NCBI RefSeq assembly: GCF_016820585.1
Contig: NZ_JADHDX010000001.1
Location: forward strand, 248,001 to 312,000
DNA: 64,000 nt
Direction: 5' to 3'
From: Arthrobacter beigongshangensis
GTDB taxonomy: Bacteria > Bacillota > Bacilli > Bacillales_A > Planococcaceae
Below the pieces are notes generated by a model. It saw nothing but the letters and a program-made list of their open reading frames with translations. It was not told the DNA's origin and did not search any database. Both the position numbers and the translations under genes were made by a program. This document shows, in pieces, positions 1 to 64,000 of this stretch (positions are counted from its first letter, which is position 1; each line of letters begins with the position of its first letter).

Positions 1-720
1 CTTCATGATGGAGATGCTGATATTGCTTTCGTTCAAACAGATATTGCTTATTATGCTTCAAAAGGTGAATTGATGTTTGACGGTGAAGTCATTGATGGTG
101 TGTCTGCTATTGGTGCACTTTATCCTGAAACTGTTCAATTGATTACACTTGAGAAGAACGGAATTAAAACATATGCAGATTTGAAAGGGAAGAAAATTTC
201 TGTTGGTGCACCTGGATCAGGAACATACGCAAATGCAGAGCAACTTCTTGAAATCCATGGATTGACAATGGATGATATTAAACCACAAAATCTCGATTTT
301 GGTGAGTCACAAGAAAGCTTGCAGTCTGGTCAAATTGACGCTGCATTCATCACAGCAGGTACTCCGACGGGTGCTGTTGAAGGGTTGAACGCAGTTGCAA
401 ATGTCTACGTCGTTCCGGTTGAAGATGCAAAAGCTGATGAATTGATTAAAAAATATCCATATTATGCAAAAGAAATAATTCCGGCAGGAACTTATGGACT
501 GGCTGAGGACACGCCAGCAGTTTCTGTAGGTGCTATGCTCGTTATTCAAAATGAGGTTCCCGAAGATTTGGGCTATGAAATTACGAAAGCGATTTACGAT
601 AATGCTTCAAAAATTCAGCATGCTAAAGGAAAACTAATCAAAGCTGAAACAGGACTTGATGGAATTGGAATTCCAGTTCACCCTGGAGCACAGAAATACT
701 TTGATGAAGTAAATAAATAA
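1..720 (+). CDS. TAXI-family TRAP transporter solute-binding protein, 5'-truncated by the window edge
   Basis: The frame is open from base 1, so the signal peptide and N-terminal lobe lie outside the window; about 239 codons remain. The visible part starts inside the binding lobe (DGDADIAFVQTDIAYYA) and contains KKISVGAPGSGTYANAEQLL, the ligand-loop region typical of TAXI (TRAP-associated extracytoplasmic immunogenic) receptors, then the DAAFITAGTPTGAV stretch and a C-terminal HPGAQKYFDE tail. The protein would capture a small organic acid or amino acid outside the membrane and hand it to the permease encoded at 1321-3363. The ligand cannot be read from the sequence. The DUF1850 and fused-permease genes that follow are the classical TAXI-TRAP arrangement. 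Confidence 0.93.
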   Translation, partial: LHDGDADIAFVQTDIAYYASKGELMFDGEVIDGVSAIGALYPETVQLITLEKNGIKTYADLKGKKISVGAPGSGTYANAEQLLEIHGLTMDDIKPQNLDFGESQESLQSGQIDAAFITAGTPTGAVEGLNAVANVYVVPVEDAKADELIKKYPYYAKEIIPAGTYGLAEDTPAVSVGAMLVIQNEVPEDLGYEITKAIYDNASKIQHAKGKLIKAETGLDGIGIPVHPGAQKYFDEVNK

Positions 721-737
721 TACATTGTAATCTAAGC

Positions 738-778
738 GGGGCGGTGAGGCGTTAGGCTTCGCCGCCCTATTCTTTTTT
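738..778 (+). terminator. Intra-operon terminator/attenuator between TAXI receptor and permease genes
   Basis: GGGCGG at 739-744 pairs with CCGCCC at 762-767, with further weak pairs inside, and the arm is followed by TATTCTTTTTTATTTT. It lies between the receptor gene and the next two genes of the same transporter. Partial termination here would give more receptor than permease, as is common for binding-protein transporters. That use is inferred. Confidence 0.75.
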
Positions 779-818
779 ATTTTGGTTAGCTGAATGATTG
801 TAAGGAAGGAAGAGGCGG

Positions 819-1346
819 ATGAAATATAAAGTAATAGTTCCGCTTTTTCTTTTTGGTGTCGTGGTAATCTTTTTTCTACCTTTTAAACAAGCGTTTACGT
901 TCACTGAGCATAGAACGGAAAATCCAAAGCTCTACTATCTTCCAATAAAAAGCGATAATAGCTTTCGAATTCGGTATGTCCATTCCATTCATCTAACTGA
1001 TGTTATCGAGTCTTATGAAATAACCGCAGATCAAAAAATCCGACTCGTTTCAATGCAATATGAAGATTTGGCTATCGGTTTACCTGGCTATGCGGAAGAA
1101 GGAGAAACATTGTCGGTGAATGACGGTGTGTACACGCTTACATATGATGATAATGTCATTGACTCTTTTGTTATGCTAATTGGTAATGTAGATGCGGAAT
1201 TAGCTTTTCAATATGTTGGAACTGAATTGAACTTAAAAAAGCAGCTAGTTAGGGGAAAGTCATACACATTTCACGTGAAAAAACTATCCGCCTATCAAAT
1301 GCTGAAGGGGGTTAATATGAATGGGAAAAGAGATAAAGCAAAATGA
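819..1346 (+). CDS. DUF1850 domain protein of TRAP-TAXI locus
   Basis: 175 aa with one N-terminal hydrophobic segment (about residues 5-20), probably a membrane anchor or uncleaved signal. The FRIRYVHSIHLTDVIESYEI stretch is typical of DUF1850 proteins, which are almost always encoded beside TAXI receptors and fused TRAP permeases. The start is ATG 819 after AAGGAAGGAAGAGG. The 3' end overlaps the permease gene by 26 bases, which suggests translational coupling. It is probably an accessory of the transporter, but its biochemical role is not known. Confidence 0.85.
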   Translation: MKYKVIVPLFLFGVVVIFFLPFKQAFTFTEHRTENPKLYYLPIKSDNSFRIRYVHSIHLTDVIESYEITADQKIRLVSMQYEDLAIGLPGYAEEGETLSVNDGVYTLTYDDNVIDSFVMLIGNVDAELAFQYVGTELNLKKQLVRGKSYTFHVKKLSAYQMLKGVNMNGKRDKAK

Positions 1347-3363
1347 TTCAGAAGTTCTAGAATCAGAGCAAGAAGAGTTTAAAATGCTATCAGAAGAGGA
1401 ACAGCTAGAAATACTTCAAAAATATGATCCTGAATCGAACACCCGAAATGTTACCGGGATTTTTAAGAAAATTGTCTTTTTTGGTTTACTTGCCTTTTCT
1501 ATTTTCCAATTGTATACATCGATTGGTACGCCTTTCACCGCCTATATTCAACGCTCGATTCACTTAGGATTTGCACTGGCACTTATTTTTATCCTATTCC
1601 CCGCTAGAAAAAAAGTTGGCGTTAAAAGGAATAAAGTACCTTTTTACGATATAATCCTGTCACTTCTTGCAATAGGAGTTGGCTTGTATTGGCCATTACT
1701 TATTGACGAACTTGTGCTACGGGTTGGTCGTGTTTCGCCACTAGATATGGTTGTAGGTGTAATTGCTATTCTACTTACTTTGGAGGCAGCAAGGCGTGCG
1801 GTAGGATTACCGATTACAATTATTTCGGTGACGTTTTTAGTCTATGCATTTTTGGGACCCTATTTCCCTGGTTTTCTTGCACACCGTGGGCAAGATTTGA
1901 AAAGTGTTGTTCAACTGATGTTCTATACGACGGATGGAATTTTAGGTACACCGATTAGTGTATCGGCAACCTTTATTTTTGTGTTCTTGTTATTTGGAGC
2001 ATTCCTAGTGAAGACAGGTGTTGGAGCTTATTTCAACGACCTTGCTGTGGTCTTGGCAGGACGATTAGTTGGGGGACCCGCAAAGGTCGCTATTTTCTCA
2101 AGTGCTTTACAAGGTACAATTTCAGGTAGCTCGGTAGCCAACGTTGTAGGCTCGGGCTCGTATACCATTCCAATGATGAAAAAGCTTGGCTATCGAAAAG
2201 AATTTGCAGGCGGTGTTGAGGCAGCTGCTTCGACGGGTGGTCAAATTATGCCACCGATTATGGGGGCAGCCGCATTTCTGATGGTTGAATTTATCGGCGG
2301 TGTTACGTACTGGCAAATTGCCAAAGCTGCAGCGATTCCGGCCCTTCTTTATTTCACAGGTGTTTGGATCATGACACATTTTGAAGCGAAGCGGGTAGGT
2401 TTACAGGGAATGGCTGAAGATCAGATTCCTGATCGAAAAGAAACATTAAAGAAAATCTACTTGCTGTTACCGATTATTGGAATTATTGTATTCTTATTAG
2501 CCGGTATTGCAACAATGAAAGCAGCTCTTCTCGGAATTGTTTTAACAATTGTTGTGAGTGCGTTCGACAAGTCGACACGTCTTGGATTGAAGGATATGAT
2601 TCATGCACTCGTTGATGGTGCACGTACAGCTCTTGCCGTTGCCGCAGCAACAGCTTGTGCGGGTATTATAGTAGGGGTCGTTGTAAAGACTGGCCTAGGC
2701 TTGAGCCTTGCGACAGGACTTATTTCAGCCGCGGGAGGAAACATTTTCCTCACGTTATTCTTTACGATGCTCGCAGCTATCGTTTTGGGGATGGGTTCCC
2801 CGACGACTGCAAACTATGTCATAACATCGACAATCGCGGCTCCAGCGATTATTACGCTATTGATGCTGGATAATCCTGATGCAGCAGTTCCACTCGTTGT
2901 CGCTATTTCTGCGCATCTATTCGTGTTCTATTTTGGGATTATTGCAGATATAACACCTCCGGTTGCACTTGCTGCATTTGCAGCAGCTGGGATTTCAGGT
3001 GGAGATCCTATTAAAACCGGTGTTACATCAGCGAAGCTTGCCGTTGCAGCATTTATCATCCCATATATGTTTGTCTTCAATCCGGCTATGCTGATGATCG
3101 GTGCCTCGATTCCTGAAATTGTCTGGGTCGTTGCCACTGCAATTATTGGGATGATTGCCATTGGTGCAGGGATGATTGGTTATTGGTACCGGAAATGTAA
3201 TTGGATTGAGCGTATTATTGCGATTGGTACAGGATTACTCCTTATTTATCCTGAAACAATAACGGATATTGTCGGTTTGGTTCTCTTCGCAGTAATGTTT
3301 GTAATTCAATGGTTGTCTAGGAATAAAGACGAGGACAATAATAAAGTTGCGGCTGTTTCTTAA
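1321..3363 (+). CDS. TRAP transporter fused permease (4TM-12TM)
   Basis: 680 aa, the size of a fused small (DctQ-like) plus large (DctM-like) TRAP permease. A charged cytoplasmic N-terminus of about 50 residues is followed by many membrane spans. Conserved DctM motifs are visible, including GTISGSSVANVVGSGSYTIP, AAASTGGQIMPPIMGAAAF and the second-repeat GMGSPTTANYV and ITPPVALAAFAAAG segments. It performs Na+-coupled uptake of the ligand delivered by the TAXI receptor. ATG 1321 has GAAGGGGGTTA just upstream, inside the end of the DUF1850 gene. Confidence 0.95.
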   Translation: MGKEIKQNDSEVLESEQEEFKMLSEEEQLEILQKYDPESNTRNVTGIFKKIVFFGLLAFSIFQLYTSIGTPFTAYIQRSIHLGFALALIFILFPARKKVGVKRNKVPFYDIILSLLAIGVGLYWPLLIDELVLRVGRVSPLDMVVGVIAILLTLEAARRAVGLPITIISVTFLVYAFLGPYFPGFLAHRGQDLKSVVQLMFYTTDGILGTPISVSATFIFVFLLFGAFLVKTGVGAYFNDLAVVLAGRLVGGPAKVAIFSSALQGTISGSSVANVVGSGSYTIPMMKKLGYRKEFAGGVEAAASTGGQIMPPIMGAAAFLMVEFIGGVTYWQIAKAAAIPALLYFTGVWIMTHFEAKRVGLQGMAEDQIPDRKETLKKIYLLLPIIGIIVFLLAGIATMKAALLGIVLTIVVSAFDKSTRLGLKDMIHALVDGARTALAVAAATACAGIIVGVVVKTGLGLSLATGLISAAGGNIFLTLFFTMLAAIVLGMGSPTTANYVITSTIAAPAIITLLMLDNPDAAVPLVVAISAHLFVFYFGIIADITPPVALAAFAAAGISGGDPIKTGVTSAKLAVAAFIIPYMFVFNPAMLMIGASIPEIVWVVATAIIGMIAIGAGMIGYWYRKCNWIERIIAIGTGLLLIYPETITDIVGLVLFAVMFVIQWLSRNKDEDNNKVAAVS

Positions 3364-3372
3364 ATAAAATGA

Positions 3373-3410
3373 TAGAACTCCTTTCGCTATTTTATAGTGG
3401 AGGAGTTCTA
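3373..3410 (+). terminator. Inverted repeat after TRAP operon, weak terminator
   Basis: TAGAACTCCT (3373-3382) pairs exactly with AGGAGTTCTA (3401-3410) across an 18-base loop. The following bases (ATTGTCTTGG) are only mildly T-rich, so termination efficiency is uncertain. From here to 3690 there is no gene, only A+T-rich sequence with the promoter element listed next. Confidence 0.5.
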
Positions 3411-3596
3411 ATTGTCTTGGGAGTTAATAAATCTTTTAATAAAGTAAATTAGCGTTAACGTGTAAGGAAGTTTGATTATCGTATTAGTCGAATACTTTTG
3501 AAAAAAATGTTTTAATATTCTATAAAGTTTGGTATGCTTCTAATATAATAAATCCCAGTTATGACTCTAGTCATATAGATTTCACATAAATTACCC

Positions 3597-3623
3597 TTTA
3601 TTCACTTGCAATCAGACCGATAT
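3597..3623 (+). promoter_or_regulatory. Possible sigma-D (flagellar/chemotaxis) promoter for the chemoreceptor gene
   Basis: ACCGATAT at 3616-3623 matches seven of eight bases of the sigma-D -10 box GCCGATAT. At the expected 15-base spacing the -35 position reads TTTA instead of TAAA, so only the -10 half is convincing. It lies 68 bases upstream of the chemoreceptor start, a gene class normally driven by sigma-D. Confidence 0.4.
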
Positions 3624-3690
3624 AAATATATAGTCGAGGTTCAGCGTGTAATACTTTAGACATAATGAAAGATGGGAAGAGGGATGGTAA

Positions 3691-5037
3691 ATGCAGAAGA
3701 AGCAGAGAAAACCAAAGATGCAAAAGAAACCAAAGTTCCAAGCAAAGCAAAAAGAACAAAAGAGACAAAGTGCTGCAAGTAAAATTTCATTCAAATTATG
3801 GATGCTCACTGTCTTGTTAAACGCGATAATTGGTTCTGTAATCGGTATAACAAGCTACCAATTCGCTAAAAAGGACATAGTGCTGATTGGGAAATTTGAT
3901 ATAGTACTACTAATTTTGGTCGTAGTTGGTATTGGTTCTGCTATTTTCTATGGTGTCACAAGGAAAAAGATTGCCTTATTAAGTGAGATTTCACAAAACT
4001 CTTCGCTAATTGCGAATGGGGATTTAACAGTTAAGCAGCTCCCGGAATCGTCTGATGAGATTGGTAAAATTGGTGTATCCTTCAATCAAATGACGACTAA
4101 TCTGCGCGCGTTACTGAAAGATGTACAAGCAACGAGTGAATTATTAGTGACTTCGGCCAGTGAGCTGTCTGCAGTGTCTGAAGAAACGTCTGCAAGTAGC
4201 GATGAGATTGGCGCTGCGATGCTGGAAATTACGACTGGTGCAGTCGGACAAGCGACTAATCTAGAGGATACAAATAAAAGCCTAGGTCTTTTAACGGCTT
4301 CAGTTGATAAAATGAACGATCAAAATCAGCATATTAAAGAAATTAGTGCGGTTTCTGAAGATGCAACAGCAAAAGGACAAGATATTGTTGCGGTTCTAAA
4401 AAAATCAAATGATGAATCGACGCTAGCAGCTGACCAAATCAGTGTCGGGATTACTAATCTGTATACGAAGTTAAAGGATATTTCGACGATTACAGATGCA
4501 ATTACTAACGTATCTTCACAGACAAATTTATTGGCATTAAACGCTAGTATCGAAGCAGCGCGAGCAGGGGAGCACGGTAAGGGCTTTGCGGTTGTTGCTG
4601 AGGAAGTAAGAAAATTAGCTGAACAATCAAGTGTCTCAACGAACCAAATTCAACAAATGATCATTGGGATTGAAAAAGAGGTAGAAGACACTGTGATGGC
4701 AATGATGACAACAACAACTATTTCCAGTCAATTGAACACAGCTGTTAAGGATACAGAAGAAGAGTTCAATAAAATTGCAGCCTCAGTTCAAGAAACTTCA
4801 GCAGCAATGGAACAGTTGAATGTTGAAATTCAGCAAGTAACGGAACAGAGTAAAGTGATCACTGATGCTATTCAAAATGTTTCTGCAATTGCAGAACAAA
4901 CTGCTGCATCGGCAGAAGAGGTAACAGCATCTGTGGATGAACAATCACAAGCAATTGGTAGTGTGACAATGCTTGCACAAGGGTTAACGGATCTAAGCGA
5001 AAAAGTCAGTGAAATCATTCGAAAATATCAGTTATAA
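3691..5037 (+). CDS. Methyl-accepting chemotaxis protein lacking a real ectodomain
   Basis: 448 aa. Residues 1-30 are a Lys/Gln-rich cytoplasmic tail. Two membrane segments (about 36-56 and 70-89) are separated by a loop of only about 12 residues, so there is no periplasmic-type sensor domain. A HAMP linker follows (about 90-145), then the signalling domain with the hairpin tip [20 protein letters not shown] and [18 protein letters not shown], which contacts CheA and CheW. It probably senses through the membrane, through HAMP, or by clustering with other receptors. The start is ATG 3691 after GGAAGAGGGATGG. The gene is monocistronic. Confidence 0.93.
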
Positions 5038-5055
5038 CAGGAATTGAAGTGCGAT

Positions 5056-5099
5056 AATATCTCCTACTACCAGAAATGGGTGTGGGAGATATTTTTTTA
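5056..5099 (+). terminator. Terminator of chemoreceptor gene
   Basis: AATATCTCC (5056-5064) pairs with GGAGATATT (5085-5093), and the arm runs into TTTTTTAT. Confidence 0.85.
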
Positions 5100-5135
5100 T
5101 GGTTATGTAGCATTGTCATAGGGGTTGTCTACGTT

Positions 5136-5232
5136 ATGCCATATGCTACTAAACAAGGTGCTGTTACCCGTGCATGGTAATACGTGCATGGTAATAGGAT
5201 CTTAGTAGGGAAGGTGGTGAAGCATATGGCAT
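5136..5232 (+). promoter_or_regulatory. Long-range inverted repeat that could mask the amidase start codon
   Basis: ATGCCATATGCT (5136-5147) is the exact complement of AGCATATGGCAT (5221-5232), and the second arm contains the amidase ATG at 5226. The 73-base loop holds the ribosome binding site. Each arm contains the palindrome CATATG, so part of the match is easier to obtain by chance. A role in translational control is inference. Confidence 0.35.
5169..5196 (+). repeat. 14-bp tandem direct repeat upstream of amidase
   Basis: CGTGCATGGTAATA occurs twice head to tail (5169-5182 and 5183-5196), just before the amidase ribosome binding site. It may be a short duplication or a regulator binding site. 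Confidence 0.7.
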
Positions 5233-5930
5233 ATACTGACATCAATCATTTTATTCCGACATCGCTCTATCCGCTCAAGGCGCCATACGTCATGACGCCG
5301 GAAACCATTACAATCCATAATACCGCCAACGATGCTACGGCCATTAACGAAATCGCCTATATGACGCGCAATAAGAATGCCACATCATTTCACGTCGCGA
5401 TTGACGATAAGCACGCTGTACATGGAATTCCATTCAATCGTAATGGGTGGCATGCTGGGGATGGAAATGGGGACGGCAACCGCAAATCCATTGGGATTGA
5501 AATATGTTTCTCGAAATCAGGTAGTGCTGCCTATAAAGCTGCGGAAGCGAATGCCATTGAATACATTGCTCGTTTACTTAAACAATTTGGCTGGGACGTG
5601 AATCGAGTTAAATGGCATCGTGATTGGAGTGGTAAACAATGCCCGCACCGTATCATTGCGGAAGGTCGTATGACTACTGTTCATAATGCGATTGCAAAAC
5701 GCTTGGCTGAATTGAACACAATTACATCTATAGGAGAAAAGGAGGGGGTGCGCATGTTTAGTCCAAGTTCTGCCACGTTGAAAATGGCCTTTGAGCAACA
5801 CTTAGCCGAGGCGGTTAAGGATGGCTTATTGACGGAGAAATGGCTAACGGATTTTAAGGCTGGGAAGCTGTCACTCGATGATGCGCTAGCGTTGACAGTC
5901 ATTATTGACCAGCGTGGGAAAAAAAGTTAA
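5226..5930 (+). CDS. N-acetylmuramoyl-L-alanine amidase, phage endolysin type
   Basis: 234 aa from ATG 5226, chosen because GGGAAGGTGGTG lies directly upstream; an in-frame GTG exists at 5184. Amidase_2 (T7-lysozyme-like) fold: zinc-ligand motifs TITIHNTAN near residue 30 and VKWHRDWSGKQCPHRI near residue 140, with SIGIEICFS between them. It cleaves the bond between muramic acid and the stem peptide. After the catalytic domain (about residue 165) comes a short domain with SPSSATLKMAFEQHL and LTEKWLTDFKAGKLSLDDAL, seen at the C-end of phage and prophage lysins of Bacillales. There is no signal peptide, and neither a holin nor any other phage gene lies nearby, so this is an orphan lysin of probable prophage origin. 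Confidence 0.9.
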   Translation: MAYTDINHFIPTSLYPLKAPYVMTPETITIHNTANDATAINEIAYMTRNKNATSFHVAIDDKHAVHGIPFNRNGWHAGDGNGDGNRKSIGIEICFSKSGSAAYKAAEANAIEYIARLLKQFGWDVNRVKWHRDWSGKQCPHRIIAEGRMTTVHNAIAKRLAELNTITSIGEKEGVRMFSPSSATLKMAFEQHLAEAVKDGLLTEKWLTDFKAGKLSLDDALALTVIIDQRGKKS

Positions 5931-6067
5931 TTGCTATTCAGTAAAAAATATATGCGTTTGAGAACATTTTAATTTACTAGTACTAAATACTGTTGTATAC
6001 TCTTTTAATGATACTAATAGACTGTTTTATACGGAGTGGTAAAAATAGTCGTAAAGGAGCTTAAGCA

Positions 6068-6436
6068 ATGGAGATACAAGAATTATTAGTTAAAATTAAT
6101 CAGAGCATCGAAAAACTTGACCTCATCTCGGCAAGAACGTACATCGAAAAAAATATGGAACTATTACGCAAAAACAAACACCATCTTTCTAGAAATGCAA
6201 GAGAGTTACTTGATTTCCTTCAAAGTGAGTCGAACTCTACGACAAACAATTATAACCGCCGTGAACTCCACATGATTAACACCATCAACACTTATGCCAC
6301 TCGATTTGATGTACGGGGCCTCAGACTATCAGTCAAAAACAATCCTGATTTACTGATGAAAAAAGACATTCGTCTCTATTTAAATGCAGATGCCAAGATT
6401 TTATTAGAGGGTATGAAAGTGATCCAGGTAAGCTAA
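6068..6436 (+). CDS. Conserved hypothetical protein, helical
   Basis: 122 aa, ATG 6068 after AAAGGAGCTTAAGC, a strong ribosome binding site. The protein is charged, predicted mostly helical and cytoplasmic, without membrane segments. A low-complexity hinge (SNSTTNNYNRRE, about residues 57-68) separates two helical halves. I do not recognise the family. It is followed by a strong terminator and appears monocistronic. Confidence 0.75.
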   Translation: MEIQELLVKINQSIEKLDLISARTYIEKNMELLRKNKHHLSRNARELLDFLQSESNSTTNNYNRRELHMINTINTYATRFDVRGLRLSVKNNPDLLMKKDIRLYLNADAKILLEGMKVIQVS

Positions 6437-6470
6437 GCATCCAATGTTACAATCAGAAGGCAGTATTGAA

Positions 6471-6504
6471 AAAGTGACCACTCCATGCGGAAGGTCACTT
6501 TTTT
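6471..6504. terminator. Bidirectional terminator
   Basis: AAAGTGACC (6471-6479) pairs with GGTCACTTT (6493-6501). A-run before and T-run after let it serve both the plus gene ending at 6436 and the minus gene ending at 6538. Confidence 0.85.
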
Positions 6505-6537
6505 CTGTATATACTTTTTTGAACATAGTATTAATTT

Positions 6538-6786
6538 TCACTTTTTCAAGGTCTTTAAAATAAAGCTGACAATTAGAACAAAGATAATGGCGCCGATTAA
6601 TGTAGGAATAACGAAAAAGCCGCCTATTTCTGGTCCCCATGAACCTAGCAGGATAGAACCTAACCATCCGCCAATCAAACCTGCAATAATGTTTCCAATA
6701 ATTCCTCCGGGTATATCTCTACCGATAATCATTCCTGCGAACCACCCGAGTACACCGCCGACAATTAAAGTCCATAGTAAACTCAT
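6538..6786 (-). CDS. GlsB/YeaQ/YmgE family stress-response membrane protein
   Basis: 82 aa, made almost entirely of three glycine-rich membrane helices. Features are an N-terminal LLWTLIVGGVLGWFAG, a short loop with GRDIPGGIIGNIIAGLIGGW, and a basic tail KTLKK. This is the transglycosylase-associated/GlsB family, small membrane proteins of general stress regulons whose exact activity is not established. The ATG follows GGGAGTGATG on the minus strand. Upstream lies a good match to a sigma-B promoter (6821-6845), in keeping with a general-stress role. Confidence 0.92.
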   Translation of the reverse strand: MSLLWTLIVGGVLGWFAGMIIGRDIPGGIIGNIIAGLIGGWLGSILLGSWGPEIGGFFVIPTLIGAIIFVLIVSFILKTLKK

Positions 6787-6820
6787 TTATTCATCACTCC
6801 CAATTTGTGTATATAACTCT

Positions 6821-6845
6821 ATTCCCCGTATCCAATAATTAAAAC
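6821..6845 (-). promoter_or_regulatory. Candidate sigma-B promoter for GlsB-family gene
   Basis: On the minus strand GTTTTA (6845-6840), 13 bases, then GGGAAT (6826-6821). The sigma-B consensus is GTTTAA, 12-15 bases, GGGWAW. The -10 box ends 35 bases before the start codon. Confidence 0.6.
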
Positions 6846-6961
6846 AAAACAAGAGAATTTACTAGTTTTTGATATTACTTGGGAGATTAAGCTTAGCAAA
6901 GATCTATACATGGTATACTAAAAAATAACAAAAAAACCAATTTAGGGAGTAGTGATATCTA

Positions 6962-7138
6962 ATGTGGGAATTGTGGAAGGAACCTTATATCATATTAGGG
7001 ACATTTATAGGTTTTGAAGTAATCATGTCTTTTTCTTCTAAGGAAAAAAGATCATTAAAAAAGTCACTTCTAAATATTATTTTATCTAGTTTAATAGTTT
7101 TTCTGGTTTCTATCATAGGTTATACCATATTTAATTAA
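6962..7138 (+). CDS. Small hypothetical membrane protein
   Basis: 58 codons from ATG 6962 to TAA 7136-7138: a short WELWKEP start, a hydrophobic segment (about residues 9-24), a basic loop SKEKRSLKKS, then a second hydrophobic segment (about 37-56). GGGAG lies 12 bases upstream of the ATG, slightly far. Two membrane spans with a positively charged cytoplasmic loop support a real protein. The family is not recognised. Confidence 0.55.
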   Translation: MWELWKEPYIILGTFIGFEVIMSFSSKEKRSLKKSLLNIILSSLIVFLVSIIGYTIFN

Positions 7139-7151
7139 CCACTTGTAAGCG

Positions 7152-7337
7152 TCAAGTAGAAATGAACACTGTTCGCTGCTTCATACGATGACTATACTCA
7201 TCTATTTTGACAACCTCCACACGGTGAAGTAAACGATTGAATATGGCTGTTGTAATTCCTTCGTCACCCATCAATTCAGCCCTCTGATCCGGGCTTTTAT
7301 TCGATGTAAGAATAATAGAGCTATGCTCGTAAAGATG
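7152..7337 (-). pseudogene. istB: IS21-family helper ATPase IstB, C-terminal remnant
   Basis: Reading the minus strand from 7337 to a TGA at 7154-7152 gives about 60 residues with SIILTSNKSPDQRAELMGDE, then ITTAIFNRLLHRVEVVKIDE and a basic end. This is the C-terminal ATPase region of IstB (sensor-1 TSNK, then the AILDRLLH-type helix). The reading frame is closed just upstream by an in-frame stop, and neither the Walker region nor istA is present. Only the last quarter of the gene survives. It marks an old mobile-element insertion next to the tRNA gene. Confidence 0.8.
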
Positions 7338-7400
7338 AATTTAAAAATGAAACTGAAAATAATTCGGCACATTTTCGGCACACGAGGATATAAAAACAAA

Positions 7401-7430
7401 AAAACATCCTCCAATTTAGGAAGATGTTTT
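7401..7430 (-). terminator. Terminator of tRNA-Val transcript
   Basis: On the minus strand AAAACATCTTCC pairs with GGAGGATGTTTT (one mismatch), followed by TTTGTTTTT. It lies 36 bases downstream of the tRNA 3' end. Confidence 0.85.
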
Positions 7431-7465
7431 CTTGTAAACCATTGGTACATATGACGTTCTAAGTA

Positions 7466-7538
7466 TGGTCCCAGACGGGCTCGAACCGCCGACCCCTACC
7501 TTGTCGAGGTAGTGCTCTCCCAGCTGAGCTATGGAACC
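7466..7538 (-). tRNA. tRNA-Val (anticodon GAC), atypical C33
   Basis: Full cloverleaf of 73 nt without encoded CCA. Acceptor GGTTCCA/TGGGACC (position 4-69 is a T.G wobble). D-arm GCTC-AGCTGGGA-GAGC. Anticodon arm CTACC-TCGACAA-GGTAG. Variable loop GGGTC. T-arm GGCGG-TTCGAGC-CCGTC. The discriminator is A. The anticodon GAC (7505-7503) reads valine codons GUC/GUU. The base before it (position 33, at 7506) is C instead of the almost universal U. A strong promoter upstream and a terminator downstream indicate a transcribed unit. It could be a functional variant or a decaying copy used as an insertion site. Confidence 0.85.
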
Positions 7539-7578
7539 TGGGAAGTTATCGTGTGCACTTGCTTACTGCACAAGTTCT

Positions 7579-7606
7579 ATTATAGCTAATCTGTAAAAGA
7601 AGTCAA
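7579..7606 (-). promoter_or_regulatory. Sigma-A promoter of tRNA-Val
   Basis: On the minus strand TTGACT (7606-7601), 16 bases, TATAAT (7584-7579), about 40 bases before the tRNA. Confidence 0.85.
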
Positions 7607-7647
7607 CACCTTTTCTAAATAAACTATATCGGAGTATAATAAACGGT

Positions 7648-8508
7648 ATGGGGGTGTTTCTAATCGAAAGACAAATGGAATTACCATTCGTTTATGATTT
7701 TGATCGTGCATTGGATAGACTTGCAACTAGTCCTGTCAATGCAGTTGATAGCGCGGAGCGACTAATCCGAATTCCGATGGATGAAGGGAATGTTGTGACG
7801 CTTCGAGGAACAGGGACAACAGTGAAACCTGCTTTCACAATGCAAGGATTACTCAATGATACCCAATTTGAAGAGGTTAAAGCGATTTTTCACTTCGACA
7901 GGCCGCTTGACGGTATCCAAGCGCATTTTGTCGGGACGGATTTGGAGCCGCTTTTTATGGAACATGCAGGGACACCACTCATAAAAAGCTTTTCATTATA
8001 TGGAGACCTTATGACGAGTATTATTCATCAGCAGTTAAATCTATCATTTGCCCACACCTTGACACAGCGATTTGTAGAATCATACGGAGAACAAGTGGAG
8101 GGCGTTTGGCGCTATCCATCACCTGAACGTGTTGCCTTGCTGGATGTCTCGGAATTGCGTGATAGGCAGTTCAGCACGCGGAAGGCGGAATATATCATTG
8201 GTTTGTCGCAGTCGATTGCGGAAGGAACGCTGGACCTTGAGCAATTTAAGCGAATGGATGATGCGGAGGTAGTAGCTAGGCTCGTAGCATTTAGGGGTGT
8301 TGGACCTTGGACAGCTCAAAACTTTTTGATGTTTGGGCTAGGACGCCCGAATTTATTCCCATTGGCGGATATTGGCTTGCAAAATGCTTTGAAAAAACTA
8401 TGGGGAATGGATCGTAAGCCGACTAAAGAGGAAATGCTAGACCGCTTTCCAGTTTGGTCGCCCTATTTAAGCTATGCTGCTTTATATCTATGGCGCAGCA
8501 TTGAGTAA
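7648..8508 (+). CDS. DNA-3-methyladenine glycosylase, AlkA/HhH-GPD type
   Basis: 286 aa. The C-terminal two thirds is a helix-hairpin-helix GPD domain. MTSIIHQQLNLSFAHTLTQR opens it, the hairpin FRGVGPWTAQNFLMFGLGR lies near residue 220, and the catalytic Asp is expected in LFPLADIGLQNALKKLWG. It excises alkylated purines in base excision repair. The start is uncertain: ATG 7648 lies only 8 bases after a TATAAT-like box, and GGGGGTG overlaps it, so ATG 7675 is an alternative that removes nine residues. Stand-alone gene. Confidence 0.9.
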   Translation: MGVFLIERQMELPFVYDFDRALDRLATSPVNAVDSAERLIRIPMDEGNVVTLRGTGTTVKPAFTMQGLLNDTQFEEVKAIFHFDRPLDGIQAHFVGTDLEPLFMEHAGTPLIKSFSLYGDLMTSIIHQQLNLSFAHTLTQRFVESYGEQVEGVWRYPSPERVALLDVSELRDRQFSTRKAEYIIGLSQSIAEGTLDLEQFKRMDDAEVVARLVAFRGVGPWTAQNFLMFGLGRPNLFPLADIGLQNALKKLWGMDRKPTKEEMLDRFPVWSPYLSYAALYLWRSIE

Positions 8509-8517
8509 AGTTATACA

Positions 8518-8562
8518 GTTTCAATCAATTGCGCCTTGTGTAATTGCATCTGGATTCGGTGG
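8518..8562. repeat. Degenerate copy of interspersed palindromic repeat (family C, reverse orientation)
   Basis: Read on the minus strand this gives AATCCAGATGCAATTACAC and GCGCAATTGATTGAAACTG. It aligns with the better copy at 9020-9066 (AATCTGGACGCAAACACGCC and GGCGTGTTTGATTTTAAATT) and with 40214-40272. Confidence 0.5.
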
Positions 8563-8583
8563 GGGGTTTGATGCATTTAGATA

Positions 8584-8623
8584 AAAAAACAGCTTTCCCA
8601 TTATCGTATGGAAAAGCTGTTTT
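8584..8623. terminator. Bidirectional terminator
   Basis: AAAACAGCTTTCC pairs with GGAAAAGCTGTTTT around the loop CATTATCGTAT, with A-run before and T-run after. It separates the plus-strand glycosylase gene from the minus-strand small gene ending at 8672. Confidence 0.85.
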
Positions 8624-8671
8624 AGGGTTCGCTTGAAGTGGGGGGCATCGGCAAAGTCCATTCGCTTACTA

Positions 8672-8815
8672 TCAGTGTGGTAGCTCCTGTACTTGTTCTT
8701 CATCGTTAAAGTAAAGAAAATTTTCTTCCTCTAGTTCGCTGAGCCGCTCTTTATTAATACCTAATGACAGGTCGCCTTCAAAAATTGTTTCCCACCAAGT
8801 TTCAGTTGTTGTCAT
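8672..8815 (-). CDS. Small acidic hypothetical protein
   Basis: 47 aa from the ATG at 8815-8813, which is preceded by the near-perfect ribosome binding site AAGGAGGAAATAGAC. Strongly acidic (LSELEEENFLYFNDEEQVQE) with a Trp pair near the N-terminus (TETWWETIFEGD). No membrane segment, no recognised family. A longer upstream reading is open to 8944 but lacks a ribosome binding site. The strong initiation signal and the terminator beyond the stop support a real short gene. Confidence 0.7.
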   Translation of the reverse strand: MTTTETWWETIFEGDLSLGINKERLSELEEENFLYFNDEEQVQELPH

Positions 8816-8892
8816 GTCTATTTCCTCCTTAATAGTCTTTGTTGTTTGAACATTCTTTTCCCTTGAATGGTATAATTTAAAACATAGAATGT

Positions 8893-9066
8893 GAAAAGGA
8901 ATCGTAAGGCCTATCCTTTTCAACTTGATACAGCAGTGGTTCAAACCCCGGCTGTATCAAGTTGAAGCCTCTGGCGGATGTCACAGATTTTGAAGGGAGT
9001 TAATTGAGCAAGCTCAATTCAAAATCTGGACGCAAACACGCCTCGGCGTGTTTGATTTTAAATTGA
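8893..9066. repeat. Cluster of nested inverted repeats (family C, most complete copy)
   Basis: Successive perfect arms: GAAAAGGA (8893-8900)/TCCTTTTC (8914-8921); CAACTTGATACAGC (8921-8934)/GCTGTATCAAGTTG (8951-8964); AATTGAGC/GCTCAATT (9002-9009, 9012-9019) inside CAGATTTTGAA/TTCAAAATCTG; CAAACACGCC/GGCGTGTTTG (9033-9042, 9045-9054), extended by flanking A+T arms. It fills the gap between the minus gene at 8815 and the GTG start at 9083. Degenerate relatives lie at 8518-8562 and 40214-40272, so this is an interspersed element, not only a terminator. Confidence 0.8.
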
Positions 9067-9082
9067 AAAAGGGGTTAATTAC

Positions 9083-10024
9083 GTGAAAAAAGTTACATTT
9101 GCCATTGTTGGCACGGGACTAGTTGGTGAACGTATCATTAAACAAGTAATACAAAATACCGAAGCGACGATTGTTGCTTTGTTTGATGAAAATGGGAAGC
9201 GTTTGCAAGAAATGGCGGATACATATGGACTGTATGCGGCATCCTCCTATGAGGAGGTCCTTGCGCTTCAACCGGACTGGGTCTACGTCGGAACGCCTCC
9301 AGTTTCTCATGCAATGCTCAGCGAAAAAGCGATTGCTCAAGGATTAAATATTCTTTGTGAGAAGCCGCTGGCACATGACGTGGCAGATGGATTGGTGATG
9401 TCTACGGCAGCTGCAAACAATAGCAATATCCAGACGGCGATGCATTTTCCACTCCTTTATAATCCGGCAGTTCGACATATGATGCAGCTTGTCGATGAAG
9501 GTACGATTGGAGAAATACTTCGAGTCGAACTACAAGCGTATTTCCCACATTGGCCGCGCGCCTGGCAACAAAATCCTTGGATTGCTTCACGTGAACAAGG
9601 CGGCTTCACGCGCGAAATTTTCCCACATTATTTTCAGCTTATGTACAGGATGTTCGGTCAATTGTCGATCACTTCCCATGAAACCGTTTATCCTGAAGAT
9701 GAAACGCTTGCGGAAATGGGTGTCCTAGCAATCGGAAAAACAAAGAGTGACATTCCTTTCCTGGTAAACGGCATTACAGGAATTGGTCAACAAGAAGAAC
9801 TGTCCTATACAGTATATGGAGTAGAAGGCGTTCTGAAACTGCGTAATTGGTCGGAACTTAGCAGCGCACAAAAAGACAGTCCTTTTGAAATATTGACTTC
9901 CTTCGATACTGTAAATTCGCTAACAGAAGAATGTGTTTTAGCTGTTAATGGTGAAAAAGCGCTACTTGTATCATTTGATGAAGGACTTGAAGTGCAAAGG
10001 TTGATCGATCAATTGTTAGATTAA
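9083..10024 (+). CDS. Gfo/Idh/MocA family NAD(P)-dependent oxidoreductase
   Basis: 313 aa, GTG start 9083 after AAAGGGGTTAA. The N-terminal Rossmann fold has the dinucleotide motif GTGLVGERII (residues 9-18), and the family signature EKP lies in ILCEKPLAHDVADG near residue 95. The C-terminal half is the substrate/dimer beta-sheet domain. It oxidises or reduces a sugar, inositol or related carbonyl compound; the substrate cannot be told. The next gene, an aldehyde dehydrogenase, starts 24 bases downstream and is probably co-transcribed, so the two may act on one pathway. Confidence 0.88.
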   Translation: MKKVTFAIVGTGLVGERIIKQVIQNTEATIVALFDENGKRLQEMADTYGLYAASSYEEVLALQPDWVYVGTPPVSHAMLSEKAIAQGLNILCEKPLAHDVADGLVMSTAAANNSNIQTAMHFPLLYNPAVRHMMQLVDEGTIGEILRVELQAYFPHWPRAWQQNPWIASREQGGFTREIFPHYFQLMYRMFGQLSITSHETVYPEDETLAEMGVLAIGKTKSDIPFLVNGITGIGQQEELSYTVYGVEGVLKLRNWSELSSAQKDSPFEILTSFDTVNSLTEECVLAVNGEKALLVSFDEGLEVQRLIDQLLD

Positions 10025-10048
10025 ATAGGAATGAGTGGAGGAAGCGAC

Positions 10049-11437
10049 ATGAATGTTACTGCACAAGATGTTGAGGTAATGATTGCGAGCCAACGAAACT
10101 TTTATTTTACAGGGGAAACGCGAAGTGTGGCCTTTCGAATTGCGATGCTGTCGAAGCTAAAGGAAGCAATTCAGTTACATGAGGCTGCAATTTTAGAAGC
10201 ACTTCATTTAGATTTGCGAAAAAGTCCATTTGAATCGTATGTAACAGAAATAGGTTTTGTCCTCTCAAGCATATCGCATATGATTAAAAATCTGGAACAG
10301 TGGATGGAGCCGGAAGTGGTCAAGACGCCAATTCATTTGCAACCAGCGAAAAGTTTCATCGTGCGTGAGCCGTACGGATCTGTGCTTATTATTGGACCAT
10401 TCAATTATCCATTTCAGCTAGTGATGGAGCCACTTGTCGGTGCGATTGCAGGAGGCAACTGTGCGATCGTCAAACCTTCTGAGACTACGATTCATACAGG
10501 TGCAATTGTGAAGGAGATTTTGACAGCTATCTTTCCGCCGGAGTTTGTTCGTGTTGTTGAAGGCGAGCAGAAGGAAACTTCGGCACTTATTCATGCATCT
10601 TTTGACTATATTTTCTTTACAGGAAGTGTAGCTGTTGGCAAAGTGGTCATGAAAGCAGCATCAGAACGCTTGACGCCGATTACGCTTGAGCTAGGTGGAA
10701 AAAGTCCAGCGCTTGTCGACCAGACAGCGGATATACCAAAAGCGGCTGAGCGAATTATATGGGGGAAATTCGTCAACAATGGACAGACCTGTGTTGCACC
10801 CGACTATGTACTGGTGCATCATACTGTAAAAGAAAAGCTCGTCAAAGCGATGTGTGTCGCGATTCGAAAGTTTTACGGAGAGAAGGCTTCGGAAAGCTTA
10901 GATTACGGTAGGATCGTCAATGATAAGCATTTTAGTCGTTTACTCACGATTCTTGAGAAGGATCGTTCACATATCGTTTACGGTGGTAATTTCAATCGTG
11001 AGGATTTATTTATTGAACCGACAATTCTTGACAATGTATCATGGAATAATGCTTCGATGGAAGATGAAATATTTGGCCCGATTTTGCCGATTTTGACATA
11101 CGATAATCTTGGAGAAGCGGTGCATCGCATTCGACAACTTCCAAAGCCGCTTGCTGCTTATATGTTCACGGAAAACGAACAGGCCTCCGAATACTTTACC
11201 GACAATTTACCGTTTGGCGGCGGATGCATTAATGACACGATTACACATGTCGGCAATGGAAACCTACCGTTTGGCGGGATCGGCCCATCAGGGATGAATG
11301 CTTATCATGGAAAATATAGCTTTGAAGCATTTACACATGCCAAAGCGATGATGAAAAAAAGTACAACTTTCCCGATGAATATAGCTTTTCCTCCATATGG
11401 TCAAAAACTAAAAGTAGTAAAACCGCTTCTCCGTTAA
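10049..11437 (+). CDS. Aldehyde dehydrogenase (class 3 / fatty-aldehyde type)
   Basis: 462 aa from ATG 10049 (GTGGAGGAAGCGAC upstream); an in-frame ATG at 10031 has no ribosome binding site. Motifs: VLIIGPFNYPFQLVMEPL (cofactor cradle), FTGSVAVGKVVMKAA, general-base Glu in ITLELGGKSPALVD, and nucleophile Cys in FVNNGQTCVAPDYV. Length and the short C-terminus match class-3 aldehyde dehydrogenases that act on long-chain or aromatic aldehydes (B. subtilis YwdH-like). It oxidises an aldehyde to the acid with NAD(P)+. Confidence 0.93.
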   Translation: MNVTAQDVEVMIASQRNFYFTGETRSVAFRIAMLSKLKEAIQLHEAAILEALHLDLRKSPFESYVTEIGFVLSSISHMIKNLEQWMEPEVVKTPIHLQPAKSFIVREPYGSVLIIGPFNYPFQLVMEPLVGAIAGGNCAIVKPSETTIHTGAIVKEILTAIFPPEFVRVVEGEQKETSALIHASFDYIFFTGSVAVGKVVMKAASERLTPITLELGGKSPALVDQTADIPKAAERIIWGKFVNNGQTCVAPDYVLVHHTVKEKLVKAMCVAIRKFYGEKASESLDYGRIVNDKHFSRLLTILEKDRSHIVYGGNFNREDLFIEPTILDNVSWNNASMEDEIFGPILPILTYDNLGEAVHRIRQLPKPLAAYMFTENEQASEYFTDNLPFGGGCINDTITHVGNGNLPFGGIGPSGMNAYHGKYSFEAFTHAKAMMKKSTTFPMNIAFPPYGQKLKVVKPLLR

Positions 11438-11450
11438 GGATAGCGGTTTT
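11419..11450. terminator. Bidirectional terminator overlapping the aldehyde dehydrogenase stop codon
   Basis: AAAACCGCT (11419-11427) pairs with AGCGGTTTT (11442-11450). The stop codon TAA at 11435-11437 lies in the loop. The converging kinase gene ends at 11453, so both strands share this hairpin. Confidence 0.8.
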
Positions 11451-11452
11451 AC

Positions 11453-13021
11453 TTATATTATCGGTAACGTAATAACGGTTTCAGTACCTTCACCGACAAT
11501 GCTGGAAACGGTCATTGTCCCACCTTGGTCAGCAATGATTTTTTTCGAAATCATCATACCAAGCCCAGTACCTTCAAGCTTCGTTGTAAAGAAGGGTTTG
11601 TAAAGATTATCCATTGTCATTTGATCCATACCAGGTCCATTATCCAGAATGGAGATTGAAATGCTGTCTATCTGACGAGTCAATGTGATGGTTATATCAC
11701 CATTTTTGCCAATTGCCTCAGAGGAATTTTTCAATACGTTAATGAAAACTTGCTTCATCCCATCTTCATTGCTATTAATTGTTACAGTGTTGGCAGGAAT
11801 ATTAGGACTGCAAACAATGGACCGTTGCGTAAACTCAGGCTCGAACATAACGATGACATCCCGTAGTGTTTGCTCAATGAAAAACGCAGTGGATTTCTTC
11901 AAATTCGGTTTGGACAGCACTAGAAATTCACTAACAATCAAATCGATACGATTGATTTCACTATATATAACATCTGTGTACGTACGATAGGGGTTGGCAG
12001 AATCATTATTTATAATTTGAATAAAACCTGAAATTGACGTCAATGGATTGCGTACTTCATGGGCAACGCTTGCTGCAATTTCACCGATAGCTTTAACCTT
12101 TTCGGTATCAATTAATAGTTGTTCAGCTTGAAGTCTCAGTGTAATATCTCGTGAGATAAATGTCATGGCAACAATTTCGTGTTGCTTATTATAAACGGGG
12201 GTAATGGTCAGTTCTGCATCAAATACGACCCCGCCTTTTCGCATTTCTTTTGTGCGAAGTAGGTGAAAGCTTTGCCCTTGTAACACGTACTTCGTTCGTT
12301 CCTCGACCTTCGCATCTTCGGAGGGAGGAAATAATCTTGGTGATTGTCCAATGCATTCAATTTCTTTCCAACCATAGATTTTTTCAAATGCGGGATTGAC
12401 TTTAATAATTTTTTGGTCTAATCCAAAGACGACAATGGCGTCTTCTGAATGCTCAAAAAAAAGATCGAGATAGCCTTCCTTTGACATTAGAATAGTATCC
12501 ATTCTTTTGTTTTCGCTAAACATGTTATTCCATTGAGGGGAAATTTTAAAGGTATACAACAAGCAGAGAAACGCGATCATGATGCAAATGGATATAACAT
12601 GAAAAATTCCTATTGCACCGCCACCAGAAAGATAGCTAGCGTGGTGGAAGGAAAAAAGAATACCTAGTTGTGCACAAGTAATAGCAGTTATAATTACGTT
12701 GATACGGGAAACGTTGTAGATGGTCGTTAGGAGCATTGGGAATATCAAGTAAAGTAAGTTCGATAAATCAGGTAAGAATAAGTTGATGAAAAAAATATAT
12801 AAGTTGTAGGTAATAATAATGACTAGACGCAAGGATAGGGGATTCATGTCCAGGCGTTGCATGATTACGAGTGTAGCGATAGATGCAACACCGAATAGTG
12901 CTGTGCTTGTTTCGTAGAAATCGTGTAAAAAGGGTACAAAAATCATATGAATAATGACGCCAACAATGAAAAAAAGTATGATAAACTTGTTACGTGAATG
13001 GATGACGGTTGACTGTTCCAT
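11453..13021 (-). CDS. Membrane PAS-domain sensor histidine kinase (sporulation-kinase-like)
   Basis: 522 aa. About 165 N-terminal residues form five or six membrane helices with almost no external loops. One PAS domain follows (ILFFEHSEDAIVVFGLDQ-like start near 190), then a HisKA dimer domain with the phosphoacceptor in ASVAHEVRNPLTSISGF. The ATPase domain has N box NSSEAIGKNGD, G1 DNGPGMD and G2 GTGLGMMISKKI. The layout matches orphan kinases feeding the Spo0 phosphorelay or similar circuits. No response regulator gene is nearby, so it probably signals to an unlinked partner. Confidence 0.92.
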   Translation of the reverse strand: MEQSTVIHSRNKFIILFFIVGVIIHMIFVPFLHDFYETSTALFGVASIATLVIMQRLDMNPLSLRLVIIITYNLYIFFINLFLPDLSNLLYLIFPMLLTTIYNVSRINVIITAITCAQLGILFSFHHASYLSGGGAIGIFHVISICIMIAFLCLLYTFKISPQWNNMFSENKRMDTILMSKEGYLDLFFEHSEDAIVVFGLDQKIIKVNPAFEKIYGWKEIECIGQSPRLFPPSEDAKVEERTKYVLQGQSFHLLRTKEMRKGGVVFDAELTITPVYNKQHEIVAMTFISRDITLRLQAEQLLIDTEKVKAIGEIAASVAHEVRNPLTSISGFIQIINNDSANPYRTYTDVIYSEINRIDLIVSEFLVLSKPNLKKSTAFFIEQTLRDVIVMFEPEFTQRSIVCSPNIPANTVTINSNEDGMKQVFINVLKNSSEAIGKNGDITITLTRQIDSISISILDNGPGMDQMTMDNLYKPFFTTKLEGTGLGMMISKKIIADQGGTMTVSSIVGEGTETVITLPII

Positions 13022-13118
13022 TGGGCACCTCGACTAAAATTCAATTCTTTATGCTAATATCATACACGATTTCGCGGCTACATAAAATGACAATCATTTG
13101 AAGTGGAGGAGAGGGAAA

Positions 13119-14177
13119 ATGGAAATGATGATGAAATTGAATGAGAGACGTACGGTTGAACTACTGAAAGAACTGGTGGAGACACCTAGCCCGTCCGGTT
13201 ACACGGAGAAAGTGATGGAACTTATTTCACGACAATTCGATGAAATTGGTATTGCCTATAAAAAAACGAATAAAGGGGCAATTATTGCTACGATTGAGGG
13301 AGGAGATACAGCGCGTCATCGCTTACTTACTGCCCATACAGATACATTAGGTGCGATGGTGAAAGAGATTAAGAGCGACGGTCGTTTGAAATTAACGATG
13401 GTAGGTGGCTTTAACTGGAATGCGGTAGAAGGGGAATATTGCCTCATTCATACGGCAACAGGAAAAGAGGTGCGTGGCACAATTTTAATGCACCAAACAA
13501 CTGTCCATGTGTACAAAAATGCGGGAACCGCGGAACGTAACGCTGATAATATTGAAATTCGCATTGATGAGAGAGTGACAAATGCTGCTGGTACTCGCGC
13601 ACTCGGTATTGAGGTGGGGGATTTCGTATCCTTTGACCCTCGTTTTGAAGTGACGGGAAGTGGGTTTATTAAATCTCGTCATTTGGATGATAAAGCGAGT
13701 ACAGCACTGCTGCTAGAGCTTGTGCGTTCACTACAAGAGCAAGGCACTGTACTGCCACATACAACGCATTTCTATATTTCCAACAATGAAGAGATTGGTT
13801 ATGGAGGCAACTCCAATATTCCAAAGGAAACGGTCGAGTATATCGCAGTTGATATGGGTGCGATTGGTGATGGACAAGCGTCGGATGAATATACGGTGTC
13901 GATTTGTGCCAAGGATTCGAGTGGACCGTATCATTATGCGCTGACGCAGCATTTGACGGGGCTTTGTAAAGTGGGCAATATTCCTTTTAAATTAGATATA
14001 TATCCATACTACGGCTCGGATGCATCTGCCGCGATTCGGGCAGGCTTTGACGTGAAACATGCATTATTTGGACCTGGTATTGAATCGTCACATGCATTGG
14101 AGCGGACACATATTGATTCACTGACAGCGACTGCGCAATTGCTTCACGCATATGTTACTTCAGCGATGATGGACTGA
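13119..14177 (+). CDS. M42-family zinc aminopeptidase
   Basis: 352 aa from ATG 13119 after GTGGAGGAGAGGG. Metal ligands are in HTDTLGAMV (His), the bridging Asp in SRHLDDKASTALLLEL, the catalytic Glu pair in ISNNEEIGYGGN, a further ligand in AVDMGAIGDG, and the C-terminal His in GPGIESSHALERTHID. These are the M42 (tetrahedral-aminopeptidase/FrvX) motifs in order. The enzyme removes N-terminal residues from peptides in the cytosol, or deblocks them. The MurE-type ligase gene begins 14 bases later and is probably in the same transcript. Confidence 0.92.
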   Translation: MEMMMKLNERRTVELLKELVETPSPSGYTEKVMELISRQFDEIGIAYKKTNKGAIIATIEGGDTARHRLLTAHTDTLGAMVKEIKSDGRLKLTMVGGFNWNAVEGEYCLIHTATGKEVRGTILMHQTTVHVYKNAGTAERNADNIEIRIDERVTNAAGTRALGIEVGDFVSFDPRFEVTGSGFIKSRHLDDKASTALLLELVRSLQEQGTVLPHTTHFYISNNEEIGYGGNSNIPKETVEYIAVDMGAIGDGQASDEYTVSICAKDSSGPYHYALTQHLTGLCKVGNIPFKLDIYPYYGSDASAAIRAGFDVKHALFGPGIESSHALERTHIDSLTATAQLLHAYVTSAMMD

Positions 14178-14191
14178 ACGGAGGTTTTTGG

Positions 14192-15682
14192 ATGGATACA
14201 GCAACATTATTGTCAGTATTGACAGTTAAACAAGTGATGGGAGCAGTTCCATCGACGGTGACAGATATCGCGGTTGATTCGCGTGCAGTAAGTGCCGGAG
14301 GGGTTTTCGTTTGCATCGAAGGATTTACAGTCGACGGTCATGATTACGTTGGAAAAGCGATTGACAATGGTGCAAGGGTTATTGTGGCTTCTAAGCCAAT
14401 CGCTGTCGATTTGGACAAAATCGCGGTTGTCACTGTCGACAATACATCACGAGCGATTGGTTTGTTAGCGGCTCGTTTTTACGGGTATCCCTCCAAGCGG
14501 ATGACGATGATTGGTGTGACGGGGACAAATGGTAAGACGAGTGTTAGTGGAATTATTCAAGCTATTTTGCAGCTAGCGGATGAGAAGTCAGCTGCATCGG
14601 GAACCATCGGCTTTAATGTGGCAGGGATGTTGTATGATACGGAAAACACAACGCCAGATACACTGACGACACAGGGAATGATTGCACAGGCGGTAGCTGA
14701 GGGATGTACGACGATGACGATGGAAGTGTCCTCGCATGGGCTTGTGGAAGGGCGTTTAGCTGGCGTTGAATTTGATATTGCCATTTTCACCAACTTGACC
14801 CATGACCATCTTGATTTCCATGGAACGATGGAGGAATATGGACATGCCAAAGGATTGTTATTTTCTCAGCTCGGACAGGATTTGGACAAGCGTAAGTTTG
14901 CGATTGTTAACGCAGACGATGCGTGGAGTGCGAAGTTAAAGGAAATGACGTCGTATCCTATTTTGTCCTATGGGCTCCACAATGATGCAGTGTTCCGTGG
15001 GACAGATATAGTGTTGGCTTCTGATGAAACGTCGTTTACCCTGAATGCACCTGACGGAGAATTTAAAGTCGTCATGCAATTAATTGGTGAATTTAGTGTT
15101 TATAACGCATTGGCGGTCATCGCAGCACTATATGCAAAAGGTATGGCAACGGCGGATATCATCGGCTATCTTGCGCAAGTACCTGCTGTGAAAGGTCGTA
15201 TGGAGCGGGTACAGACTGAGCTGCCGTTAACGATCTATGTCGATTATGCCCATTCACCTGATGCCATTGAAAAAGCCATTGCGGCTGTTCTTCCTTATAA
15301 GAAGGCTAGTAGTAAATTAATTTTTGTCATTGGCACGGGCGGCAACCGGGACCGCTTGAAGCGTCCGATCATGGCGGAGAAAGCATCTGTTGCAGATTAC
15401 GTTATCCTGACAACTGATGACCCGCGTGACGAGCCGTACGAGTCGATTGTCGGAGAATTGGCGGCGGGGATGCAACATGACGCATATGCTTGCATCGGCG
15501 ATCGTGCAGAGGCGGTACGCCATGCCGTTGCCGTTGCAGAACGCGGTGATATGATTATTTTCGCTGGTAAAGGGCATGAGGATTATCAAATCATCGGTTC
15601 AACGAAATACCCGCACTCTGATGCGGAAATTGCGTTGGCAGAGGCAGAGAAGAAATTTGGTACGGGTGTAGTGGAGAAGTAA
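14192..15682 (+). CDS. murE: MurE-type UDP-MurNAc-tripeptide ligase outside the division cluster
   Basis: 496 aa, ATG 14192 after GGAGG. N-terminal UMP-binding domain (VTDIAVDSRAVSAGGVFVCI), central ATPase with P-loop GVTGTNGKTSVSG, substrate motif NTTPDTLTTQGM and SSHGLVEGRL, and C-terminal domain with GTGGNRDRLKRP. It adds the third amino acid of the peptidoglycan stem. The recognition loop reads TTDDPRDEPYE. meso-DAP enzymes carry DNPR and lysine enzymes usually lack that Arg, so specificity is ambiguous; relatives in Planococcaceae often build lysine peptidoglycan. It is not next to murF, mraY or other dcw genes and may be a second copy. Confidence 0.88.
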   Translation: MDTATLLSVLTVKQVMGAVPSTVTDIAVDSRAVSAGGVFVCIEGFTVDGHDYVGKAIDNGARVIVASKPIAVDLDKIAVVTVDNTSRAIGLLAARFYGYPSKRMTMIGVTGTNGKTSVSGIIQAILQLADEKSAASGTIGFNVAGMLYDTENTTPDTLTTQGMIAQAVAEGCTTMTMEVSSHGLVEGRLAGVEFDIAIFTNLTHDHLDFHGTMEEYGHAKGLLFSQLGQDLDKRKFAIVNADDAWSAKLKEMTSYPILSYGLHNDAVFRGTDIVLASDETSFTLNAPDGEFKVVMQLIGEFSVYNALAVIAALYAKGMATADIIGYLAQVPAVKGRMERVQTELPLTIYVDYAHSPDAIEKAIAAVLPYKKASSKLIFVIGTGGNRDRLKRPIMAEKASVADYVILTTDDPRDEPYESIVGELAAGMQHDAYACIGDRAEAVRHAVAVAERGDMIIFAGKGHEDYQIIGSTKYPHSDAEIALAEAEKKFGTGVVEK

Positions 15683-15701
15683 ATGAGGAGGAGTCAGATT
15701 A

Positions 15702-16208
15702 GTGGAGCGTTTTATTTTAAATTTAGCATTTTACTCCATGCCAAAGTCTTTGATATCCGACTCGGGTGAGGATTATATAATTTTCACCAATGAAGAAATC
15801 GACAAAACGTTAAGGACGCATAGTGCTTTCCATTTTAATCGTGATGATCTTAACTTTTTTAGTCAACACGGCAATGCAGCGTATTCGTACTGGTGTCAGT
15901 CCGTTTCTCTAACGAAAGAAGAAGTAGCATGGTGCAATGATAGTCATGATTTAGCGGTGGGCATTTTGTTCAATAAATTGAGATTAAATTTGCAAGAGGA
16001 TGGCGTGACGGCAGGTAGAATAAAAAATATTGATCAGCAATTCGATTGTCGGTGTCAAATTGAGCTTTTTTTCCCTGATGATAATCGCGCTATTTTTAAG
16101 GTACAAAGGATTGATTTAAATTGGATGGCAGATATGCATCTTGATTTTGAGTTTAGAATGTTAAGTGATTCTTTACTGGAAGAATTGAAAAAACATAGTT
16201 TGTCTTGA
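15702..16208 (+). CDS. Hypothetical soluble protein
   Basis: 168 aa from GTG 15702 (GAGGAGG 11 bases upstream). No signal peptide or membrane segment. Notable segments are SYWCQSVSLTKEEVAWCNDSHDLAV with two Cys about 17 residues apart, and a charged C-terminus. It lies 19 bases after the murE-type gene, so it may be the last gene of that operon; a strong terminator follows. No family is recognised. Confidence 0.7.
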   Translation: MERFILNLAFYSMPKSLISDSGEDYIIFTNEEIDKTLRTHSAFHFNRDDLNFFSQHGNAAYSYWCQSVSLTKEEVAWCNDSHDLAVGILFNKLRLNLQEDGVTAGRIKNIDQQFDCRCQIELFFPDDNRAIFKVQRIDLNWMADMHLDFEFRMLSDSLLEELKKHSLS

Positions 16209-16239
16209 ACTAGAACGCTTATAAATAGGTATTCAACAG

Positions 16240-16286
16240 AAGGAACCCTCCATCAACCAAGAGTAGGTTGATGGGGTTCCTTTTTG
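16240..16286 (+). terminator. Strong terminator after hypothetical gene
   Basis: AAGGAACCC plus CCATCAACC pairs with GGTTGATGG plus GGTTCCTT around loop AAGAGTA, then TTTTTG. Eighteen paired bases with one bulge. Confidence 0.92.
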
Positions 16287-16374
16287 TATGTTGAAAATTC
16301 TAATGAAAAATTGTTGAAATCCCCACGCAATGCGTCTATGCTAAGAAAAGCGAAACAGAAGGAGACAATATAAA

Positions 16375-17949
16375 ATGGATAAACCTATACAGGAAGAAAT
16401 TGCATCACGGCGCACATTTGCGATTATTTCTCACCCGGATGCTGGGAAAACAACGATTACGGAAAAACTGCTTTATTTCGGCGGTGCAATTCGTGATGCA
16501 GGTACAGTTAAAGGAAAGAAGACAGGGAAATTTGCTACATCTGACTGGATGGAAATCGAGAAACAACGTGGGATTTCGGTGACATCATCTGTTATGCAAT
16601 TCGATTATGACGGCAAGCGTGTTAATATTCTCGACACACCTGGACACGAAGATTTCAGTGAAGACACGTACCGTACGTTAATGGCTGTCGATGCGGCCGT
16701 CATGATGGTCGACTCAGCCAAAGGGATTGAGCCACAAACGATTAAATTATTCAAAGTTTGTCGAATGCGTGGAATTCCTATCTTTACATTCATTAACAAA
16801 ATGGACCGTCAAGGGAAAGAGCCACTTGAGCTGATGGAAGAATTAGAAGAAGTATTAGGCATTGAATCATATGCTATGAACTGGCCAATTGGGATGGGGA
16901 AAGAATTCCTCGGTATTTACGATCGTTTTAATAATCGGATTGAACAAGTGCGCGTGGAAGATGAAAAACGTTTTCTTACGTTGAATGAAGACGGTGGACT
17001 TGCTGAAGACCATCCGATGGCAGAAACATCTTATTATAAACAAGCACTCGAAGACGTTCTTTTACTAAACGAAGCAGGCAATGATTTTGATGAAGAGCGT
17101 GTGGCAAAAGGTGAACTAACACCAGTATTTTTCGGTAGTGCGTTGACAAATTTTGGTGTGCAAACATTTTTAGAAACATTTTTACAATTTGCACCAGCAC
17201 CACAATCGCGTATGACAAAAGATGAAGCAGAAGTAAACCCGTACTCAGAAGAGTTCTCAGGTTTCATCTTCAAAATCCAGGCGAATATGAATCCAATGCA
17301 CAGAGACCGTATCGCATTTGTGCGTATCGTTTCGGGCGCATTTGAACGTGGGATGACGGTGACAGTGCCGCGTATTTCGAAAACATTCAAACTGACACAG
17401 ACGACTCAATTCTTGGCGGATGACCGCGAAACAGTGGATGAGGCTGTAGCTGGCGATATAATTGGTTTGCATGATACGGGGAACTATCAAATTGGGGATA
17501 CAGTCATCGGTGGTAAATCGTCCTTCCAATTCGATGCATTGCCGCAGTTTACACCGGAGCTTTTCGTACGCGTAACGGCGAAAAACGTTATGAAATCGAA
17601 GCATTTCCATAAGGGGATTTTACAGCTTGTACAGGAGGGGGCTATTCAGTATTACCGAACGCTTCATACAGAAGAAGTATTGCTCGGAGCTGTTGGTCAA
17701 CTACAATTTGAAGTGTTCGAGCACCGCATGAAAAACGAGTACAATGTTGAGGTACGTATGGAACACGTCGGCTCGAAAGTAGCGCGCTGGATTGAAAATG
17801 AAAGCGACGTTAAGGATTCCATGACGGGGCAGCGTGCAATGCTTGTGAAAGACCGCTACGATAATTTAGTGTTCTTGTTTGAAAATGACTTCGCAATGCG
17901 TTGGTTCCACGATAAATACCCGGATATCCGGCTGTATAGTTTGTTATGA
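16375..17949 (+). CDS. prfC: Peptide chain release factor 3 (RF3)
   Basis: 524 aa. G1 motif [18 protein letters not shown], switch regions [20 protein letters not shown] and [12 protein letters not shown]3 [17 protein letters not shown]4 INKMDR. Domains II and III follow, with RF3-specific motifs near the C-terminus. It is a translational GTPase that removes RF1/RF2 from the ribosome after peptide release. ATG 16375 is preceded by GAAGGAGACAATATAAA. Monocistronic, terminator at 17953. Confidence 0.97.
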
Positions 17950-17952
17950 TGA

Positions 17953-17996
17953 AAAAAACCTAGTAAGGCGGTCTTATCCGTTTTGCTAGGTTTTTT
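17953..17996 (+). terminator. Terminator of prfC
   Basis: AAAAAACCTAG pairs with CTAGGTTTTTT, with a 22-base internal region that can pair weakly. Confidence 0.9.
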
Positions 17997-17999
17997 CAC

Positions 18000-18300
18000 G
18001 GGAGCATTTTCGGTCCGCTTTCGGCGAATTATTCATGGTAGTATTACTGGGGTAGTGGGTGTGGCTAGAAATGACTTCGTCATTCCTAGCCACATCCTTT
18101 TCGGTCATCTTATTGCGAATAATTGCCTGTCGCGTACCTACAATGTTCAAGTGAAAAATGCGGTTGCTTGGGAAGAAGGGAATAGATGACTTTTTATAGA
18201 GCATGTAAGTTCCCGAAGATACAATTTCGGGAACTCTTGCATTTTGTACAATATGTTCCTTTTTTACTTATAACAAAGAAAAAGAACCTAGTGCAGGTCC
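18000..18300. repeat. Structured interspersed repeat, A-type, copy A1
   Basis: Non-coding and related to 56725-57033 and, in its right half, to 35890-36105. Shared blocks are GCATTTTCGGTCCGCTTTCG (A3: GCATTTCCGGTTTACTTTCG), the hairpin 18060-18094, ATGTTCAAGTGAAAA, GGGAAGAAGGGAATAGATGA, and the hairpin 18209-18234. Hairpin 1 is TGTGGCTAG/CTAGCCACA with inner AATGAC-TTC-GTCATT. In A3 the outer stem is GTGTTCCAG/CTGGAGCAC while the inner part is unchanged. Hairpin 2 is GTTCCCGAA/TTCGGGAAC with loop ATTGTATC on the minus strand. The stretch also covers the gap between prfC and the serine hydrolase gene. Confidence 0.85.
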
Positions 18301-18316
18301 TTTTGCAGTATTTGTA

Positions 18317-18346
18317 TTGAACTAAAGCACCCGTTGAACAAGAACA
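18317..18346 (-). repeat. Short palindromic gene-end repeat D1
   Basis: TTGAACTAAAGCACCCGTT then GAACAAGAACA, ending 4 bases beyond the stop codon of the serine hydrolase gene. It aligns with D2 (19430) and D3 (19942). Each lies just past the 3' end of a minus-strand gene. Confidence 0.6.
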
Positions 18347-18349
18347 TAT

Positions 18350-19354
18350 TTACTCTTTAAATGTATCAGCAACTAAATTGCTGAATTCTCTTAAATAATG
18401 AAGGTAATTGTTACCCCCGTAGTTATATTGTTTATTGTACATTTTTGAGACAACAAGATTATATTTAGGAATAACTAATAAAGTCGGACCCGTTACACCT
18501 AATATTTGATAGGAATCTTTAGGCACTCTTTCTCCAATTTCGCTTCTTAACGATGGTGTATCATTCACATACCAAAACAATCCGTTCTGTGGTAAATCTT
18601 TATCTTTATAAGTTGGATTTTGTACTCGGGTAGCTAATTGAATTACTTCTTTTGGAACAACTTGTTTTCCATTTACTACTCCATTATTCAAATGAAGATT
18701 TCCCCATAAAGCAAATTCCCGAGCTGAGGTATGGAGGTTTGAGTCAAAGCCATCATTTGAACTACCTAATTTATATGTAGCAATATCGTTTGGATTATCA
18801 ATTACTTGAACCAATTTTTCATTTGGTCTTGAATGCCAAGCAGTTTCTTTAAAACCTAATGGCAGGAATACCCTCTCTTTGAGTATTTCTGGGAAACTTT
18901 TACCGTAAAGTTTATTTATAAGTTCTGTCATCATTAAAATGTTAATTCCTCTGTAAGCCCATCCCTCACCTGGAGCAAATTCCCTAAAAATAATTCCGTC
19001 CTTTCTCTGGTTTAATCCGTGAGAGTGAGTAACTAAATGCCTTAAAGTTGTTCCTGCAAGGAGTTCCTTATTGAAACTGTCAAAGTAATCGAGTGCATAG
19101 TCATCCAGACTTTTAATTTTACCTTCATATAAAGCATAGGCTATCGCTAAACCTAAGTAACTTTTTCTTGCAGAAGCAACATTAAACTCTGAGGTTTCAG
19201 AAATGGGTATAGTATTTGAATTAGAATGAAATCCACTATAATGTTCTAATACAATACTACCGTCCTTTATTATAACTAATGAAGATGCACTGCTATTATT
19301 GCGTTCCTTTATATCATCTACATACGAAACTAATTTTTGATGAGCATTTACCAT
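18350..19354 (-). CDS. Serine hydrolase, class C beta-lactamase-related
   Basis: 334 aa, no clear signal peptide, so probably cytosolic. The SxxK nucleophile motif is SARK in FNVASARKSYLGLAIAYAL near residue 82, followed by a Tyr-containing YRGINILMM region near 150. SSLVIIKDGSIVLEHYSGF is the usual first strand of the beta-lactamase/PBP4-like fold. Substrate unknown; relatives include esterases and D-amino-peptide hydrolases. It is more A+T-rich than prfC next door and is the last gene of a minus-strand accessory block, which suggests acquisition by transfer. Confidence 0.85.
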   Translation of the reverse strand: MVNAHQKLVSYVDDIKERNNSSASSLVIIKDGSIVLEHYSGFHSNSNTIPISETSEFNVASARKSYLGLAIAYALYEGKIKSLDDYALDYFDSFNKELLAGTTLRHLVTHSHGLNQRKDGIIFREFAPGEGWAYRGINILMMTELINKLYGKSFPEILKERVFLPLGFKETAWHSRPNEKLVQVIDNPNDIATYKLGSSNDGFDSNLHTSAREFALWGNLHLNNGVVNGKQVVPKEVIQLATRVQNPTYKDKDLPQNGLFWYVNDTPSLRSEIGERVPKDSYQILGVTGPTLLVIPKYNLVVSKMYNKQYNYGGNNYLHYLREFSNLVADTFKE

Positions 19355-19429
19355 TCACTACATCCCCTTTAAATGCCTGATTAAGTCTATCTATACCGTA
19401 AATTCTTCAATCAGACAACGTAATCCTTC

Positions 19430-19460
19430 TTGAACTAACCTGCTCCTTTAGTTGAAGAAG
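19430..19460 (-). repeat. Short palindromic gene-end repeat D2
   Basis: TTGAACTAACC-TGCTCC-TTTAGTTGAAGAAG, an imperfect palindrome. It lies between the serine hydrolase start and the stop codon of the membrane-protein gene at 19473. Confidence 0.7.
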
Positions 19461-19472
19461 AAAAAGCGATTT

Positions 19473-19889
19473 TTATTTATCGGTAATTACTATTTTTTTC
19501 GTCTTAAATTTAGAAGAGAAATGAAACATTAATAATATTATAAAGGCGATAATACAAGGATAGCCTATTAGAACAAATGGATTCATATGTTCGACTATGC
19601 TAAACTCCCCCCATTCAAGCCATAAACGCCATCCCATTCCTAAAGCACTAAATATCAAGCAGAGTATAAAAACCAATGATAGTCGTTCTTTAAATAACCC
19701 TTCAAATATATTCGCAACTACAAAATAGATCAAAAGTGTAGTAAATAAGATGTGCCATTTGAATCCTTTTAACCCAGGGATTACAAAAGTAAATGTGATA
19801 CCAGTAAAAAATACAATTGCTATAATACTAAAAATCAAAAAGAATAATGGTTTCTTTTGTACCTGTTCATAAAAATTTTCACCTAACAT
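19473..19889 (-). CDS. Hypothetical four-helix integral membrane protein
   Basis: 138 aa. Membrane segments lie at about residues 15-36, 46-63, 70-88 and 103-124, with a basic C-terminal tail SKFKTKKIVITDK. The ATG at 19889 follows AAAGGAGGCTTAAAGTAA on the minus strand. No catalytic motif and no recognised family. Gene-end repeat D2 follows its stop codon. Confidence 0.75.
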   Translation of the reverse strand: MLGENFYEQVQKKPLFFLIFSIIAIVFFTGITFTFVIPGLKGFKWHILFTTLLIYFVVANIFEGLFKERLSLVFILCLIFSALGMGWRLWLEWGEFSIVEHMNPFVLIGYPCIIAFIILLMFHFSSKFKTKKIVITDK

Positions 19890-19941
19890 TTACTTTAAGC
19901 CTCCTTTGACTTCCATACTCATAATTTTACCATTAATTTTA

Positions 19942-19975
19942 TTCAACTAACCTGTTTCGTTAGTTGAATAAGAAA
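19942..19975 (-). repeat. Short palindromic gene-end repeat D3
   Basis: TTCAACTAAC-CTGTTTC-GTTAGTTGAA followed by TAAGAAA: a 10-bp inverted repeat with a near-perfect arm match. It lies 20 bases beyond the stop of the broken gene at 19996. Confidence 0.75.
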
Positions 19976-19995
19976 TCACATTTTGGTAGATAAAC

Positions 19996-20199
19996 CTATT
20001 CATTATAATCACTTAGGCATTCTTTCATTCTTTTTGCATCAAATGGTAAGTTTCTTTCTAAGAATGTCCATCCAACGAATTGGATTTGCATTGGTAGTTC
20101 AACAAGTCCTGTAATTGCATCCCTTGCATATTTCACTAACTAGCTGCCAAAACGCGTTGCTTTCTTTATTTTTCGGTCCAAGCCTATTACAATTTTCAT
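19996..20199 (-). pseudogene. Broken gene fragment, C-terminal part of an unidentified enzyme
   Basis: The minus frame from 20199 reads a short piece ending KKATRFGS, an in-frame TAG at 20142-20140, then LVKYARDAITGLVELPMQIQ, FVGWTFLERNLPFDAKRMKE and CLSDYNE before the final TAG. The second half looks like a genuine conserved protein end. No full-length frame exists and there is no ribosome binding site. Probably a cassette decayed by truncation and nonsense mutation. I could not identify the parent family. Confidence 0.5.
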
Positions 20200-20258
20200 A
20201 TTGAGGCTTTGAATTCCTTTATTTTTTGTATCAAACCTAATAAATTTTTCAGAGGTAA

Positions 20259-20927
20259 CTAATTATTATGTCGTTTGTTAACTTCAATCGTAATGAACTC
20301 CGGCAAATAGCTGGGAGTACATCCTTTTGCGACTATTTCATCTTTGTAAAGGCCCGTTTTCTCACCAATTTTAATACAACGTGCACGATTCTTTTCATCA
20401 TAAACGCCTATCCAGCCTGCTGTGAAATTCATAGCCCATTGAACTTCCGGTTCTTCCTGCGTAATAGTAGCTTCTATTGCAGATAGCAAGTCTGCGGTGT
20501 TATCAGGCGGTGTTTGTCCAGTCCATCTCAATCGTCCTTGATAATACCAGAAAGCTCGCCTTTGAAGAGCAGAAGGACTATTTCCCCATGACTCCATCAA
20601 TGCAATTTTCTTCTTGTCCTTGGTGAGCTGATTAGCCATTAACCAATCCATTAAGTTATTTCGCTCATCAAAAGTGTGAGTCTGCATATCCTTATCAAGC
20701 TTATTTAGCACATCTTCTGAAAGAAGTTTTTTGTCCATAATTAAGATTGCTAATAGTCTGGGCAAAAATTCTTCGGTTGACCAAAGTTCCATAGCAAGTT
20801 CGTGATCTTTTTTAATGTCCTTCGCGATTTTTCGTAAGTCGCCTAGCTTTGTTTTACTATTGATCTGAGAAAGAATGTTTTCAGCTGTTGAAGATTGTTT
20901 TATTTCCGTATCTTTCTTTTCATCCAT
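20259..20927 (-). CDS. AlkD-like DNA alkylation repair protein
   Basis: 222 aa from ATG 20927 (AAAGGAG 9 bases upstream on the minus strand). All-helical, HEAT-like: LGDLRKIAKDIKKDHELAMELW near residue 33, LLSEDVLNKLDKDM, NNLMDWLMANQLTKDKKKIAL, QRRAFWYYQGRLRW, EVQWAMNFTAGWIGVYDEKN. This pattern is that of the DNA alkylation repair/AlkD family, which removes bulky cationic alkylpurines by capturing the backbone. The catalytic Asp cannot be assigned safely by eye. Located in the minus-strand accessory block. Confidence 0.8.
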   Translation of the reverse strand: MDEKKDTEIKQSSTAENILSQINSKTKLGDLRKIAKDIKKDHELAMELWSTEEFLPRLLAILIMDKKLLSEDVLNKLDKDMQTHTFDERNNLMDWLMANQLTKDKKKIALMESWGNSPSALQRRAFWYYQGRLRWTGQTPPDNTADLLSAIEATITQEEPEVQWAMNFTAGWIGVYDEKNRARCIKIGEKTGLYKDEIVAKGCTPSYLPEFITIEVNKRHNN

Positions 20928-21159
20928 TTTAAACAACTCCTTTTATTTATCTCACGGGATTAACTATCGTCCATTAATCTGCAACTAAGTCCTTCTGAAA
21001 TGGAGGTGGAAATATCCTGTAACGCTTGTTGTTAAAGTCTTTAAACTCCCTAGCTCCGCGGATTCTGTTGCGGGTTTTGTTGCCACAAGCAAGGCAACAA
21101 TCATCTTTTCTTTTCTACAACATCACCCTTATGACAATGGTATTGTTCGGAACACGAGG

Positions 21160-21675
21160 TTACTTCTTATCAGATAATAGCTGGATTTTGAAGATATTTG
21201 TAATGCCTGTGCGGTCGGTTAAAAGTGTGATTGAAACCAAATCACCTTCTGACAAATCAGAAAGCCCGATAACGGCATCCTCCCGATATATACTCACTTC
21301 TCCCCATACATCATATTGAAACTCACCTCGATAATTCTCATCATTGAGGGAAATACCTTCAACCAATATAGAATTCTCGCCAACTTCTTTTACTTCTGCA
21401 TAGAATGTCTGAATATCAGAATGCGACATCACCCATGCATCTTCTTCGTAATCTTTATAGGCATTAACATATCCCGCAAAATAGCTGATTAATATGCCAA
21501 TGAGTAAAACTATTATGGTCATAACAATAGCGACTCTATATGGAGAAACCATTGAAGTACGCTTGCCCTCGGTTGCTCCTATAGTCTTATTGATATGCCG
21601 TTTATAGACTATAATGGTAGCGACAAATATAATTATAATTGCAAACAGTGCAAGAAAATAAATAGGAAACCCCAT
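21160..21675 (-). CDS. Hypothetical membrane-anchored protein
   Basis: 171 aa with two membrane helices (about residues 5-24 and 49-70) separated by a basic loop (YKRHINKTIGATEGKR). An extracytoplasmic beta-rich domain of about 95 residues follows (TFYAEVKEVGENSILVEGIS, GDLVSITLLTDRTGITNIFK), with the look of an OB-like fold similar to DUF3221/YobA proteins. That resemblance is weak. The ATG lies at 21675. Between this gene and the AlkD-like gene (20928-21159) I see no gene, only an 8-bp hairpin TTGTTGCC/GGCAACAA. Confidence 0.7.
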   Translation of the reverse strand: MGFPIYFLALFAIIIIFVATIIVYKRHINKTIGATEGKRTSMVSPYRVAIVMTIIVLLIGILISYFAGYVNAYKDYEEDAWVMSHSDIQTFYAEVKEVGENSILVEGISLNDENYRGEFQYDVWGEVSIYREDAVIGLSDLSEGDLVSITLLTDRTGITNIFKIQLLSDKK

Positions 21676-21710
21676 GTAATTGCCTCCTTGTCGATTAAAC
21701 GAATGATGGA

Positions 21711-22121
21711 TTATTGATTTCTAAAATCAAATTTCTCTTTTGTTACATCCAATAAATGCCCATTAATCACTACTGTATCATTATCAGTCCAAGTGATATT
21801 GGCAGACTCCTCTCTGTAATTCCAATAAATATTTTTCGTTTTATTATTTCTTTGATTAAAGACCAACTCACCTCGAATAGCATATGACACTGTAGCTCCA
21901 CCGTTGGTGACATATGCTTTTAGGGTGTACTTTCCATCAGGAGATATCTCCTCCGTGAGATATTCCCCTGTCGGTAACCTATTCATATCATAGAACGCCC
22001 AATAAACTCCGTAACCAATCAATGCAAAAAACACCTAACCGACTACTGCCAACATTTTTAAGATATTTTTATAAATTTTCTTTTTTTCGTCTTTAATATT
22101 CACTTCTTCTTTAGTTTCCAA
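21711..22121 (-). pseudogene. DUF5412-family protein gene interrupted by an in-frame amber codon
   Basis: A TTG start at 22121 with GAAGGGGGAG upstream opens a frame coding for METKEEVNIKDEKKKIYKNI then LKMLAVVG, a TAG at 22037-22035, and without frame change VFFALIGYGVYWAFYDMNRL and the full DUF5412 body (SPDGKYTLKAYVTNGGATVS, IYWNYREESANITWTDNDTV). The stop falls in the middle of the single membrane helix. Without the stop the product would be 136 aa, normal for the family. It is either a recent pseudogene or a sequencing error. An internal GTG/ATG restart has no ribosome binding site. Confidence 0.75.
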
Positions 22122-22148
22122 AGAAATACTCCCCCTTCTAACATGTAA

Positions 22149-22160
22149 GTTAGTTGAACA
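22149..22160 (-). repeat. Half-site of gene-end repeat (D4)
   Basis: GTTAGTTGAACA matches the right arm of D2 and D3. It lies just upstream of the first gene of the minus-strand block and marks its right edge. Confidence 0.45.
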
Positions 22161-22289
22161 GCAATCCTACTATTTGAAACGTTCTCAATGAGTTATAAGT
22201 TCCATTAATTATATTCCTAATAATTTTGTGAAATATCCATTCGTTGTAATCAAATAGAAACAGAGTTATTTAACATAGCCAAAATAAAA

Positions 22290-22545
22290 ATAGAAAAGCC
22301 CATATTGAAAGCTTCAGCCCCCAAAATTGTATCTTTGGGGGTTCTTATCCATGTAGGAAGTCTTCTATTCATTCGTCAAAAAAAGCGTTAGTACTACGTG
22401 TACCTTTGCCTTTGGAGAGCGACGGATGAAAGACCACCATATTATTACCGAAAAAATGTATAGGGATGCGGCGAAGTCGCATCCCTATACATAAAAAACA
22501 TCTCGGTAATAATATAGAAGTCGTTCAATCCAAAGCGATCCAAAT
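22290..22545. repeat. Structured interspersed repeat, B-type, copy B1
   Basis: Hairpin CCCCCAAA/TTTGGGGG (22318-22325, 22334-22341) with loop ATTGTATC. Then a 137-bp palindromic unit from CCTTTGGAGAGCGACGGATG (22409) to AATCCAAAGCGATCCAAA (ending 22544). Inside are a perfect 13-bp stem ATATTATTACCGA/TCGGTAATAATAT and a perfect 15-bp stem ATGTATAGGGATGCG/CGCATCCCTATACAT. The B2 copy at 57040-57282 has the same plan with different stem sequences. No gene lies between 22160 and 22659. Confidence 0.88.
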
Positions 22546-22659
22546 ATAACTGTACACGAAATGTATAGTATTTGATTTAAAAAAGAGGTTGTCGTTTGAA
22601 GTTGATCTGTTCTTTCAATATGATTAACGAAATGGATAATTGAAGAAAGGGTCGTGCGT

Positions 22660-25600
22660 ATGAAAATTAGTGATTTCTCTATAAAAAGACCTGTATTTAC
22701 GATCGTGACCATGTTTCTCGTTATTATTCTTGGAGCTGTGTCATTTTTTCGCATTCCAGTTACGCTCATTCCAGAGCTGAATCCACCAATTGCGGTCGTT
22801 GTGTCAAGCTATCCGGGAGCATCACCGGCAGAAGTTAGTGAGAAATTAACGAAGCCGCTTGAAAATAGTTTGTCGACTGCTCCCGGATTGAAGTCGATGC
22901 AATCCTCATCGCAGGAAGGCTCGAACTTCATTTTGCTGATGTTCGATTGGTCGACGAATATTGACGATGTGCAGCTTGATATTATGCAGCGCGTGGATCA
23001 AGTGCCTGTTCCAGAAGGAGCCAATAAACCACGGTTTATGAAATTTGATCCGTCTCAGTTTCCGGTCATTCAGTTGTCGTTACGGGCTACAACAGATGAA
23101 GCTGATATTCGGAAAATTGCTGAGCAGCTGGAAACCGAATTGCGACGAACAGAAGGTGTTGCAAGTGTTACTGTGTCGGGAAAATTAGTAGAAGAAGTAC
23201 AAATTATTTTAGATCAACAAAAGCTGGAGTCTAATGGGCTAATACAATCGGATATTGTCCAAATGATTCAAGCGAATCATGTGTCAATGCCGGGTGAGCC
23301 GATTGAGACGCAAGATGGCAAACAGCTGACGACTCGTATATTGAGTACTTTAACGACACTATCCGATATTGAAAATGTCATTGTGAGTACGAATCCGTTA
23401 ACGGGGGACAAAATAACGATTGGGGACGTCGCGGATATCGCTCTTGTGGAAGCGGATTCGGCTACCACAACGCGTGCCAATGATCAGCGAGCCGTTCTGA
23501 TGTCTGTCCTACAAGAATCAGGCTCAAACACAGCGGATGTTTCAACAGCCTTCAAAGAGGCGCTAGACACGCTACTTAAAAAGGATGAGTTTCAAGATGT
23601 TGAATCAGATATTTTGTTTGACCAAGGTGATTACGTCAAGCTAGCCATCAACAATATCGGTCAGTCTCTCGTTTTGGGCGGTATTTTCGCCATGCTTATT
23701 TTGTTCTTGTTCCTACGGGGCATAAAAAGTCCAATTATTATCGGGATTGCCATTCCTTATTCCGTCATTGTGACATTTGTGTTGATGTATTTTGCAAATT
23801 TCTCCCTCAATATTATGACGCTTGGTGCGCTAGCACTTGGTATTGGGATGTTAGTCGATAATGCCATTGTGGTCATTGAAAATATTGAAAGGCATTTAGC
23901 GATGGGCAAGGAGCCGAAACAGGCTGCATTTGATGGGACGAAAGAGGTTGGCGGAGCAATCACGGCTTCGACCTTGACGACATTAGCTGTTTTTGTACCG
24001 GTCATTTTCATCAGCGGCTTGATTGGTCAAATTTTTACGGAGTTTGCCTTAACGATTTCGTTTAGCTTGTTTGCGTCGCTCGTCGTCGCTTTGACAGTTG
24101 TGCCGATGATGGCCGGTCATTTATTGAAGAAGCCAAGAGGCAACATTGAAGCGCGAAGACGTCGCTCGAAAACGTTAGGCACCTTTGAAAGGTCAGTAAG
24201 GTGGGCATTGAAATACCGATTCTCAGTGTTGTTTGTGACAGTGGTTCTGCTTGTACTAAGTGGCTTTGGTTTATTCAAAGTAGGAACTGAATTTTTACCG
24301 GCAACGGACGAAGGGTTTGTGAGTATATCGGTGAAATTGCCGAATGGTTCCTCGCCAACAGCGACAGATGATGTAGTGAAACGCATTGAAGCGCAACTGA
24401 AGGACGAACCGGATGTGGAAGTGTATGTGAGCCTTGTCGGTGGTACGCAGGAAGGTTTGGCACAAGGCTCTTCGAAGGCGAATGTAGCGGAGATCTATGT
24501 TAAGCTTGTGCCGTTAGCAAATCGAGAGCGTTCCATTTTTGAATTCGTCGATGCTGTGCAGCCAAAAGTGCAGAAGGTAGTGGGTGAGGACGCGGAAATT
24601 GGCTTTGCTATGCAAACAGCGGCAGGATCCAGTCCAAATACCTTGACATTTGCATTGAATGATACGGATGAAGCGCGGTTGAATGAAGCTGTAATAGAGT
24701 TAAATGATGCGCTTGTGACACTGGATGCTGTCATGGAAGTAAAAAATAACTTACAAAATACGGTGGATGAAATTCAAATTGAAGTGGACCGTGAAAAGGC
24801 TTCTACTAAAGGCTTAACAGCCTATCAAATTGCACAAACAGTGAATAGTGTGACACGGGGGTCATTTGCTACACAGATTATTGGCGAAAATGATGCGGTA
24901 TTTGGGGTTTATGTGCAATATGATGAGAAATACCGGAATAGCGTGGAGCAGTTGAGAAAATTGAAGCTGCGTACTTCGATGGGGACATTTGTATCGCTTG
25001 GGGAAGTGGCGAAAATCCATATTGCAGAAGGACCGGTGTCCATTCAACGCGTCGATCAAGCGCATTCAGTAACCTTTAATGTGAAATATGAGTCGTCGCA
25101 GACGCTTGGGGATATGACGAAGAAAGTGAATGAAGTGATTGCAGGGCTTGAGATGCCGGAGGAAATTGAACTGACGTATAGTGGCGACAGAGAATTATTT
25201 GATAGTGCCATTGATGACATGCTGATGGCATTAGCGCTTGCGGTAGTGCTCGTTTATATTGTGATGGCGGCACAGTTTGAATCATTCAAGTATCCGTTTG
25301 TCATTATGTTTTCTGTTCCTTTAATGGTCATAGGAGTAGCTGCGGGCTTGTATATGACAAGTACGCCCATTAGTGTGACGGCGATTATCGGGATTCTTGT
25401 TCTTGTTGGAATTGTCGTTAACAACGGGATTGTTCTTGTGGATTATATTAATCAGCGCAAGGAGGCAGGGCTTAGCTCATATGATGCGATCATTGCTTCA
25501 GTAAGGGATCGGGTGCGTCCTATTTTGATGACGGCTTTGACGACGATTCTAGGCTTGCTACCGCTAGCGCTTGGACTAGGGGAAGGAACAGAAATGAATC

Positions 25601-25725
25601 AGCCGATGGGCATTGCCGTCATAGGTGGCTTATTAAGTTCAACATTGCTGACACTGTATGTAGTGCCGATTATGTATAGCTTGTTTGATCGTGAAACAAG
25701 AAGGCGTGCAGTCACGAATAAATGA
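22660..25725 (+). CDS. RND-family efflux transporter permease
   Basis: 1021 aa from ATG 22660 (AAAGGG 8 bases upstream). Classic RND layout: N-terminal helix FSIKRPVFTIVTMFLVIILG, large extracytoplasmic loop, helices 2-6 with GALALGIGMLVDNAIVVIEN (proton-relay Asp region, helix 4), second large loop, helices 8-12 with TAIIGILVLVGIVVNNGIVL and VRPILMTALTTILGLLPLAL. Drives export of hydrophobic compounds by proton antiport. In Bacillales the best-known relative is SwrC/YerP, linked to surfactin self-resistance. No membrane-fusion-protein gene is adjacent. Confidence 0.93.
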   Translation: MKISDFSIKRPVFTIVTMFLVIILGAVSFFRIPVTLIPELNPPIAVVVSSYPGASPAEVSEKLTKPLENSLSTAPGLKSMQSSSQEGSNFILLMFDWSTNIDDVQLDIMQRVDQVPVPEGANKPRFMKFDPSQFPVIQLSLRATTDEADIRKIAEQLETELRRTEGVASVTVSGKLVEEVQIILDQQKLESNGLIQSDIVQMIQANHVSMPGEPIETQDGKQLTTRILSTLTTLSDIENVIVSTNPLTGDKITIGDVADIALVEADSATTTRANDQRAVLMSVLQESGSNTADVSTAFKEALDTLLKKDEFQDVESDILFDQGDYVKLAINNIGQSLVLGGIFAMLILFLFLRGIKSPIIIGIAIPYSVIVTFVLMYFANFSLNIMTLGALALGIGMLVDNAIVVIENIERHLAMGKEPKQAAFDGTKEVGGAITASTLTTLAVFVPVIFISGLIGQIFTEFALTISFSLFASLVVALTVVPMMAGHLLKKPRGNIEARRRRSKTLGTFERSVRWALKYRFSVLFVTVVLLVLSGFGLFKVGTEFLPATDEGFVSISVKLPNGSSPTATDDVVKRIEAQLKDEPDVEVYVSLVGGTQEGLAQGSSKANVAEIYVKLVPLANRERSIFEFVDAVQPKVQKVVGEDAEIGFAMQTAAGSSPNTLTFALNDTDEARLNEAVIELNDALVTLDAVMEVKNNLQNTVDEIQIEVDREKASTKGLTAYQIAQTVNSVTRGSFATQIIGENDAVFGVYVQYDEKYRNSVEQLRKLKLRTSMGTFVSLGEVAKIHIAEGPVSIQRVDQAHSVTFNVKYESSQTLGDMTKKVNEVIAGLEMPEEIELTYSGDRELFDSAIDDMLMALALAVVLVYIVMAAQFESFKYPFVIMFSVPLMVIGVAAGLYMTSTPISVTAIIGILVLVGIVVNNGIVLVDYINQRKEAGLSSYDAIIASVRDRVRPILMTALTTILGLLPLALGLGEGTEMNQPMGIAVIGGLLSSTLLTLYVVPIMYSLFDRETRRRAVTNK

Positions 25726-25729
25726 TGAA

Positions 25730-25760
25730 GGAGCTTCCTGCAATGGGAGGCTCTTTTTGA
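25730..25760 (+). terminator. Terminator of RND gene
   Basis: GGAGCTTCC pairs with GGGAGGCTC (one T.G pair), followed by TTTTTG. Confidence 0.75.
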
Positions 25761-25823
25761 ATCTGAATATTCTTCCAATTACGAAGCGCTATTGTTAAAC
25801 TAATAAAACAAGGGGGCGATTAT

Positions 25824-26912
25824 GTGCAAACTCATTTTTTTACAGGGTTTCCTGGTTTCATCGCAACGGAATTGATTAAAGAATTGGTGCGTGTTGGTCA
25901 AGTTGAGAAGTTATACGCGGTGGTGCAAGCAAGTCAAGAGCAACTAGCGAAGGATAAGGCAGCTTCGATGATGATGGAGATGAATGTTGAGATTCCTTTT
26001 GACATCATTGTTGGAGACATTACGCAAGTGAATCTGGGGTTGACCAAACAGACCGTCAAACAGTTGTACGAAGAAACGTTGACGGTGTGGCATTTGGCAG
26101 CGATTTACGATTTAGCTGTCAAAGCGGAAATTGCTTGGGACGTCAATGTAGAGGGAACAAGACAAGTCAATGAGTTTATACGTAATCATCCGTCTATCAC
26201 ACGTTATATGTACTTCAGCACAGCTTATGTGGCAGGAAAACGAGAAGGATTGTTGCTTGAAACGGAATTGATTCGTCCGGCTGCTTTTAAAAATCATTAC
26301 GAGGAAACGAAGTTTGAGGCAGAATTACTTGTGGAGGAATTGAAATCCGATGTAGCTGTAACGATTATCCGGCCGGGAATTGTACGTGGGCATTCGAAAA
26401 CAGGTAAGACCATTAAGTTTGATGGACCCTATTTTTTTATGAACATGATTGATCGTCTAAAATGGATGCCTGTCATCCCGTATGTAGGAAAGACAACTGC
26501 GTGTATAAATGTTGTGCCGATTGACTATATTATTCATGCAACAGTCTTTCTCGCGAGTAAAATAGAGGCAGCAGGACAAACCATCCATTTAACAGATCCA
26601 TCACCCCACCCAATTGAGGAAATTTATAGGGCAATGGTTGTGGAGCTGACGGGGAAAAAGCCAAAGGGAAGAATGCCGCAAGTGCTAGCTAGAACGGGGC
26701 TGTCTTCGATTTGGCTACAGCGCAAACTAGGTGTTGAAGCAGAAACGATTGACTATTTAATGTGGAATGCCACATTTGATACAATGATTGCCCAAAAGCT
26801 ACTTGAAGGAAGTGGCATCAGTTGTGCTGACTTTCTCCAATCCATTCCATCTATGACAGCATTCTATAAGGAAAATAAAGATAATCCTGATTTTCATATT
26901 AAAATCGGATAA
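25824..26912 (+). CDS. Extended SDR / NAD-binding-4 (male-sterility type) reductase
   Basis: 362 aa from GTG 25824 (AAGGGGGCG upstream). The N-terminal NAD(P) motif is FFTGFPGFIATELI (TGxxGxxA type). Catalytic Tyr and Lys appear in YMYFSTAYVAGKREG and FKNHYEETKFEAELLV (YxxxK), and TIIRPGIVRGHSKTG follows. This matches the NAD-binding-4 group that contains fatty acyl-CoA reductases and thioester reductase domains, though stand-alone members are poorly characterised. Substrate unknown; a fatty-acyl or lipid carbonyl is a guess. Confidence 0.85.
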   Translation: MQTHFFTGFPGFIATELIKELVRVGQVEKLYAVVQASQEQLAKDKAASMMMEMNVEIPFDIIVGDITQVNLGLTKQTVKQLYEETLTVWHLAAIYDLAVKAEIAWDVNVEGTRQVNEFIRNHPSITRYMYFSTAYVAGKREGLLLETELIRPAAFKNHYEETKFEAELLVEELKSDVAVTIIRPGIVRGHSKTGKTIKFDGPYFFMNMIDRLKWMPVIPYVGKTTACINVVPIDYIIHATVFLASKIEAAGQTIHLTDPSPHPIEEIYRAMVVELTGKKPKGRMPQVLARTGLSSIWLQRKLGVEAETIDYLMWNATFDTMIAQKLLEGSGISCADFLQSIPSMTAFYKENKDNPDFHIKIG

Positions 26913-26919
26913 GCTATTG

Positions 26920-26948
26920 TTTTACTTTTAGGATTGAGGTGGTATAAT
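26920..26948 (+). promoter_or_regulatory. Promoter for Mn riboswitch/terC transcript
   Basis: TATAAT at 26943-26948. At 17 bases upstream the -35 reads TTTTAC (26920-26925), weak. It lies about 45 bases upstream of the riboswitch. Confidence 0.6.
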
Positions 26949-26992
26949 AAAACAAAAGTACCCAACAACTTAATAACTTTTGACATCATGTC

Positions 26993-27108
26993 AAGGGGGA
27001 GTAGCTTTAGGGAAACCTATTTCATAGTCGTCAATACATGGCTGACGCCATCGGTTATGATAGCTAGATTTTTGAAAATCAAAATTCTGACTTAGCGAGA
27101 CCTTTGCC
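26993..27108 (+). promoter_or_regulatory. yybP-ykoY manganese riboswitch
   Basis: Conserved elements in order: AAGGGGGAGTAGCTTTAGGG (26993 on), GTCGTCAATACATGGCTGAC, CATCGGTTATGATAGCTA, and the closing AGCGAGACCTTTGCC. This is the yybP-ykoY aptamer that binds Mn2+ and turns on manganese-export genes. Here it precedes a TerC/YkoY exporter. The closing helix overlaps the terminator stem at 27098-27127, so ligand binding can be expected to prevent termination. Confidence 0.95.
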
Positions 27109-27133
27109 TTTTATTAGGTGAGGGTCTTTTTTG
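27098..27133 (+). terminator. Riboswitch-controlled terminator
   Basis: AGACCTTTGCC (27098-27108) can pair with GGTGAGGGTCT (27117-27127), followed by TTTTTTG. The 5' arm is also part of the aptamer closing helix, so the two folds exclude each other. Confidence 0.88.
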
Positions 27134-27160
27134 TTTGAAAAAAGTGTAGGAGGAATGGAT

Positions 27161-27928
27161 TTGGAAGCAATATTATTGGAATACGCATGGGTACTCGTTG
27201 TACTGATTGTACTCGAGGGATTATTGGCAGCAGATAATGCGGTAGTTATGGCGGTTATGGTGAAGCATTTACCGCGTGAACAACAAAAGAAAGCCCTATT
27301 TTACGGATTATTAGGTGCATTTGTGTTCCGGTTTGCTGCGTTATTTATGATTACATTACTTGTAGATATTTGGCAAATACAGGCATTAGGAGCTGCATAT
27401 CTGTTATTCATATCCATTAAAAGTCTTCTAGACCAGAGAAAGAATACAGATGAAGATCCTGAAAAAGATGAAAAATCTCGTAAAGGTTCTGGTTTCTGGA
27501 TGACTGTATTGAAGGTAGAACTTGCAGATATCGCATTTGCATTAGACTCGATGCTAGCTGCGGTTGCGCTGGCAATCACACTTCCAGCGCTAGGTGATTT
27601 CGATATAGGTGGCATTAATGGCGGTCAATTTACCGTTATGCTATTGGGTGGTATTATCGGATTGATCATTATGCGTTTCGCAGCTCGTCAGTTCGTTGTC
27701 TTGTTAGAGAAATTCCCATCATTAGAAACAGCAGCCTTTTTGATTGTTGGTTGGGTAGGTATCAAATTGGTCGTTCTTACGTTAGCGCATCCAAAATTAC
27801 AAATCATTGACGTAGGTTTTCCACATTCGACTGGATGGAAATTGACATTTTGGATTGTCCTTGTAGGAATTGTTATTGGTGGTTATTTGTTTGGTGTGAG
27901 GAATAGTCGTAAGGAAAATAAAAAATAA
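27161..27928 (+). CDS. ykoY: TerC-family manganese exporter (YkoY-like)
   Basis: About 255 aa. Start choice: GGAGG at 27149-27153 is well spaced for TTG 27161. ATG 27155 is only one base from it, and TTG 27131 lies in the terminator T-run. Seven or eight membrane helices, with the acidic intramembrane motifs of TerC proteins: VLEGLLAADNAVVMAVMVKH near the start and LKVELADIAFALDSMLAAVA in the middle. TerC/Alx/YkoY proteins export Mn2+. The riboswitch directly upstream fits induction by excess manganese. Confidence 0.93.
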   Translation: MEAILLEYAWVLVVLIVLEGLLAADNAVVMAVMVKHLPREQQKKALFYGLLGAFVFRFAALFMITLLVDIWQIQALGAAYLLFISIKSLLDQRKNTDEDPEKDEKSRKGSGFWMTVLKVELADIAFALDSMLAAVALAITLPALGDFDIGGINGGQFTVMLLGGIIGLIIMRFAARQFVVLLEKFPSLETAAFLIVGWVGIKLVVLTLAHPKLQIIDVGFPHSTGWKLTFWIVLVGIVIGGYLFGVRNSRKENKK

Positions 27929-27939
27929 TATACATGAAG

Positions 27940-27972
27940 AGGATGCCGTGAATCGTATACGGCATCTTTTTT
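27940..27972 (+). terminator. Terminator of terC gene
   Basis: GGATGCCGT pairs with ACGGCATC around AATCGTAT, followed by TTTTTTTC and more T. Confidence 0.92.
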
Positions 27973-28063
27973 TCTTTTTTTTTAGTTTCTACTATCATTT
28001 TTGCATCGACTTCTCTAAAATGGGTACAACAGCTTTGAATGGTTGAAAGGATAGGCGATACAG

Positions 28064-29413
28064 TTGAAATTCACACGTGAAAATTTTCGTAGATTCACAC
28101 CAGCACAAATTATTGTTTTTTATTATTTTCTAGCTATTGCCTTTTCGGTTCTTTTGTTGAATTTACCAGGCGTTTATAAGCCGGGAGTCAAGGTTAGTTT
28201 CATTGATAGTCTTTTTACAGCCGTTAGTGCGGTTAGTGTTACGGGGCTAACGACGATTAACATTTGGGATACGTATACGGTTTTCGGGCTCTGTATGATT
28301 ATAGTTGTACTTCAATTTGGTGGTATTGGCATTATGTCGATTGGCACATTTTTTTGGTTAATTGTTAAAAAGCGAATCGGTCTACGCGAACGTCAGTTGA
28401 TTATGGTTGACCATAACCAATATAGCTTGGCGGGGGTTGTGCATCTTATAAGGGAAATCGTTAAGATTATCTTTTTGATTGAAATTATAGGTAGCTTAAT
28501 TTTAACTGCTTATATGCTGCAGTTTTACGATACGTTTGGTGAAGCACTTCTGAATGGTACTTTTTTGGCGGTATCGGCAACTACTAATGCTGGATTTGAT
28601 ATTACGGGTGCATCACTTGTTCCTTATTTTAATGACTATTTTGTTCAATCGGTGACGATGATTTTGATTATGTTAGGTGCTATTGGCTTTCCTGTCTTAA
28701 TCGAGGTGAAAAGTTATTTTTCGAAAAAGGTACCGAATTTCCGTTTTTCCTTATTTACTAAAATAACGACCGTGACATTTGGCCTCCTGCTAGTTTGGGG
28801 GACACTGATGATTTTTATATTGGAATCTTTTCATTCCTTCAAAGGGATGACGTGGCATGAAAAATTCTTTACGTCGTTATTTCACTCGGTGTCATCTAGG
28901 TCTGCTGGGTTGACAACGCATGATATCACGCACTTTAGTGAAGCAACGGACATTTTCATTAGTTCATTGATGTTTATCGGTGCATCGCCAAGCTCGGTCG
29001 GGGGTGGTATTCGGACGACAACTTTTGCGATAGCTATTCTATTTCTCGTTAACTTTGCACGGGGGCATGAAGTGATTAACGTGTTCAACAGGGAAATTAA
29101 GCTAATAGATGTGTTTCGTTCGTATGCGGTTATTATCGTTGCAGTTGTTATGGTCATGACTGCATTGCTAATTTTACTCATTACAGAACCGGGCGTCCCG
29201 GCGGTGGCATTATTATTTGAAATCACATCTGCCTTCGGTACATGCGGTATGTCACTCGGCATCACGTCGGATCTTTCGAGTACCGGGAAATTAATAATTA
29301 TGGCATTAATGTTCATCGGGCGAGTGGGGCTCATCTCATTCCTCTATACACTAGGAGGGAAAACGAAAAAACCACATTATCGCTTCCCGAAAGAGCGTGT
29401 GATTATTGGCTGA
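28064..29413 (+). CDS. ktrD: TrkH/KtrB-family potassium uptake subunit (KtrD-like)
   Basis: 449 aa, TTG start 28064. Four membrane-pore-membrane repeats. The selectivity-filter glycines are visible in VTGLTTINIW, TTNAGFDITG, SRSAGLTTHD and FGTCGMSLG. This is the ion-conducting subunit of a Ktr system, which imports K+ with Na+ and needs a KtrA/KtrC RCK partner. None is encoded nearby, the same situation as B. subtilis ktrD. The N-terminal PAQIIVFYYFLAIAFSVLLL and ERQLIMVDHNQ segments resemble KtrD. The ribosome binding site AAAGGATAGG is a little far from the TTG. Confidence 0.92.
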   Translation: MKFTRENFRRFTPAQIIVFYYFLAIAFSVLLLNLPGVYKPGVKVSFIDSLFTAVSAVSVTGLTTINIWDTYTVFGLCMIIVVLQFGGIGIMSIGTFFWLIVKKRIGLRERQLIMVDHNQYSLAGVVHLIREIVKIIFLIEIIGSLILTAYMLQFYDTFGEALLNGTFLAVSATTNAGFDITGASLVPYFNDYFVQSVTMILIMLGAIGFPVLIEVKSYFSKKVPNFRFSLFTKITTVTFGLLLVWGTLMIFILESFHSFKGMTWHEKFFTSLFHSVSSRSAGLTTHDITHFSEATDIFISSLMFIGASPSSVGGGIRTTTFAIAILFLVNFARGHEVINVFNREIKLIDVFRSYAVIIVAVVMVMTALLILLITEPGVPAVALLFEITSAFGTCGMSLGITSDLSSTGKLIIMALMFIGRVGLISFLYTLGGKTKKPHYRFPKERVIIG

Positions 29414-29416
29414 AAA

Positions 29417-29453
29417 ACAAGGCTGTCCCTTGGATTGGGAACAGCCTTGTTTT
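29417..29453. terminator. Bidirectional terminator
   Basis: ACAAGGCTGTTCC-type stem: AACAAGGCTGTCCC pairs with GGGAACAGCCTTGTT, with A-run and T-run. It serves ktrD and the converging radical SAM gene. Confidence 0.92.
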
Positions 29454-29458
29454 GTATT

Positions 29459-31219
29459 TTATTTATTTGACGAAACAGCTACGACATGATCAAAAAACAG
29501 AAACACAGGCTGCTCTCCATGCCTAAACACAGTCACAAGATAGCCAGACGTTTTTTCTACAATCCCGATTTCCGCATCCTTCGGGTTGACAGCGATCGGA
29601 GTGATAAATGTCTGTTTACGGATATTGCGGGCGGTTAAGTTGTAGGAAGCAAACGTTTCACCTAGGATATTTGGATTATTGAGCAATGATTGTTCGATTG
29701 CTACAAGCTCATCTGCCGGCATATCATCCTGCCACCACACTTTACGTGGTTGGAATTTATGATGCGCCAAGTAATCAAGTTTCATAAGACTCTGTGTGAT
29801 GGTCATATCAGCTTGGCCATCTTCTTCTAAAAAATCGTTTAAACGGGTAAACAAATCTTCTAGCTGATGTCCGATTCTTGACCAGCCCTGCGTTTCCCAG
29901 TACGTCCCGAACTGTTGGAAGAAATCGAATGGTGTTTCAAAGACCTCGGATACGAGATATTCGACAGTGCGCGGTAAGCGATTGTCGTTCCAATACTTTT
30001 CGAGGACATCTTCTGTATGCTTGATGCGTATAATATCATCGAATGACAGCACATTGTTGGAGAATATCTCGTAAGGTGCTTCGTCGACAAATGTATAGCC
30101 ATATTGCTCGGCTTGGATACGCAATCCAGTTCCACGTAGCAATTTTAAGAAGCCGAGCTGTAATTCCTCTGGTCGCATGGCGAAAACCTCATTGAATGTA
30201 TTACGGAACGAAGCATAATCCTCTTCAGGCAATCCTGCGATTAAGTCTAAATGCTGGTCAATTTTCCCGCCTTCTTTGACCATTGTTACTGTACGGGACA
30301 ATTTTTCAAAGTTTTGGCGTCGCTGAACAAGCTCATTCGTTAAATCGTTCGTAGACTGCACACCAATCTCAAAGCGGAATAATCCAGCAGGCGCATTTTC
30401 ATTCAAAAAATGGATGACCTCCGGGCGCATAATATCTCCCGTAATTTCAAACTGGAAAACCGTACCTGGCACATGTTCATCAATTAAAAATTGAAACATT
30501 TCCATGGCGTAGCTTCTGCTAATATTGAATGTTCGATCGACAAACTTGATGGTTTTGGCACCATTCGCCATTAAATAGCGGATATCGTCTTTAATGGCAT
30601 CCCGATTGAAGTAGCGAACGCCGACTTCGATGGAAGACAGACAAAACTGGCAAGAAAATGGACAGCCACGGCTTGTTTCGATATACGTTACGCGTTTGTT
30701 GAGTTCTGGTATATCTTCTGCAAAACGAAAAGGGCTAGGTAGCTCACGCAAATCCAGTTTAGGCCCAGGGGCTGTAATTTTTAATTGGTTATCCTTATGA
30801 TAGGCAATCCCCTGAACAGTCGAAATATCTTCCTTTCCCGCATAGACATCCAACAACTGTTTGAAGGTTCTTTCTCCCTCTCCGATGACAATCACATCGA
30901 TTTCTGGTACACGCTCTAACCAATAATCGTAGTCATACATGACTTCAGGACCACCTGCAATAATTTTGACATCTGGTTTTACTTTTTTGAGCATACGTAT
31001 TACTTTAATCGTTTCTTCAATGTTCCAGATATATAGACTGAATCCGACAACGTCAGGTGTTTTTTGATATAAATCTGATACGATATTTATCGTAGGATCC
31101 TTAATTGTGTATTCAGCAAGCGTCGAATTATACTCCGGTAATGCATATGATTTCAAATAGCGGATAGCGATATTAGTATGAATGTATTTCGCATTTAACG
31201 TCGAAAGTATGATGTTCAT
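29459..31219 (-). CDS. B12-binding radical SAM protein with DUF4080
   Basis: 586 aa. Residues 1-130 form a cobalamin-binding-like domain (NIILSTLNAKYIHTNIAIRY, then VKIIAGGPEVMYDYDYWL). The radical SAM core has the cluster motif CPFSCQFCLSS (CxxxCxxC) near residue 185, followed by GAKTIKFVDRTFN and QFEITGDIMRPEVI. The C-terminal 200 residues correspond to DUF4080. It probably performs a SAM-radical methylation or rearrangement with cobalamin. Widespread in Firmicutes, substrate unknown. The absence of an obvious DxHxxG motif in the N-domain suggests base-off binding without that His. Confidence 0.92.
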   Translation of the reverse strand: MNIILSTLNAKYIHTNIAIRYLKSYALPEYNSTLAEYTIKDPTINIVSDLYQKTPDVVGFSLYIWNIEETIKVIRMLKKVKPDVKIIAGGPEVMYDYDYWLERVPEIDVIVIGEGERTFKQLLDVYAGKEDISTVQGIAYHKDNQLKITAPGPKLDLRELPSPFRFAEDIPELNKRVTYIETSRGCPFSCQFCLSSIEVGVRYFNRDAIKDDIRYLMANGAKTIKFVDRTFNISRSYAMEMFQFLIDEHVPGTVFQFEITGDIMRPEVIHFLNENAPAGLFRFEIGVQSTNDLTNELVQRRQNFEKLSRTVTMVKEGGKIDQHLDLIAGLPEEDYASFRNTFNEVFAMRPEELQLGFLKLLRGTGLRIQAEQYGYTFVDEAPYEIFSNNVLSFDDIIRIKHTEDVLEKYWNDNRLPRTVEYLVSEVFETPFDFFQQFGTYWETQGWSRIGHQLEDLFTRLNDFLEEDGQADMTITQSLMKLDYLAHHKFQPRKVWWQDDMPADELVAIEQSLLNNPNILGETFASYNLTARNIRKQTFITPIAVNPKDAEIGIVEKTSGYLVTVFRHGEQPVFLFFDHVVAVSSNK

Positions 31220-31410
31220 TGTTTAAGTCCTCTTTTCTATTATAATCACTACTCTTTGTTCATTTTCTAAGTTGGGTAGAAAGGTCTATATCCAACGCAT
31301 TAACAATATGGAATAATCAGAATTAGTGGCGTTTTGCATAATTTTGACCTTTCTGCATGAATCATTGCTATTTTTCATACTGTCTTGAAACAGGATCAGG
31401 AGGAATACAC

Positions 31411-32844
31411 TTGAAATGTAAAAAGGAAAAAGTAATGAAGCATATACCTTTTTTATTGAATGATATAGAGAGACCCGGTGTAGTTTTTAATCTCGACGGT
31501 ACATTGTTATTTGTGAATAATAAATTCGGTCAAGAATTTGGTGTTCAAGAATCGGAAAGTATTGAGCAGTTCATTGATAAACAATCTATAAAACAGTGGG
31601 ATGAAGTTATCGGCTCCTTACATGAATGTGAAGAAAAAATAGTGGATATTAAAATCCAAACTGCATCTGGTAGTATACATGCTACAAAAGCACATCTAAT
31701 GTATGTGGATGATGCTCATCAGATTGTTGCATTTTTTGACGTTCAGCACTATAACGATAATCTTGCTGGAAAAGCATATGTACATGCCTTTCATAATTCG
31801 GACAACTTCATGGTCGTTGTAGATCAGCAGGATATCATCCGTGAAGTCAACGATATGCACACTGCATTTTTTAATATGCCTAAAGATTATTTTGTGGGTA
31901 AGCATGCATCTGTACTTACAACATTATTTCAGAGTGACACCGAACTATTTCTTAAATATAAAAAAGACGTACACATATTTGGATATGTAGAAGAAACAAA
32001 AAGGTATGAGCAATCCGTTGACGATATAAGATACTATCATATATCTACCTTTTTCGATAGTAAAACAAAAATGTATTTGATACGCATGAATGATCGAACA
32101 GAGAAAGTGATTTTAGAGGAGCGCTTAGCACATTCCGGTTCACTGTCAACAGTAGGTGAATTGGCGGCTAGCATAGCCCATGAAATTAGAAACCCGATGA
32201 CGACACTAAAAGGCTTCGTCCAATTACTAAAGCTATCTGCCGATGGCGATGCGATAAAATACCTTGCAGTTATTGAAGGTGAAGTCACAAGAATGGAATC
32301 GATATTGAGTGAGATGCTCATTCTTTCTAAGCCTGGCTTGAATAAAAAGACGTTACTTTCCCTTGAAGTGTTAGTAGCTGATATGGTTCAGATCATGCAG
32401 CCAAAAGCGATATTGGAAGGGATTTCCATCGAGCAAAAAGTGACATGCGTTCAAAATACATTGATGAATGCTGATGCTGACAAAATGAAGCAAGTACTAC
32501 TTAACCTCTTTAAAAATGCTTTTGAAGCAATGTCCCCTGGCGGAATTTTAACGACTACCATCGAGTCGGATAATTCGCAGCAACTCATCCTAAGTATCTC
32601 GGACACCGGAAAAGGAATGAATAATAATCAAATCAATCAGGTATTCATGCCTTTCTTTACAAGTAAGCCGGAAGGGACAGGGCTAGGTTTGCCATTTGTT
32701 CTTAAAGTAATCGAAGAACATGGTGGGACCATTTCAGTTGAAAGTGAGCTAGGTCAGGGGACGACCTTTATCGTAACATTTCCGCTCGTCATTGCCCATA
32801 TGAAGAGTCCGGTTCAGGATGATAAAAAGTTATTGTCTTCCTGA
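31411..32844 (+). CDS. Cytosolic PAS-domain sensor histidine kinase (Kin-like)
   Basis: 477 aa from TTG 31411, chosen because CAGGAGGAATACAC lies directly upstream; ATG 31435 is an alternative. No membrane segments. Two PAS-like modules (about residues 15-125 with GVVFNLDGTLLFVNNKFGQE, and about 130-245 with FMVVVDQQDIIREVNDMHTA). HisKA has the phosphoacceptor in ASIAHEIRNPMTTLKGF. HATPase_c has N box NAFEAMSPGG, G1 SDTGKGM and G2 EGTGLGLPFVLK. It resembles the phosphorelay kinases KinA-KinE. No response regulator gene adjoins. The MarR gene that follows has its own promoter. Confidence 0.92.
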   Translation: MKCKKEKVMKHIPFLLNDIERPGVVFNLDGTLLFVNNKFGQEFGVQESESIEQFIDKQSIKQWDEVIGSLHECEEKIVDIKIQTASGSIHATKAHLMYVDDAHQIVAFFDVQHYNDNLAGKAYVHAFHNSDNFMVVVDQQDIIREVNDMHTAFFNMPKDYFVGKHASVLTTLFQSDTELFLKYKKDVHIFGYVEETKRYEQSVDDIRYYHISTFFDSKTKMYLIRMNDRTEKVILEERLAHSGSLSTVGELAASIAHEIRNPMTTLKGFVQLLKLSADGDAIKYLAVIEGEVTRMESILSEMLILSKPGLNKKTLLSLEVLVADMVQIMQPKAILEGISIEQKVTCVQNTLMNADADKMKQVLLNLFKNAFEAMSPGGILTTTIESDNSQQLILSISDTGKGMNNNQINQVFMPFFTSKPEGTGLGLPFVLKVIEEHGGTISVESELGQGTTFIVTFPLVIAHMKSPVQDDKKLLSS

Positions 32845-32872
32845 GAGAATCGTTTCTAAACTTGTTTCTCTT

Positions 32873-32902
32873 TTGACAGAAGGGTGTCCTTACCGTTATA
32901 AT
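32873..32902 (+). promoter_or_regulatory. Sigma-A promoter of marR-type gene
   Basis: TTGACA (32873-32878), 18 bases, TATAAT (32897-32902): both boxes match the consensus. It is 43 bases upstream of the ATG at 32945. Confidence 0.85.
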
Positions 32903-32944
32903 GGTGGCGACTCTTGAGTGGGAAACAAAAGGTGGAACAGAAAA

Positions 32945-33385
32945 ATGAAAACAGATACAGAACGTGCCTTAAAGTTGTTTATTGTCCTTTCGAGGGCAAG
33001 TAAAGTAATTTTGGAAGAGGCCAATATAACGAATAACAAACACGGACTGAATCCGACTGAATTTGCAGTCCTTGAACTCCTTTACCATAAGGGGAAACAG
33101 CCGATTCAGAAAATCGGTCAGAAAATTTTGCTGCGAAGCGGCTCAATGACGTATGTTGTTGATAAGCTGGAACAGCGTGGATTACTGGAACGCGTATTTT
33201 GCAAGGAAGATAAGCGCATCACATATATGTCGATTACCTCTAAAGGAATTGAATTAATGACTGCGATATTTCCCGAACATGCGGAGAATATTGAGTCAAT
33301 TATGTCTGCGTTGACAGTAGAAGAACAAGAGCAGGCAATTGGTTTAATCCGAAAGTTAGGTTTATCGGTGAAAGATTTATCATGA
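32945..33385 (+). CDS. MarR-family transcriptional regulator
   Basis: 146 aa from ATG 32945 (AAAGGTGG upstream). Winged helix: GLNPTEFAVLELLYHKGKQP, recognition helix region KILLRSGSMTYVVDKLEQRG, wing LLERVFCKEDKRITYMSITSKG, flanked by dimerisation helices. One Cys in the wing (CKEDKR); there is no N-terminal OhrR-type redox Cys. Similar to YkoM/YusO-type proteins. It normally represses a neighbouring or its own gene. No exporter or enzyme adjoins, so it may be autoregulatory or act elsewhere. Confidence 0.92.
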   Translation: MKTDTERALKLFIVLSRASKVILEEANITNNKHGLNPTEFAVLELLYHKGKQPIQKIGQKILLRSGSMTYVVDKLEQRGLLERVFCKEDKRITYMSITSKGIELMTAIFPEHAENIESIMSALTVEEQEQAIGLIRKLGLSVKDLS

Positions 33386-33386
33386 A

Positions 33387-33420
33387 GAACGACATCTCAC
33401 TTCAAAGAGTGTCGTTTTTT
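33387..33420 (+). terminator. Terminator of marR-type gene
   Basis: AACGACA pairs with TGTCGTT across a 15-base loop, followed by TTTTATT. Confidence 0.82.
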
Positions 33421-33425
33421 ATTAT

Positions 33426-33463
33426 GAAAAAGCCGTATGGAGAATTTCTCCATACGGCTTTTC
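33426..33463. terminator. Strong bidirectional hairpin
   Basis: AAAGCCGTATGGAGA pairs exactly with TCTCCATACGGCTTT around AATT. Flanking A and T runs suit termination of the minus-strand lipoprotein gene ending at 33471. Confidence 0.88.
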
Positions 33464-33470
33464 AATTCAT

Positions 33471-34100
33471 TTATTTCGATTCAATCGTTTCACCCATGTG
33501 CAGGAAGTTTTGGAAATGCTCTTTATTTGGAGAATCGAAAATAGTTAGTCTCACAATCATGCTTCCACGCTCAAAGACGATACCTGTAACAGATCCGTTA
33601 GCAAAAACTGTTGCATTCTCAATCCGGTCCCCAGTAGGAATAGCAGCGCTATCAGTCAATTCAGTTGGCGTGCCTTCTTCATTTGCCGCTTCAAGGATAG
33701 CTTTCATGTTTTCAACGAGGTGGTCATATGTGCCTTGCTCATTTACCATCGTTTCGATGCGCATGAATTGCGAACCGTCTGCGTCAAAGAATAGGGAATC
33801 CTTGCCAGGTTCTTCGCTTGTCAATGTATAGTCGGGAAGGACAGAAATTGTGTAGTTTTGTTCATCACTAGCAGTTACAATTGCCTCCTCCATTTCGTTA
33901 TTCGATGCATCAGGTGTTTCGGATGCATCAGGTTCTGCTGGTTCTTGTTCATCCTCAGTAACTTTATCTGTTTCTTCTACTGGATTTGCAGATCCATTTG
34001 TTTTGCCATCAGTATTCTCCTTGCCAGTATCTGTACCGCATGCCGTAAGTAGTAAAGCGGTCGCGATTGCTGCGTATAAAAATTTCCATTTGCTCTTCAT
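33471..34100 (-). CDS. Hypothetical lipoprotein
   Basis: 209 aa. Type II signal peptide with lipobox LLTAC (Cys about residue 21), then a very acidic, Thr/Asn/Asp-rich linker of about 55 residues (EETDKVTEDEQEPAEPDASE). A globular domain of about 130 residues follows (NYTISVLPDYTLTSEEPGKD, RIENATVFANGSVTGIVFER). Anchored outside the membrane. The domain is not recognised; a binding or chaperone-like role is possible but unproven. The start at 34100 is preceded by GGAGGGG on the minus strand. Confidence 0.85.
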   Translation of the reverse strand: MKSKWKFLYAAIATALLLTACGTDTGKENTDGKTNGSANPVEETDKVTEDEQEPAEPDASETPDASNNEMEEAIVTASDEQNYTISVLPDYTLTSEEPGKDSLFFDADGSQFMRIETMVNEQGTYDHLVENMKAILEAANEEGTPTELTDSAAIPTGDRIENATVFANGSVTGIVFERGSMIVRLTIFDSPNKEHFQNFLHMGETIESK

Positions 34101-34148
34101 CGAAAACCCCTCCTATACTAAGTTGGACGTATGTAATCGTCTAATGTT

Positions 34149-34346
34149 TCATTCCTTAATTTGGCCTTCACCATGAATGATAGTATAACGCTTATGGTTG
34201 ATGACAGTTTTTTCTTCCAGCTCAAGCTCTTCAAAGTTTTCCATATATGTGAGGTCTACAATGACTGAGTTTTCATTTACTTTTTCTACAATCCCTTGTA
34301 GGCCGTCTTTGAATTCAATAATATTGCCAACCGCTGCGATTAACAT
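34149..34346 (-). CDS. ykvS: YkvS-like DUF2187 protein
   Basis: 65 aa, SH3-like small protein: VGNIIEFKDGLQGIVEKVNE, NSVIVDLTYMENFEELELEE, then VINHKRYTII. This is the DUF2187 family (B. subtilis YkvS/YqkB-neighbour type), abundant in Bacillales and of unknown function. AAAGGAGTTG precedes the ATG on the minus strand. It lies between the lipoprotein gene and a Spo0E-type gene, close to the relative order seen in B. subtilis. Confidence 0.88.
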   Translation of the reverse strand: MLIAAVGNIIEFKDGLQGIVEKVNENSVIVDLTYMENFEELELEEKTVINHKRYTIIHGEGQIKE

Positions 34347-34591
34347 TATATAACAACTCCTTTGTGACTAGTCTAGTTTTGGCGTCAAAATGGCTGATTA
34401 TCACTTTGGATTAATCGTTTATAGTGTGCCTTAAAAATAGTGTAACGTAAAGTGTTTTCAATATCTATCGTTTTTGACTGATTGTAAATTTTTTTTTGGA
34501 GAGTTGTCAATAAGTTTCGTCGCTTTTTAGATGTGGATTCCTGTATAATAGGGTTGTAGCTATATGTTATTCCATGGATGGAGGGGTTGTC

Positions 34592-34747
34592 TTGGAGCCT
34601 AGCTTGGAAGAAGAGATTGAAATGTTGCGTGAAGCTATGATGGGGGCAGCCGATAAAGAAGGTCTAACTGCTGATGAAACGCTTGAGTTTAGTAGAAAAC
34701 TCGACAGCCTCATGAACCAGTTTGATAGGAACAAGGACTTTTTTTAA
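34592..34747 (+). CDS. Spo0E-family aspartyl-phosphate phosphatase
   Basis: 51 aa from TTG 34592, preceded by GGAGGGGTTG. Sequence features EIEMLREAMMGAADKEGLT and the signature SRKLDSLMNQFDR (SxxLD). The Spo0E/YnzD/YisI family are short helical hairpins that dephosphorylate Spo0A~P (or close relatives) and so delay sporulation. The gene is only 156 bases long. Its presence supports an endospore-forming host, and it may oppose the phosphorelay-type kinases in this window. Confidence 0.88.
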   Translation: MEPSLEEEIEMLREAMMGAADKEGLTADETLEFSRKLDSLMNQFDRNKDFF

Positions 34748-34826
34748 CAGGGAAATGCTATCGTTTTTTGATCGTTTGAAAAATAAAAAATAATTATTTA
34801 TAAAAGATGTTTAATGTGTCGAAAAG

Positions 34827-34874
34827 TGGGGGAAATTACTAATGAACACAGCAACATTCTCATTTCCCCCTTTT
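34827..34874 (+). promoter_or_regulatory. Hairpin with 5-G/5-C arms upstream of terminator
   Basis: GGGGGAAA (34828-34835) pairs with TTTCCCCC (34863-34870), extended by AAAA/TTTT. The 27-base loop contains an ATG (34842) that opens a small frame. It is followed at once by the terminator at 34875, which suggests either a double terminator or an attenuator. Confidence 0.5.
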
Positions 34875-34912
34875 GAGGACGGTCCTTGTATATGGACTGT
34901 CCTCCTTTTTTA
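34875..34912 (+). terminator. Terminator before the dehydrogenase gene
   Basis: GAGGACGGTCC pairs with GGACTGTCCTC (one mismatch) around TTGTATAT, then CTTTTTT. Confidence 0.85.
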
Positions 34913-35012
34913 TTTGTACGAGTCATCGTCTCGTATAGATATCATGATGGAAAATAAAATATTCTCTGATAAAATTGAAAGAAGCTAGAAATTTTATGTA
35001 GGGGGTATTTTG

Positions 35013-35879
35013 GTGGGAAATCGTAAAATTGCATTTATTGGTACGGGTGTTATGGGCGCGAGTATTGTCAGACACTTGCTACGTGAGAACTATGAGGTTG
35101 TTGTATTTACAAGGACGAAAGCAAAGGCAGAGCCACTGGTGGAGGCAGGTGCAGTTTGGGCGAACACAGTAGGCCAAGCAGTGATTGGGGCTAACGTGGT
35201 ACTGACAATGGTTGGCTATCCAACAGATGTGGAAGAGGTTTATTTTGGCGAAGGTGGTATTTTCGCCAACGGGAAGGAAGATCAGATTGTCATCGACATG
35301 ACGACATCTAGTCCAGCGCTTGCTAAACGTATTGCGGAGCAAGCTAACAAGCTGAAAATGGCTTCGATTGATGCGCCAGTATCCGGAGGAGATGTAGGTG
35401 CAAAAAATGGAACATTGTCAATCATGTGTGGTGGAGAGAAGCGAGTATTCGATGAGGTTTTGCCGATGCTTTCGATTTTTGGGAAGCAAATTGTCTACCA
35501 AGGTGTGGCGGGTGCTGGACAGCATACAAAAATGTGTAACCAAATTGCCATTGCAACGAATATGATTGGTGTTTGTGAGGCAATTGCCTATGGACAGCAT
35601 GCAGGGCTTGATGCTGAAACCGTGTTAGCTTCTATTTCATCGGGTGCTGCAGGTTCTTGGTCTTTATCGAATTTAGCACCTCGCATGTTACAGGGAGATT
35701 TTGAGCCAGGATTTTACGTGAAACACTTTTTAAAGGATATGAATATCGCATTAGCAGAAGCAGAGGCAATGCAATTAAAGCTCCCAGGTCTTCAGCTTGC
35801 ACGTGAGATGTATGAGCAACTCGTAGAACAGGGGTTTAGTGATAAAGGAACGCAGGCTCTTTACAAAAAATATCAATGA
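35013..35879 (+). CDS. NAD(P)-dependent 3-hydroxyacid dehydrogenase (3-hydroxyisobutyrate dehydrogenase family)
   Basis: 288 aa from GTG 35013 (AGGGGGT 7 bases upstream; TTG 35010 is also possible). Rossmann motif IAFIGTGVMGASIVRHLL at the N-terminus, IVIDMTTSSPALAKRIAEQA, substrate motif DAPVSGGDVGAKNGTLSIMC near residue 120, catalytic Lys in GAGQHTKMCNQIAIATNMIG near residue 170, and KDMNIALAEAEAM. It reduces or oxidises a beta-hydroxyacid such as hydroxyisobutyrate, tartronate semialdehyde or succinic semialdehyde. The exact substrate is not readable. Confidence 0.92.
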   Translation: MGNRKIAFIGTGVMGASIVRHLLRENYEVVVFTRTKAKAEPLVEAGAVWANTVGQAVIGANVVLTMVGYPTDVEEVYFGEGGIFANGKEDQIVIDMTTSSPALAKRIAEQANKLKMASIDAPVSGGDVGAKNGTLSIMCGGEKRVFDEVLPMLSIFGKQIVYQGVAGAGQHTKMCNQIAIATNMIGVCEAIAYGQHAGLDAETVLASISSGAAGSWSLSNLAPRMLQGDFEPGFYVKHFLKDMNIALAEAEAMQLKLPGLQLAREMYEQLVEQGFSDKGTQALYKKYQ

Positions 35880-35889
35880 TTTTAGATTT

Positions 35890-36105
35890 GTCGATTATCC
35901 TGTTGTGCATCATCTCCTGCCGCAAACCTCCAATGCTGAAGTGGAAAGTGCAGGTACTGAGAAAGAAAAGAAGTGATAACATTGTTAAAGTGTGTAAGTT
36001 CCCGAAGATACAATTTCGGGAACTATTGCACATTGAACAAAGCATTTACTTCTTAATTTTGCGTAACTTTTCTAAGAAATTGATAGGATTTAAAATAAGA
36101 AAGGG
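35890..36105. repeat. Structured interspersed repeat, A-type, copy A2 (left half missing)
   Basis: Begins at TCGATTATCCTGTTGTGCAT (56818 in A3 reads TCGATTATCCTATTGTACAT) and runs with high identity to A3 through AACCTCCAATGCTGAAGTGG, hairpin 35998-36023 (GTTCCCGAA/TTCGGGAAC), TTACTTCTTAATTTTGCGTA and AAAATAAGAAAGGGAA. It lies between the dehydrogenase gene and ykyB. The left hairpin of the element is absent. Confidence 0.85.
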
Positions 36106-36135
36106 AACCACTCCGGAATTCGGTATGTGGTTCTC
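36103..36135 (-). terminator. Terminator of ykyB
   Basis: GAACCAC (36105-36111) pairs with GTGGTTC (36127-36133). Read on the minus strand the second arm is followed by CCTTTCTTATTTT. It occupies the place of the ATTGTATC-loop hairpin in the B-type repeat. Confidence 0.7.
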
Positions 36136-36140
36136 TTTTG

Positions 36141-36617
36141 TCATTTGCCGTCTAAGTAAGAAGAACGGAAGCTGCGACTATTTTGCATCGAATGTATCGA
36201 TTTCTTTTGTTTTTGTACGACCTTTGGTTGTTTTTCGACCGTAGTTTTCGTCTGAGGGGAATCGACATAGAGGGAGAGAAGTTCGCGTGCTAGTTTTAGA
36301 CTCATCCGTTCTTGTGGATTACGAGAAGTAGGGTCTTGTTGTCCGAGATGTGGAAGCGTGTTGAAGTCTTCTTTTTCTGGGATTGTATGGAAGAGGAAGT
36401 TGTCACAACGGACGAGAACAGTGGAATGCTGCTTACTGAATTTAGGGTTATCAACAAAATGTAATCCGACTTTTTCAGCTTTGCCTAAACGGATCAGTTT
36501 GTCGATGGCTTTCTTCTTTAAAGAGTATAATTGTTTATTATCAGGTGCCGTTTTTGCATGGCGATTCACTGTATAAATAGCAATGGCCAATTGTTGGGTA
36601 GAAAGATCGTTTGTCAA
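36141..36617 (-). CDS. ykyB: YkyB-like protein
   Basis: 158 aa from TTG at 36617, which follows AAAGGAGGTTTATTT on the minus strand; an open frame extends further upstream but has no ribosome binding site. Core of about 110 residues: AIYTVNRHAKTAPDNKQLYS, LKKKAIDKLIRLGKAEKVGL, HFVDNPKFSKQHSTVLVRCD, LPHLGQQDPTSRNPQERMSL. This matches B. subtilis YkyB throughout. The C-terminal 45 residues are basic and Ser/Gln-rich, probably disordered. Function unknown; in B. subtilis it is near fadH, darB and ccpC, as here. Confidence 0.93.
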   Translation of the reverse strand: MTNDLSTQQLAIAIYTVNRHAKTAPDNKQLYSLKKKAIDKLIRLGKAEKVGLHFVDNPKFSKQHSTVLVRCDNFLFHTIPEKEDFNTLPHLGQQDPTSRNPQERMSLKLARELLSLYVDSPQTKTTVEKQPKVVQKQKKSIHSMQNSRSFRSSYLDGK

Positions 36618-36759
36618 AAATAAACCTCCTTTGAAAACATAAATGATTACATATGTTCTGATAATAACAAGAATGTGAAGGAATGTACATCTTCCGACAA
36701 AATATTTTGTTGGAAATAGTCCATTTTGTTGTAAAAAACAGTATACTAGTATGAGTTGC

Positions 36760-36782
36760 ATCAATATAGTATTAATATTGAT
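36760..36782. promoter_or_regulatory. Palindrome in the ykyB/GGDEF-EAL divergent region
   Basis: ATCAATAT (36760-36767) pairs with ATATTGAT (36775-36782) across AGTATTA. It is in the only long non-coding gap (36618-36900) between two divergent genes and could be an operator. No regulator is assigned. Confidence 0.35.
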
Positions 36783-36900
36783 ACATACTTACCAGTCATA
36801 GGTGCAGACTATTAAGTAATGTAACGGGCAATGTATTTATGCATTGCTATCAAGAAATGTTGTTAACATTAGGATATTTGCGCAACAAATGGAGGTACTT

Positions 36901-38955
36901 ATGGGAAATATTATCGTAAAAGATCATTTTGAAGAAATTATTGAGTCCTATATATTTGGGCATTCGTTTAATATGTTTGTACTCGTTGGTAAAACAAATC
37001 AGAATGATTTTGATGTAATTTACGCAAATGTATTGGCGATTGAGTACTTTGCGAAGGAAGTCAACCAATCGGCATCTGATTTTTTCGGGGAATTTTGGAA
37101 ACCCGTTCTACGCACTTTAAAAAAACTCCCTATGGGCTCTGCATATAAAACTGAAATTGAAGTACTAAAAGATAAAGAAAGTATATTATTTGAAGTAGAT
37201 TTACAGCATTATACAGATGAAAGTGGACAAGAATTTATTTGTATAGGGCTATGCGAACGATCGGACATTGTTGCGGAAAGAGAAAGTTCATTAATATTGG
37301 AACAAAAATATACATCTGTCATTGACCATAATCTCGATCCGATTATTACGATTGACAAAAATTTGAAAATCGTGAACGCTAATCGTGCAGTTCATCAATT
37401 ATTTGGCTATCGCTTCAAAGAGCTTTCTGACCGTTCAATTTTGAATTTAATCGGTGAGGATGAATTGGAAGAATTTGAATTGAATTTCCTACGGGCATTA
37501 CGTGGGGAGTCTTTTGAAATGGAAGGTTCAACACTATTTCACAAAAATGGTTACTTAATACCGACACATTTGAAAGCAATACCAGTCGTCGTTGAAATGG
37601 ATGTTAAAGAAATACATCTGATTTTGCGTGATACAACTATTCATCGTGAAAATGATGAAAAACTTCTTTATTTATCGTATCACGATCAGTTAACAGGTTT
37701 ATGGAATCGCCGGGCGATGAAAGAGCAATTTGTTGAAGAGGCGAATTTTGCATTGAAAAACAGTGAGCATTTGGCTGTAATTCATATCGGATTGGACCGT
37801 TTTAAACTGATTAACGAATCTCTTGGTCAAAACGGCGGAGACGAAATTTTGAAAATGGTGGCCGATCGGCTGAAAATGATTTCCCCTCCGTTAGCTAGGT
37901 TATATCGAAACAGTAGTGATGAGTTCATCGTTATTATGAAAAATCATTCAGTTGCTATTACAGAAAACTTTTCGCAAAAAATATTAAATGATTTTGGGAA
38001 GCCGTTTTATTATGATCATCAGGAATATTTTATCTCAGTATCGATTGGAATCTCAGTATATCCGGAAGATGGTCGAACGCTTGAGAAACTATTAAGAAAG
38101 TCGGAGCAGGCATTAAGCTATGTCAAGGAGCGTGGGCGTGCGCATTATCGCTTTTATCGCGTGGAGATGAATTCAGTGTTCCCTGATGAAGTATTAATGG
38201 AATCTCATTTGCGACGAGCGATTGAGTTGGATGAACTGACTGTTCATTACCAGCCGCAGGTCGATTTAAAAACAGGTCATATTGGCAGCTTTGAAGCACT
38301 TCTTCGATGGAACAACCGTAAATTTGGCTTTGTGTCTCCTGCGCATTTCATCCCAATTGCGGAGGAGTCTGGTCTGATTCATAGTATTGGTGATTGGGTA
38401 TTGGATCAGGTTTGTAGTCAATTGAAGGAATGGCAGAACAAGCAGTTTAAACCGGTCCGAATTGCTGTCAATATTTCTCCAAAGCAATTTAGGATGGAAG
38501 ATTTTGTAGGGAAAGTGAAAGAGAAAATCTCGACTTATGGCATTCGGTCTTCGTCACTTGAAGTAGAAATTACGGAAAGTGCATTGGTAAATATAAATGA
38601 GACGCTAACCATTTTGAATGAGTTGAAGGAGATTGGCATAGTTATCTCTGTAGATGATTTTGGAACGGGTTATTCTTCTCTTAGTTATTTGAAGCAATAT
38701 CCGATTGATATTATCAAGATTGATCGGTCATTCATACAGGATATAGAAATTGATGTGAAAAATGAAGCCATTGCGAAAACAATTATCAATCTAGCCCATA
38801 ATCTTGGGATGGAGGTTATTGCAGAGGGTGTCGAAAAGGATTTGCAGGCAAGCATTTTACTTGGAGCAAACTGTCAGAAAGCACAGGGCTTTTTATATAG
38901 TAAAGCGATTCCGGTAGATGAACTCGTGGAAAAATATTTTGCCTATAGCCGATAA
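36901..38955 (+). CDS. PAS-GGDEF-EAL cyclic-di-GMP protein, probably phosphodiesterase
   Basis: 684 aa from ATG 36901 (AAATGGAGGTACTT upstream). N-terminal sensory region with two PAS-like modules (about 1-120 and 135-250), then a GGDEF-type domain (about 255-420) whose signature reads RNSSDEFIV, so the two glycines are lost and cyclase activity is unlikely. The EAL domain (about 430-680) is intact: SFEALLRWNN, VEITESAL, VDDFGTGYSSLSYLKQYPID, IKIDRSF and IAEGVEK. It should hydrolyse c-di-GMP, with the degenerate GGDEF perhaps acting as a GTP sensor. Position between ykyB and fadH recalls the EAL gene ykuI of B. subtilis, but this protein is larger. Confidence 0.92.
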   Translation: MGNIIVKDHFEEIIESYIFGHSFNMFVLVGKTNQNDFDVIYANVLAIEYFAKEVNQSASDFFGEFWKPVLRTLKKLPMGSAYKTEIEVLKDKESILFEVDLQHYTDESGQEFICIGLCERSDIVAERESSLILEQKYTSVIDHNLDPIITIDKNLKIVNANRAVHQLFGYRFKELSDRSILNLIGEDELEEFELNFLRALRGESFEMEGSTLFHKNGYLIPTHLKAIPVVVEMDVKEIHLILRDTTIHRENDEKLLYLSYHDQLTGLWNRRAMKEQFVEEANFALKNSEHLAVIHIGLDRFKLINESLGQNGGDEILKMVADRLKMISPPLARLYRNSSDEFIVIMKNHSVAITENFSQKILNDFGKPFYYDHQEYFISVSIGISVYPEDGRTLEKLLRKSEQALSYVKERGRAHYRFYRVEMNSVFPDEVLMESHLRRAIELDELTVHYQPQVDLKTGHIGSFEALLRWNNRKFGFVSPAHFIPIAEESGLIHSIGDWVLDQVCSQLKEWQNKQFKPVRIAVNISPKQFRMEDFVGKVKEKISTYGIRSSSLEVEITESALVNINETLTILNELKEIGIVISVDDFGTGYSSLSYLKQYPIDIIKIDRSFIQDIEIDVKNEAIAKTIINLAHNLGMEVIAEGVEKDLQASILLGANCQKAQGFLYSKAIPVDELVEKYFAYSR

Positions 38956-38963
38956 TTCCTCTT

Positions 38964-38998
38964 ACGGACAGTGAGTACGATTCACTGTCCGTATTTTT
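38964..38998 (+). terminator. Terminator of GGDEF-EAL gene
   Basis: ACGGACAGTGA (38964-38974) pairs exactly with TCACTGTCCGT (38982-38992), then ATTTTTG. Confidence 0.95.
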
Positions 38999-39069
38999 GT
39001 TCTCGTCATGTGCAAAAGAACATGATACAATTATGAGTGAACACTCATTCATGTTAAGGGGGCATTGGT

Positions 39070-39828
39070 ATGTTTACTGATAAGGTTATCATTGTAACGG
39101 GTGGATCGAATGGTATGGGGAAATATATGGCAAAAAGGTTTGCATCAGAAGGTGCAGAGGTCGTCATTACAGGTAGGGATTTGGATCGTCTCAAGGCTGC
39201 ACAAGAGGAGATTGGCGACAACGCACATCCGTTCCAGATGGATGTACGAAATGTTGAATCGATCGAAGCGCTGATTGCTTTTACGGATGAGAAATTTGGT
39301 CGCATTGATGGACTTATTAACAATGCAGCAGGGAATTTTATTGTACGGGCAGAGGAGTTGTCAGCGAATGGCTGGAAATCTGTCATTGATATTGTGTTAA
39401 ATGGTACGTTTTACTGTTCAAGTGCAGTCGGCAAGTACTGGATTGACAAAGGGCAAAAGGGAGCGATTTTGAATATGCTCGCGACATATGCTTGGGATGC
39501 AGGCCCTGGTGTCGTACATTCTGCGGCTGCAAAAGCTGGTGTAATGTCGTTAACCCGCACACTAGCTGTTGAATGGGGTCGAAGTTATGGCATCCGTGTT
39601 AACGGGATTGCACCAGGCCCGATTGATCGTACGGGCGGAGCAGAGAAGCTGTGGGAGTCCGAGCAAGCGGCAAAACGTACAATTGCATCGATTCCACTTG
39701 GCCGATTAGGTCAGCCGGAAGAAATCGCCGAACTTGCTGCGTTTATCATGTCTGATAAGGCATCGTATATGAATGGTGAAATTGTCACATTAGATGGTGG
39801 ACAATGGCTGAATCAATATCCATTTTGA
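39070..39828 (+). CDS. fadH: 2,4-dienoyl-CoA reductase, SDR type (FadH)
   Basis: 252 aa, ATG 39070 after AAGGGGG. NAD(P) motif VTGGSNGMGKYMAKRFASEG, NNAAGNF, Ser region LNMLATYAWDAGPGVVHSAA, and RVNGIAPGPIDRTGGAEKLW. The catalytic Tyr of ordinary SDRs is not in a plain YxxxK (the sequence has HSAAAKAG), as in DECR-type dienoyl-CoA reductases. It matches B. subtilis FadH (YkuF) and helps beta-oxidation of unsaturated fatty acids. A small membrane-protein gene follows. Confidence 0.9.
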   Translation: MFTDKVIIVTGGSNGMGKYMAKRFASEGAEVVITGRDLDRLKAAQEEIGDNAHPFQMDVRNVESIEALIAFTDEKFGRIDGLINNAAGNFIVRAEELSANGWKSVIDIVLNGTFYCSSAVGKYWIDKGQKGAILNMLATYAWDAGPGVVHSAAAKAGVMSLTRTLAVEWGRSYGIRVNGIAPGPIDRTGGAEKLWESEQAAKRTIASIPLGRLGQPEEIAELAAFIMSDKASYMNGEIVTLDGGQWLNQYPF

Positions 39829-39891
39829 ATGAATCAATTGAATAGCTTTACTAATTAAGCACATCCTTCTCTTAAAAGGAGTGATGGCTGA

Positions 39892-40125
39892 ATGGACATC
39901 TGGGTTGTGCCGATGATAATTGTTGTTTTGATTATTTGTCTAATTGGTTTAATGTCAGCACGCAAAACGAGACAGCCAAATACGGTAGCGAATGGTCAAG
40001 ATAGCGCTATTCCAGAAGTAATTGAAAATCATCCATTTACATTGAACCCGATTATTTGGGTCATTCTCGTCGCGGCTAGTTTTATATTCATTGTCATATT
40101 TTATTATGCAGCCTCTTCTAATTAG
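39892..40125 (+). CDS. Small two-helix membrane protein
   Basis: 77 aa, ATG 39892 after AAAAGGAGTGATGGCTGA. Membrane segments at about residues 4-21 and 52-74, separated by a 30-residue polar loop (RKTRQPNTVANGQDSAIPE, VIENHPFTLNP). It follows fadH by 63 bases. No family function known. Possibly co-transcribed with fadH, since no terminator is visible between them. Confidence 0.75.
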   Translation: MDIWVVPMIIVVLIICLIGLMSARKTRQPNTVANGQDSAIPEVIENHPFTLNPIIWVILVAASFIFIVIFYYAASSN

Positions 40126-40213
40126 AAGGGGTTTTTTCAACCTGAGAACGTCGTGCCCTAAAAGTGCTTTGATTTCTGCTAAGTGCACAGAAATTAAGGC
40201 TAATTGAACCCTT

Positions 40214-40272
40214 TGCTGTTCGATTGTCAATGCAAAATCTAGACGCAATCATGCATTGGTGTAATTGATTAT
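40214..40272. repeat. Interspersed palindromic repeat family C, degenerate copy
   Basis: CAATGCAAAATCTAGACGCA, then ATCATGCATTGGTGTAATTG, aligns with 9015-9066 (CAATTCAAAATCTGGACGCA, then AACACGCCTCGGCGTGTTTG). The central palindrome is decayed. It lies between the small membrane protein and darB. Confidence 0.6.
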
Positions 40273-40354
40273 AGGGTCTGCGTAGCTTTTTTATGATATG
40301 ATAGATATGTAGCTTCTATCATGAACAACAGGGCTACAGAGGGAGCTGATTTAC

Positions 40355-40795
40355 GTGATTTCTGTAAATAACAGGGATTTTCTCTTTACACCGATTGCAG
40401 ATTACATTATTTCATCTGAGAAGGTAGCACATGTACAACTTGGTAATAATGCAGAGCATGCATTGCTTGTCCTAACGAAAACAGGGTACTCGGCGATGCC
40501 GGTCCTTGATGCGAAATATCATCTAAAGGGACTGCTTGGAATAGGGATGATTACGGATTCTATTTTAGGTATGGAGCGTATTGAATATGAACGTTTAGCC
40601 GATTTAAAAGTCGATACAATTATGCAGACTGATATTCCTTATATAAAGACGACTGATCGCTTCCAGAAAGGGTTAGATCTTCTGATCAATCACACTTTCC
40701 TTTGTGTAGTAGAGGAAGATGGAACGTTTGCAGGGATATTAACACGACGTGTTATTTTAAAGCAGTTTAAAAAATATATCTATTCTGTTGAATAA
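40355..40795 (+). CDS. darB: DarB/CbpB, c-di-AMP-binding CBS-domain protein
   Basis: 146 aa, GTG 40355 after GAGGGAGCTGATTTAC. Two CBS motifs: VAHVQLGNNAEHALLVLTKT then GYSAMPVLDAKYHLKGLLGI, and MQTDIPYIKTTDRFQKGLDL then FLCVVEEDGTFAGILTRRVI. Sequence and length agree with B. subtilis DarB (YkuL) and Listeria CbpB. These bind cyclic di-AMP and, in the apo form, stimulate the (p)ppGpp synthetase Rel and, in B. subtilis, pyruvate carboxylase. It may link K+/c-di-AMP status (compare ktrD in this window) to the stringent response. Confidence 0.92.
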   Translation: MISVNNRDFLFTPIADYIISSEKVAHVQLGNNAEHALLVLTKTGYSAMPVLDAKYHLKGLLGIGMITDSILGMERIEYERLADLKVDTIMQTDIPYIKTTDRFQKGLDLLINHTFLCVVEEDGTFAGILTRRVILKQFKKYIYSVE

Positions 40796-40811
40796 GTGTA
40801 CAGAAGGAAAT

Positions 40812-40840
40812 GAAAGGCTCCGTGGATGGAGCCTTTTTCT
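40812..40840 (+). terminator. Terminator of darB
   Basis: AAAGGCTCC pairs with GGAGCCTTT around GTGGAT, then TTC. It lies just before the next gene, which has its own GGAGCATAAGGAG ribosome binding site. Confidence 0.85.
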
Positions 40841-40863
40841 GATTGAGAGGAGCATAAGGAGCT

Positions 40864-42357
40864 GTGAGTAAAAGTAAAATAACAAATCGCCCATTGGTAC
40901 TACTATCCGTTATGTTGGCAATGTTTGTAGGTGCTGTTGAGGCTACAATCGTAACGACAGCCATGCCAGTAATTGCGGCTGATTTAGGTGGTTTTTCAAG
41001 ATATAGTTGGATATTCTCTGCTTATTTATTAATGAGTACGGTTACAGTCCTAATCTATGGAAAATTGGCGGATTTATTTGGCAGGAAACCGATACTTTTT
41101 ATTGGTTTAACGATTTTTTTAATAGGTTCCATTCTTTGCGGTTTTGCTGTGTCAATGGAGCAATTAATTGTATTTCGATTGATTCAAGGTTTTGGTGCAG
41201 GTGCCGTTATGCCGATTGCCACGACGATTGTTGGTGATATTTATACAACCGAAGAGCGTGCGAAAGTTCAAGGTTATTTATCGAGTGTGTGGGGCATTTC
41301 TGCAGTGTCAGGTCCAGTCATTGGCGGGCTGATTGTGCAATATATGAATTGGAAATTCGTTTTCTGGGTCAATGTACCACTTGGTATTTTAGCAATGCTT
41401 GGTATTTTACTATTCCTTCATGAGCCGAAACGACAGCAAAAGGTATTTATTGATTATAAGGGGGCTGCACTGCTTACCTTGTCCATATCCGCTATTTTAT
41501 TTTGGCTGAGTGAAGGGGGGCAGTCGTTTAGCTGGCTCTCCTTAACAAGCACCATCCTCATCATTGGAGGGCTTGTCTTATTCATGGTATTCATTAAGGT
41601 GGAAAAGCAGGCAGAAGATCCAATGATTCCATTTGCTATTTGGAAAAATCCTATTATTCTTTATGCAAATTTGGTGTCATTGACATCAGGTGTTATTTTG
41701 ATAGGGATATCCTCTTACTTGCCAACCTTTGTTACAGGGGTGATGGAGCAGCCGGCGATTATCGCTGGCTTTACATTGACTGCAATGTCCATCGGCTGGC
41801 CAATTGCATCTTCTGTTGCAGGCCATTTGTTAATCCGTCATGGGACGTTTACAGTGTCATTTTTTGGCGGACTATCGCTCATCTTAGGTGCGTTGCTGTT
41901 TGTATTAATGGATGCTGGATCGGGTCCATGGTGGGCTGCTGGCGCAAGCTTTTTTGTCGGTATTGGCATGGGGTTGACGAGCACTTCATTCATTGTCACG
42001 ATACAAGGCGCTGTTCCTCATGAACGTCGAGGATCTGCAACTGCTGCTAATATGTTCATGCGCAATTTTGGCAATACGATTGGGGCAGCACTTTTTGGTG
42101 CTGTCTTAAATGGTTCGCTGATGATTCGTTTTATGAATGAAAAATCAACTATGGGATTGGAAGATGTCAATCTGTTACTGACAGATGAAAATAGAGCAAT
42201 GTTGTCAAAAGATCAGCTATTTATATTACAGGATGCATTGGATAATTCTTTACAATGGGTGTATATCGCGGTTGCGGCTTTTGCAGTCGTCAGTTTTCTG
42301 CTTATATTACGGATTCCACGTGGGAAGGGGTTATTACATGACAACGACAGAACTTGA
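40864..42357 (+). CDS. MFS multidrug exporter, DHA2 (14-helix, QacA/EmrB) family
   Basis: 497 aa, GTG 40864. Fourteen predicted helices. Motif A GKLADLFGRKPILFIGL, motif C region GISAVSGPVIGGLIVQYMNW, and the DHA2 acidic residue in the first helix (LAMFVGAVEATIVTTAMPVI, usually D1). Exports drugs or metabolites by proton antiport; the substrate is unknown. The last 20 bases overlap the ccpC start, so ccpC may be translationally coupled. Confidence 0.92.
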   Translation: MSKSKITNRPLVLLSVMLAMFVGAVEATIVTTAMPVIAADLGGFSRYSWIFSAYLLMSTVTVLIYGKLADLFGRKPILFIGLTIFLIGSILCGFAVSMEQLIVFRLIQGFGAGAVMPIATTIVGDIYTTEERAKVQGYLSSVWGISAVSGPVIGGLIVQYMNWKFVFWVNVPLGILAMLGILLFLHEPKRQQKVFIDYKGAALLTLSISAILFWLSEGGQSFSWLSLTSTILIIGGLVLFMVFIKVEKQAEDPMIPFAIWKNPIILYANLVSLTSGVILIGISSYLPTFVTGVMEQPAIIAGFTLTAMSIGWPIASSVAGHLLIRHGTFTVSFFGGLSLILGALLFVLMDAGSGPWWAAGASFFVGIGMGLTSTSFIVTIQGAVPHERRGSATAANMFMRNFGNTIGAALFGAVLNGSLMIRFMNEKSTMGLEDVNLLLTDENRAMLSKDQLFILQDALDNSLQWVYIAVAAFAVVSFLLILRIPRGKGLLHDNDRT

Positions 42358-43228
42358 AATTATAAAAGCACTTGCCGAGGAAGGCAATATGCGGAAAGCG
42401 GCGGAGCGCTTATTTTTATCCCAGCCAGCATTATCCCAACGCTTGCAAACGATTGAAAAAGAGTGGGGAACATTATTATTTATCCGTTCGCAAAAAGGGC
42501 TTGAGCCGACGCCAGCAGGAGAGTTAGTCATTGCGCATGCGCGGGAAACAATTTTGAAAAAGGAAGAAACGTTTGCGATGATTGCTTCGATGGCGGATAA
42601 GGTGCATGGGACATTGAAAATTGCCTGTGCGTCTATCATCGGACAAACGTGGCTGCCTCAAGTGTTAAAAGAATATGTTGAGATGTATCCTGACGCGAAA
42701 ATTTCGCTGATGACAGGCTGGAGCTCTGAAATCGTTAAGGCTTTGTACGAAGGGGAAGCCCATGTTGGTATTGTACGTGGGCAAGTGGATTGGAAAAGTC
42801 ATAAAACTTATTTGTTCCGCGACCATCTTTATCTTGTAGATCGCGAAATTACGTCTATTGACGAGTTAAAGGATACGGATCGACCATTTATCCAATTTAA
42901 GAGTGATTCAAATTATTTCATGGAAATCCAGCGCTGGTGGCAGCGCCATTTTCCGAAAAATCCAGGACGTCAAATTACCGTTGACCAAATAGAAACATGT
43001 AAGCAATTAGCGCTGAATGGGATTGGTTATGCTATTTTACCGTCTATAACATTGAGAGGCGATGAAGACGTCAATAAGATGCCGTTGCTGAATAGTGAAG
43101 AGGAGTTTGAATTGACACGTGATACGTGGCTAATTGGTTATGAGTCTTCATTTGCGTTAAAGCAGGTGGATGCCTTTGCTCAAATAGTTCAAACACATGC
43201 GGAAAGATTACGAAAGGATTACAAATAA
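42338..43228 (+). CDS. ccpC: LysR-family regulator CcpC
   Basis: 296 aa from ATG 42338 (GGGAAGGGGTTATTAC upstream), inside the end of the MFS gene. N-terminal winged helix: EIIKALAEEGNMRKAAERLF then LSQPALSQRLQTIEKEWGTL. Effector domain with VHGTLKIACASIIGQTWLP, ISLMTGWSSEIVKALYEGEA and RPFIQFKSDSNYFMEIQRWW, all close to B. subtilis CcpC. That protein is the citrate-responsive repressor of citB (aconitase) and citZ. The same role is inferred here from similarity and from the ykyB-fadH-darB neighbourhood. Confidence 0.92.
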   Translation: MTTTELEIIKALAEEGNMRKAAERLFLSQPALSQRLQTIEKEWGTLLFIRSQKGLEPTPAGELVIAHARETILKKEETFAMIASMADKVHGTLKIACASIIGQTWLPQVLKEYVEMYPDAKISLMTGWSSEIVKALYEGEAHVGIVRGQVDWKSHKTYLFRDHLYLVDREITSIDELKDTDRPFIQFKSDSNYFMEIQRWWQRHFPKNPGRQITVDQIETCKQLALNGIGYAILPSITLRGDEDVNKMPLLNSEEEFELTRDTWLIGYESSFALKQVDAFAQIVQTHAERLRKDYK

Positions 43229-43318
43229 TACGAAAATACGGAACTTTGCTAGGTTTAGTTCGTACTAATAGAGAAGGAAGTAGGAATTGATAAACGGCTT
43301 AGATAGGGGGATATGACT

Positions 43319-45754
43319 ATGTGGAAAAAGCTCATGCTGTTTATGTTGTTACTGATGGCAACGTTTTTTTTCATACCAACTGCGACTGCACTTGCGGCAC
43401 CAGAATTGAAGGTCAGTGTGGCGTTTGGCCTTGATGGCAAAGCGAAGTATGGCAAAGGTGCGCCGGTCACTGTAACCATTGAAAATACAGGAACGGCTTT
43501 TAGTGGAGATATGGTGATCGATATGGAATATACTTACTCGATGGGAGCTGGAGAAGCGTTTCCACTGGAAATCGGTGCAGGTGAAACGAAGACGGTATCG
43601 TTTGTCAATGGAAAAATGAATGATAACGGTAATCCGTTTAATAGTCAATCAAGCAAAACAATCTTTTTCTATGAAGGTGGCTGGCAAAAAGGAAAAGAAA
43701 TTAAGCACAAAGGTTCACAGCATATCCCGGCTATATTGCAAAATGCGGATAATACGTTTGCCGTTTTGTTTACCGACAATGTAGATCGGTTAACGGCATT
43801 GAAAAAGGTTAGACATGGCGCTTCAACGACATTGGTTTCGGTGGATGCTGCTAAAATTTCGGAGAAAACGAAGTTTCCAGAAGAGGCAGTAGGATGGGAA
43901 GCCGCCAATTATATCATCATTGATGAATATCCATTGGCAGATTTATCGTCGAAGCAACAACAGGCGCTGCTTGGATGGGTGCGTACAGGTGGAATTTTAA
44001 TTATGGGTGGGTCTGATAATAGCCGGGCTGAAGCAGGTTTATTTGCCGAATATTTACCATTAAAGTTCAACGGTCAGAAGGAAATGAATGCTGCAGTTTT
44101 AAATAATTGGGCAGCAACAGAAGGTATTGAAGGAATAGTTGCTTCTTATGAAACGGAACTAACTGAGCATGCAAACTCATTGTTGGAGGATGAGGGTAAT
44201 GTGTTAATTGCCTATAAGAGGCTTGGTGACGGTGTTATTATACAAACCCCATTTTCTGTAGGGGATAGTCCGTTGGCAGAAATGGAAGGGATGACTGCAT
44301 TTTGGAATACATTATTTGTAGCTGGAGAACGTGTGGCACCTAAAAGTACTTCTTCAACAAACTATTATTCCGACGAGCCAATGGAGGCAATCGTTTATTC
44401 AGTTGGTGATGTGAATGAGTTATTTCCATCTTTTAGAGTGTCGGCTCCAGTTATCTTAGGTATTATTATTTTGTATATGGTCCTGATTATTCCTGTTCTT
44501 TATTTTATCTTGAGAAGGAAGGATAAGCGAGAGTATACGTGGTGGATAATTCCTGCAATTGCAGTACTTACTTCGATAGCTATTTTTGCTTACGGAGCGA
44601 AAGATCGAATTGCTCGGGCACAAATTCAGCATACAGCGATGTTGAATGTGGCGTTGGATGGCAGTATGACAGGGTATTATGCGGAGTCTTTGCTGACGAA
44701 TAGGTCAGGGAATTTTACATTTACAACCGCAGCAGAAACAACCTTGTTTGCATCGAACCGCGGAGATGACCTATTTGGTTCATCAACTTCAATACCTGTC
44801 CATAAACGTACAATGCTTGAAAAGGATACAGAGGGTTCAAGGGTACATCTTCGCAACGCAGGCTATTGGGATGTTGCGACGATTTATGGTCAAACGACAG
44901 TGGAGAATGTGGGTACCTTCGGTAATCAGTTGAAGGTTGTCGATAAACAATTGACAGGTACTGTGACGAATGATTTTCCGTTTGCTTTAACAGATGTCGT
45001 CATTTGGTCAGGTGTACAGCAAATTGCGCTCGGTGATTTAGGACCGGGAGAAACGGTTCAAGTGAATGAAACGTTGAAAACAAGTACGCTGTTACCTAGG
45101 CGTTCAATATTCAATTCGTATTCAACTCCATATATGAATCCTCAGCAAGGGCAGACGAATAATTTAACAAAGATGAGAAGAGATAGCATGTTAGCCTTTT
45201 CAGGGGAACATATGAATAAGGTGGGGAAACCAGCGATTATTGGTTATACGGATACGCAGATTGTTCCGATAGAGCTTGTGAACGGTAAGCCAACTGTCTC
45301 ATCAATGACAATGGTCGCCCAGCCAATTGAAGTAGATGTATTGTTTTCTAGCGCTGTGACGGTCGAGCCAGAAATGATGGAGATGTCGGTTGTGTCTGAA
45401 ACGACTTTGCATCGAGCGGAACAAGCGGGTTATGCTACCCCCGATTATTATTTCAATGAACCTGCTTACCTACAAACTTGGAAAATACCGGAAAAACTGC
45501 TAGCAATGAAGTTGAAATGGACATCACTTGAAGTGTGGAAAGTTCAACAACAATTGTATGAGGTCAGTATTTTAAATAGTAAAACGGGCGAATTTGAGCC
45601 ACAGGATACGAGTAAATTTACGTTCACTGATAAGCTAGATGATTATATATCTTCCGACGGGACAATTGTTCTTCATTTAGCCGTGAAAAACATACAGCAA
45701 GGAAACATGGGACGCGTTCCGGAGCTCAAATTGAATGGCGAGGTGGCAAAATGA
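43319..45754 (+). CDS. Large secreted/membrane protein, first gene of the MoxR-VWA-ABC operon
   Basis: 811 aa from ATG 43319 (GGGGG 8 bases upstream). Signal peptide MWKKLMLFMLLLMATFFF to ALA (cleavage near residue 26). An extracytoplasmic beta-sandwich region (GAPVTVTIENTGTAFSGDMV) is followed by a glutamine-amidotransferase-like segment (IIIDEYPLADLSSKQQQALL, GWVRTGGILIMGGSDN). Two membrane helices lie near 375-397 and 405-425, then a 380-residue domain at the C-terminus. No catalytic motif is evident. Its stop overlaps the ABC ATPase start (ATGA), so it belongs to the same operon. Function unknown; a partner or cargo receptor of the transporter is possible. Confidence 0.85.
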   Translation: MWKKLMLFMLLLMATFFFIPTATALAAPELKVSVAFGLDGKAKYGKGAPVTVTIENTGTAFSGDMVIDMEYTYSMGAGEAFPLEIGAGETKTVSFVNGKMNDNGNPFNSQSSKTIFFYEGGWQKGKEIKHKGSQHIPAILQNADNTFAVLFTDNVDRLTALKKVRHGASTTLVSVDAAKISEKTKFPEEAVGWEAANYIIIDEYPLADLSSKQQQALLGWVRTGGILIMGGSDNSRAEAGLFAEYLPLKFNGQKEMNAAVLNNWAATEGIEGIVASYETELTEHANSLLEDEGNVLIAYKRLGDGVIIQTPFSVGDSPLAEMEGMTAFWNTLFVAGERVAPKSTSSTNYYSDEPMEAIVYSVGDVNELFPSFRVSAPVILGIIILYMVLIIPVLYFILRRKDKREYTWWIIPAIAVLTSIAIFAYGAKDRIARAQIQHTAMLNVALDGSMTGYYAESLLTNRSGNFTFTTAAETTLFASNRGDDLFGSSTSIPVHKRTMLEKDTEGSRVHLRNAGYWDVATIYGQTTVENVGTFGNQLKVVDKQLTGTVTNDFPFALTDVVIWSGVQQIALGDLGPGETVQVNETLKTSTLLPRRSIFNSYSTPYMNPQQGQTNNLTKMRRDSMLAFSGEHMNKVGKPAIIGYTDTQIVPIELVNGKPTVSSMTMVAQPIEVDVLFSSAVTVEPEMMEMSVVSETTLHRAEQAGYATPDYYFNEPAYLQTWKIPEKLLAMKLKWTSLEVWKVQQQLYEVSILNSKTGEFEPQDTSKFTFTDKLDDYISSDGTIVLHLAVKNIQQGNMGRVPELKLNGEVAK

Positions 45755-46680
45755 TTGAAATTAAGGGCCTGACAAAGAAATATGGCAAGTTTTGTGCACT
45801 CGATGATTTGAATTTGACGCTATCAGAGGGAACTGTCTTCGGCTTTGTTGGGGCAAATGGAGCAGGAAAATCGACGACATTTCTTATTTTGGCAACTTTG
45901 CTACAGCCAACTGTAGGGGATGTATTCATCAATGGCGTCAGCGTGCGGGAAAAACCTGCCGAAGTGCGCAAGATGATTGGCTATATGCCGGACTTTTTCG
46001 GTGTGTACGATCAGCTAAAGGCAGATGAGTATCTAGACTTTTACGGAGCTAGTTATGGTATTCCAGAAGCAGAACGAAAGGTTCTTATTCCGCAATTGTT
46101 AGAGTTAGTCAATCTGTCACATAAGCGCTATGACTATGTCGATTTACTATCTCGGGGTATGAAGCAAAGGCTATGCCTGGCGCGAAGTCTTATCCATGAT
46201 CCAAAAGTGCTTATTCTTGATGAACCGGCATCGGGTCTTGATCCACGTGCGCGTGTTGAAATGAGAGATATTTTGAAAACGTTGAAAAAGATGGGCAAAA
46301 CGATTTTGATTTCTTCTCACATTTTACCTGAACTTGCGGAGATGTGTGATGAGATTGGTGTGATTGATAATGGACGGCTCATTGCACACGGCTCTGTTGC
46401 TGAAATTCAAGATAAGTTGCGTGGTGAGCGAGTGATTACGGTTCGTTTGGCGGGTGCGATGGAGCAGGCGATTGCCTTTTTCGAGGAAGACCCATTCATC
46501 TCTTCTATACAGACGTTGGATGGAGGGGCTGGTCTAACATTTGTTTATAAAGGAGCAGAACAAGATCAGGCGGGTCTGTTAAAAAGAGCGATTCTCCATG
46601 ATATTCCACTCCTTTCTTTCATGGAGCATGTCACGAATTTAGAAGATGTGTTCATGGAAATTACGAAAGGAGATGAATAA
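45751..46680 (+). CDS. ABC transporter ATP-binding protein (ABC-2 type, operon gene 2)
   Basis: 309 aa. Walker A GANGAGKSTT, Q-loop MIGYMPDFFGVYDQL, signature LSRGMKQRLCLARSL, Walker B VLILDEPASGLDP, H-loop ISSHILPEL. The extended C-terminus (about residues 220-309) is typical of ATPases driving ABC-2 export permeases. The start ATG overlaps the previous stop by one base; the permease gene follows two bases after its stop. It powers export or membrane remodelling by the permease at 46683. Confidence 0.95.
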   Translation: MIEIKGLTKKYGKFCALDDLNLTLSEGTVFGFVGANGAGKSTTFLILATLLQPTVGDVFINGVSVREKPAEVRKMIGYMPDFFGVYDQLKADEYLDFYGASYGIPEAERKVLIPQLLELVNLSHKRYDYVDLLSRGMKQRLCLARSLIHDPKVLILDEPASGLDPRARVEMRDILKTLKKMGKTILISSHILPELAEMCDEIGVIDNGRLIAHGSVAEIQDKLRGERVITVRLAGAMEQAIAFFEEDPFISSIQTLDGGAGLTFVYKGAEQDQAGLLKRAILHDIPLLSFMEHVTNLEDVFMEITKGDE

Positions 46681-46682
46681 GG

Positions 46683-47534
46683 ATGAAAATGAGTTTTCAT
46701 AATCCAGTACTGTTCAAAGAATTGAAGCTACGGTTTCGATCACCGAAAAGTTTTGTAGGCATTTTCTTCTATTTAGCGGCTATGTGTGTGTTTGTCTTCG
46801 GCTTTATCTTCACGACGATGAGTTTAACGGGTGTTTCCTATTTTAGACCGACTGAAAGTATGCTGTTGTTTGCTTTCTTGGCATTTATCCAACTCGGCTT
46901 GGTGTTATTCATCACGCCGGGCTTGACGGCTGGGGCGATTAGTAGTGAAAGGGAGAAACAGACATTACCCATTTTGTTAACAACTTCTCAAAGTTCGTTT
47001 CAAATTATATTGGGTAAACTTCTGTCATCTGTAGCTTTTTTAATGTTGCTAACAGTGGCTGCATTACCAGTTTATAGTTTAGTTTTTTTATTCGGTGGGA
47101 TTTCGCCGATGGATTTTGTTCGCATATTCTTTTTTCTGTTTGTGACGCTTTTAGCCATTGGTAGTATAGGGATTCTGTTTTCGACACTCATTCGTAGAAC
47201 GATTGTGTCGATGATTGCGACGTATGGCATGATGCTATTTTTATCAGTCGTCACTGGTTTTTTACTTATTATCGTGTTACAGGTGACAAGGTTAAATTTC
47301 ACTGGGGTTGGTCCGTTACCAACATCTATTGTCGGGCATGTTCTGGCGTCCATCAATCCAGCGGTGCTTTTTGCTACTATACTATCACCAGCGATGGGAG
47401 AAAGTATAGCGGAAATGACACAGGTGAAATTTCCCGTTTGGATTGGTTATCTCATTTTTTACTTATCCATTACCGTTATATCACTTTGGTTAGCAGTGAA
47501 AAAATTAAGGGTTAATATGAAGCGCTTCAAATGA
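46683..47534 (+). CDS. ABC-2 type permease (operon gene 3)
   Basis: 283 aa, six predicted helices. Starts with the amphipathic NPVLFKELKLRFRSPKSF elbow found in ABC-2 permeases that act with VWA/MoxR or Gld-type systems. It includes a conserved TAGAISSEREKQTLPILLTT motif after helix 2 and IGSIGILFSTLIRRTIVSMI. The large extracytoplasmic loop carries GVGPLPTSIVGHVLASINPA. Forms the membrane channel with the preceding ATPase. The substrate is unknown. Confidence 0.92.
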   Translation: MKMSFHNPVLFKELKLRFRSPKSFVGIFFYLAAMCVFVFGFIFTTMSLTGVSYFRPTESMLLFAFLAFIQLGLVLFITPGLTAGAISSEREKQTLPILLTTSQSSFQIILGKLLSSVAFLMLLTVAALPVYSLVFLFGGISPMDFVRIFFFLFVTLLAIGSIGILFSTLIRRTIVSMIATYGMMLFLSVVTGFLLIIVLQVTRLNFTGVGPLPTSIVGHVLASINPAVLFATILSPAMGESIAEMTQVKFPVWIGYLIFYLSITVISLWLAVKKLRVNMKRFK

Positions 47535-47552
47535 TAATAAGGGGGTAGGCGA

Positions 47553-48959
47553 ATGGCTGGGAAATCACTACTAACAAAGTATGTCCGTAAAGCGTTGACA
47601 CGACTTCGTTTTGAAAGGGCTGTCCATACGTTACAAACAGGTTTGTTTATGGCTGTATTGTTCGCCTTACTTGTTGTTGCGGCTTCTAGATTGTTCGTGC
47701 TACCTCATTATGGACGATTCGCTTGGATTGTCGCAGTGATTACTGTCGCGGCAACAATTATTTTTATCATTTACAAACGTCTACGAAAAAGTGATGCCGT
47801 TCACAGGCTTGATAGTTATATGCCGGACAATCTACTAATTACTGCATTGGATGATAAAATCGGTGAAACGCATCTAGCTTCGGCGCTTATTGTCGCAGCG
47901 GAGTCGAAAATCTACCCGGCATTCGAAGGCTTTAAAAAGAGAAATAAGCAGTATTTCAATGTGAAGATGCTTGCGGGTATCGCGGTCGCATCAGGTTGCC
48001 TGGCAGTTCTACTTATTTTCCCTTCTGAAGCACAACTAGAGGCGAAAGCCGTTGTTAAAGAAAAAGAAGTGATTGAGGAAGTAAAGAAGGAAATAAAGGA
48101 ATTGGTCAAAAAAGAGCCACTTCCTGAGGTGAAAAAAGAATTGCAGGACCTTGCGGAAAAATTACTAACTGCAGAACTTACTGAAGATGTATTGAAAGAG
48201 CTTGTCAAAAAACAGAAGGAGTTGCGTCTGAAAGAACAACGCCTTGCTGAGAAAAAAGAAGCCGCCGACAAGTCTGATAATCCTGCTGATGCTTTAACCG
48301 AGGTGGAAGAGCAAGAACTTAAGGAGCTTGGCAAGTTAGTGGATCAACTAGCCCAAAATCTAGGAAAAGCTCATAGCGCATTGAATCAGGTAGGAAAAGC
48401 ACCAACATTACCAGCACTAGCAGGTGCAAATGCATCACCGTCAGCGACAGATGGTAAAGCAGGTACTGCAAGTGGTGAAGGTACAGGCGAGGCAACTGGC
48501 GGAGGCGAGGGACAAAGTCAAGGTGAAGGACAAGGACAGAGCCAAGGTCAAGGTCAAGGTCAGGGACAAGGTCAAGGACAGGGACAAGGACAGGGACAGG
48601 GGCAAGGGCAAGGACAAGGACAAGGACAAGGACAAGGACAAGGACAAGGACAAGGACAAGGACAAGGACAGGGTCAAGGGCAAGGACAAGGCCAAGGGTC
48701 AGGAGGGCGCAATTTGTTATCGGTTCCTTACAATCGTATTGGCGAAAAAGGTGACCCTTCGGTTGTAGGTGGCAATCTAGGTGAAGGTGATTTCATCGAA
48801 GAGCGTGAAGCGCAAGGACCAGTAGAGAAAGGGACCATTCGTCCTTATCAAGAGGTAGTTGGTGACTATAAAGATTCTTACTTAAAAAGTTCTGAGAAGA
48901 TGAAGCTACCGCCAGATTTACAGCATATTCTTTCAGATTATTTTTCTTCGATTGAATGA
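47553..48959 (+). CDS. Membrane coiled-coil protein with Gly-Gln repeat (operon gene 4)
   Basis: 468 aa, ATG 47553 after AAGGGGGTAGGCGA. Three membrane helices (about 27-50, 56-75, 133-152). A highly charged coiled coil (about 160-255, with repeated KKEIKEL and KKELQDL heptads), a Gly/Ala/Thr linker, then a repeat of about 70 residues of alternating Gly and Gln (about 320-388). The conserved-looking end has RPYQEVVGDYKDSYLKSSEK and LPPDLQHILSDYFSSIE. That C-terminal motif recalls proteins encoded in MoxR/VWA operons of other phyla. The repeat is encoded by hexanucleotides, so its length can vary without frameshift. Function unknown, probably a scaffold. Confidence 0.85.
   Translation: MAGKSLLTKYVRKALTRLRFERAVHTLQTGLFMAVLFALLVVAASRLFVLPHYGRFAWIVAVITVAATIIFIIYKRLRKSDAVHRLDSYMPDNLLITALDDKIGETHLASALIVAAESKIYPAFEGFKKRNKQYFNVKMLAGIAVASGCLAVLLIFPSEAQLEAKAVVKEKEVIEEVKKEIKELVKKEPLPEVKKELQDLAEKLLTAELTEDVLKELVKKQKELRLKEQRLAEKKEAADKSDNPADALTEVEEQELKELGKLVDQLAQNLGKAHSALNQVGKAPTLPALAGANASPSATDGKAGTASGEGTGEATGGGEGQSQGEGQGQSQGQGQGQGQGQGQGQGQGQGQGQGQGQGQGQGQGQGQGQGQGQGQGQGQGQGSGGRNLLSVPYNRIGEKGDPSVVGGNLGEGDFIEEREAQGPVEKGTIRPYQEVVGDYKDSYLKSSEKMKLPPDLQHILSDYFSSIE
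48511..48706 (+). repeat. Hexanucleotide (GGNCAR) coding microsatellite
   Basis: About 30 six-base units encoding Gly-Gln. Between about 48611 and 48669 they are perfect GGACAA copies in tandem (nine or so); toward the edges they vary at third positions (GGTCAA, GGACAG, GGGCAA). Perfect central copies suggest recent slippage, in steps that keep the reading frame. Confidence 0.95.
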
Positions 48960-48995
48960 ACGTGGGAAAGAATAATATAGAATGGGAGTGCACAT

Positions 48996-50021
48996 ATGCC
49001 ATTTACACCTGAGCAGTTTGAAGAGATGAGCGGGAAACTTGAAACGGTGAAAGAGGAAATTGGAAAGTTTATTGTCGGGCAGAAAGAAGCGGTTGAGTTT
49101 TCTCTTTATTCGATACTAGCAGATGGGCATGCATTGTTGGAAGGGCTACCGGGGCTTGGGAAGACGATGCTTATTCGAACAATTTCAGAAGTACTCGACC
49201 TATCATTTTCGCGGATCCAATTCACGCCGGATTTAATGCCAGCGGATATTACAGGAACAAGTATTTTGGAGCGGAATGAGCAAGGAATGCAGCGCTTTGC
49301 TTTTAAAGAGGGACCGATATTTAGCCAGATGGTTCTAGCGGATGAAATTAACCGTGCGACACCAAAAACGCAAAGTGCTTTACTGGAGGCGATGGGTGAG
49401 CAAACGGTGACAGTGCTTGGTGAAACACGAAAAATGGCGAAACCATTTTTTGTTCTTGCTACCCAAAACCCGATTGAAATGGAAGGGACATATCCACTGC
49501 CAGAAGCACAAATGGACCGATTTTTGTGTAAGATTTTATTACCCTATCCAGAAAAATCAGAGCTGAAGGAAATCGTTTTACGCACAACAGGACCGACAAT
49601 GACCGCTATTCAAAAAGTGATGGATGCGGAAACGATTGTGCTGGCGCAGCAGATGGTAAAAGAAATTGTCATTGCAGATGAAATGATTGATTATGCAGTG
49701 GATTTGGTTGCAGCGACTCATAAAAATGCTGCTAACTCCATTGAGGCGGCATCTAGCACAACTGGTTCTGCAGATGATTGGTCGAAATACGTTCAATATG
49801 GCAGTGGACCGCGGGGGCTGCAGTCGATTATAAGGCTAGCCAAAGCGCGGGCGTTAATGGCTGGGCGTTTTCATGTATCCATCGCAGATATTAAAACAGT
49901 TGCTAAACCAGCATTGCGTCACCGTATTCTCATTAATTATGAAGGAGAAGCAGAGGGTGTCGATGTTGATGGACTGATTACGAAATTGCTTGAAGAAGTA
50001 CGACAAGGGGCTTCTGTGTAA
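48996..50021 (+). CDS. MoxR-family AAA+ ATPase (operon gene 5)
   Basis: 341 aa. Walker A GLPGLGKTMLIR, Walker B MVLADEINRATPKTQSALLE, sensor 1 FFVLATQNPIEMEGTYPLPE, followed by AQMDRFLCKI with the arginine finger. The C-terminal lid has GPRGLQSIIRLAKARALMAG. MoxR ATPases act as chaperones that activate or load partner proteins, usually those with VWA domains. The next three genes encode such partners (DUF58, VWA, VWA). Its stop overlaps the DUF58 start. Confidence 0.95.
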   Translation: MPFTPEQFEEMSGKLETVKEEIGKFIVGQKEAVEFSLYSILADGHALLEGLPGLGKTMLIRTISEVLDLSFSRIQFTPDLMPADITGTSILERNEQGMQRFAFKEGPIFSQMVLADEINRATPKTQSALLEAMGEQTVTVLGETRKMAKPFFVLATQNPIEMEGTYPLPEAQMDRFLCKILLPYPEKSELKEIVLRTTGPTMTAIQKVMDAETIVLAQQMVKEIVIADEMIDYAVDLVAATHKNAANSIEAASSTTGSADDWSKYVQYGSGPRGLQSIIRLAKARALMAGRFHVSIADIKTVAKPALRHRILINYEGEAEGVDVDGLITKLLEEVRQGASV

Positions 50022-50893
50022 TGAGTGGCGAATTGTTTCCTGACAGACTAGCGAAAAGGCTCGGTGCATTATCTATCGTTTCTAGATCTGGACGACTCGG
50101 ACATCATAAAGGTACACACCGATCACGCAAGACAGGTTCATCACTCGACTTTTCTGATTTCAGAGAATACCACCCGGGCGATGATTTGCGTCATATCGAT
50201 TGGAATGTTTATGCACGAACGGACAAGCCGTTCATCAAGCAATTTCTTGACGAGCAGGAGATGCGTATCCATGTACTCCTCGATTCCACCAAGTCGATGG
50301 GCGTAGATGGCAAATGGGATTATGCCCGTCAACTAGCCATTGCACTCGGACATATTGCGTTGAAAAGTGGCGATACGATGTCATTTTCGACGTGGTCAGA
50401 TGAACAGGATTATTTTTATAGAAGAAAAGGTTCTATGCATCGGTCTTCGTTGACTAAATTTATAGCTTCAATTGGTAGCCCCAGCTCGACCGACCATTTC
50501 ACTGATCGTGCATTACGGCATATTCCAAAGGCAGTGACGGTGCTGTTTATTATTACGGATGGGCTGGAAGAAACGACTAAGTGGGAACATTTATTCCGCC
50601 GTTTACCGGGGATTTGTGGAGATATCCGTATTTTGACGGTTCATTCACAACCTGAAGAAGCTCCTTCTTATGAAGGTGATGTCCGGTTGATTGACAGTGA
50701 GAGTGGTACAGGCGTCGAGGTAACGATGACGAGACGTGCCGTACAGGATTATTTGGCTATTAAGTTAGCACATGAAGCACAGCTAACTGCTCTAGCGGGT
50801 AAATTTGGAATACACTTAGTTCGTGCCGAGGTAGCCGATGGGGTTATGGAGACGGTGACGAAAAAAATACGCCATGCAGGTTGGCTGCGATAG
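50021..50893 (+). CDS. DUF58 domain protein (operon gene 6)
   Basis: 290 aa. DUF58 signature DFSDFREYHPGDDLRHIDWN then VYARTDKPFIKQFLDEQEMR, followed by a VWA-like segment with the metal-site motif HVLLDSTKSM (DSTKS, a DxSxS variant) and FIITDGLEETTKWEHLF. No membrane helices are evident. DUF58 proteins accompany MoxR ATPases almost invariably and are presumed substrates or adaptors. The ATG overlaps the moxR stop (TAATG). The next gene begins 12 bases downstream. Confidence 0.93.
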   Translation: MSGELFPDRLAKRLGALSIVSRSGRLGHHKGTHRSRKTGSSLDFSDFREYHPGDDLRHIDWNVYARTDKPFIKQFLDEQEMRIHVLLDSTKSMGVDGKWDYARQLAIALGHIALKSGDTMSFSTWSDEQDYFYRRKGSMHRSSLTKFIASIGSPSSTDHFTDRALRHIPKAVTVLFIITDGLEETTKWEHLFRRLPGICGDIRILTVHSQPEEAPSYEGDVRLIDSESGTGVEVTMTRRAVQDYLAIKLAHEAQLTALAGKFGIHLVRAEVADGVMETVTKKIRHAGWLR

Positions 50894-50905
50894 GGAGACG
50901 ACCAC

Positions 50906-52669
50906 ATGGGATTGAATCATATTATTAATAGTTGGACGATTATTTTTCCGTTGGTCGTCTTACTGTACTATTTCTTTCGAAAAAAATATGAAGTGACAAC
51001 AATTTCTTCGACATTATTTTGGCGGCAATCCATGCGGGAAACGAAAGTATCACCGTATTTAAAAAACTTACAGCGTAATGCATTATTTTATCTCCAAATG
51101 GCTGCGTTGTTGCTGTTGGTTTTCATTTTACTTGGCCCTTTTTTGCCGAAAGAACAGGAAGTTGGAGGGCATACTATCCTGATCGTGGATACGTCTGCGA
51201 GTATGCTGGCAGGTAAGGGGCAAACACCGTTATTTGCACTGCAGCAGGAGGCTATGAAGGAGCTTGTCGCCAGTCGTTCGGGTGAGCCAATAACGATTGT
51301 GACGACGGGCAAGGAGCCGGCAATTGTTGTGCGGGAGCAAACGGACGAGGAAGTGCTACTCGTAGCTATCGACAAATTAGCAGTGTCCTATGAGCATGAA
51401 CATATGGAGCGAGCGTTGGAATTTGCGCGGTCGATTGCTTCGGCGGGTGGAGCGGATATTCATATTTTCACAGATTCGTTGGATCGGGCGGCTTTTGCCG
51501 AGGGCGATAGTGACATTGCTTGGACCATTCACGGTTCAGAGGAAGAGCTCGTCAATGTTTCCATCAATAAATTTGGTGCAGTGAAAACGCCGCAAGGAAC
51601 GGAAGCGATTGTGAAGATAATCAATGCATCTGGGGTCGAGCAAACCGGAGATATACAACTCACGAATCCTCTAACAGGTGAAGTGTTACTCGAAGAGAAA
51701 TTTACTGTCGAAGCCGAAAAAGAGGCGTTGTTATCGTTTAAAGAACTGCCAGATAGCCAAGCGTTGCAAGCTGAAATTAGTGTGGCTGATGAATATAAGG
51801 AGGATAATACAGCGGCAATTTTACTAGGTACTGAAGTATCAGAGGCAGTTGTCGATGCGCAACTACATGAGTTGGTAAAACGAGCCTTTGAAGCAGTCGG
51901 TTTAATGGTTTCAACTGGTTCTGCTAAAGAATTAGTAGATGCGCAGGATAGCGCTATAAGTGTAACGAATGATGTTTCTTTACTAAAAAAAGGATCGAAG
52001 CCTGTCATTATTATTGGGCGTAACGATAAATCGACTACGCCGGTAGCAGGGGCTGTACAGAGCACTGCTGATCCACTGTTTACGATTGCAAATATCGATG
52101 ATGTTTATGTGAGTGCACTCTATCCACCTTTTACATCGTATACGACGATTGCATCGGTGGGGGATCAGCCTTTTATCCAACGATCGAAGCGCGGAGATAT
52201 TGTTGTACTAGCCGATATTGAATTGACGGATTGGCCTCTACATCCCTCGTTCCCGCTATTCATCTGGAGTGCAGCTGAACAGCTGCGTTCTGACACAGAT
52301 ACGTTAGGACTATTCGTGCCAAATGAACGAAAAGCAGTGTTGTCAGGTGGCAAGGCAGAAGGACTAGAAATCTATACCCCGCGGGATGAGTATGTCACGA
52401 CATTTATTGATGGCTCGAATTTCATCGCTCCAGCACAACCAGGGATTTACAAATCAAGAGATGGCGAAACAGAAAAGTTGTTAGCTGTTCAGCTCGAACA
52501 ATCTGAGAAGGAGCTTGTCGCCGGTGCATCGTACCGGATCGGACAAACGGCAGATGTTGAAGAGGCAGAAGAAGGTAAGCAGATGATTGGCTGGCTATTC
52601 ATCATACCGCTGCTCCTATTATTGCTGATTGAATGGGAGGTGCAACGACGACGTGGATATCCGAATTGA
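50906..52669 (+). CDS. BatA/VWA-type membrane protein (operon gene 7)
   Basis: 587 aa. The N-terminal aerotolerance (BatA) region has two helices (about 10-25 and 60-80) and SSTLFWRQSM between them. A VWA domain with intact MIDAS motif LIVDTSASMLAGKG (DxSxS) follows, then a long beta-rich extracytoplasmic part and a C-terminal helix (IGWLFIIPLLLLLLIEW, about 560-577) with a basic tail. Likely faces outside and binds a metal-dependent ligand or partner. Its last 17 bases overlap the following gene. Confidence 0.9.
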   Translation: MGLNHIINSWTIIFPLVVLLYYFFRKKYEVTTISSTLFWRQSMRETKVSPYLKNLQRNALFYLQMAALLLLVFILLGPFLPKEQEVGGHTILIVDTSASMLAGKGQTPLFALQQEAMKELVASRSGEPITIVTTGKEPAIVVREQTDEEVLLVAIDKLAVSYEHEHMERALEFARSIASAGGADIHIFTDSLDRAAFAEGDSDIAWTIHGSEEELVNVSINKFGAVKTPQGTEAIVKIINASGVEQTGDIQLTNPLTGEVLLEEKFTVEAEKEALLSFKELPDSQALQAEISVADEYKEDNTAAILLGTEVSEAVVDAQLHELVKRAFEAVGLMVSTGSAKELVDAQDSAISVTNDVSLLKKGSKPVIIIGRNDKSTTPVAGAVQSTADPLFTIANIDDVYVSALYPPFTSYTTIASVGDQPFIQRSKRGDIVVLADIELTDWPLHPSFPLFIWSAAEQLRSDTDTLGLFVPNERKAVLSGGKAEGLEIYTPRDEYVTTFIDGSNFIAPAQPGIYKSRDGETEKLLAVQLEQSEKELVAGASYRIGQTADVEEAEEGKQMIGWLFIIPLLLLLLIEWEVQRRRGYPN

Positions 52670-55250
52670 AGAGCCGTTATGGCTATTATTACTTATACCG
52701 ATTGCCTTCTATATGGCTTATACGTGGAAATCATCTGCTATGCGTTTTTTTAGCAAAGGCACTATCCTATTTGCTTTACGTTGTATGGCGATTACGGCAC
52801 TAGTCCTTGCACTGACTGCACCTTATCTTACATTGCGTGCTAATGAAGAACAGATTTTATTTGTTGTAGACCGTTCTGTTTCAATTGCAGGGGCGAAGGA
52901 TTTAGCGAATGAGTGGCTAGCAACCAGTTTAAAAGAGCGTAAAGAAAATCAGTCTGTCGGTCTGTATTCATTTGCCGAAACATTTCGGACAGATGTGCAA
53001 TTGACAGCTAATCCACTAACCGTTCCAGTCATCGAGGAAATGGAGACGAAGGATGAGACGGATATAGCTAAGGCGCTAGATTTAGCGGCTGCGATTGCTC
53101 AAGAGCAACTAGCTACTCGAATTGTGCTGTTATCAGACGGATTGGAGACGCTCGGCTCAGTTGAGGAGCTATTGCCAAAGTATAGCGGTGGGGGACGTGT
53201 CACGATTGATACGTTGCTACTCGAACGACCAGGAGCCGCGGATGCATCTATTTCGATTTTTGATACGCCACGTACTGCTTATGAAGGGGAGAAGCAACTA
53301 TTGCAAGTGGAAGTGGAATCTTCCACAAGGTCGGCAGGCGAGCTGTTTATTTATCAGAACGATAAGGAAATTATTCGCGAAACGGTGCTACTTGAACCAG
53401 GGAAGAATGCGCTGTCATTCCGCGCTTCGGCAACGGGTAGCGGATTATTGAAATATGAGGCGAAGCTCATTGTGCCAGATGATAGTTTCCTTGAGAATAA
53501 TCGGATGCTGTCAATTACGATGATGGAGCAATCTCCGCGTGTGCTCGTTGTTCGGACAGAGCGCAGTCCATCTGTTATACCAAATATTCTTGACCAAAGT
53601 GTCATGGCTGTAGATGTTGTCGATGCAGAGCAATTGCCAGAAACGTTATCAGGTTATCTAGGCTACGGTGCTATTATTTTTGATAATGTGCCGGGGCATA
53701 TGGTTGGAGAACATAAAATGACACTCATTGAGCAGGCAGTGAAAAACTTTGGGACAGGCTTCATGATGGTTGGTGGCGATGAAAGCTTTGGACTCGGTGG
53801 TTATTTCAAGTCGCCCATTGAGCGTTTGTTGCCTGTGGAGATGGAAGTGACAGGTAAAGAACAGCTTCCTTCACTCGGTTTAGTTATTGTATTGGATCGA
53901 TCTGGTAGTATGGGGGGCACGAAAATTGTTTTAGCAAGAGAAGCCGCAGCTCGCTCTGTTGAGCTACTCCGCGATGATGATACTTTCGGGTTTACTGCTT
54001 TTGATGATCAAATATGGGAAGTCATTCCTGTCGATAAGCTAGGAGATAAAAAAGAAGCTATTGAACAGATTCTCTCAGTTCCAGCGGCAGGCGGGACGAA
54101 TATTTTTCCCGGTGTACAAAAAGCGTATGAGGATTTAGCAGACTTAAAATTGCAGCGCAAACATATTATTTTATTAACGGATGGTCAATCAGCAATGCCT
54201 CCCGGCTATGAGGATGTGCTGGAGGAAGGCAAAAAGAATAATATTACGTTAACGACGGTTGCAATTGGTACAGATGCGGATTGGTCGTTGTTAGAAGAGC
54301 TTGCGGAAACGGGTGGCGGTCGTTTTTACGACGTAGTTGATGAATCGACGGTACCTGCTATTTTATCGCGAGAAACGTCTATGCTAACACGGACTTATAT
54401 TGAAGATAATCCGTTTTATATGACGTTAGGGAATGTGCCGGAATGGACTAGCTTGTTCCAAGACGGCGTACCGCAAATCAATGCTTATATTGCGACGACT
54501 GCTAAAAGTACTGCGACCATTGTCGGGGAAAGTCATAAGGATGATCCTGTCATTGCAGAATGGATGTATGGATTAGGAAGAACGGTTGCGTTTACCTCTG
54601 ATTCGACGGGCAAGTGGACGGGTGATTTGGCAAGGTGGGAAGGGTATGCAAACTTCTGGAATACGGCAGCGGCAAGACTATTACCGGCCTATGAAGAAGT
54701 CCCTTATATCATTACGCATGAACGTGGTGGCACGTATACGGTGACGGATAGCTCACGTCAGGCGGCATTTCTCGATATTGCCATTGTCGACGAGGATGGA
54801 CAAGAAGTACCCTTCATCTCAGAACCACTCGCTCCGGGCAAAGTACGTGTCACTGTCGATGCTAAACCGGGATTAGTATTTTTCGGTGTCTCGGATGATA
54901 AAGGCGGTTTATTTGAAGCTGGGGTATCAGTGCCTTATAGCGATGAATATAAACCTCTAGCACCGGATGCAGCATTGATGACGAAAATTGCAGAACGGAC
55001 AGGTGGAAAAGTGCTTGAACAACCTGGGGAAGCCTTCCGTCCTCAGTTATTTCAAAGTGGTGAGAAGAAGCCAATTGCGGAATGGTTAATTTTATCGGCA
55101 ATGATTCTATTTTTCATTGACATCACTTTACGACGTTTTGGTATGTTTAAAGGATTTGGTACGAAACGGATTCGGGAAGTGGTTGTGGAAGAAAGTCCGA
55201 CAGCGCAGGATAGTATTTCTGAATTGCTGAGGGCGAAAAAGAAGAGATAA
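52653..55250 (+). CDS. VWA plus amidotransferase-like membrane protein (operon gene 8)
   Basis: 865 aa from GTG 52653 (GGGAGGTG upstream); TTG 52629 is an alternative that has no ribosome binding site. Two N-terminal helices (about 8-25, 35-58), a first VWA-like segment with FVVDRSVSIAGAK, a glutamine-amidotransferase-like segment (GTGFMMVGGDESFGLGGYFK), a second VWA with intact MIDAS LVIVLDRSGSMGG and ILLTDGQS, and a C-terminal helix near 815-835 (EWLILSAMILFFIDITL). This family is known from many bacteria but not functionally. It probably forms a surface complex with the gene 7 product under MoxR control. Confidence 0.9.
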   Translation: MDIRIEEPLWLLLLIPIAFYMAYTWKSSAMRFFSKGTILFALRCMAITALVLALTAPYLTLRANEEQILFVVDRSVSIAGAKDLANEWLATSLKERKENQSVGLYSFAETFRTDVQLTANPLTVPVIEEMETKDETDIAKALDLAAAIAQEQLATRIVLLSDGLETLGSVEELLPKYSGGGRVTIDTLLLERPGAADASISIFDTPRTAYEGEKQLLQVEVESSTRSAGELFIYQNDKEIIRETVLLEPGKNALSFRASATGSGLLKYEAKLIVPDDSFLENNRMLSITMMEQSPRVLVVRTERSPSVIPNILDQSVMAVDVVDAEQLPETLSGYLGYGAIIFDNVPGHMVGEHKMTLIEQAVKNFGTGFMMVGGDESFGLGGYFKSPIERLLPVEMEVTGKEQLPSLGLVIVLDRSGSMGGTKIVLAREAAARSVELLRDDDTFGFTAFDDQIWEVIPVDKLGDKKEAIEQILSVPAAGGTNIFPGVQKAYEDLADLKLQRKHIILLTDGQSAMPPGYEDVLEEGKKNNITLTTVAIGTDADWSLLEELAETGGGRFYDVVDESTVPAILSRETSMLTRTYIEDNPFYMTLGNVPEWTSLFQDGVPQINAYIATTAKSTATIVGESHKDDPVIAEWMYGLGRTVAFTSDSTGKWTGDLARWEGYANFWNTAAARLLPAYEEVPYIITHERGGTYTVTDSSRQAAFLDIAIVDEDGQEVPFISEPLAPGKVRVTVDAKPGLVFFGVSDDKGGLFEAGVSVPYSDEYKPLAPDAALMTKIAERTGGKVLEQPGEAFRPQLFQSGEKKPIAEWLILSAMILFFIDITLRRFGMFKGFGTKRIREVVVEESPTAQDSISELLRAKKKR

Positions 55251-55252
55251 GT

Positions 55253-55292
55253 AAAATGCCCATCTACCGTTATTTTCGGTGATGGGCATTTT
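55253..55292. terminator. Bidirectional terminator closing the 12-kb operon
   Basis: AAAATGCCCATC (55253-55264) pairs exactly with GATGGGCATTTT (55281-55292). The converging MFS gene ends at 55294. Confidence 0.93.
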
Positions 55293-55293
55293 G

Positions 55294-56496
55294 CTATTTT
55301 GTTCGCGTTTCTGCTAGTAAACTTTGATTGCGTTTTGCCCATGCAGCCGCGATGACAAAGGAGACGAGGAGGATCACCATACCGAGAATATAAGGGTAGA
55401 TAATATTCTCATCGAAGATAACACCTGCAATCGCAGGTCCAACCATATTGCCTAAGCTCATATAGGCATTCATCATCCCGGCGGCAAAGCCTTGTTCTTG
55501 ACCGGCTAGCTTTGAAATGAGCGTGTTGACGGCTGGTCGAAGCAGCGAGGTCGCGGTCGAGAAAATAGTGGAAACGAGTAAAATCGACCAGAACATATCG
55601 ACAAAAATAATGCCTATGAGTGAAAAGGCAGCAATCACTAGATTGACAAGAATGACGCGCATTTCACCATAGCGTTTAAACAACGGATTGATAACAAATG
55701 TTTGGACAATGACGCCAACAAAGCCCCCTACTGTAATAAGTATGGCAATATCTGTCGGGGTATAACCATATTTTTGATCGACATACAATGCGATTGTTGA
55801 CTGGAAATTGGCTAGTCCAAATGAAAAGACAAACATAACGATGAGCACGACAAAATAGGATGTCTTAGTAGAACGAACCAATTGTTGAAATAGATTTTCG
55901 CGTTTTCTTTTTACCGATGGATCGCCTTCTAGTACAGGTTTAGGATTCGGTAAGATTAATATGGAAAGTAGCGCCGCAAAGAGTGCTGCTCCTGTCGCGA
56001 AATAAAAAGGAAACTCTAAACTAATCTTAGAAAGAAATCCGCCGATTGCTGGGCCGATCATGAAGCCGAGTGACATAGAAGCCCCAAGTAGTCCCATACC
56101 TTTACCTCTGTTTTCCACAGTCGTAATATCGGCAACAAAAGCCATCATCGGAGGCACGATGAATGCCGCACCAAAGCCAGAAAAGAAGCGTGCCAGATAA
56201 AGCATCCATAATTCATTAGACAGTCCAAAGGCCAATTGGGAAAGCCCGAATATAATGAGTCCAATAATAATGATTTTTTTACGCCCGTGCTTATCGGACA
56301 AATCACCAGCGAAGGGTGAGAATATAAATTGTGCAAAAGAGAAAATGGCAATCATGAAGCCGAGTGCCTGCCCCGCAACACCGAATGTCGCTAAATACTC
56401 GGGCATAATGGGAATGATCAGTCCAATTCCTGCCATGGCAATAAACATATTAAACATTAAAATATATAGAGCAAAATTATTTGATTTTACTGCCAT
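55294..56496 (-). CDS. MFS exporter, DHA1 (NorA/Blt-like)
   Basis: 400 aa, twelve helices. Motif A FAGDLSDKHGRKKIIIIGLI between helices 2 and 3; the antiporter motif C is in MGLLGASMSLGFMIGPAIGG (helix 5). N-terminal MFNMFIAMAGIGLIIPIMPE is typical of NorA/Blt/tetracycline-type drug exporters. Pumps out cationic or amphipathic drugs by proton antiport; the exact substrate is unknown. The gene lies between the 12-kb operon (converging) and the repeat region at 56.7 kb. No regulator is adjacent. Confidence 0.92.
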   Translation of the reverse strand: MAVKSNNFALYILMFNMFIAMAGIGLIIPIMPEYLATFGVAGQALGFMIAIFSFAQFIFSPFAGDLSDKHGRKKIIIIGLIIFGLSQLAFGLSNELWMLYLARFFSGFGAAFIVPPMMAFVADITTVENRGKGMGLLGASMSLGFMIGPAIGGFLSKISLEFPFYFATGAALFAALLSILILPNPKPVLEGDPSVKRKRENLFQQLVRSTKTSYFVVLIVMFVFSFGLANFQSTIALYVDQKYGYTPTDIAILITVGGFVGVIVQTFVINPLFKRYGEMRVILVNLVIAAFSLIGIIFVDMFWSILLVSTIFSTATSLLRPAVNTLISKLAGQEQGFAAGMMNAYMSLGNMVGPAIAGVIFDENIIYPYILGMVILLVSFVIAAAWAKRNQSLLAETRTK

Positions 56497-56724
56497 TCCT
56501 ATCCCAACTTTCCGAAATGTTTCGTGTTACTAAAGTATCGTACCATAAACTGTATATGAACACACCATTAATAGATTTAGGATTGTGGGGGAGTAGAATA
56601 ACAAAAAGCAGTGGACACACGAAGGCGCCAGCTGCTTTCCATTAATTCATCACTTCTGTAGATTAACCGCTGAATTATAATTACACCTAGCCAGCAAGAA
56701 ATATAAAATGGCCTGTTTACTAGG

Positions 56725-57033
56725 CATTTCCGGTTTACTTTCGGCAATAGATGGACGACAGAATAACCGCAAGAATCGTGTTCCAGCAATGACTCCGTCA
56801 TTACTGGAGCACCGTTCTCGATTATCCTATTGTACATCAATGCCTATCACAAACCTCCAATGCTCAAGTGAAAAGTGCAGGTACTTAGGAAGAAAAGAAT
56901 AGATGACATTGTTAAAGTGTGTAAGTTCCCGAAGATACAATTTCGGGAACTATTGCACATTGAACAAAGCAGTTACTTCTTAATTTTGCGTAACATTTCT
57001 AAGAAAGCTATCGAATTTAAAATAAGAATGGGA
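56725..57033. repeat. Structured interspersed repeat, A-type, copy A3 (complete)
   Basis: Left block GCATTTCCGGTTTACTTTCG; hairpin 56778-56812 (GTGTTCCAG/CTGGAGCAC around AATGAC-TCC-GTCATT); TCGATTATCCTATTGTACAT; AACCTCCAATGCTCAAGTG; hairpin 56925-56950 (GTTCCCGAA/TTCGGGAAC, loop ATTGTATC on the minus strand); TTACTTCTTAATTTTGCGTA; AATTTAAAATAAGAATGGGA. It is directly continuous with the B-type unit at 57040. Short open frames inside have no start signals. Nothing else is seen between the MFS gene (56496) and this element. Confidence 0.88.
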
Positions 57034-57039
57034 AACAGG

Positions 57040-57282
57040 ATGGAGATAGCGGTAGCCGCCAAAATTGCATCTTTGGCGGCTTTTATAAAGTTAGAATTCC
57101 TCTATTCTTTTATGCCCGAAAGCATTGGTGTTTTATGAAGTATTTCCTTTGGAGAGCGACGGATGAACGGCTGTCATACGATTGCCGAAAAGTTGATTGG
57201 GGATGTGACGCAGTCACATCCCCAATCATAAAAATAGGTCGGTTATTGTATAGTGGCCGTTCATTCCAAAGCGTTCCAAAGG
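57040..57282. repeat. Structured interspersed repeat, B-type, copy B2
   Basis: Hairpin GCCGCCAAA/TTTGGCGGC (57055-57063, 57072-57080) with loop ATTGCATC. Then a 137-bp palindromic unit from CCTTTGGAGAGCGACGGATG (57146) to CATTCCAAAGCGTTCCAAAG (57281). The inner stem is TGATTGGGGATGTGA/TCACATCCCCAATCA (57194-57208, 57214-57228), and the middle stem is ATACGATTGCCGA/TCGGTTATTGTAT. B1 at 22290 has the same plan, with different stem bases that still pair. Confidence 0.88.
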
Positions 57283-57340
57283 AATAAAATACAATAAGTC
57301 ACAACTATTTTAAGTTATTTTTGGTTAATCAACAGACGTG

Positions 57341-58414
57341 TTATTTCATATCCATTTTGAATTCCAAAAATAATTCATTATACACACCGAGCATTTCAAG
57401 GCCTAAATTTCTGTAAACCTCTAAATGTCCCCTTGTTTCCTCATTAGGATAGAAGCGTTCATCCCCCGTAACTTCAGGATCCATCAAATCGAGTGCCGCC
57501 AAATTCGGGGTAGAATAGCCAACATAATCTGCATTTTGTGCAGCTACTTCTGCATCCAACATGAAATTAATGAAGGCGTGTGCACCGTCAATATTTTTGG
57601 ATGTGCGCGGAATGACCATATTATCGAACCAAAGATTAGAACCTTCTTCCGGAACAACATAATCGATGTCTTCATTTTCATACATCATATCTGCCGCCTG
57701 ACCAGACCATGTGAGGGAAACAGCCGCTTCACCATTAATCATTAATGGTGTTACTTCATCCCCAATAACGGCCTTAACATTTGGGCTAAGTGTCTTTAAT
57801 TTATCCGTTGCTTGACGCAATTGTCCTAAATCAGTGGAGTTCAATGAAAAGCCAAGTGAATTTAACCCCATCCCAATCGTTTCCCTTGCGCTATCAACGA
57901 GAATGACATCCTGCTTGAGCGAAGGGTCCCACAAATCATCCCAGCTCTCAAATGTTTGTCCTTCCAGTAACGTTGGGTTATAGGCAATGCCAACTGTTCC
58001 CCAGAAGTAGGGAAGGGAGTATTCATTGTTAGGATCGAACGGTAAATCAAGGAAGTATGGGTCGATATTATGAACGTTCGGCACTTTACTATAATCAATC
58101 GGAAGAAGTAAATCTTTCTCCTTCATCATTTCAATCATGTACTCGGAAGGCATTGAAATATCATACGCCGTCCCGCCTTGTTCAACTTTGCCCATCATCC
58201 CTTCGTTCGAGTCAAACGTTTCATAGATGACTTTGATGCCGGTTTCCTGCGTAAATTGTTTTAGCAAATCGGGGTCAATGTATTCCCCCCAATTATAAAC
58301 GGTAATAGAATCTTTCCCGCCACTACCTCCACCCTCACTCAATTTAGCATTGATAATGAGCAAAATAGCAGAAACAATTAGGATGACGGCTGTCCCACGT
58401 AGTATATCTTTCAT
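57341..58414 (-). CDS. potD: Spermidine/putrescine ABC transporter substrate-binding protein PotD
   Basis: 357 aa. The N-terminal hydrophobic segment (about 8-25, GTAVILIVSAILLIINA) has no lipobox Cys, so it is probably a membrane-anchored receptor. The mature domain starts ITVYNWGEYIDPDLLKQFTQ, a hallmark of PotD/PotF proteins, followed by GGTAYDISMPSEYMIEMM, LPYFWGTVGIAYNP and SLTWSGQAADMMYENEDIDY with the acidic residues that hold polyamines. It is the last gene of the potABCD operon and overlaps potC by 4 bases (ATGA). Confidence 0.93.
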   Translation of the reverse strand: MKDILRGTAVILIVSAILLIINAKLSEGGGSGGKDSITVYNWGEYIDPDLLKQFTQETGIKVIYETFDSNEGMMGKVEQGGTAYDISMPSEYMIEMMKEKDLLLPIDYSKVPNVHNIDPYFLDLPFDPNNEYSLPYFWGTVGIAYNPTLLEGQTFESWDDLWDPSLKQDVILVDSARETIGMGLNSLGFSLNSTDLGQLRQATDKLKTLSPNVKAVIGDEVTPLMINGEAAVSLTWSGQAADMMYENEDIDYVVPEEGSNLWFDNMVIPRTSKNIDGAHAFINFMLDAEVAAQNADYVGYSTPNLAALDLMDPEVTGDERFYPNEETRGHLEVYRNLGLEMLGVYNELFLEFKMDMK

Positions 58415-59211
58415 TTTCGCACCCCCGCAAGTGGTGATTTGGTTTTGCGACTAATCATATAGTAGCCAATGACAAGTACGACGGTGACGAGGAAAATAAG
58501 TCCCGACAATGCATTAATCGTTAAAGTGATTCCAGCGCGGGCCATTGAATAAATTTCGACGGACAACGTCGAGAAGCCGTTACCTGTCACGAAAAATGTC
58601 ACTGCAAAATCATCCAACGAATATGTTAATGCTAAAAAGAATCCAGCCAAAATACCTGGTTTGATGAAAGGAATAATGACGCGTGTTAATACGTCCCGTT
58701 TCGTCGCACCAAGATCCAGTGCCGCATCAATAAGCGTTGGACTCATTTCCTGTAACTTAGGCAACACCATAATAACAACAATTGGAATGCTGAAAGCAAT
58801 ATGTGAAATGAGCACAGACGCAAACCCAAGCTTAACCCCAATCAGTGTAAATAAAATAAGGAATGATGCCCCGATAATAACGTCCGGGCTGACGATTAAG
58901 ATGTTGTTCAGTGACAAAACAGCATTGCGCATCGCTTTATTACGCATGAACAGGATAGCAACGGCACCGAGTACGCCTATGGCCGTTGATAAGAGTGCAG
59001 ACAATAAGGCGACAACAATTGTATTGATTAAAATAACGAGCAGGCGAGTATCTTCAAAAACGGCTGCATAATGCTCCAGCGAGAACGACTCAAAATCCGA
59101 CATTCCTCCGCCTGAGTTGAAGGAGTAGAAGATTAAATAGAAAATGGGTGCGTACAAAATAATGAAAACAACCGCCAAATAGATTTTAGGAAGCTTACTT
59201 AGTTTTTCCAT
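58411..59211 (-). CDS. potC: Spermidine/putrescine ABC permease PotC
   Basis: 266 aa from ATG 59211 (GGGGGCG upstream on the minus strand; a longer frame starts at 59238 without a ribosome binding site). Six helices. The binding-protein-dependent transport motif is in PTLIDAALDLGATKRDVLTR then VIIPFIKPGILAGFFLA (EAA loop). The N-terminal FYLIFYSFNSG and SLEHYAAVF segments are typical of PotC. It pairs with PotB to import polyamines. Overlaps potB by 17 bases. Confidence 0.93.
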   Translation of the reverse strand: MEKLSKLPKIYLAVVFIILYAPIFYLIFYSFNSGGGMSDFESFSLEHYAAVFEDTRLLVILINTIVVALLSALLSTAIGVLGAVAILFMRNKAMRNAVLSLNNILIVSPDVIIGASFLILFTLIGVKLGFASVLISHIAFSIPIVVIMVLPKLQEMSPTLIDAALDLGATKRDVLTRVIIPFIKPGILAGFFLALTYSLDDFAVTFFVTGNGFSTLSVEIYSMARAGITLTINALSGLIFLVTVVLVIGYYMISRKTKSPLAGVRK

Positions 59212-60019
59212 TGTTGGACGCCCCCTTTTCTTTACCATTCGTAATTAACATAATGATGAACATGAATAAGATAAGGAATACGGCGATTGTCGAACCCATT
59301 CCCCAGTTTTGAGTTACTAAAAATTGCTGTTCGATCGCAGTTCCAAGTGTAATGACTTTATTTCCTGCAATAAGTCGCGTAATCATGAATAGCGACAAAG
59401 CTGGAATGAAGACGACCTGGATTCCTGACTTCACACCGTTCAATGTCAATGGCCAAATGACGCGGCTAAATGTCGTCCAAGCATTGGCTCCGAGATCACG
59501 TGACGCATCAATCAACGTAGGGTTTAATTTGTCGAGTGCGTTGAAAATCGGCAAAATCATAAACGGAATGAAAATATAAACAGACACGAATACAAAGCTA
59601 AAATCCGTGAATAAAATTTGTTGTTCACCAATACCCATTACTTCTAACAAGGCATTAATAGGACCGTAAAGCCCAAAAAGTCCGATGAATGCATATGTCT
59701 TGAGCAGTAGATTGATCCAAGATGGAATAATGATGAGCAATAACCAAAGGTGCTTATGCTTCGTTTTCGTTAAAAAATAAGCAGTCGGATACGCAAATAA
59801 TAATGAGAAAAACGTAATTAAAAATGCATACCAAAACGAGCTAATTGTCAGTTTTAAATAGACGGACGAGAAAAAGTTTTTATAGTTGTCTATTGTGAAA
59901 TTACCTGACAGGTCGAAAAATGAGTAATAAACAATAAGGGCGATAGGTGCGATGACGAATAAGAGTATCCAAGCTGCGTAAGGAATATTGTATAACGGAC
60001 GTAATGGTTTATTGTTCAT
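59195..60019 (-). CDS. potB: Spermidine/putrescine ABC permease PotB
   Basis: 274 aa from ATG 60019; an open frame reaches 60073 but overlaps potA heavily and lacks a ribosome binding site. Six helices. EAA loop [20 protein letters not shown] then [17 protein letters not shown]. Start [20 protein letters not shown] is typical of PotB/HisM-like permeases. Translationally coupled to potA (11-base overlap) and potC. Confidence 0.93.
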
Positions 60020-61112
60020 GATCCGGTACCCCGTAAGCCTCAAGTCTAGCGTCGAATTCCTCTTCCGTTTCATTCAACCGCATAACGTGGATTGCTTCTG
60101 GATCGAAGTCAAGACCTACAGTTACGCCAACTTCTGCTTTTTTCGTGGAATGTACAAGCCATTCATTACCATCCGCATCATACGTGGATAACTCATAGTG
60201 AACACCACGGAATAATTGCGTATCTACTGTTACATTCAGTTTGCCTTTATCGACAGACGTTAGTTCAAGGTCCTCAGGACGAATAACGATATCAACCTTT
60301 TCATTTGGATTAAGCCCCTGGTCGACACATTCGAATGTTCGTCCAGTAAATTGGACAACATAGTCTTCAATCATAACACCTGGTACAATATTGGATTCTC
60401 CAATGAAATCGGCAACGAAGCGATTAATCGGCTCATCATAAATGTCAAGTGGTGTACCAGATTGTTGAATTTGACCACCATCCATAACGAAAATTTCATC
60501 GGACATGGCGAGTGCTTCTTCTTGGTCATGTGTAACGAAAACAAATGTTTTACCGAGACGCTGTTGCAATTCGCGAAGCTCGTATTGCATTTCAGAGCGT
60601 AATTTTAAATCGAGTGCAGACAATGGCTCATCCAATAAAATAACTTCTGGATCATTAATAATGGCACGTGCAATGGCCACACGTTGACGTTGACCACCAG
60701 ACATTTCGGAAATTTCTCGAGCTTCATAGCCTTCGAGATTGACGAATTTCAATGCTTCATGAACACGGCGCTCCACTTCGGCTTGTTTTACTTTTTTAAT
60801 GCGTAGACCGAATGCAATATTTTCAAAAACATTCAAATGAGGGAACAATGCGTAATCTTGAAAGACCGTATTTACCTGGCGCTCATTCGCTGGGACGTCA
60901 TTGATTTTTTTTCCATTGAAAAAGATAGTTCCCTCTGAAGCCTCAGTAAAACCGGCGATTAGGCGAAGGATGGTTGTTTTACCACAGCCAGATGGACCAA
61001 GTAGTGTGTAAAACTTACCACGTTCCATTTCAAAGGAAACACCGTTTAGGACAGTTGTATTTTCATCATATTTTTTTGTGACATTTTCAAAGCGAATAAT
61101 TGGTTGAGTCAT
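60009..61112 (-). CDS. potA: Spermidine/putrescine ABC transporter ATPase PotA
   Basis: 367 aa. Walker [20 protein letters not shown]-loop [20 protein letters not shown], signature [16 protein letters not shown], Walker [14 protein letters not shown]-loop [16 protein letters not shown]. The C-terminal TOBE/regulatory domain (about 240-367, [20 protein letters not shown]) is typical of PotA. It hydrolyses ATP for polyamine import. The regulator gene lies 14 bases upstream in the same operon. Confidence 0.95.
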
Positions 61113-61126
61113 TAGGATAATCCCCC

Positions 61127-61669
61127 TTATAAATAAGATTCAGTAGCTACGAGTAATAATTCACTCGTTCCGGAATGTGCATTTGATAAACGATGATGCT
61201 CGGATGCATCATAGTAGACCGCATCACCTTTTGCTGCATTGTATTGCGTGTCGCCGATTTCAATCGTGACCTTTCCTCTCAGTACATAAATAAACGTTTC
61301 AGCGAGAGACGGTTCAAACCTTTTGAATTCCCCTTGCTGTTGGAAAGTAATATGAACGGGCTCCATTTCATTTTCGTTGGAGCGCGGTACGAGCCAGCGA
61401 ATGCTATATTTGAGCTCATCATCAGAGTAAATCGTTTGGTCATCTGTAGAGTAGACAACGGTGACATTTTTTTTCGGTTCATCAAAAAATTCTTTTGGTG
61501 TTGTACCGAGAACCTCTAACAAGGCGAAAAGTGTTTCAATAGAAGGTGAGTTGAGATCACGTTCTAATTGTGAAATATGTCCTTTCGTCAAATCGGTCCG
61601 TTCACCAAGTTCTTCTTGGGTCAGTCCTTTTTTTAAACGCAGGCTTTTAATTTTACTACCTATCTCCAC
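61127..61669 (-). CDS. XRE-cupin transcriptional regulator of the pot operon (PuuR-like)
   Basis: 180 aa. N-terminal helix-turn-helix ([20 protein letters not shown] then [20 protein letters not shown]) and a C-terminal cupin domain ([60 protein letters not shown]). This fold is used by PuuR and similar sensors of polyamines or amino acids. First gene of the regulator-potABCD operon. A palindrome between its promoter and start (61802-61832) is a likely autoregulatory operator. It probably represses the operon when polyamine is plentiful. Confidence 0.92.
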
Positions 61670-61801
61670 GGATTCCCCTCCTTATTAAATCTAAACCAAT
61701 TAGGACTTTGCATAATTGTGCCGGTAAGAAGCCACCCTTTTTAAAATTGTGTTTTCGATCGGGAGCAACTTAATTAATCGTTTTGTTGAATTAAGCCCGA
61801 G

Positions 61802-61832
61802 TTTAGTATAAGTATACTTTAAGTTTACTAAA
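61802..61832 (-). promoter_or_regulatory. Candidate operator of the XRE-cupin regulator
   Basis: TTTAGTA (61802-61808) pairs with TACTAAA (61826-61832), enclosing the perfect palindrome AAGTATACTT (61810-61819). It lies immediately downstream of the -10 box at 61848-61843, where repressor binding would block transcription. Confidence 0.5.
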
Positions 61833-61842
61833 ACCATTCTCA

Positions 61843-61870
61843 ATTATACAAAATCCTAACTGAAAATCAA
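61843..61870 (-). promoter_or_regulatory. Promoter of regulator-potABCD operon
   Basis: On the minus strand TTGATT (61870-61865), 16 bases, TATAAT (61848-61843), with TG just before the -10 box. Confidence 0.7.
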
Positions 61871-61953
61871 GCCTTTTTTAAGATTAAATAAATTGTATAA
61901 AGTGAAAAGCTTTGCGAGGTCAATCATATAGAAGGAAAGCGTGTAGCCCAGCG

Positions 61954-61981
61954 TTGAATTTCGCATAGATTATGGTATAAT
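61954..61981 (+). promoter_or_regulatory. Promoter of Cys-rich protein gene
   Basis: TTGAAT (61954-61959), 16 bases, TATAAT (61976-61981), 25 bases upstream of the TTG start. Confidence 0.65.
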
Positions 61982-62005
61982 ACAGCAAGTAAGGAGGGGC
62001 TACGA

Positions 62006-62329
62006 TTGGGGAAAAAGAAAGTGTTTTATTTAGATCCAGACGAACGTCAATGGACAATGAAAGACCTGGGTTTTTCTTTTGATGAATTAGAAGACCAAAG
62101 GACAGAGAAGAAAGCAATTGAAGGAGTATTTCTCATGAAGAACGGTAAAATCCGGGATTTATTTGAGTTACCCAATCATTGTAAAGTTTGCCTCGATCGA
62201 CTAGCCTATAATGATGAACACGATTCCGTTTACTGTCCAGCTTGTGATGAATGGCGAGAAACGTCTTGTGGTGATCCTGATTGTGAATATTGTCTCGCAA
62301 GACCGGCTAAACCTTCGCATTGTGAATAG
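62006..62329 (+). CDS. Hypothetical Cys-rich zinc-ribbon-like protein
   Basis: 107 aa from TTG 62006 after AAGGAGGGG. The N-terminal half is basic and charged (FYLDPDERQWTMKDLGFSF). The C-terminal half has CKVCLDRL, YCPACDEW, then CGDPDCEYCLARP and a terminal HCE, that is two CxxC knuckles plus a third Cys cluster, consistent with one or two bound zinc ions. No recognised family. It lies between the pot operon (divergent) and a structured repeat. Confidence 0.7.
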   Translation: MGKKKVFYLDPDERQWTMKDLGFSFDELEDQRTEKKAIEGVFLMKNGKIRDLFELPNHCKVCLDRLAYNDEHDSVYCPACDEWRETSCGDPDCEYCLARPAKPSHCE

Positions 62330-62374
62330 TATTTAAATCTAATTGATATGTCTAAATATAGGCCTAGTGTTCCG

Positions 62375-62575
62375 TTAATTTGGATCACATGGATTGAACG
62401 ACTAGCTAAGCATGAATGCGACTTCGCCGCATCCATGCTTATTTTGTTGGCTGAGGCTTTTACTATAGCCTTTTCATCCCTATAAAAAGTCATCATTTAC
62501 TTTCTTCCCAAGTAACTGCATTTGCTCCAACGGTATGATGTCGTGAATAGTTAGCCAAAAGCGAACCGGACATAA
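62375..62575 (-). repeat. Structured interspersed repeat, short A/B hybrid copy
   Basis: Read on the minus strand from 62570: TGTCCGGTTCGCTTTTGGC and AACTATTCA (A left end); ACTTGGGAAGAAAGTAAATG then ATGACTTTTTATAG (A middle, as at 18170-18200); GGATGAAAAG; stem TAAGCATGGATGCG/CGCATTCATGCTTA (one mismatch) around the same GCGAAGT loop as B1; GTCGTTCAATCCATGTGATC then CAAAT (B right end). The two A hairpins are missing, so it looks like an internal deletion joining A and B. Confidence 0.75.
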
Positions 62576-62617
62576 TTGAGTGAAAAGAGTAAATTAATAG
62601 ATATATGTGAATAGTAA

Positions 62618-62647
62618 TAACATTTGTCGTTATTTCGACAAATGTTA
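62618..62647. promoter_or_regulatory. Perfect 12-bp inverted repeat upstream of ykuU
   Basis: TAACATTTGTCG (62618-62629) and CGACAAATGTTA (62636-62647) separated by TTATTT, with a TATAGT box at 62655-62660. It is not followed by a T-run, so it looks more like an operator than a terminator. The protein that would bind is unknown. Confidence 0.55.
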
Positions 62648-62766
62648 GTCAATGTATAGTATTTCCGAGGGACTCTGTTTGAAATTTCATCGCCTATTTG
62701 ATATCCTAAAAAAGGATTAGTGTAGGACTGATGTTCTTGCACAAAGAAATTTTGGAGGGATCTCTA

Positions 62767-63309
62767 ATGGTTGAACGTATGGTAGGAAAACAGGCTCCAG
62801 ATTTTACAATGGAGGCAGTACTAGCAGATAAATCTTTCGGCAAAGTAAGCCTTGCTGAAAACATGAAAAATGATAAATGGACAGTATTGTTCTTTTACCC
62901 AATGGACTTCACTTTTGTTTGTCCAACGGAAATTACAGCAATGTCTGACCGTTACGATGAATTCGAAGACCTAGATGCAGAAATTATCGGTGTTTCTACG
63001 GACACAATTCATACGCATCTTGCATGGATCAATACAGACCGTAAAGATAATGGTCTTGAGCAATTGAAATACCCACTTGCTGCAGACACAAATCACCAAG
63101 TTTCACGAGACTACGGTGTGTTGATTGAAGAAGAAGGGATTGCATTGCGCGGCCTATACATCATCAACCCTGAAGGTGAACTGCAATACCAAACAGTATT
63201 CCACAACAATATTGGCCGTGATGTAGATGAAACATTACGTGTACTTCAAGCACTTCAAACAGGCGGACTATGTCCAGCTAACTGGAGACCAGGTCAGAAG
63301 ACACTATAA
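62767..63309 (+). CDS. ykuU: 2-Cys peroxiredoxin (YkuU-like)
   Basis: 180 aa from ATG 62767 after TTGGAGGGATCTCTA; the upstream in-frame ATG at 62731 has no ribosome binding site. Peroxidatic Cys in FFYPMDFTFVCPTEITAMSD near residue 52, resolving Cys in GGLCPANWRPGQK near residue 170, Arg in the active-site pocket as usual. Reduces hydrogen peroxide and organic peroxides in the cytosol. The thioredoxin-like YkuV gene follows, as in B. subtilis. YkuV is a possible reductant. Confidence 0.94.
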   Translation: MVERMVGKQAPDFTMEAVLADKSFGKVSLAENMKNDKWTVLFFYPMDFTFVCPTEITAMSDRYDEFEDLDAEIIGVSTDTIHTHLAWINTDRKDNGLEQLKYPLAADTNHQVSRDYGVLIEEEGIALRGLYIINPEGELQYQTVFHNNIGRDVDETLRVLQALQTGGLCPANWRPGQKTL

Positions 63310-63334
63310 GATGTATTTTAGTTTTACCAATCTA

Positions 63335-63370
63335 AATCCCCACGCATAATATAAGCCGTGGGGGTTTTTT
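63335..63370 (+). terminator. Terminator between ykuU and ykuV
   Basis: AATCCCCACG pairs with CGTGGGGGTT around CATAATATAAGC, then TTTTTT. It overlaps the far upstream region of ykuV, so ykuV is either read through or has its own promoter. Confidence 0.85.
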
Positions 63371-63394
63371 ATGAAAATGAAGGAGGACACTACG

Positions 63395-63847
63395 ATGAAA
63401 TTACGTGAACAAATGCCTGAACTTGATGGTGCAACGGCGTGGTTGAATGGGGAACAAACAAAAGCTCAATTGGTCGGAGAAAAACCGACGCTCATTCACT
63501 TCTGGTCAGTGAGCTGTCATCTTTGCAAGGAAGCAATGCCAGAGGTGAATGAATTCAGAGACAGGTTTAAAGAAGATTTAAACGTTGTTGCAGTCCATAT
63601 GCCGCGTTCAGAAGACGACTTAGATATGGAACAGATTAAGGCAGTAGCAGCAGAGCATGATATCACACAACCGATTTTTGTAGACAGTGAAGTCACATTA
63701 ACGGATAAATTCGATAACCAATATGTGCCCGCTTATTATGTATTCGACAAAGACGGTCAGCTACGTCACTTCCAAGCAGGTGGCGGAGGCATGAAAATGC
63801 TTGAAAAGCGTGTTAACCGTGTATTAGATGAAATGAAAAGAGACTAA
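63395..63847 (+). CDS. ykuV: Thioredoxin-like thiol-disulfide oxidoreductase (YkuV-like)
   Basis: 150 aa from ATG 63395 after AAGGAGGACACTACG. Redox site CHLC in LIHFWSVSCHLCKEAMPEVN near residue 42, cis-Pro region VPAYYVFDKDGQLRHF. Nearly every segment, including ITQPIFVDSEVTLTDKF and AGGGGMKMLEKRVNRVLDEM, matches B. subtilis YkuV, a cytosolic TlpA-like protein that reduces disulfides. No signal peptide. Confidence 0.94.
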   Translation: MKLREQMPELDGATAWLNGEQTKAQLVGEKPTLIHFWSVSCHLCKEAMPEVNEFRDRFKEDLNVVAVHMPRSEDDLDMEQIKAVAAEHDITQPIFVDSEVTLTDKFDNQYVPAYYVFDKDGQLRHFQAGGGGMKMLEKRVNRVLDEMKRD

Positions 63848-63854
63848 ATGTCTA

Positions 63855-63888
63855 CCCGATTGCGCATTGCTTTGCGCAATCGGGTTTT
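63855..63888 (+). terminator. Terminator of ykuV
   Basis: CCCGATTGCGCA pairs exactly with TGCGCAATCGGG around TTGCTT, followed by TTTTCTGTT. Confidence 0.95.
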
Positions 63889-63981
63889 CTGTTAGGCATT
63901 GGTGATGGAATTGTGCATTGAGAGGATTCACGCAGTGTGATACACTAATCGCATTCAGTAACCGGATAGGGGAGTTGTTTT

Positions 63982-64000
63982 GTGAAAAAAGAATTTGTAG
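63982..64000 (+). CDS. Start of a gene cut by the window end
   Basis: GTG 63982 after ATAGGGGAGTTGTTTT opens a frame reading MKKEFV. Only six codons are visible; identity unknown. Confidence 0.5.

Follow-up and report, generated by a model that had tools for sequence, protein, structure and literature searches.

A split IS4-type MITE at a prfC–RND locus and a candidate orphan cassette array, probably served by an Xer-like recombinase

The DNA analysed here (the window; 64,000 nucleotides, contig NZ_JADHDX010000001.1, positions 248,001 to 312,000) comes from a Sporosarcina genome, designated G000 in the comparisons. Between prfC, which has an orthologue in 60 of the 61 genomes searched, and an RND efflux pump gene lie two repeat units, A1 and B1, in the same orientation and separated by ~4 kb of minus-strand genes (Table 1). 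Both are full matches to their nhmmer profiles (profile positions 2–279 and 3–300, respectively), and an adjoining pair is present elsewhere in the window (A, 56719–56992; B, 57018–57320). These profile searches bear out the first-pass annotation, which had described the two units as adjacent once and split by accessory genes once. The A+T-rich joint that it had reported before B is likewise recognisable at both copies (AAAATAAAAATAG at ~22283 and AAAATAAGAATGG at ~57019). A1 is fused to the T-run of the prfC terminator, and the identical fusion is found in the sister genome G014.

Table 1. Features of the prfC–RND locus and of the intact element in the window
Feature	Position	Strand	Evidence
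prfC (RF3), left anchor	16375–17949	+	Pfam RF3_C, GTP_EFTU
A half (A1) without terminal inverted repeat	17998–18276	+	nhmmer E=2e-73
Left array edge: terminator-like hairpin and terminal site	18277–18335	+	similar edges in G014, G065 and G078
Cassette 1: serine hydrolase, beta-lactamase family	18350–19354	-	PF00144, E=2e-36
Site core AACTAAC-CTGCTCC-TTTAGTT	19433–19453	+	exact pattern match; 37-bp site 19425–19461
Cassette 2: small membrane protein	19473–19889	-	ORF
Site core AACTAAC-CTGTTTC-GTTAGTT	19945–19965	+	exact pattern match; 37-bp site 19937–19973
AlkD-like DNA alkylation repair gene	20259–20936	-	PF08713
Accessory gene, no Pfam family above cut-off	21160–21675	-	ORF
DUF5412 gene	21711–22034	-	PF17428, E=2e-46
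Right array edge GTT^AGTTGAACAG... with conserved tail (GTTCTCAATGAGTTATAAGTTCCATTAATT)	22149–22213	+	edge common to other genomes
B half (B1) without terminal inverted repeat	22281–22578	+	nhmmer E=2e-71
RND efflux pump, right anchor	22654–25725	+	PF00873
Intact MITE, A and B adjacent, terminal inverted repeats	56651–57340	+	target duplication TTAATTCAT/TTATTTCAT, 8/9 identity

The adjoining pair belongs to an intact element that exceeds the length given in the first-pass annotation. A and B are distant inverted copies of one another, and together form a unit of roughly 690 bp with ends CACGTCTGTTGATTAACC and 9-bp target duplications (9/9 in five copies, 8/9 in two). In the congener G006 the same ends flank a 382-aa DDE_Tnp_1 protein, giving an IS4Sa-like, 1.3-kb autonomous partner. 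The IS4Sa subgroup is characterised by ends of the form CA......T and by 9-bp duplications (PMC2266710). For MITEs of this kind, terminal inverted repeats and duplications of 8–10 bp are expected. Judged by its ends, duplications and partner, all of which it shares with IS4Sa-type MITEs, A/B is a MITE of the IS4 family, IS4Sa subgroup, although its interior, built of two inverted-related halves, is unusually long and structured. An Rfam scan of the window returned tRNA only, and thus no known RNA family covers A/B. The window genome holds about 17 full-length A/B copies, yet the best match among contiguous full elements is the same for A1 and, independently, for B1 (C4:52368-52905; 81% and 82%), so that the pairing of the two lies far beyond chance. 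The terminal repeats of A1/B1 have been lost: no match to them was found near 18.0 or 22.6 kb, and the sole matches within the window are at 56.7–57.3 kb.

The genes between A1 and B1 are accompanied by a 37-bp near-perfect inverted repeat (the site), in which a 7-bp asymmetric spacer separates two inverted arms. Two intact copies are present, and at the left edge the right side of the terminal site (AACTAAAGCACCC^GTT, 18320–18335) has decayed. The relatives of this edge in G014, G065 and G078 have other genes to their right; the right edge is of identical type in G014, G002, G065, G078 and G011. A DNA relative of cassette 2 (78–79%) is found in G033 (S. luteola), in a region of C42 that is rich in sites, though none lies directly beside the relative. 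The alkD gene was considered as a cassette and rejected: copies 88–95% identical occur in most other species, at loci without adjacent sites, and the gene is probably not a cassette. Given that no intact site is present in the right part of the cargo (20.0–22.1 kb) and that alkD is found elsewhere without sites, the window cargo cannot all be classed as cassettes. A database search for the cargo on plasmids gave weak gene-level matches only, and no close relative of the recombinase described below was found in the window genome. The window array is an orphan and partly decayed one, with two intact sites and decayed edge sites.

The comparison with G014, which we treat as decisive, shows that there too A and B occupy this prfC–RND site, with different genes between them. 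On the left, homology between G000 and G014 ends at the GTT of a 37-bp site (window 18335); on the right, it returns at the GTTAGTT of another site (window 22149); between both breakpoints there are site-sized matches only. In most congeners the prfC–RND gap is empty and has neither half, and in G064 the locus is rearranged and retains part of A only. Among the related genomes compared, independent insertion of A1 and B1, which would have argued against a common origin, was not seen. The earlier proposal that A1 and B1 are halves of one element with DNA inserted between them therefore stands, their common site in G014 being in its favour, and gene capture does appear to be involved; its further suggestion that A and B form the capture system does not hold, A/B being a MITE. 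The gene-capture machinery is not the A/B element, and most such arrays in other genera have no A/B flanks. Rather, the shared breakpoints suggest that cargo has been exchanged at separate recombinase sites inside the MITE, leaving different gene sets between common flanks.

Movement of A, cargo and B as one unit had also been envisaged, and corresponds to a transposon reading in which a nonautonomous IS4-type transposon, with A and B as its ends, picked up passengers and carried them along, like the mobile insertion cassettes (MICs) of the IS231 group. In its favour, A and B lack nothing but their tips and are members of one subfamily, and a search for other A-cargo-B arrangements yielded a second example (C1:348955-351213) and a 17-kb TIR-A..10 sites..A-TIR arrangement in G031. 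In MIC231 (IS231/IS4 family), too, IS4-family ends flank passenger genes with no transposase. A MIC, however, has intact IS ends and a target duplication; A1/B1 lack the former, and the 17-kb unit of G031, which we rejected as a transposon, has no matching duplication. Furthermore, the cargo of G014 differs while A and B stay, its breakpoints coincide with internal recombinase sites and not with transposon ends, and the similar array edges of G065 and G078 have no MITE halves. We consider transposition as a unit improbable, and nothing in the comparison points to it at A1/B1.

Of the 68 genus genomes, 30 contain the site pattern, which reaches a maximum of 77 sites per genome in a related genus; the reversed pattern, used as a control, is almost absent. 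Each array has a single site orientation. Flanking genes mostly read towards the site (288/367 on one side, 288:79; 304/370 on the other, 304:66), which places it at their 3′ end. The proposed join point is the spacer end, CTGCNNC^GTTAGTT. In G031, two places with unrelated flanks share one cassette, at 100% identity over 503 bp. Within the spacer, core positions 11 and 12 are variable, an unusual feature for a simple exchange of the Cre or Xer type. A more ordinary explanation is an accessory-gene hotspot with unrelated insertions and deletions, in which the palindromes are terminators or REP-like repeats with no mobile role. The position of the sites near gene 3′ ends and the amount of cargo without an intact site would fit this. 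Yet the two breakpoints between G000 and G014 coincide with one and the same base of the site, and a composition check found no T-run after the site on either strand. The arms are strongly conserved in sequence, their variable positions pairing no better, or barely better, than shuffled ones, and the sites hold a fixed orientation towards one recombinase with a conserved attI-like half-site. A mere hotspot is thus very improbable.

The recombinase is a conserved 281-aa tyrosine recombinase, with Y265 as its catalytic Tyr, found within arrays of Sporosarcina, Psychrobacillus, Lysinibacillus and others. At 22 loci a conserved attI-like site, GTTAGTaaaaatacacc.., lies 76–83 nt (about 77) from its start codon; conservation extends from the GTT up to the start codon, while the mean on the cassette side is 0.24 bits, each locus having other DNA joined to its attI-like site. 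In loci that encode the close subfamily, all sites to which an orientation could be assigned face one way with respect to the recombinase. At least four sites occur in each of the 10 genus genomes that have this subfamily, as against 7 of the 58 without it (Fisher 7e-8). In Sporosarcina psychrophila, recombinase, attI-like site and sites occur together on a plasmid. A consensus scan for a promoter reading from attI into the cassettes gave nothing above shuffles.

This layout resembles that of an integron, seemingly assembled from unrelated parts. As in integrons, a tyrosine recombinase gene adjoins a fixed attachment site, mostly single-gene cassettes form a one-way array with sites at their 3′ ends, and the exchange point lies beside a GTT. 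Orphan arrays without a recombinase are comparable to CALIN (PMC9024848), where a single complete integron, that of Limnochorda pilosa, is reported for all the Firmicutes covered. A true integron (IntI with attC) missed by annotation tools would account for the shared layout. IntI integrases form a subfamily marked by an insertion in the catalytic domain. However, the recombinase scores 91 bits against TIGR02249, the IntI model (cut-off 265), below a chromosomal Xer control (125), and is by this measure Xer-like and not of the IntI subfamily; in a tree of these recombinases with CodV/XerD proteins, they form one clade apart from the latter. Whereas attC sites fold as imperfect hairpins of single-stranded DNA, conserved in structure and not in sequence, the 37-bp sites are near-perfect inverted repeats with a 7-bp spacer and no arm covariation. 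We tried the attC-like hairpin as a model for the site and rejected it, since the arms vary independently of each other, in single sites as well as from one cassette end to the other. The host group, Bacillales, also differs. A missed integron is barely credible.

In Xer/dif (pdif) modules, genes are bounded by short two-arm Xer-type sites on which a simple tyrosine recombinase acts. The present arrays are similar in that two-arm Xer-type sites bound genes, but here a dedicated recombinase and its attI-like site are part of the arrays, and the sites all share one orientation. Because this dedicated family lies inside the arrays, action of host XerC/XerD on dif-like sites is unlikely.

We propose, with a probability of about 0.8 on evidence that is entirely comparative sequence, that the locus is an IS4Sa-type MITE housing an orphan cassette array served by an Xer-like recombinase. 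Insertion of the MITE into the prfC–RND gap would predate the split of the window strain from G014, and loss of its terminal repeats would have followed; a small cassette array, bounded by the 37-bp sites, would then have lodged in its middle. The dedicated recombinase, encoded elsewhere in related genomes beside the attI-like site, would catalyse the joining of cassettes at the spacer end, presumably through circular intermediates, and insertion could take place beside either attI or an orphan edge site, with cassettes being lost or swapped between sites. At the window locus the enzyme would come from outside the genome and act in trans.

More broadly, it seems probable that Bacillales hold a cassette-capture system of their own, in which an Xer-derived recombinase and double-stranded inverted-repeat sites, evolved apart from IntI/attC, exchange accessory genes between the chromosomes and plasmids of soil Bacillales, including via orphan arrays in MITEs. 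We found no published description of such a system in the open-access literature searched. Firmicutes are considered nearly devoid of integrons; if correct, this reading would add another way of capturing cassettes, seemingly of independent origin, and show its minimum parts: one small recombinase, one fixed half-site and one repeated site. It would also account for the large variable-gene pool of Sporosarcina, Psychrobacillus and Lysinibacillus, supply a signature for surveys, and make it possible to test directly if evolution of the integron type depends on the folding of single-strand hairpins or if this is one route among others. For more distant, type II relatives of the recombinase (about 60–65% identity), no repeated inverted repeat was found in three loci, and their genomes have few or no sites of the present kind, a point against the proposal. 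The predicted structure of the recombinase has a mean pLDDT of 81 and a pTM of 0.55.

Comparison of the prfC locus at 30 congeneric loci, which the first-pass annotation had proposed as a check, revealed that in most of them the RND gene lies no more than a few hundred bases past prfC with neither A nor B, and that the sister genome G014 (99% in prfC) has both halves at the same place as the window genome, a 3.65-Mb draft of a Sporosarcina species, with two different small minus-strand genes in the A-B interval. When the window is aligned with G014, homology extends across A as far as AACTAAAGCACCCGTT, ends at 18335, restarts at GTTAGTT (22149) and continues into B, with site-sized matches only between the two points; this implies that the A+B element and the flanks of the insert predate the split of the two genomes, and that the contents changed at two defined points. 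In genome G064 the region is rearranged, with part of A beside the RND gene, and the prfC-RND gap (L102, 2990–3310) is filled by a tandem family with units like GGTAGTCGAGTTTGCCAAAAG. G014 also has, between its B half and its RND gene (L101, 5090–6585), an ORF whose product by eye resembles an IscB-type RRXRR/HNH protein; it follows a structured-looking leader and directly precedes the RND start codon.

Both window/G014 breakpoints belong to a 37-bp inverted repeat, TCTTATTCAACTAAC-CTGCNNC-GTTAGTTGAATAAGA, the spacer of which varies at two positions. Thirty of 68 genus genomes contain the core pattern, whereas the backwards-read control pattern is almost absent; across a class-wide sample the core clusters in the same family, one genome having as many as 77 copies. 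Sites have a median spacing of 1.1 kb, and the genes beside them mostly read toward the site (288/367 on one side, 304/370 on the other), placing it at their 3′ end. In the window, the sites at the edges of the array are decayed; two others are intact.

Coordinates of the A and B halves and of exact sites in the window genome
Feature	Position	Remark
A half	17998-18276	same orientation as B; profile of each half
B half	22281-22578	same orientation as A; profile of each half
Intact site core	19433-19453	window
Intact site core	19945-19965	window
Further exact site	C34:129266	sole one in the window genome besides the window's two

A conserved tyrosine recombinase (279–281 residues) is encoded within arrays, both in a number of Sporosarcina genomes and in two further genera; a scan of named genomes located it in Psychrobacillus, Lysinibacillus, Solibacillus, Viridibacillus and Paenisporosarcina, with more distant relatives in Neobacillus, Litchfieldia, Peribacillus and others. 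At least four sites are present in 10/10 genus genomes with the recombinase subfamily versus 7/58 others (Fisher, 7e-8), and at loci with the close subfamily all orientable sites share one direction relative to the recombinase. The GTT of a fixed, attI-like site lies 76–83 nt from the recombinase start codon. Across 22 recombinase loci conservation extends from GTTAGT up to the gene, whereas the far side is essentially random except for the site's left arm (0.24 bits), a contrast of the kind that insertion time and again at a single point is expected to leave. In G031 one cassette occurs at two places, 100% identical over 503 bp, with unrelated flanks. The best reading of the sequences is site-specific cassette exchange by the recombinase at CTGCNNC^GTTAGTT. 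The enzyme would act at the attI beside its own gene and also in trans on orphan sites such as the window's; we infer its catalysis, the action in trans and circular intermediates. On plasmid pSP10-266k of Sporosarcina psychrophila the recombinase is accompanied by the attI-like site and by cassette sites, so that the plasmid provides a way from cell to cell; merA and merR (mercury resistance) lie at 13219–15304 (L285), just outside a cassette site at 15381. Type II relatives of the recombinase (~62–65% identity) are found in genomes where known sites are few or absent, and no cassette sites were identified for those at L280, L281 and L282 (G069, G316 and G067).

The array system works like an integron, yet misses two defining features. 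The recombinase fails TIGR02249 (91 bits versus a cut-off of 265; a chromosomal Xer control scores 125) and scores close to the cut-off of the XerA-like model NF040815. Among solved structures it is closest to XerA, XerC and XerD, and in a tree built without IntI the recombinases group as a clade with full support, away from the CodV and XerD proteins. Integron attC sites conserve a folded shape; in contrast, the sites described here conserve sequence, and pairing between their variable arm positions is at most marginally above that of shuffled ones. A true integron is judged unlikely on these two grounds. One complete integron only, from Limnochorda pilosa, is reported in Firmicutes (PMC9024848), and we found no description of an integron-like system in Bacillales in the open-access literature, the scope of our search.

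About 17 full-length A+B copies align end to end, the intact ones measuring about 690–730 bp between CACGTCTGTTGATTAACC inverted repeats. Target duplications are perfect 9-mers in five copies and match at 8/9 positions in two, including the window copy at 56651–57340. In congener G006, elements of 1.3 kb share these ends, are flanked by 9-bp duplications and encode a 382-residue DDE_Tnp_1 transposase; the ends (CA......T), size and 8–10 bp duplications fit the IS4Sa subgroup (PMC2266710). Together, these features indicate that A+B is a MITE. Copies in opposite orientation align, so A and B are themselves related as inverted copies.

The first-pass annotation's description of A and B halves flanking genes is borne out by the profile of each half and by the fact that one contiguous copy, C4:52368-52905, is the nearest in the genome to both separated halves (81% to A1 and 82% to B1), and the AAAATAANAAT joint that it recognised before B was found at both B copies. 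Terminal repeats are absent from A1 and B1, and both the window genome and G014 have the left edge of the A half joined directly to the prfC terminator's T-run. Similar array edges occur in G065 and G078, where MITE halves are absent, and the right edge is also present in G002 and G011; the edges thus belong to the array. The MITE appears to be where the array landed in the ancestor shared by the window genome and G014. MITE halves likewise enclose some arrays of G031, but MITEs are common in that genome and the arrays of other genera are without them, so any functional link between the two is at most hypothetical. Only the left cassettes of the window cargo are firmly assigned, because intact sites are missing from the right half, and the alkD gene there has, in most other species, locations that are not near sites.

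A further A-cargo-B arrangement, of the kind that the first-pass annotation suggested looking for, is present in the window genome outside the window (L031, C1:348955-351213); there, on the minus strand, 1.7 kb with two small genes separates B from A, and both cassette sites and obvious terminal repeats are absent. In G031, ten cassette sites lie in a 17-kb stretch (C2:112027-129097) enclosed by A halves in inverted orientation and by MITE ends that are imperfect, with no target duplication. In four site pairs on the same contig the sites are only 47–61 bp apart (42239/42300, 77042/77101, 77919/77978 and 120201/120248), each with one CTGCNNC and one GCACC-type spacer, as if they were gene-less mini-cassettes or composite sites. 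Within the window, a fragment of inner A and beyond (35886–36110), 89% identical to MITE copy positions 56815–57037 and without terminal repeats, overlaps the start of an ORF, and a long GQGQ-coding repeat of 13 overlapping copies (48474–48731) lies within ORF 47553–48959.
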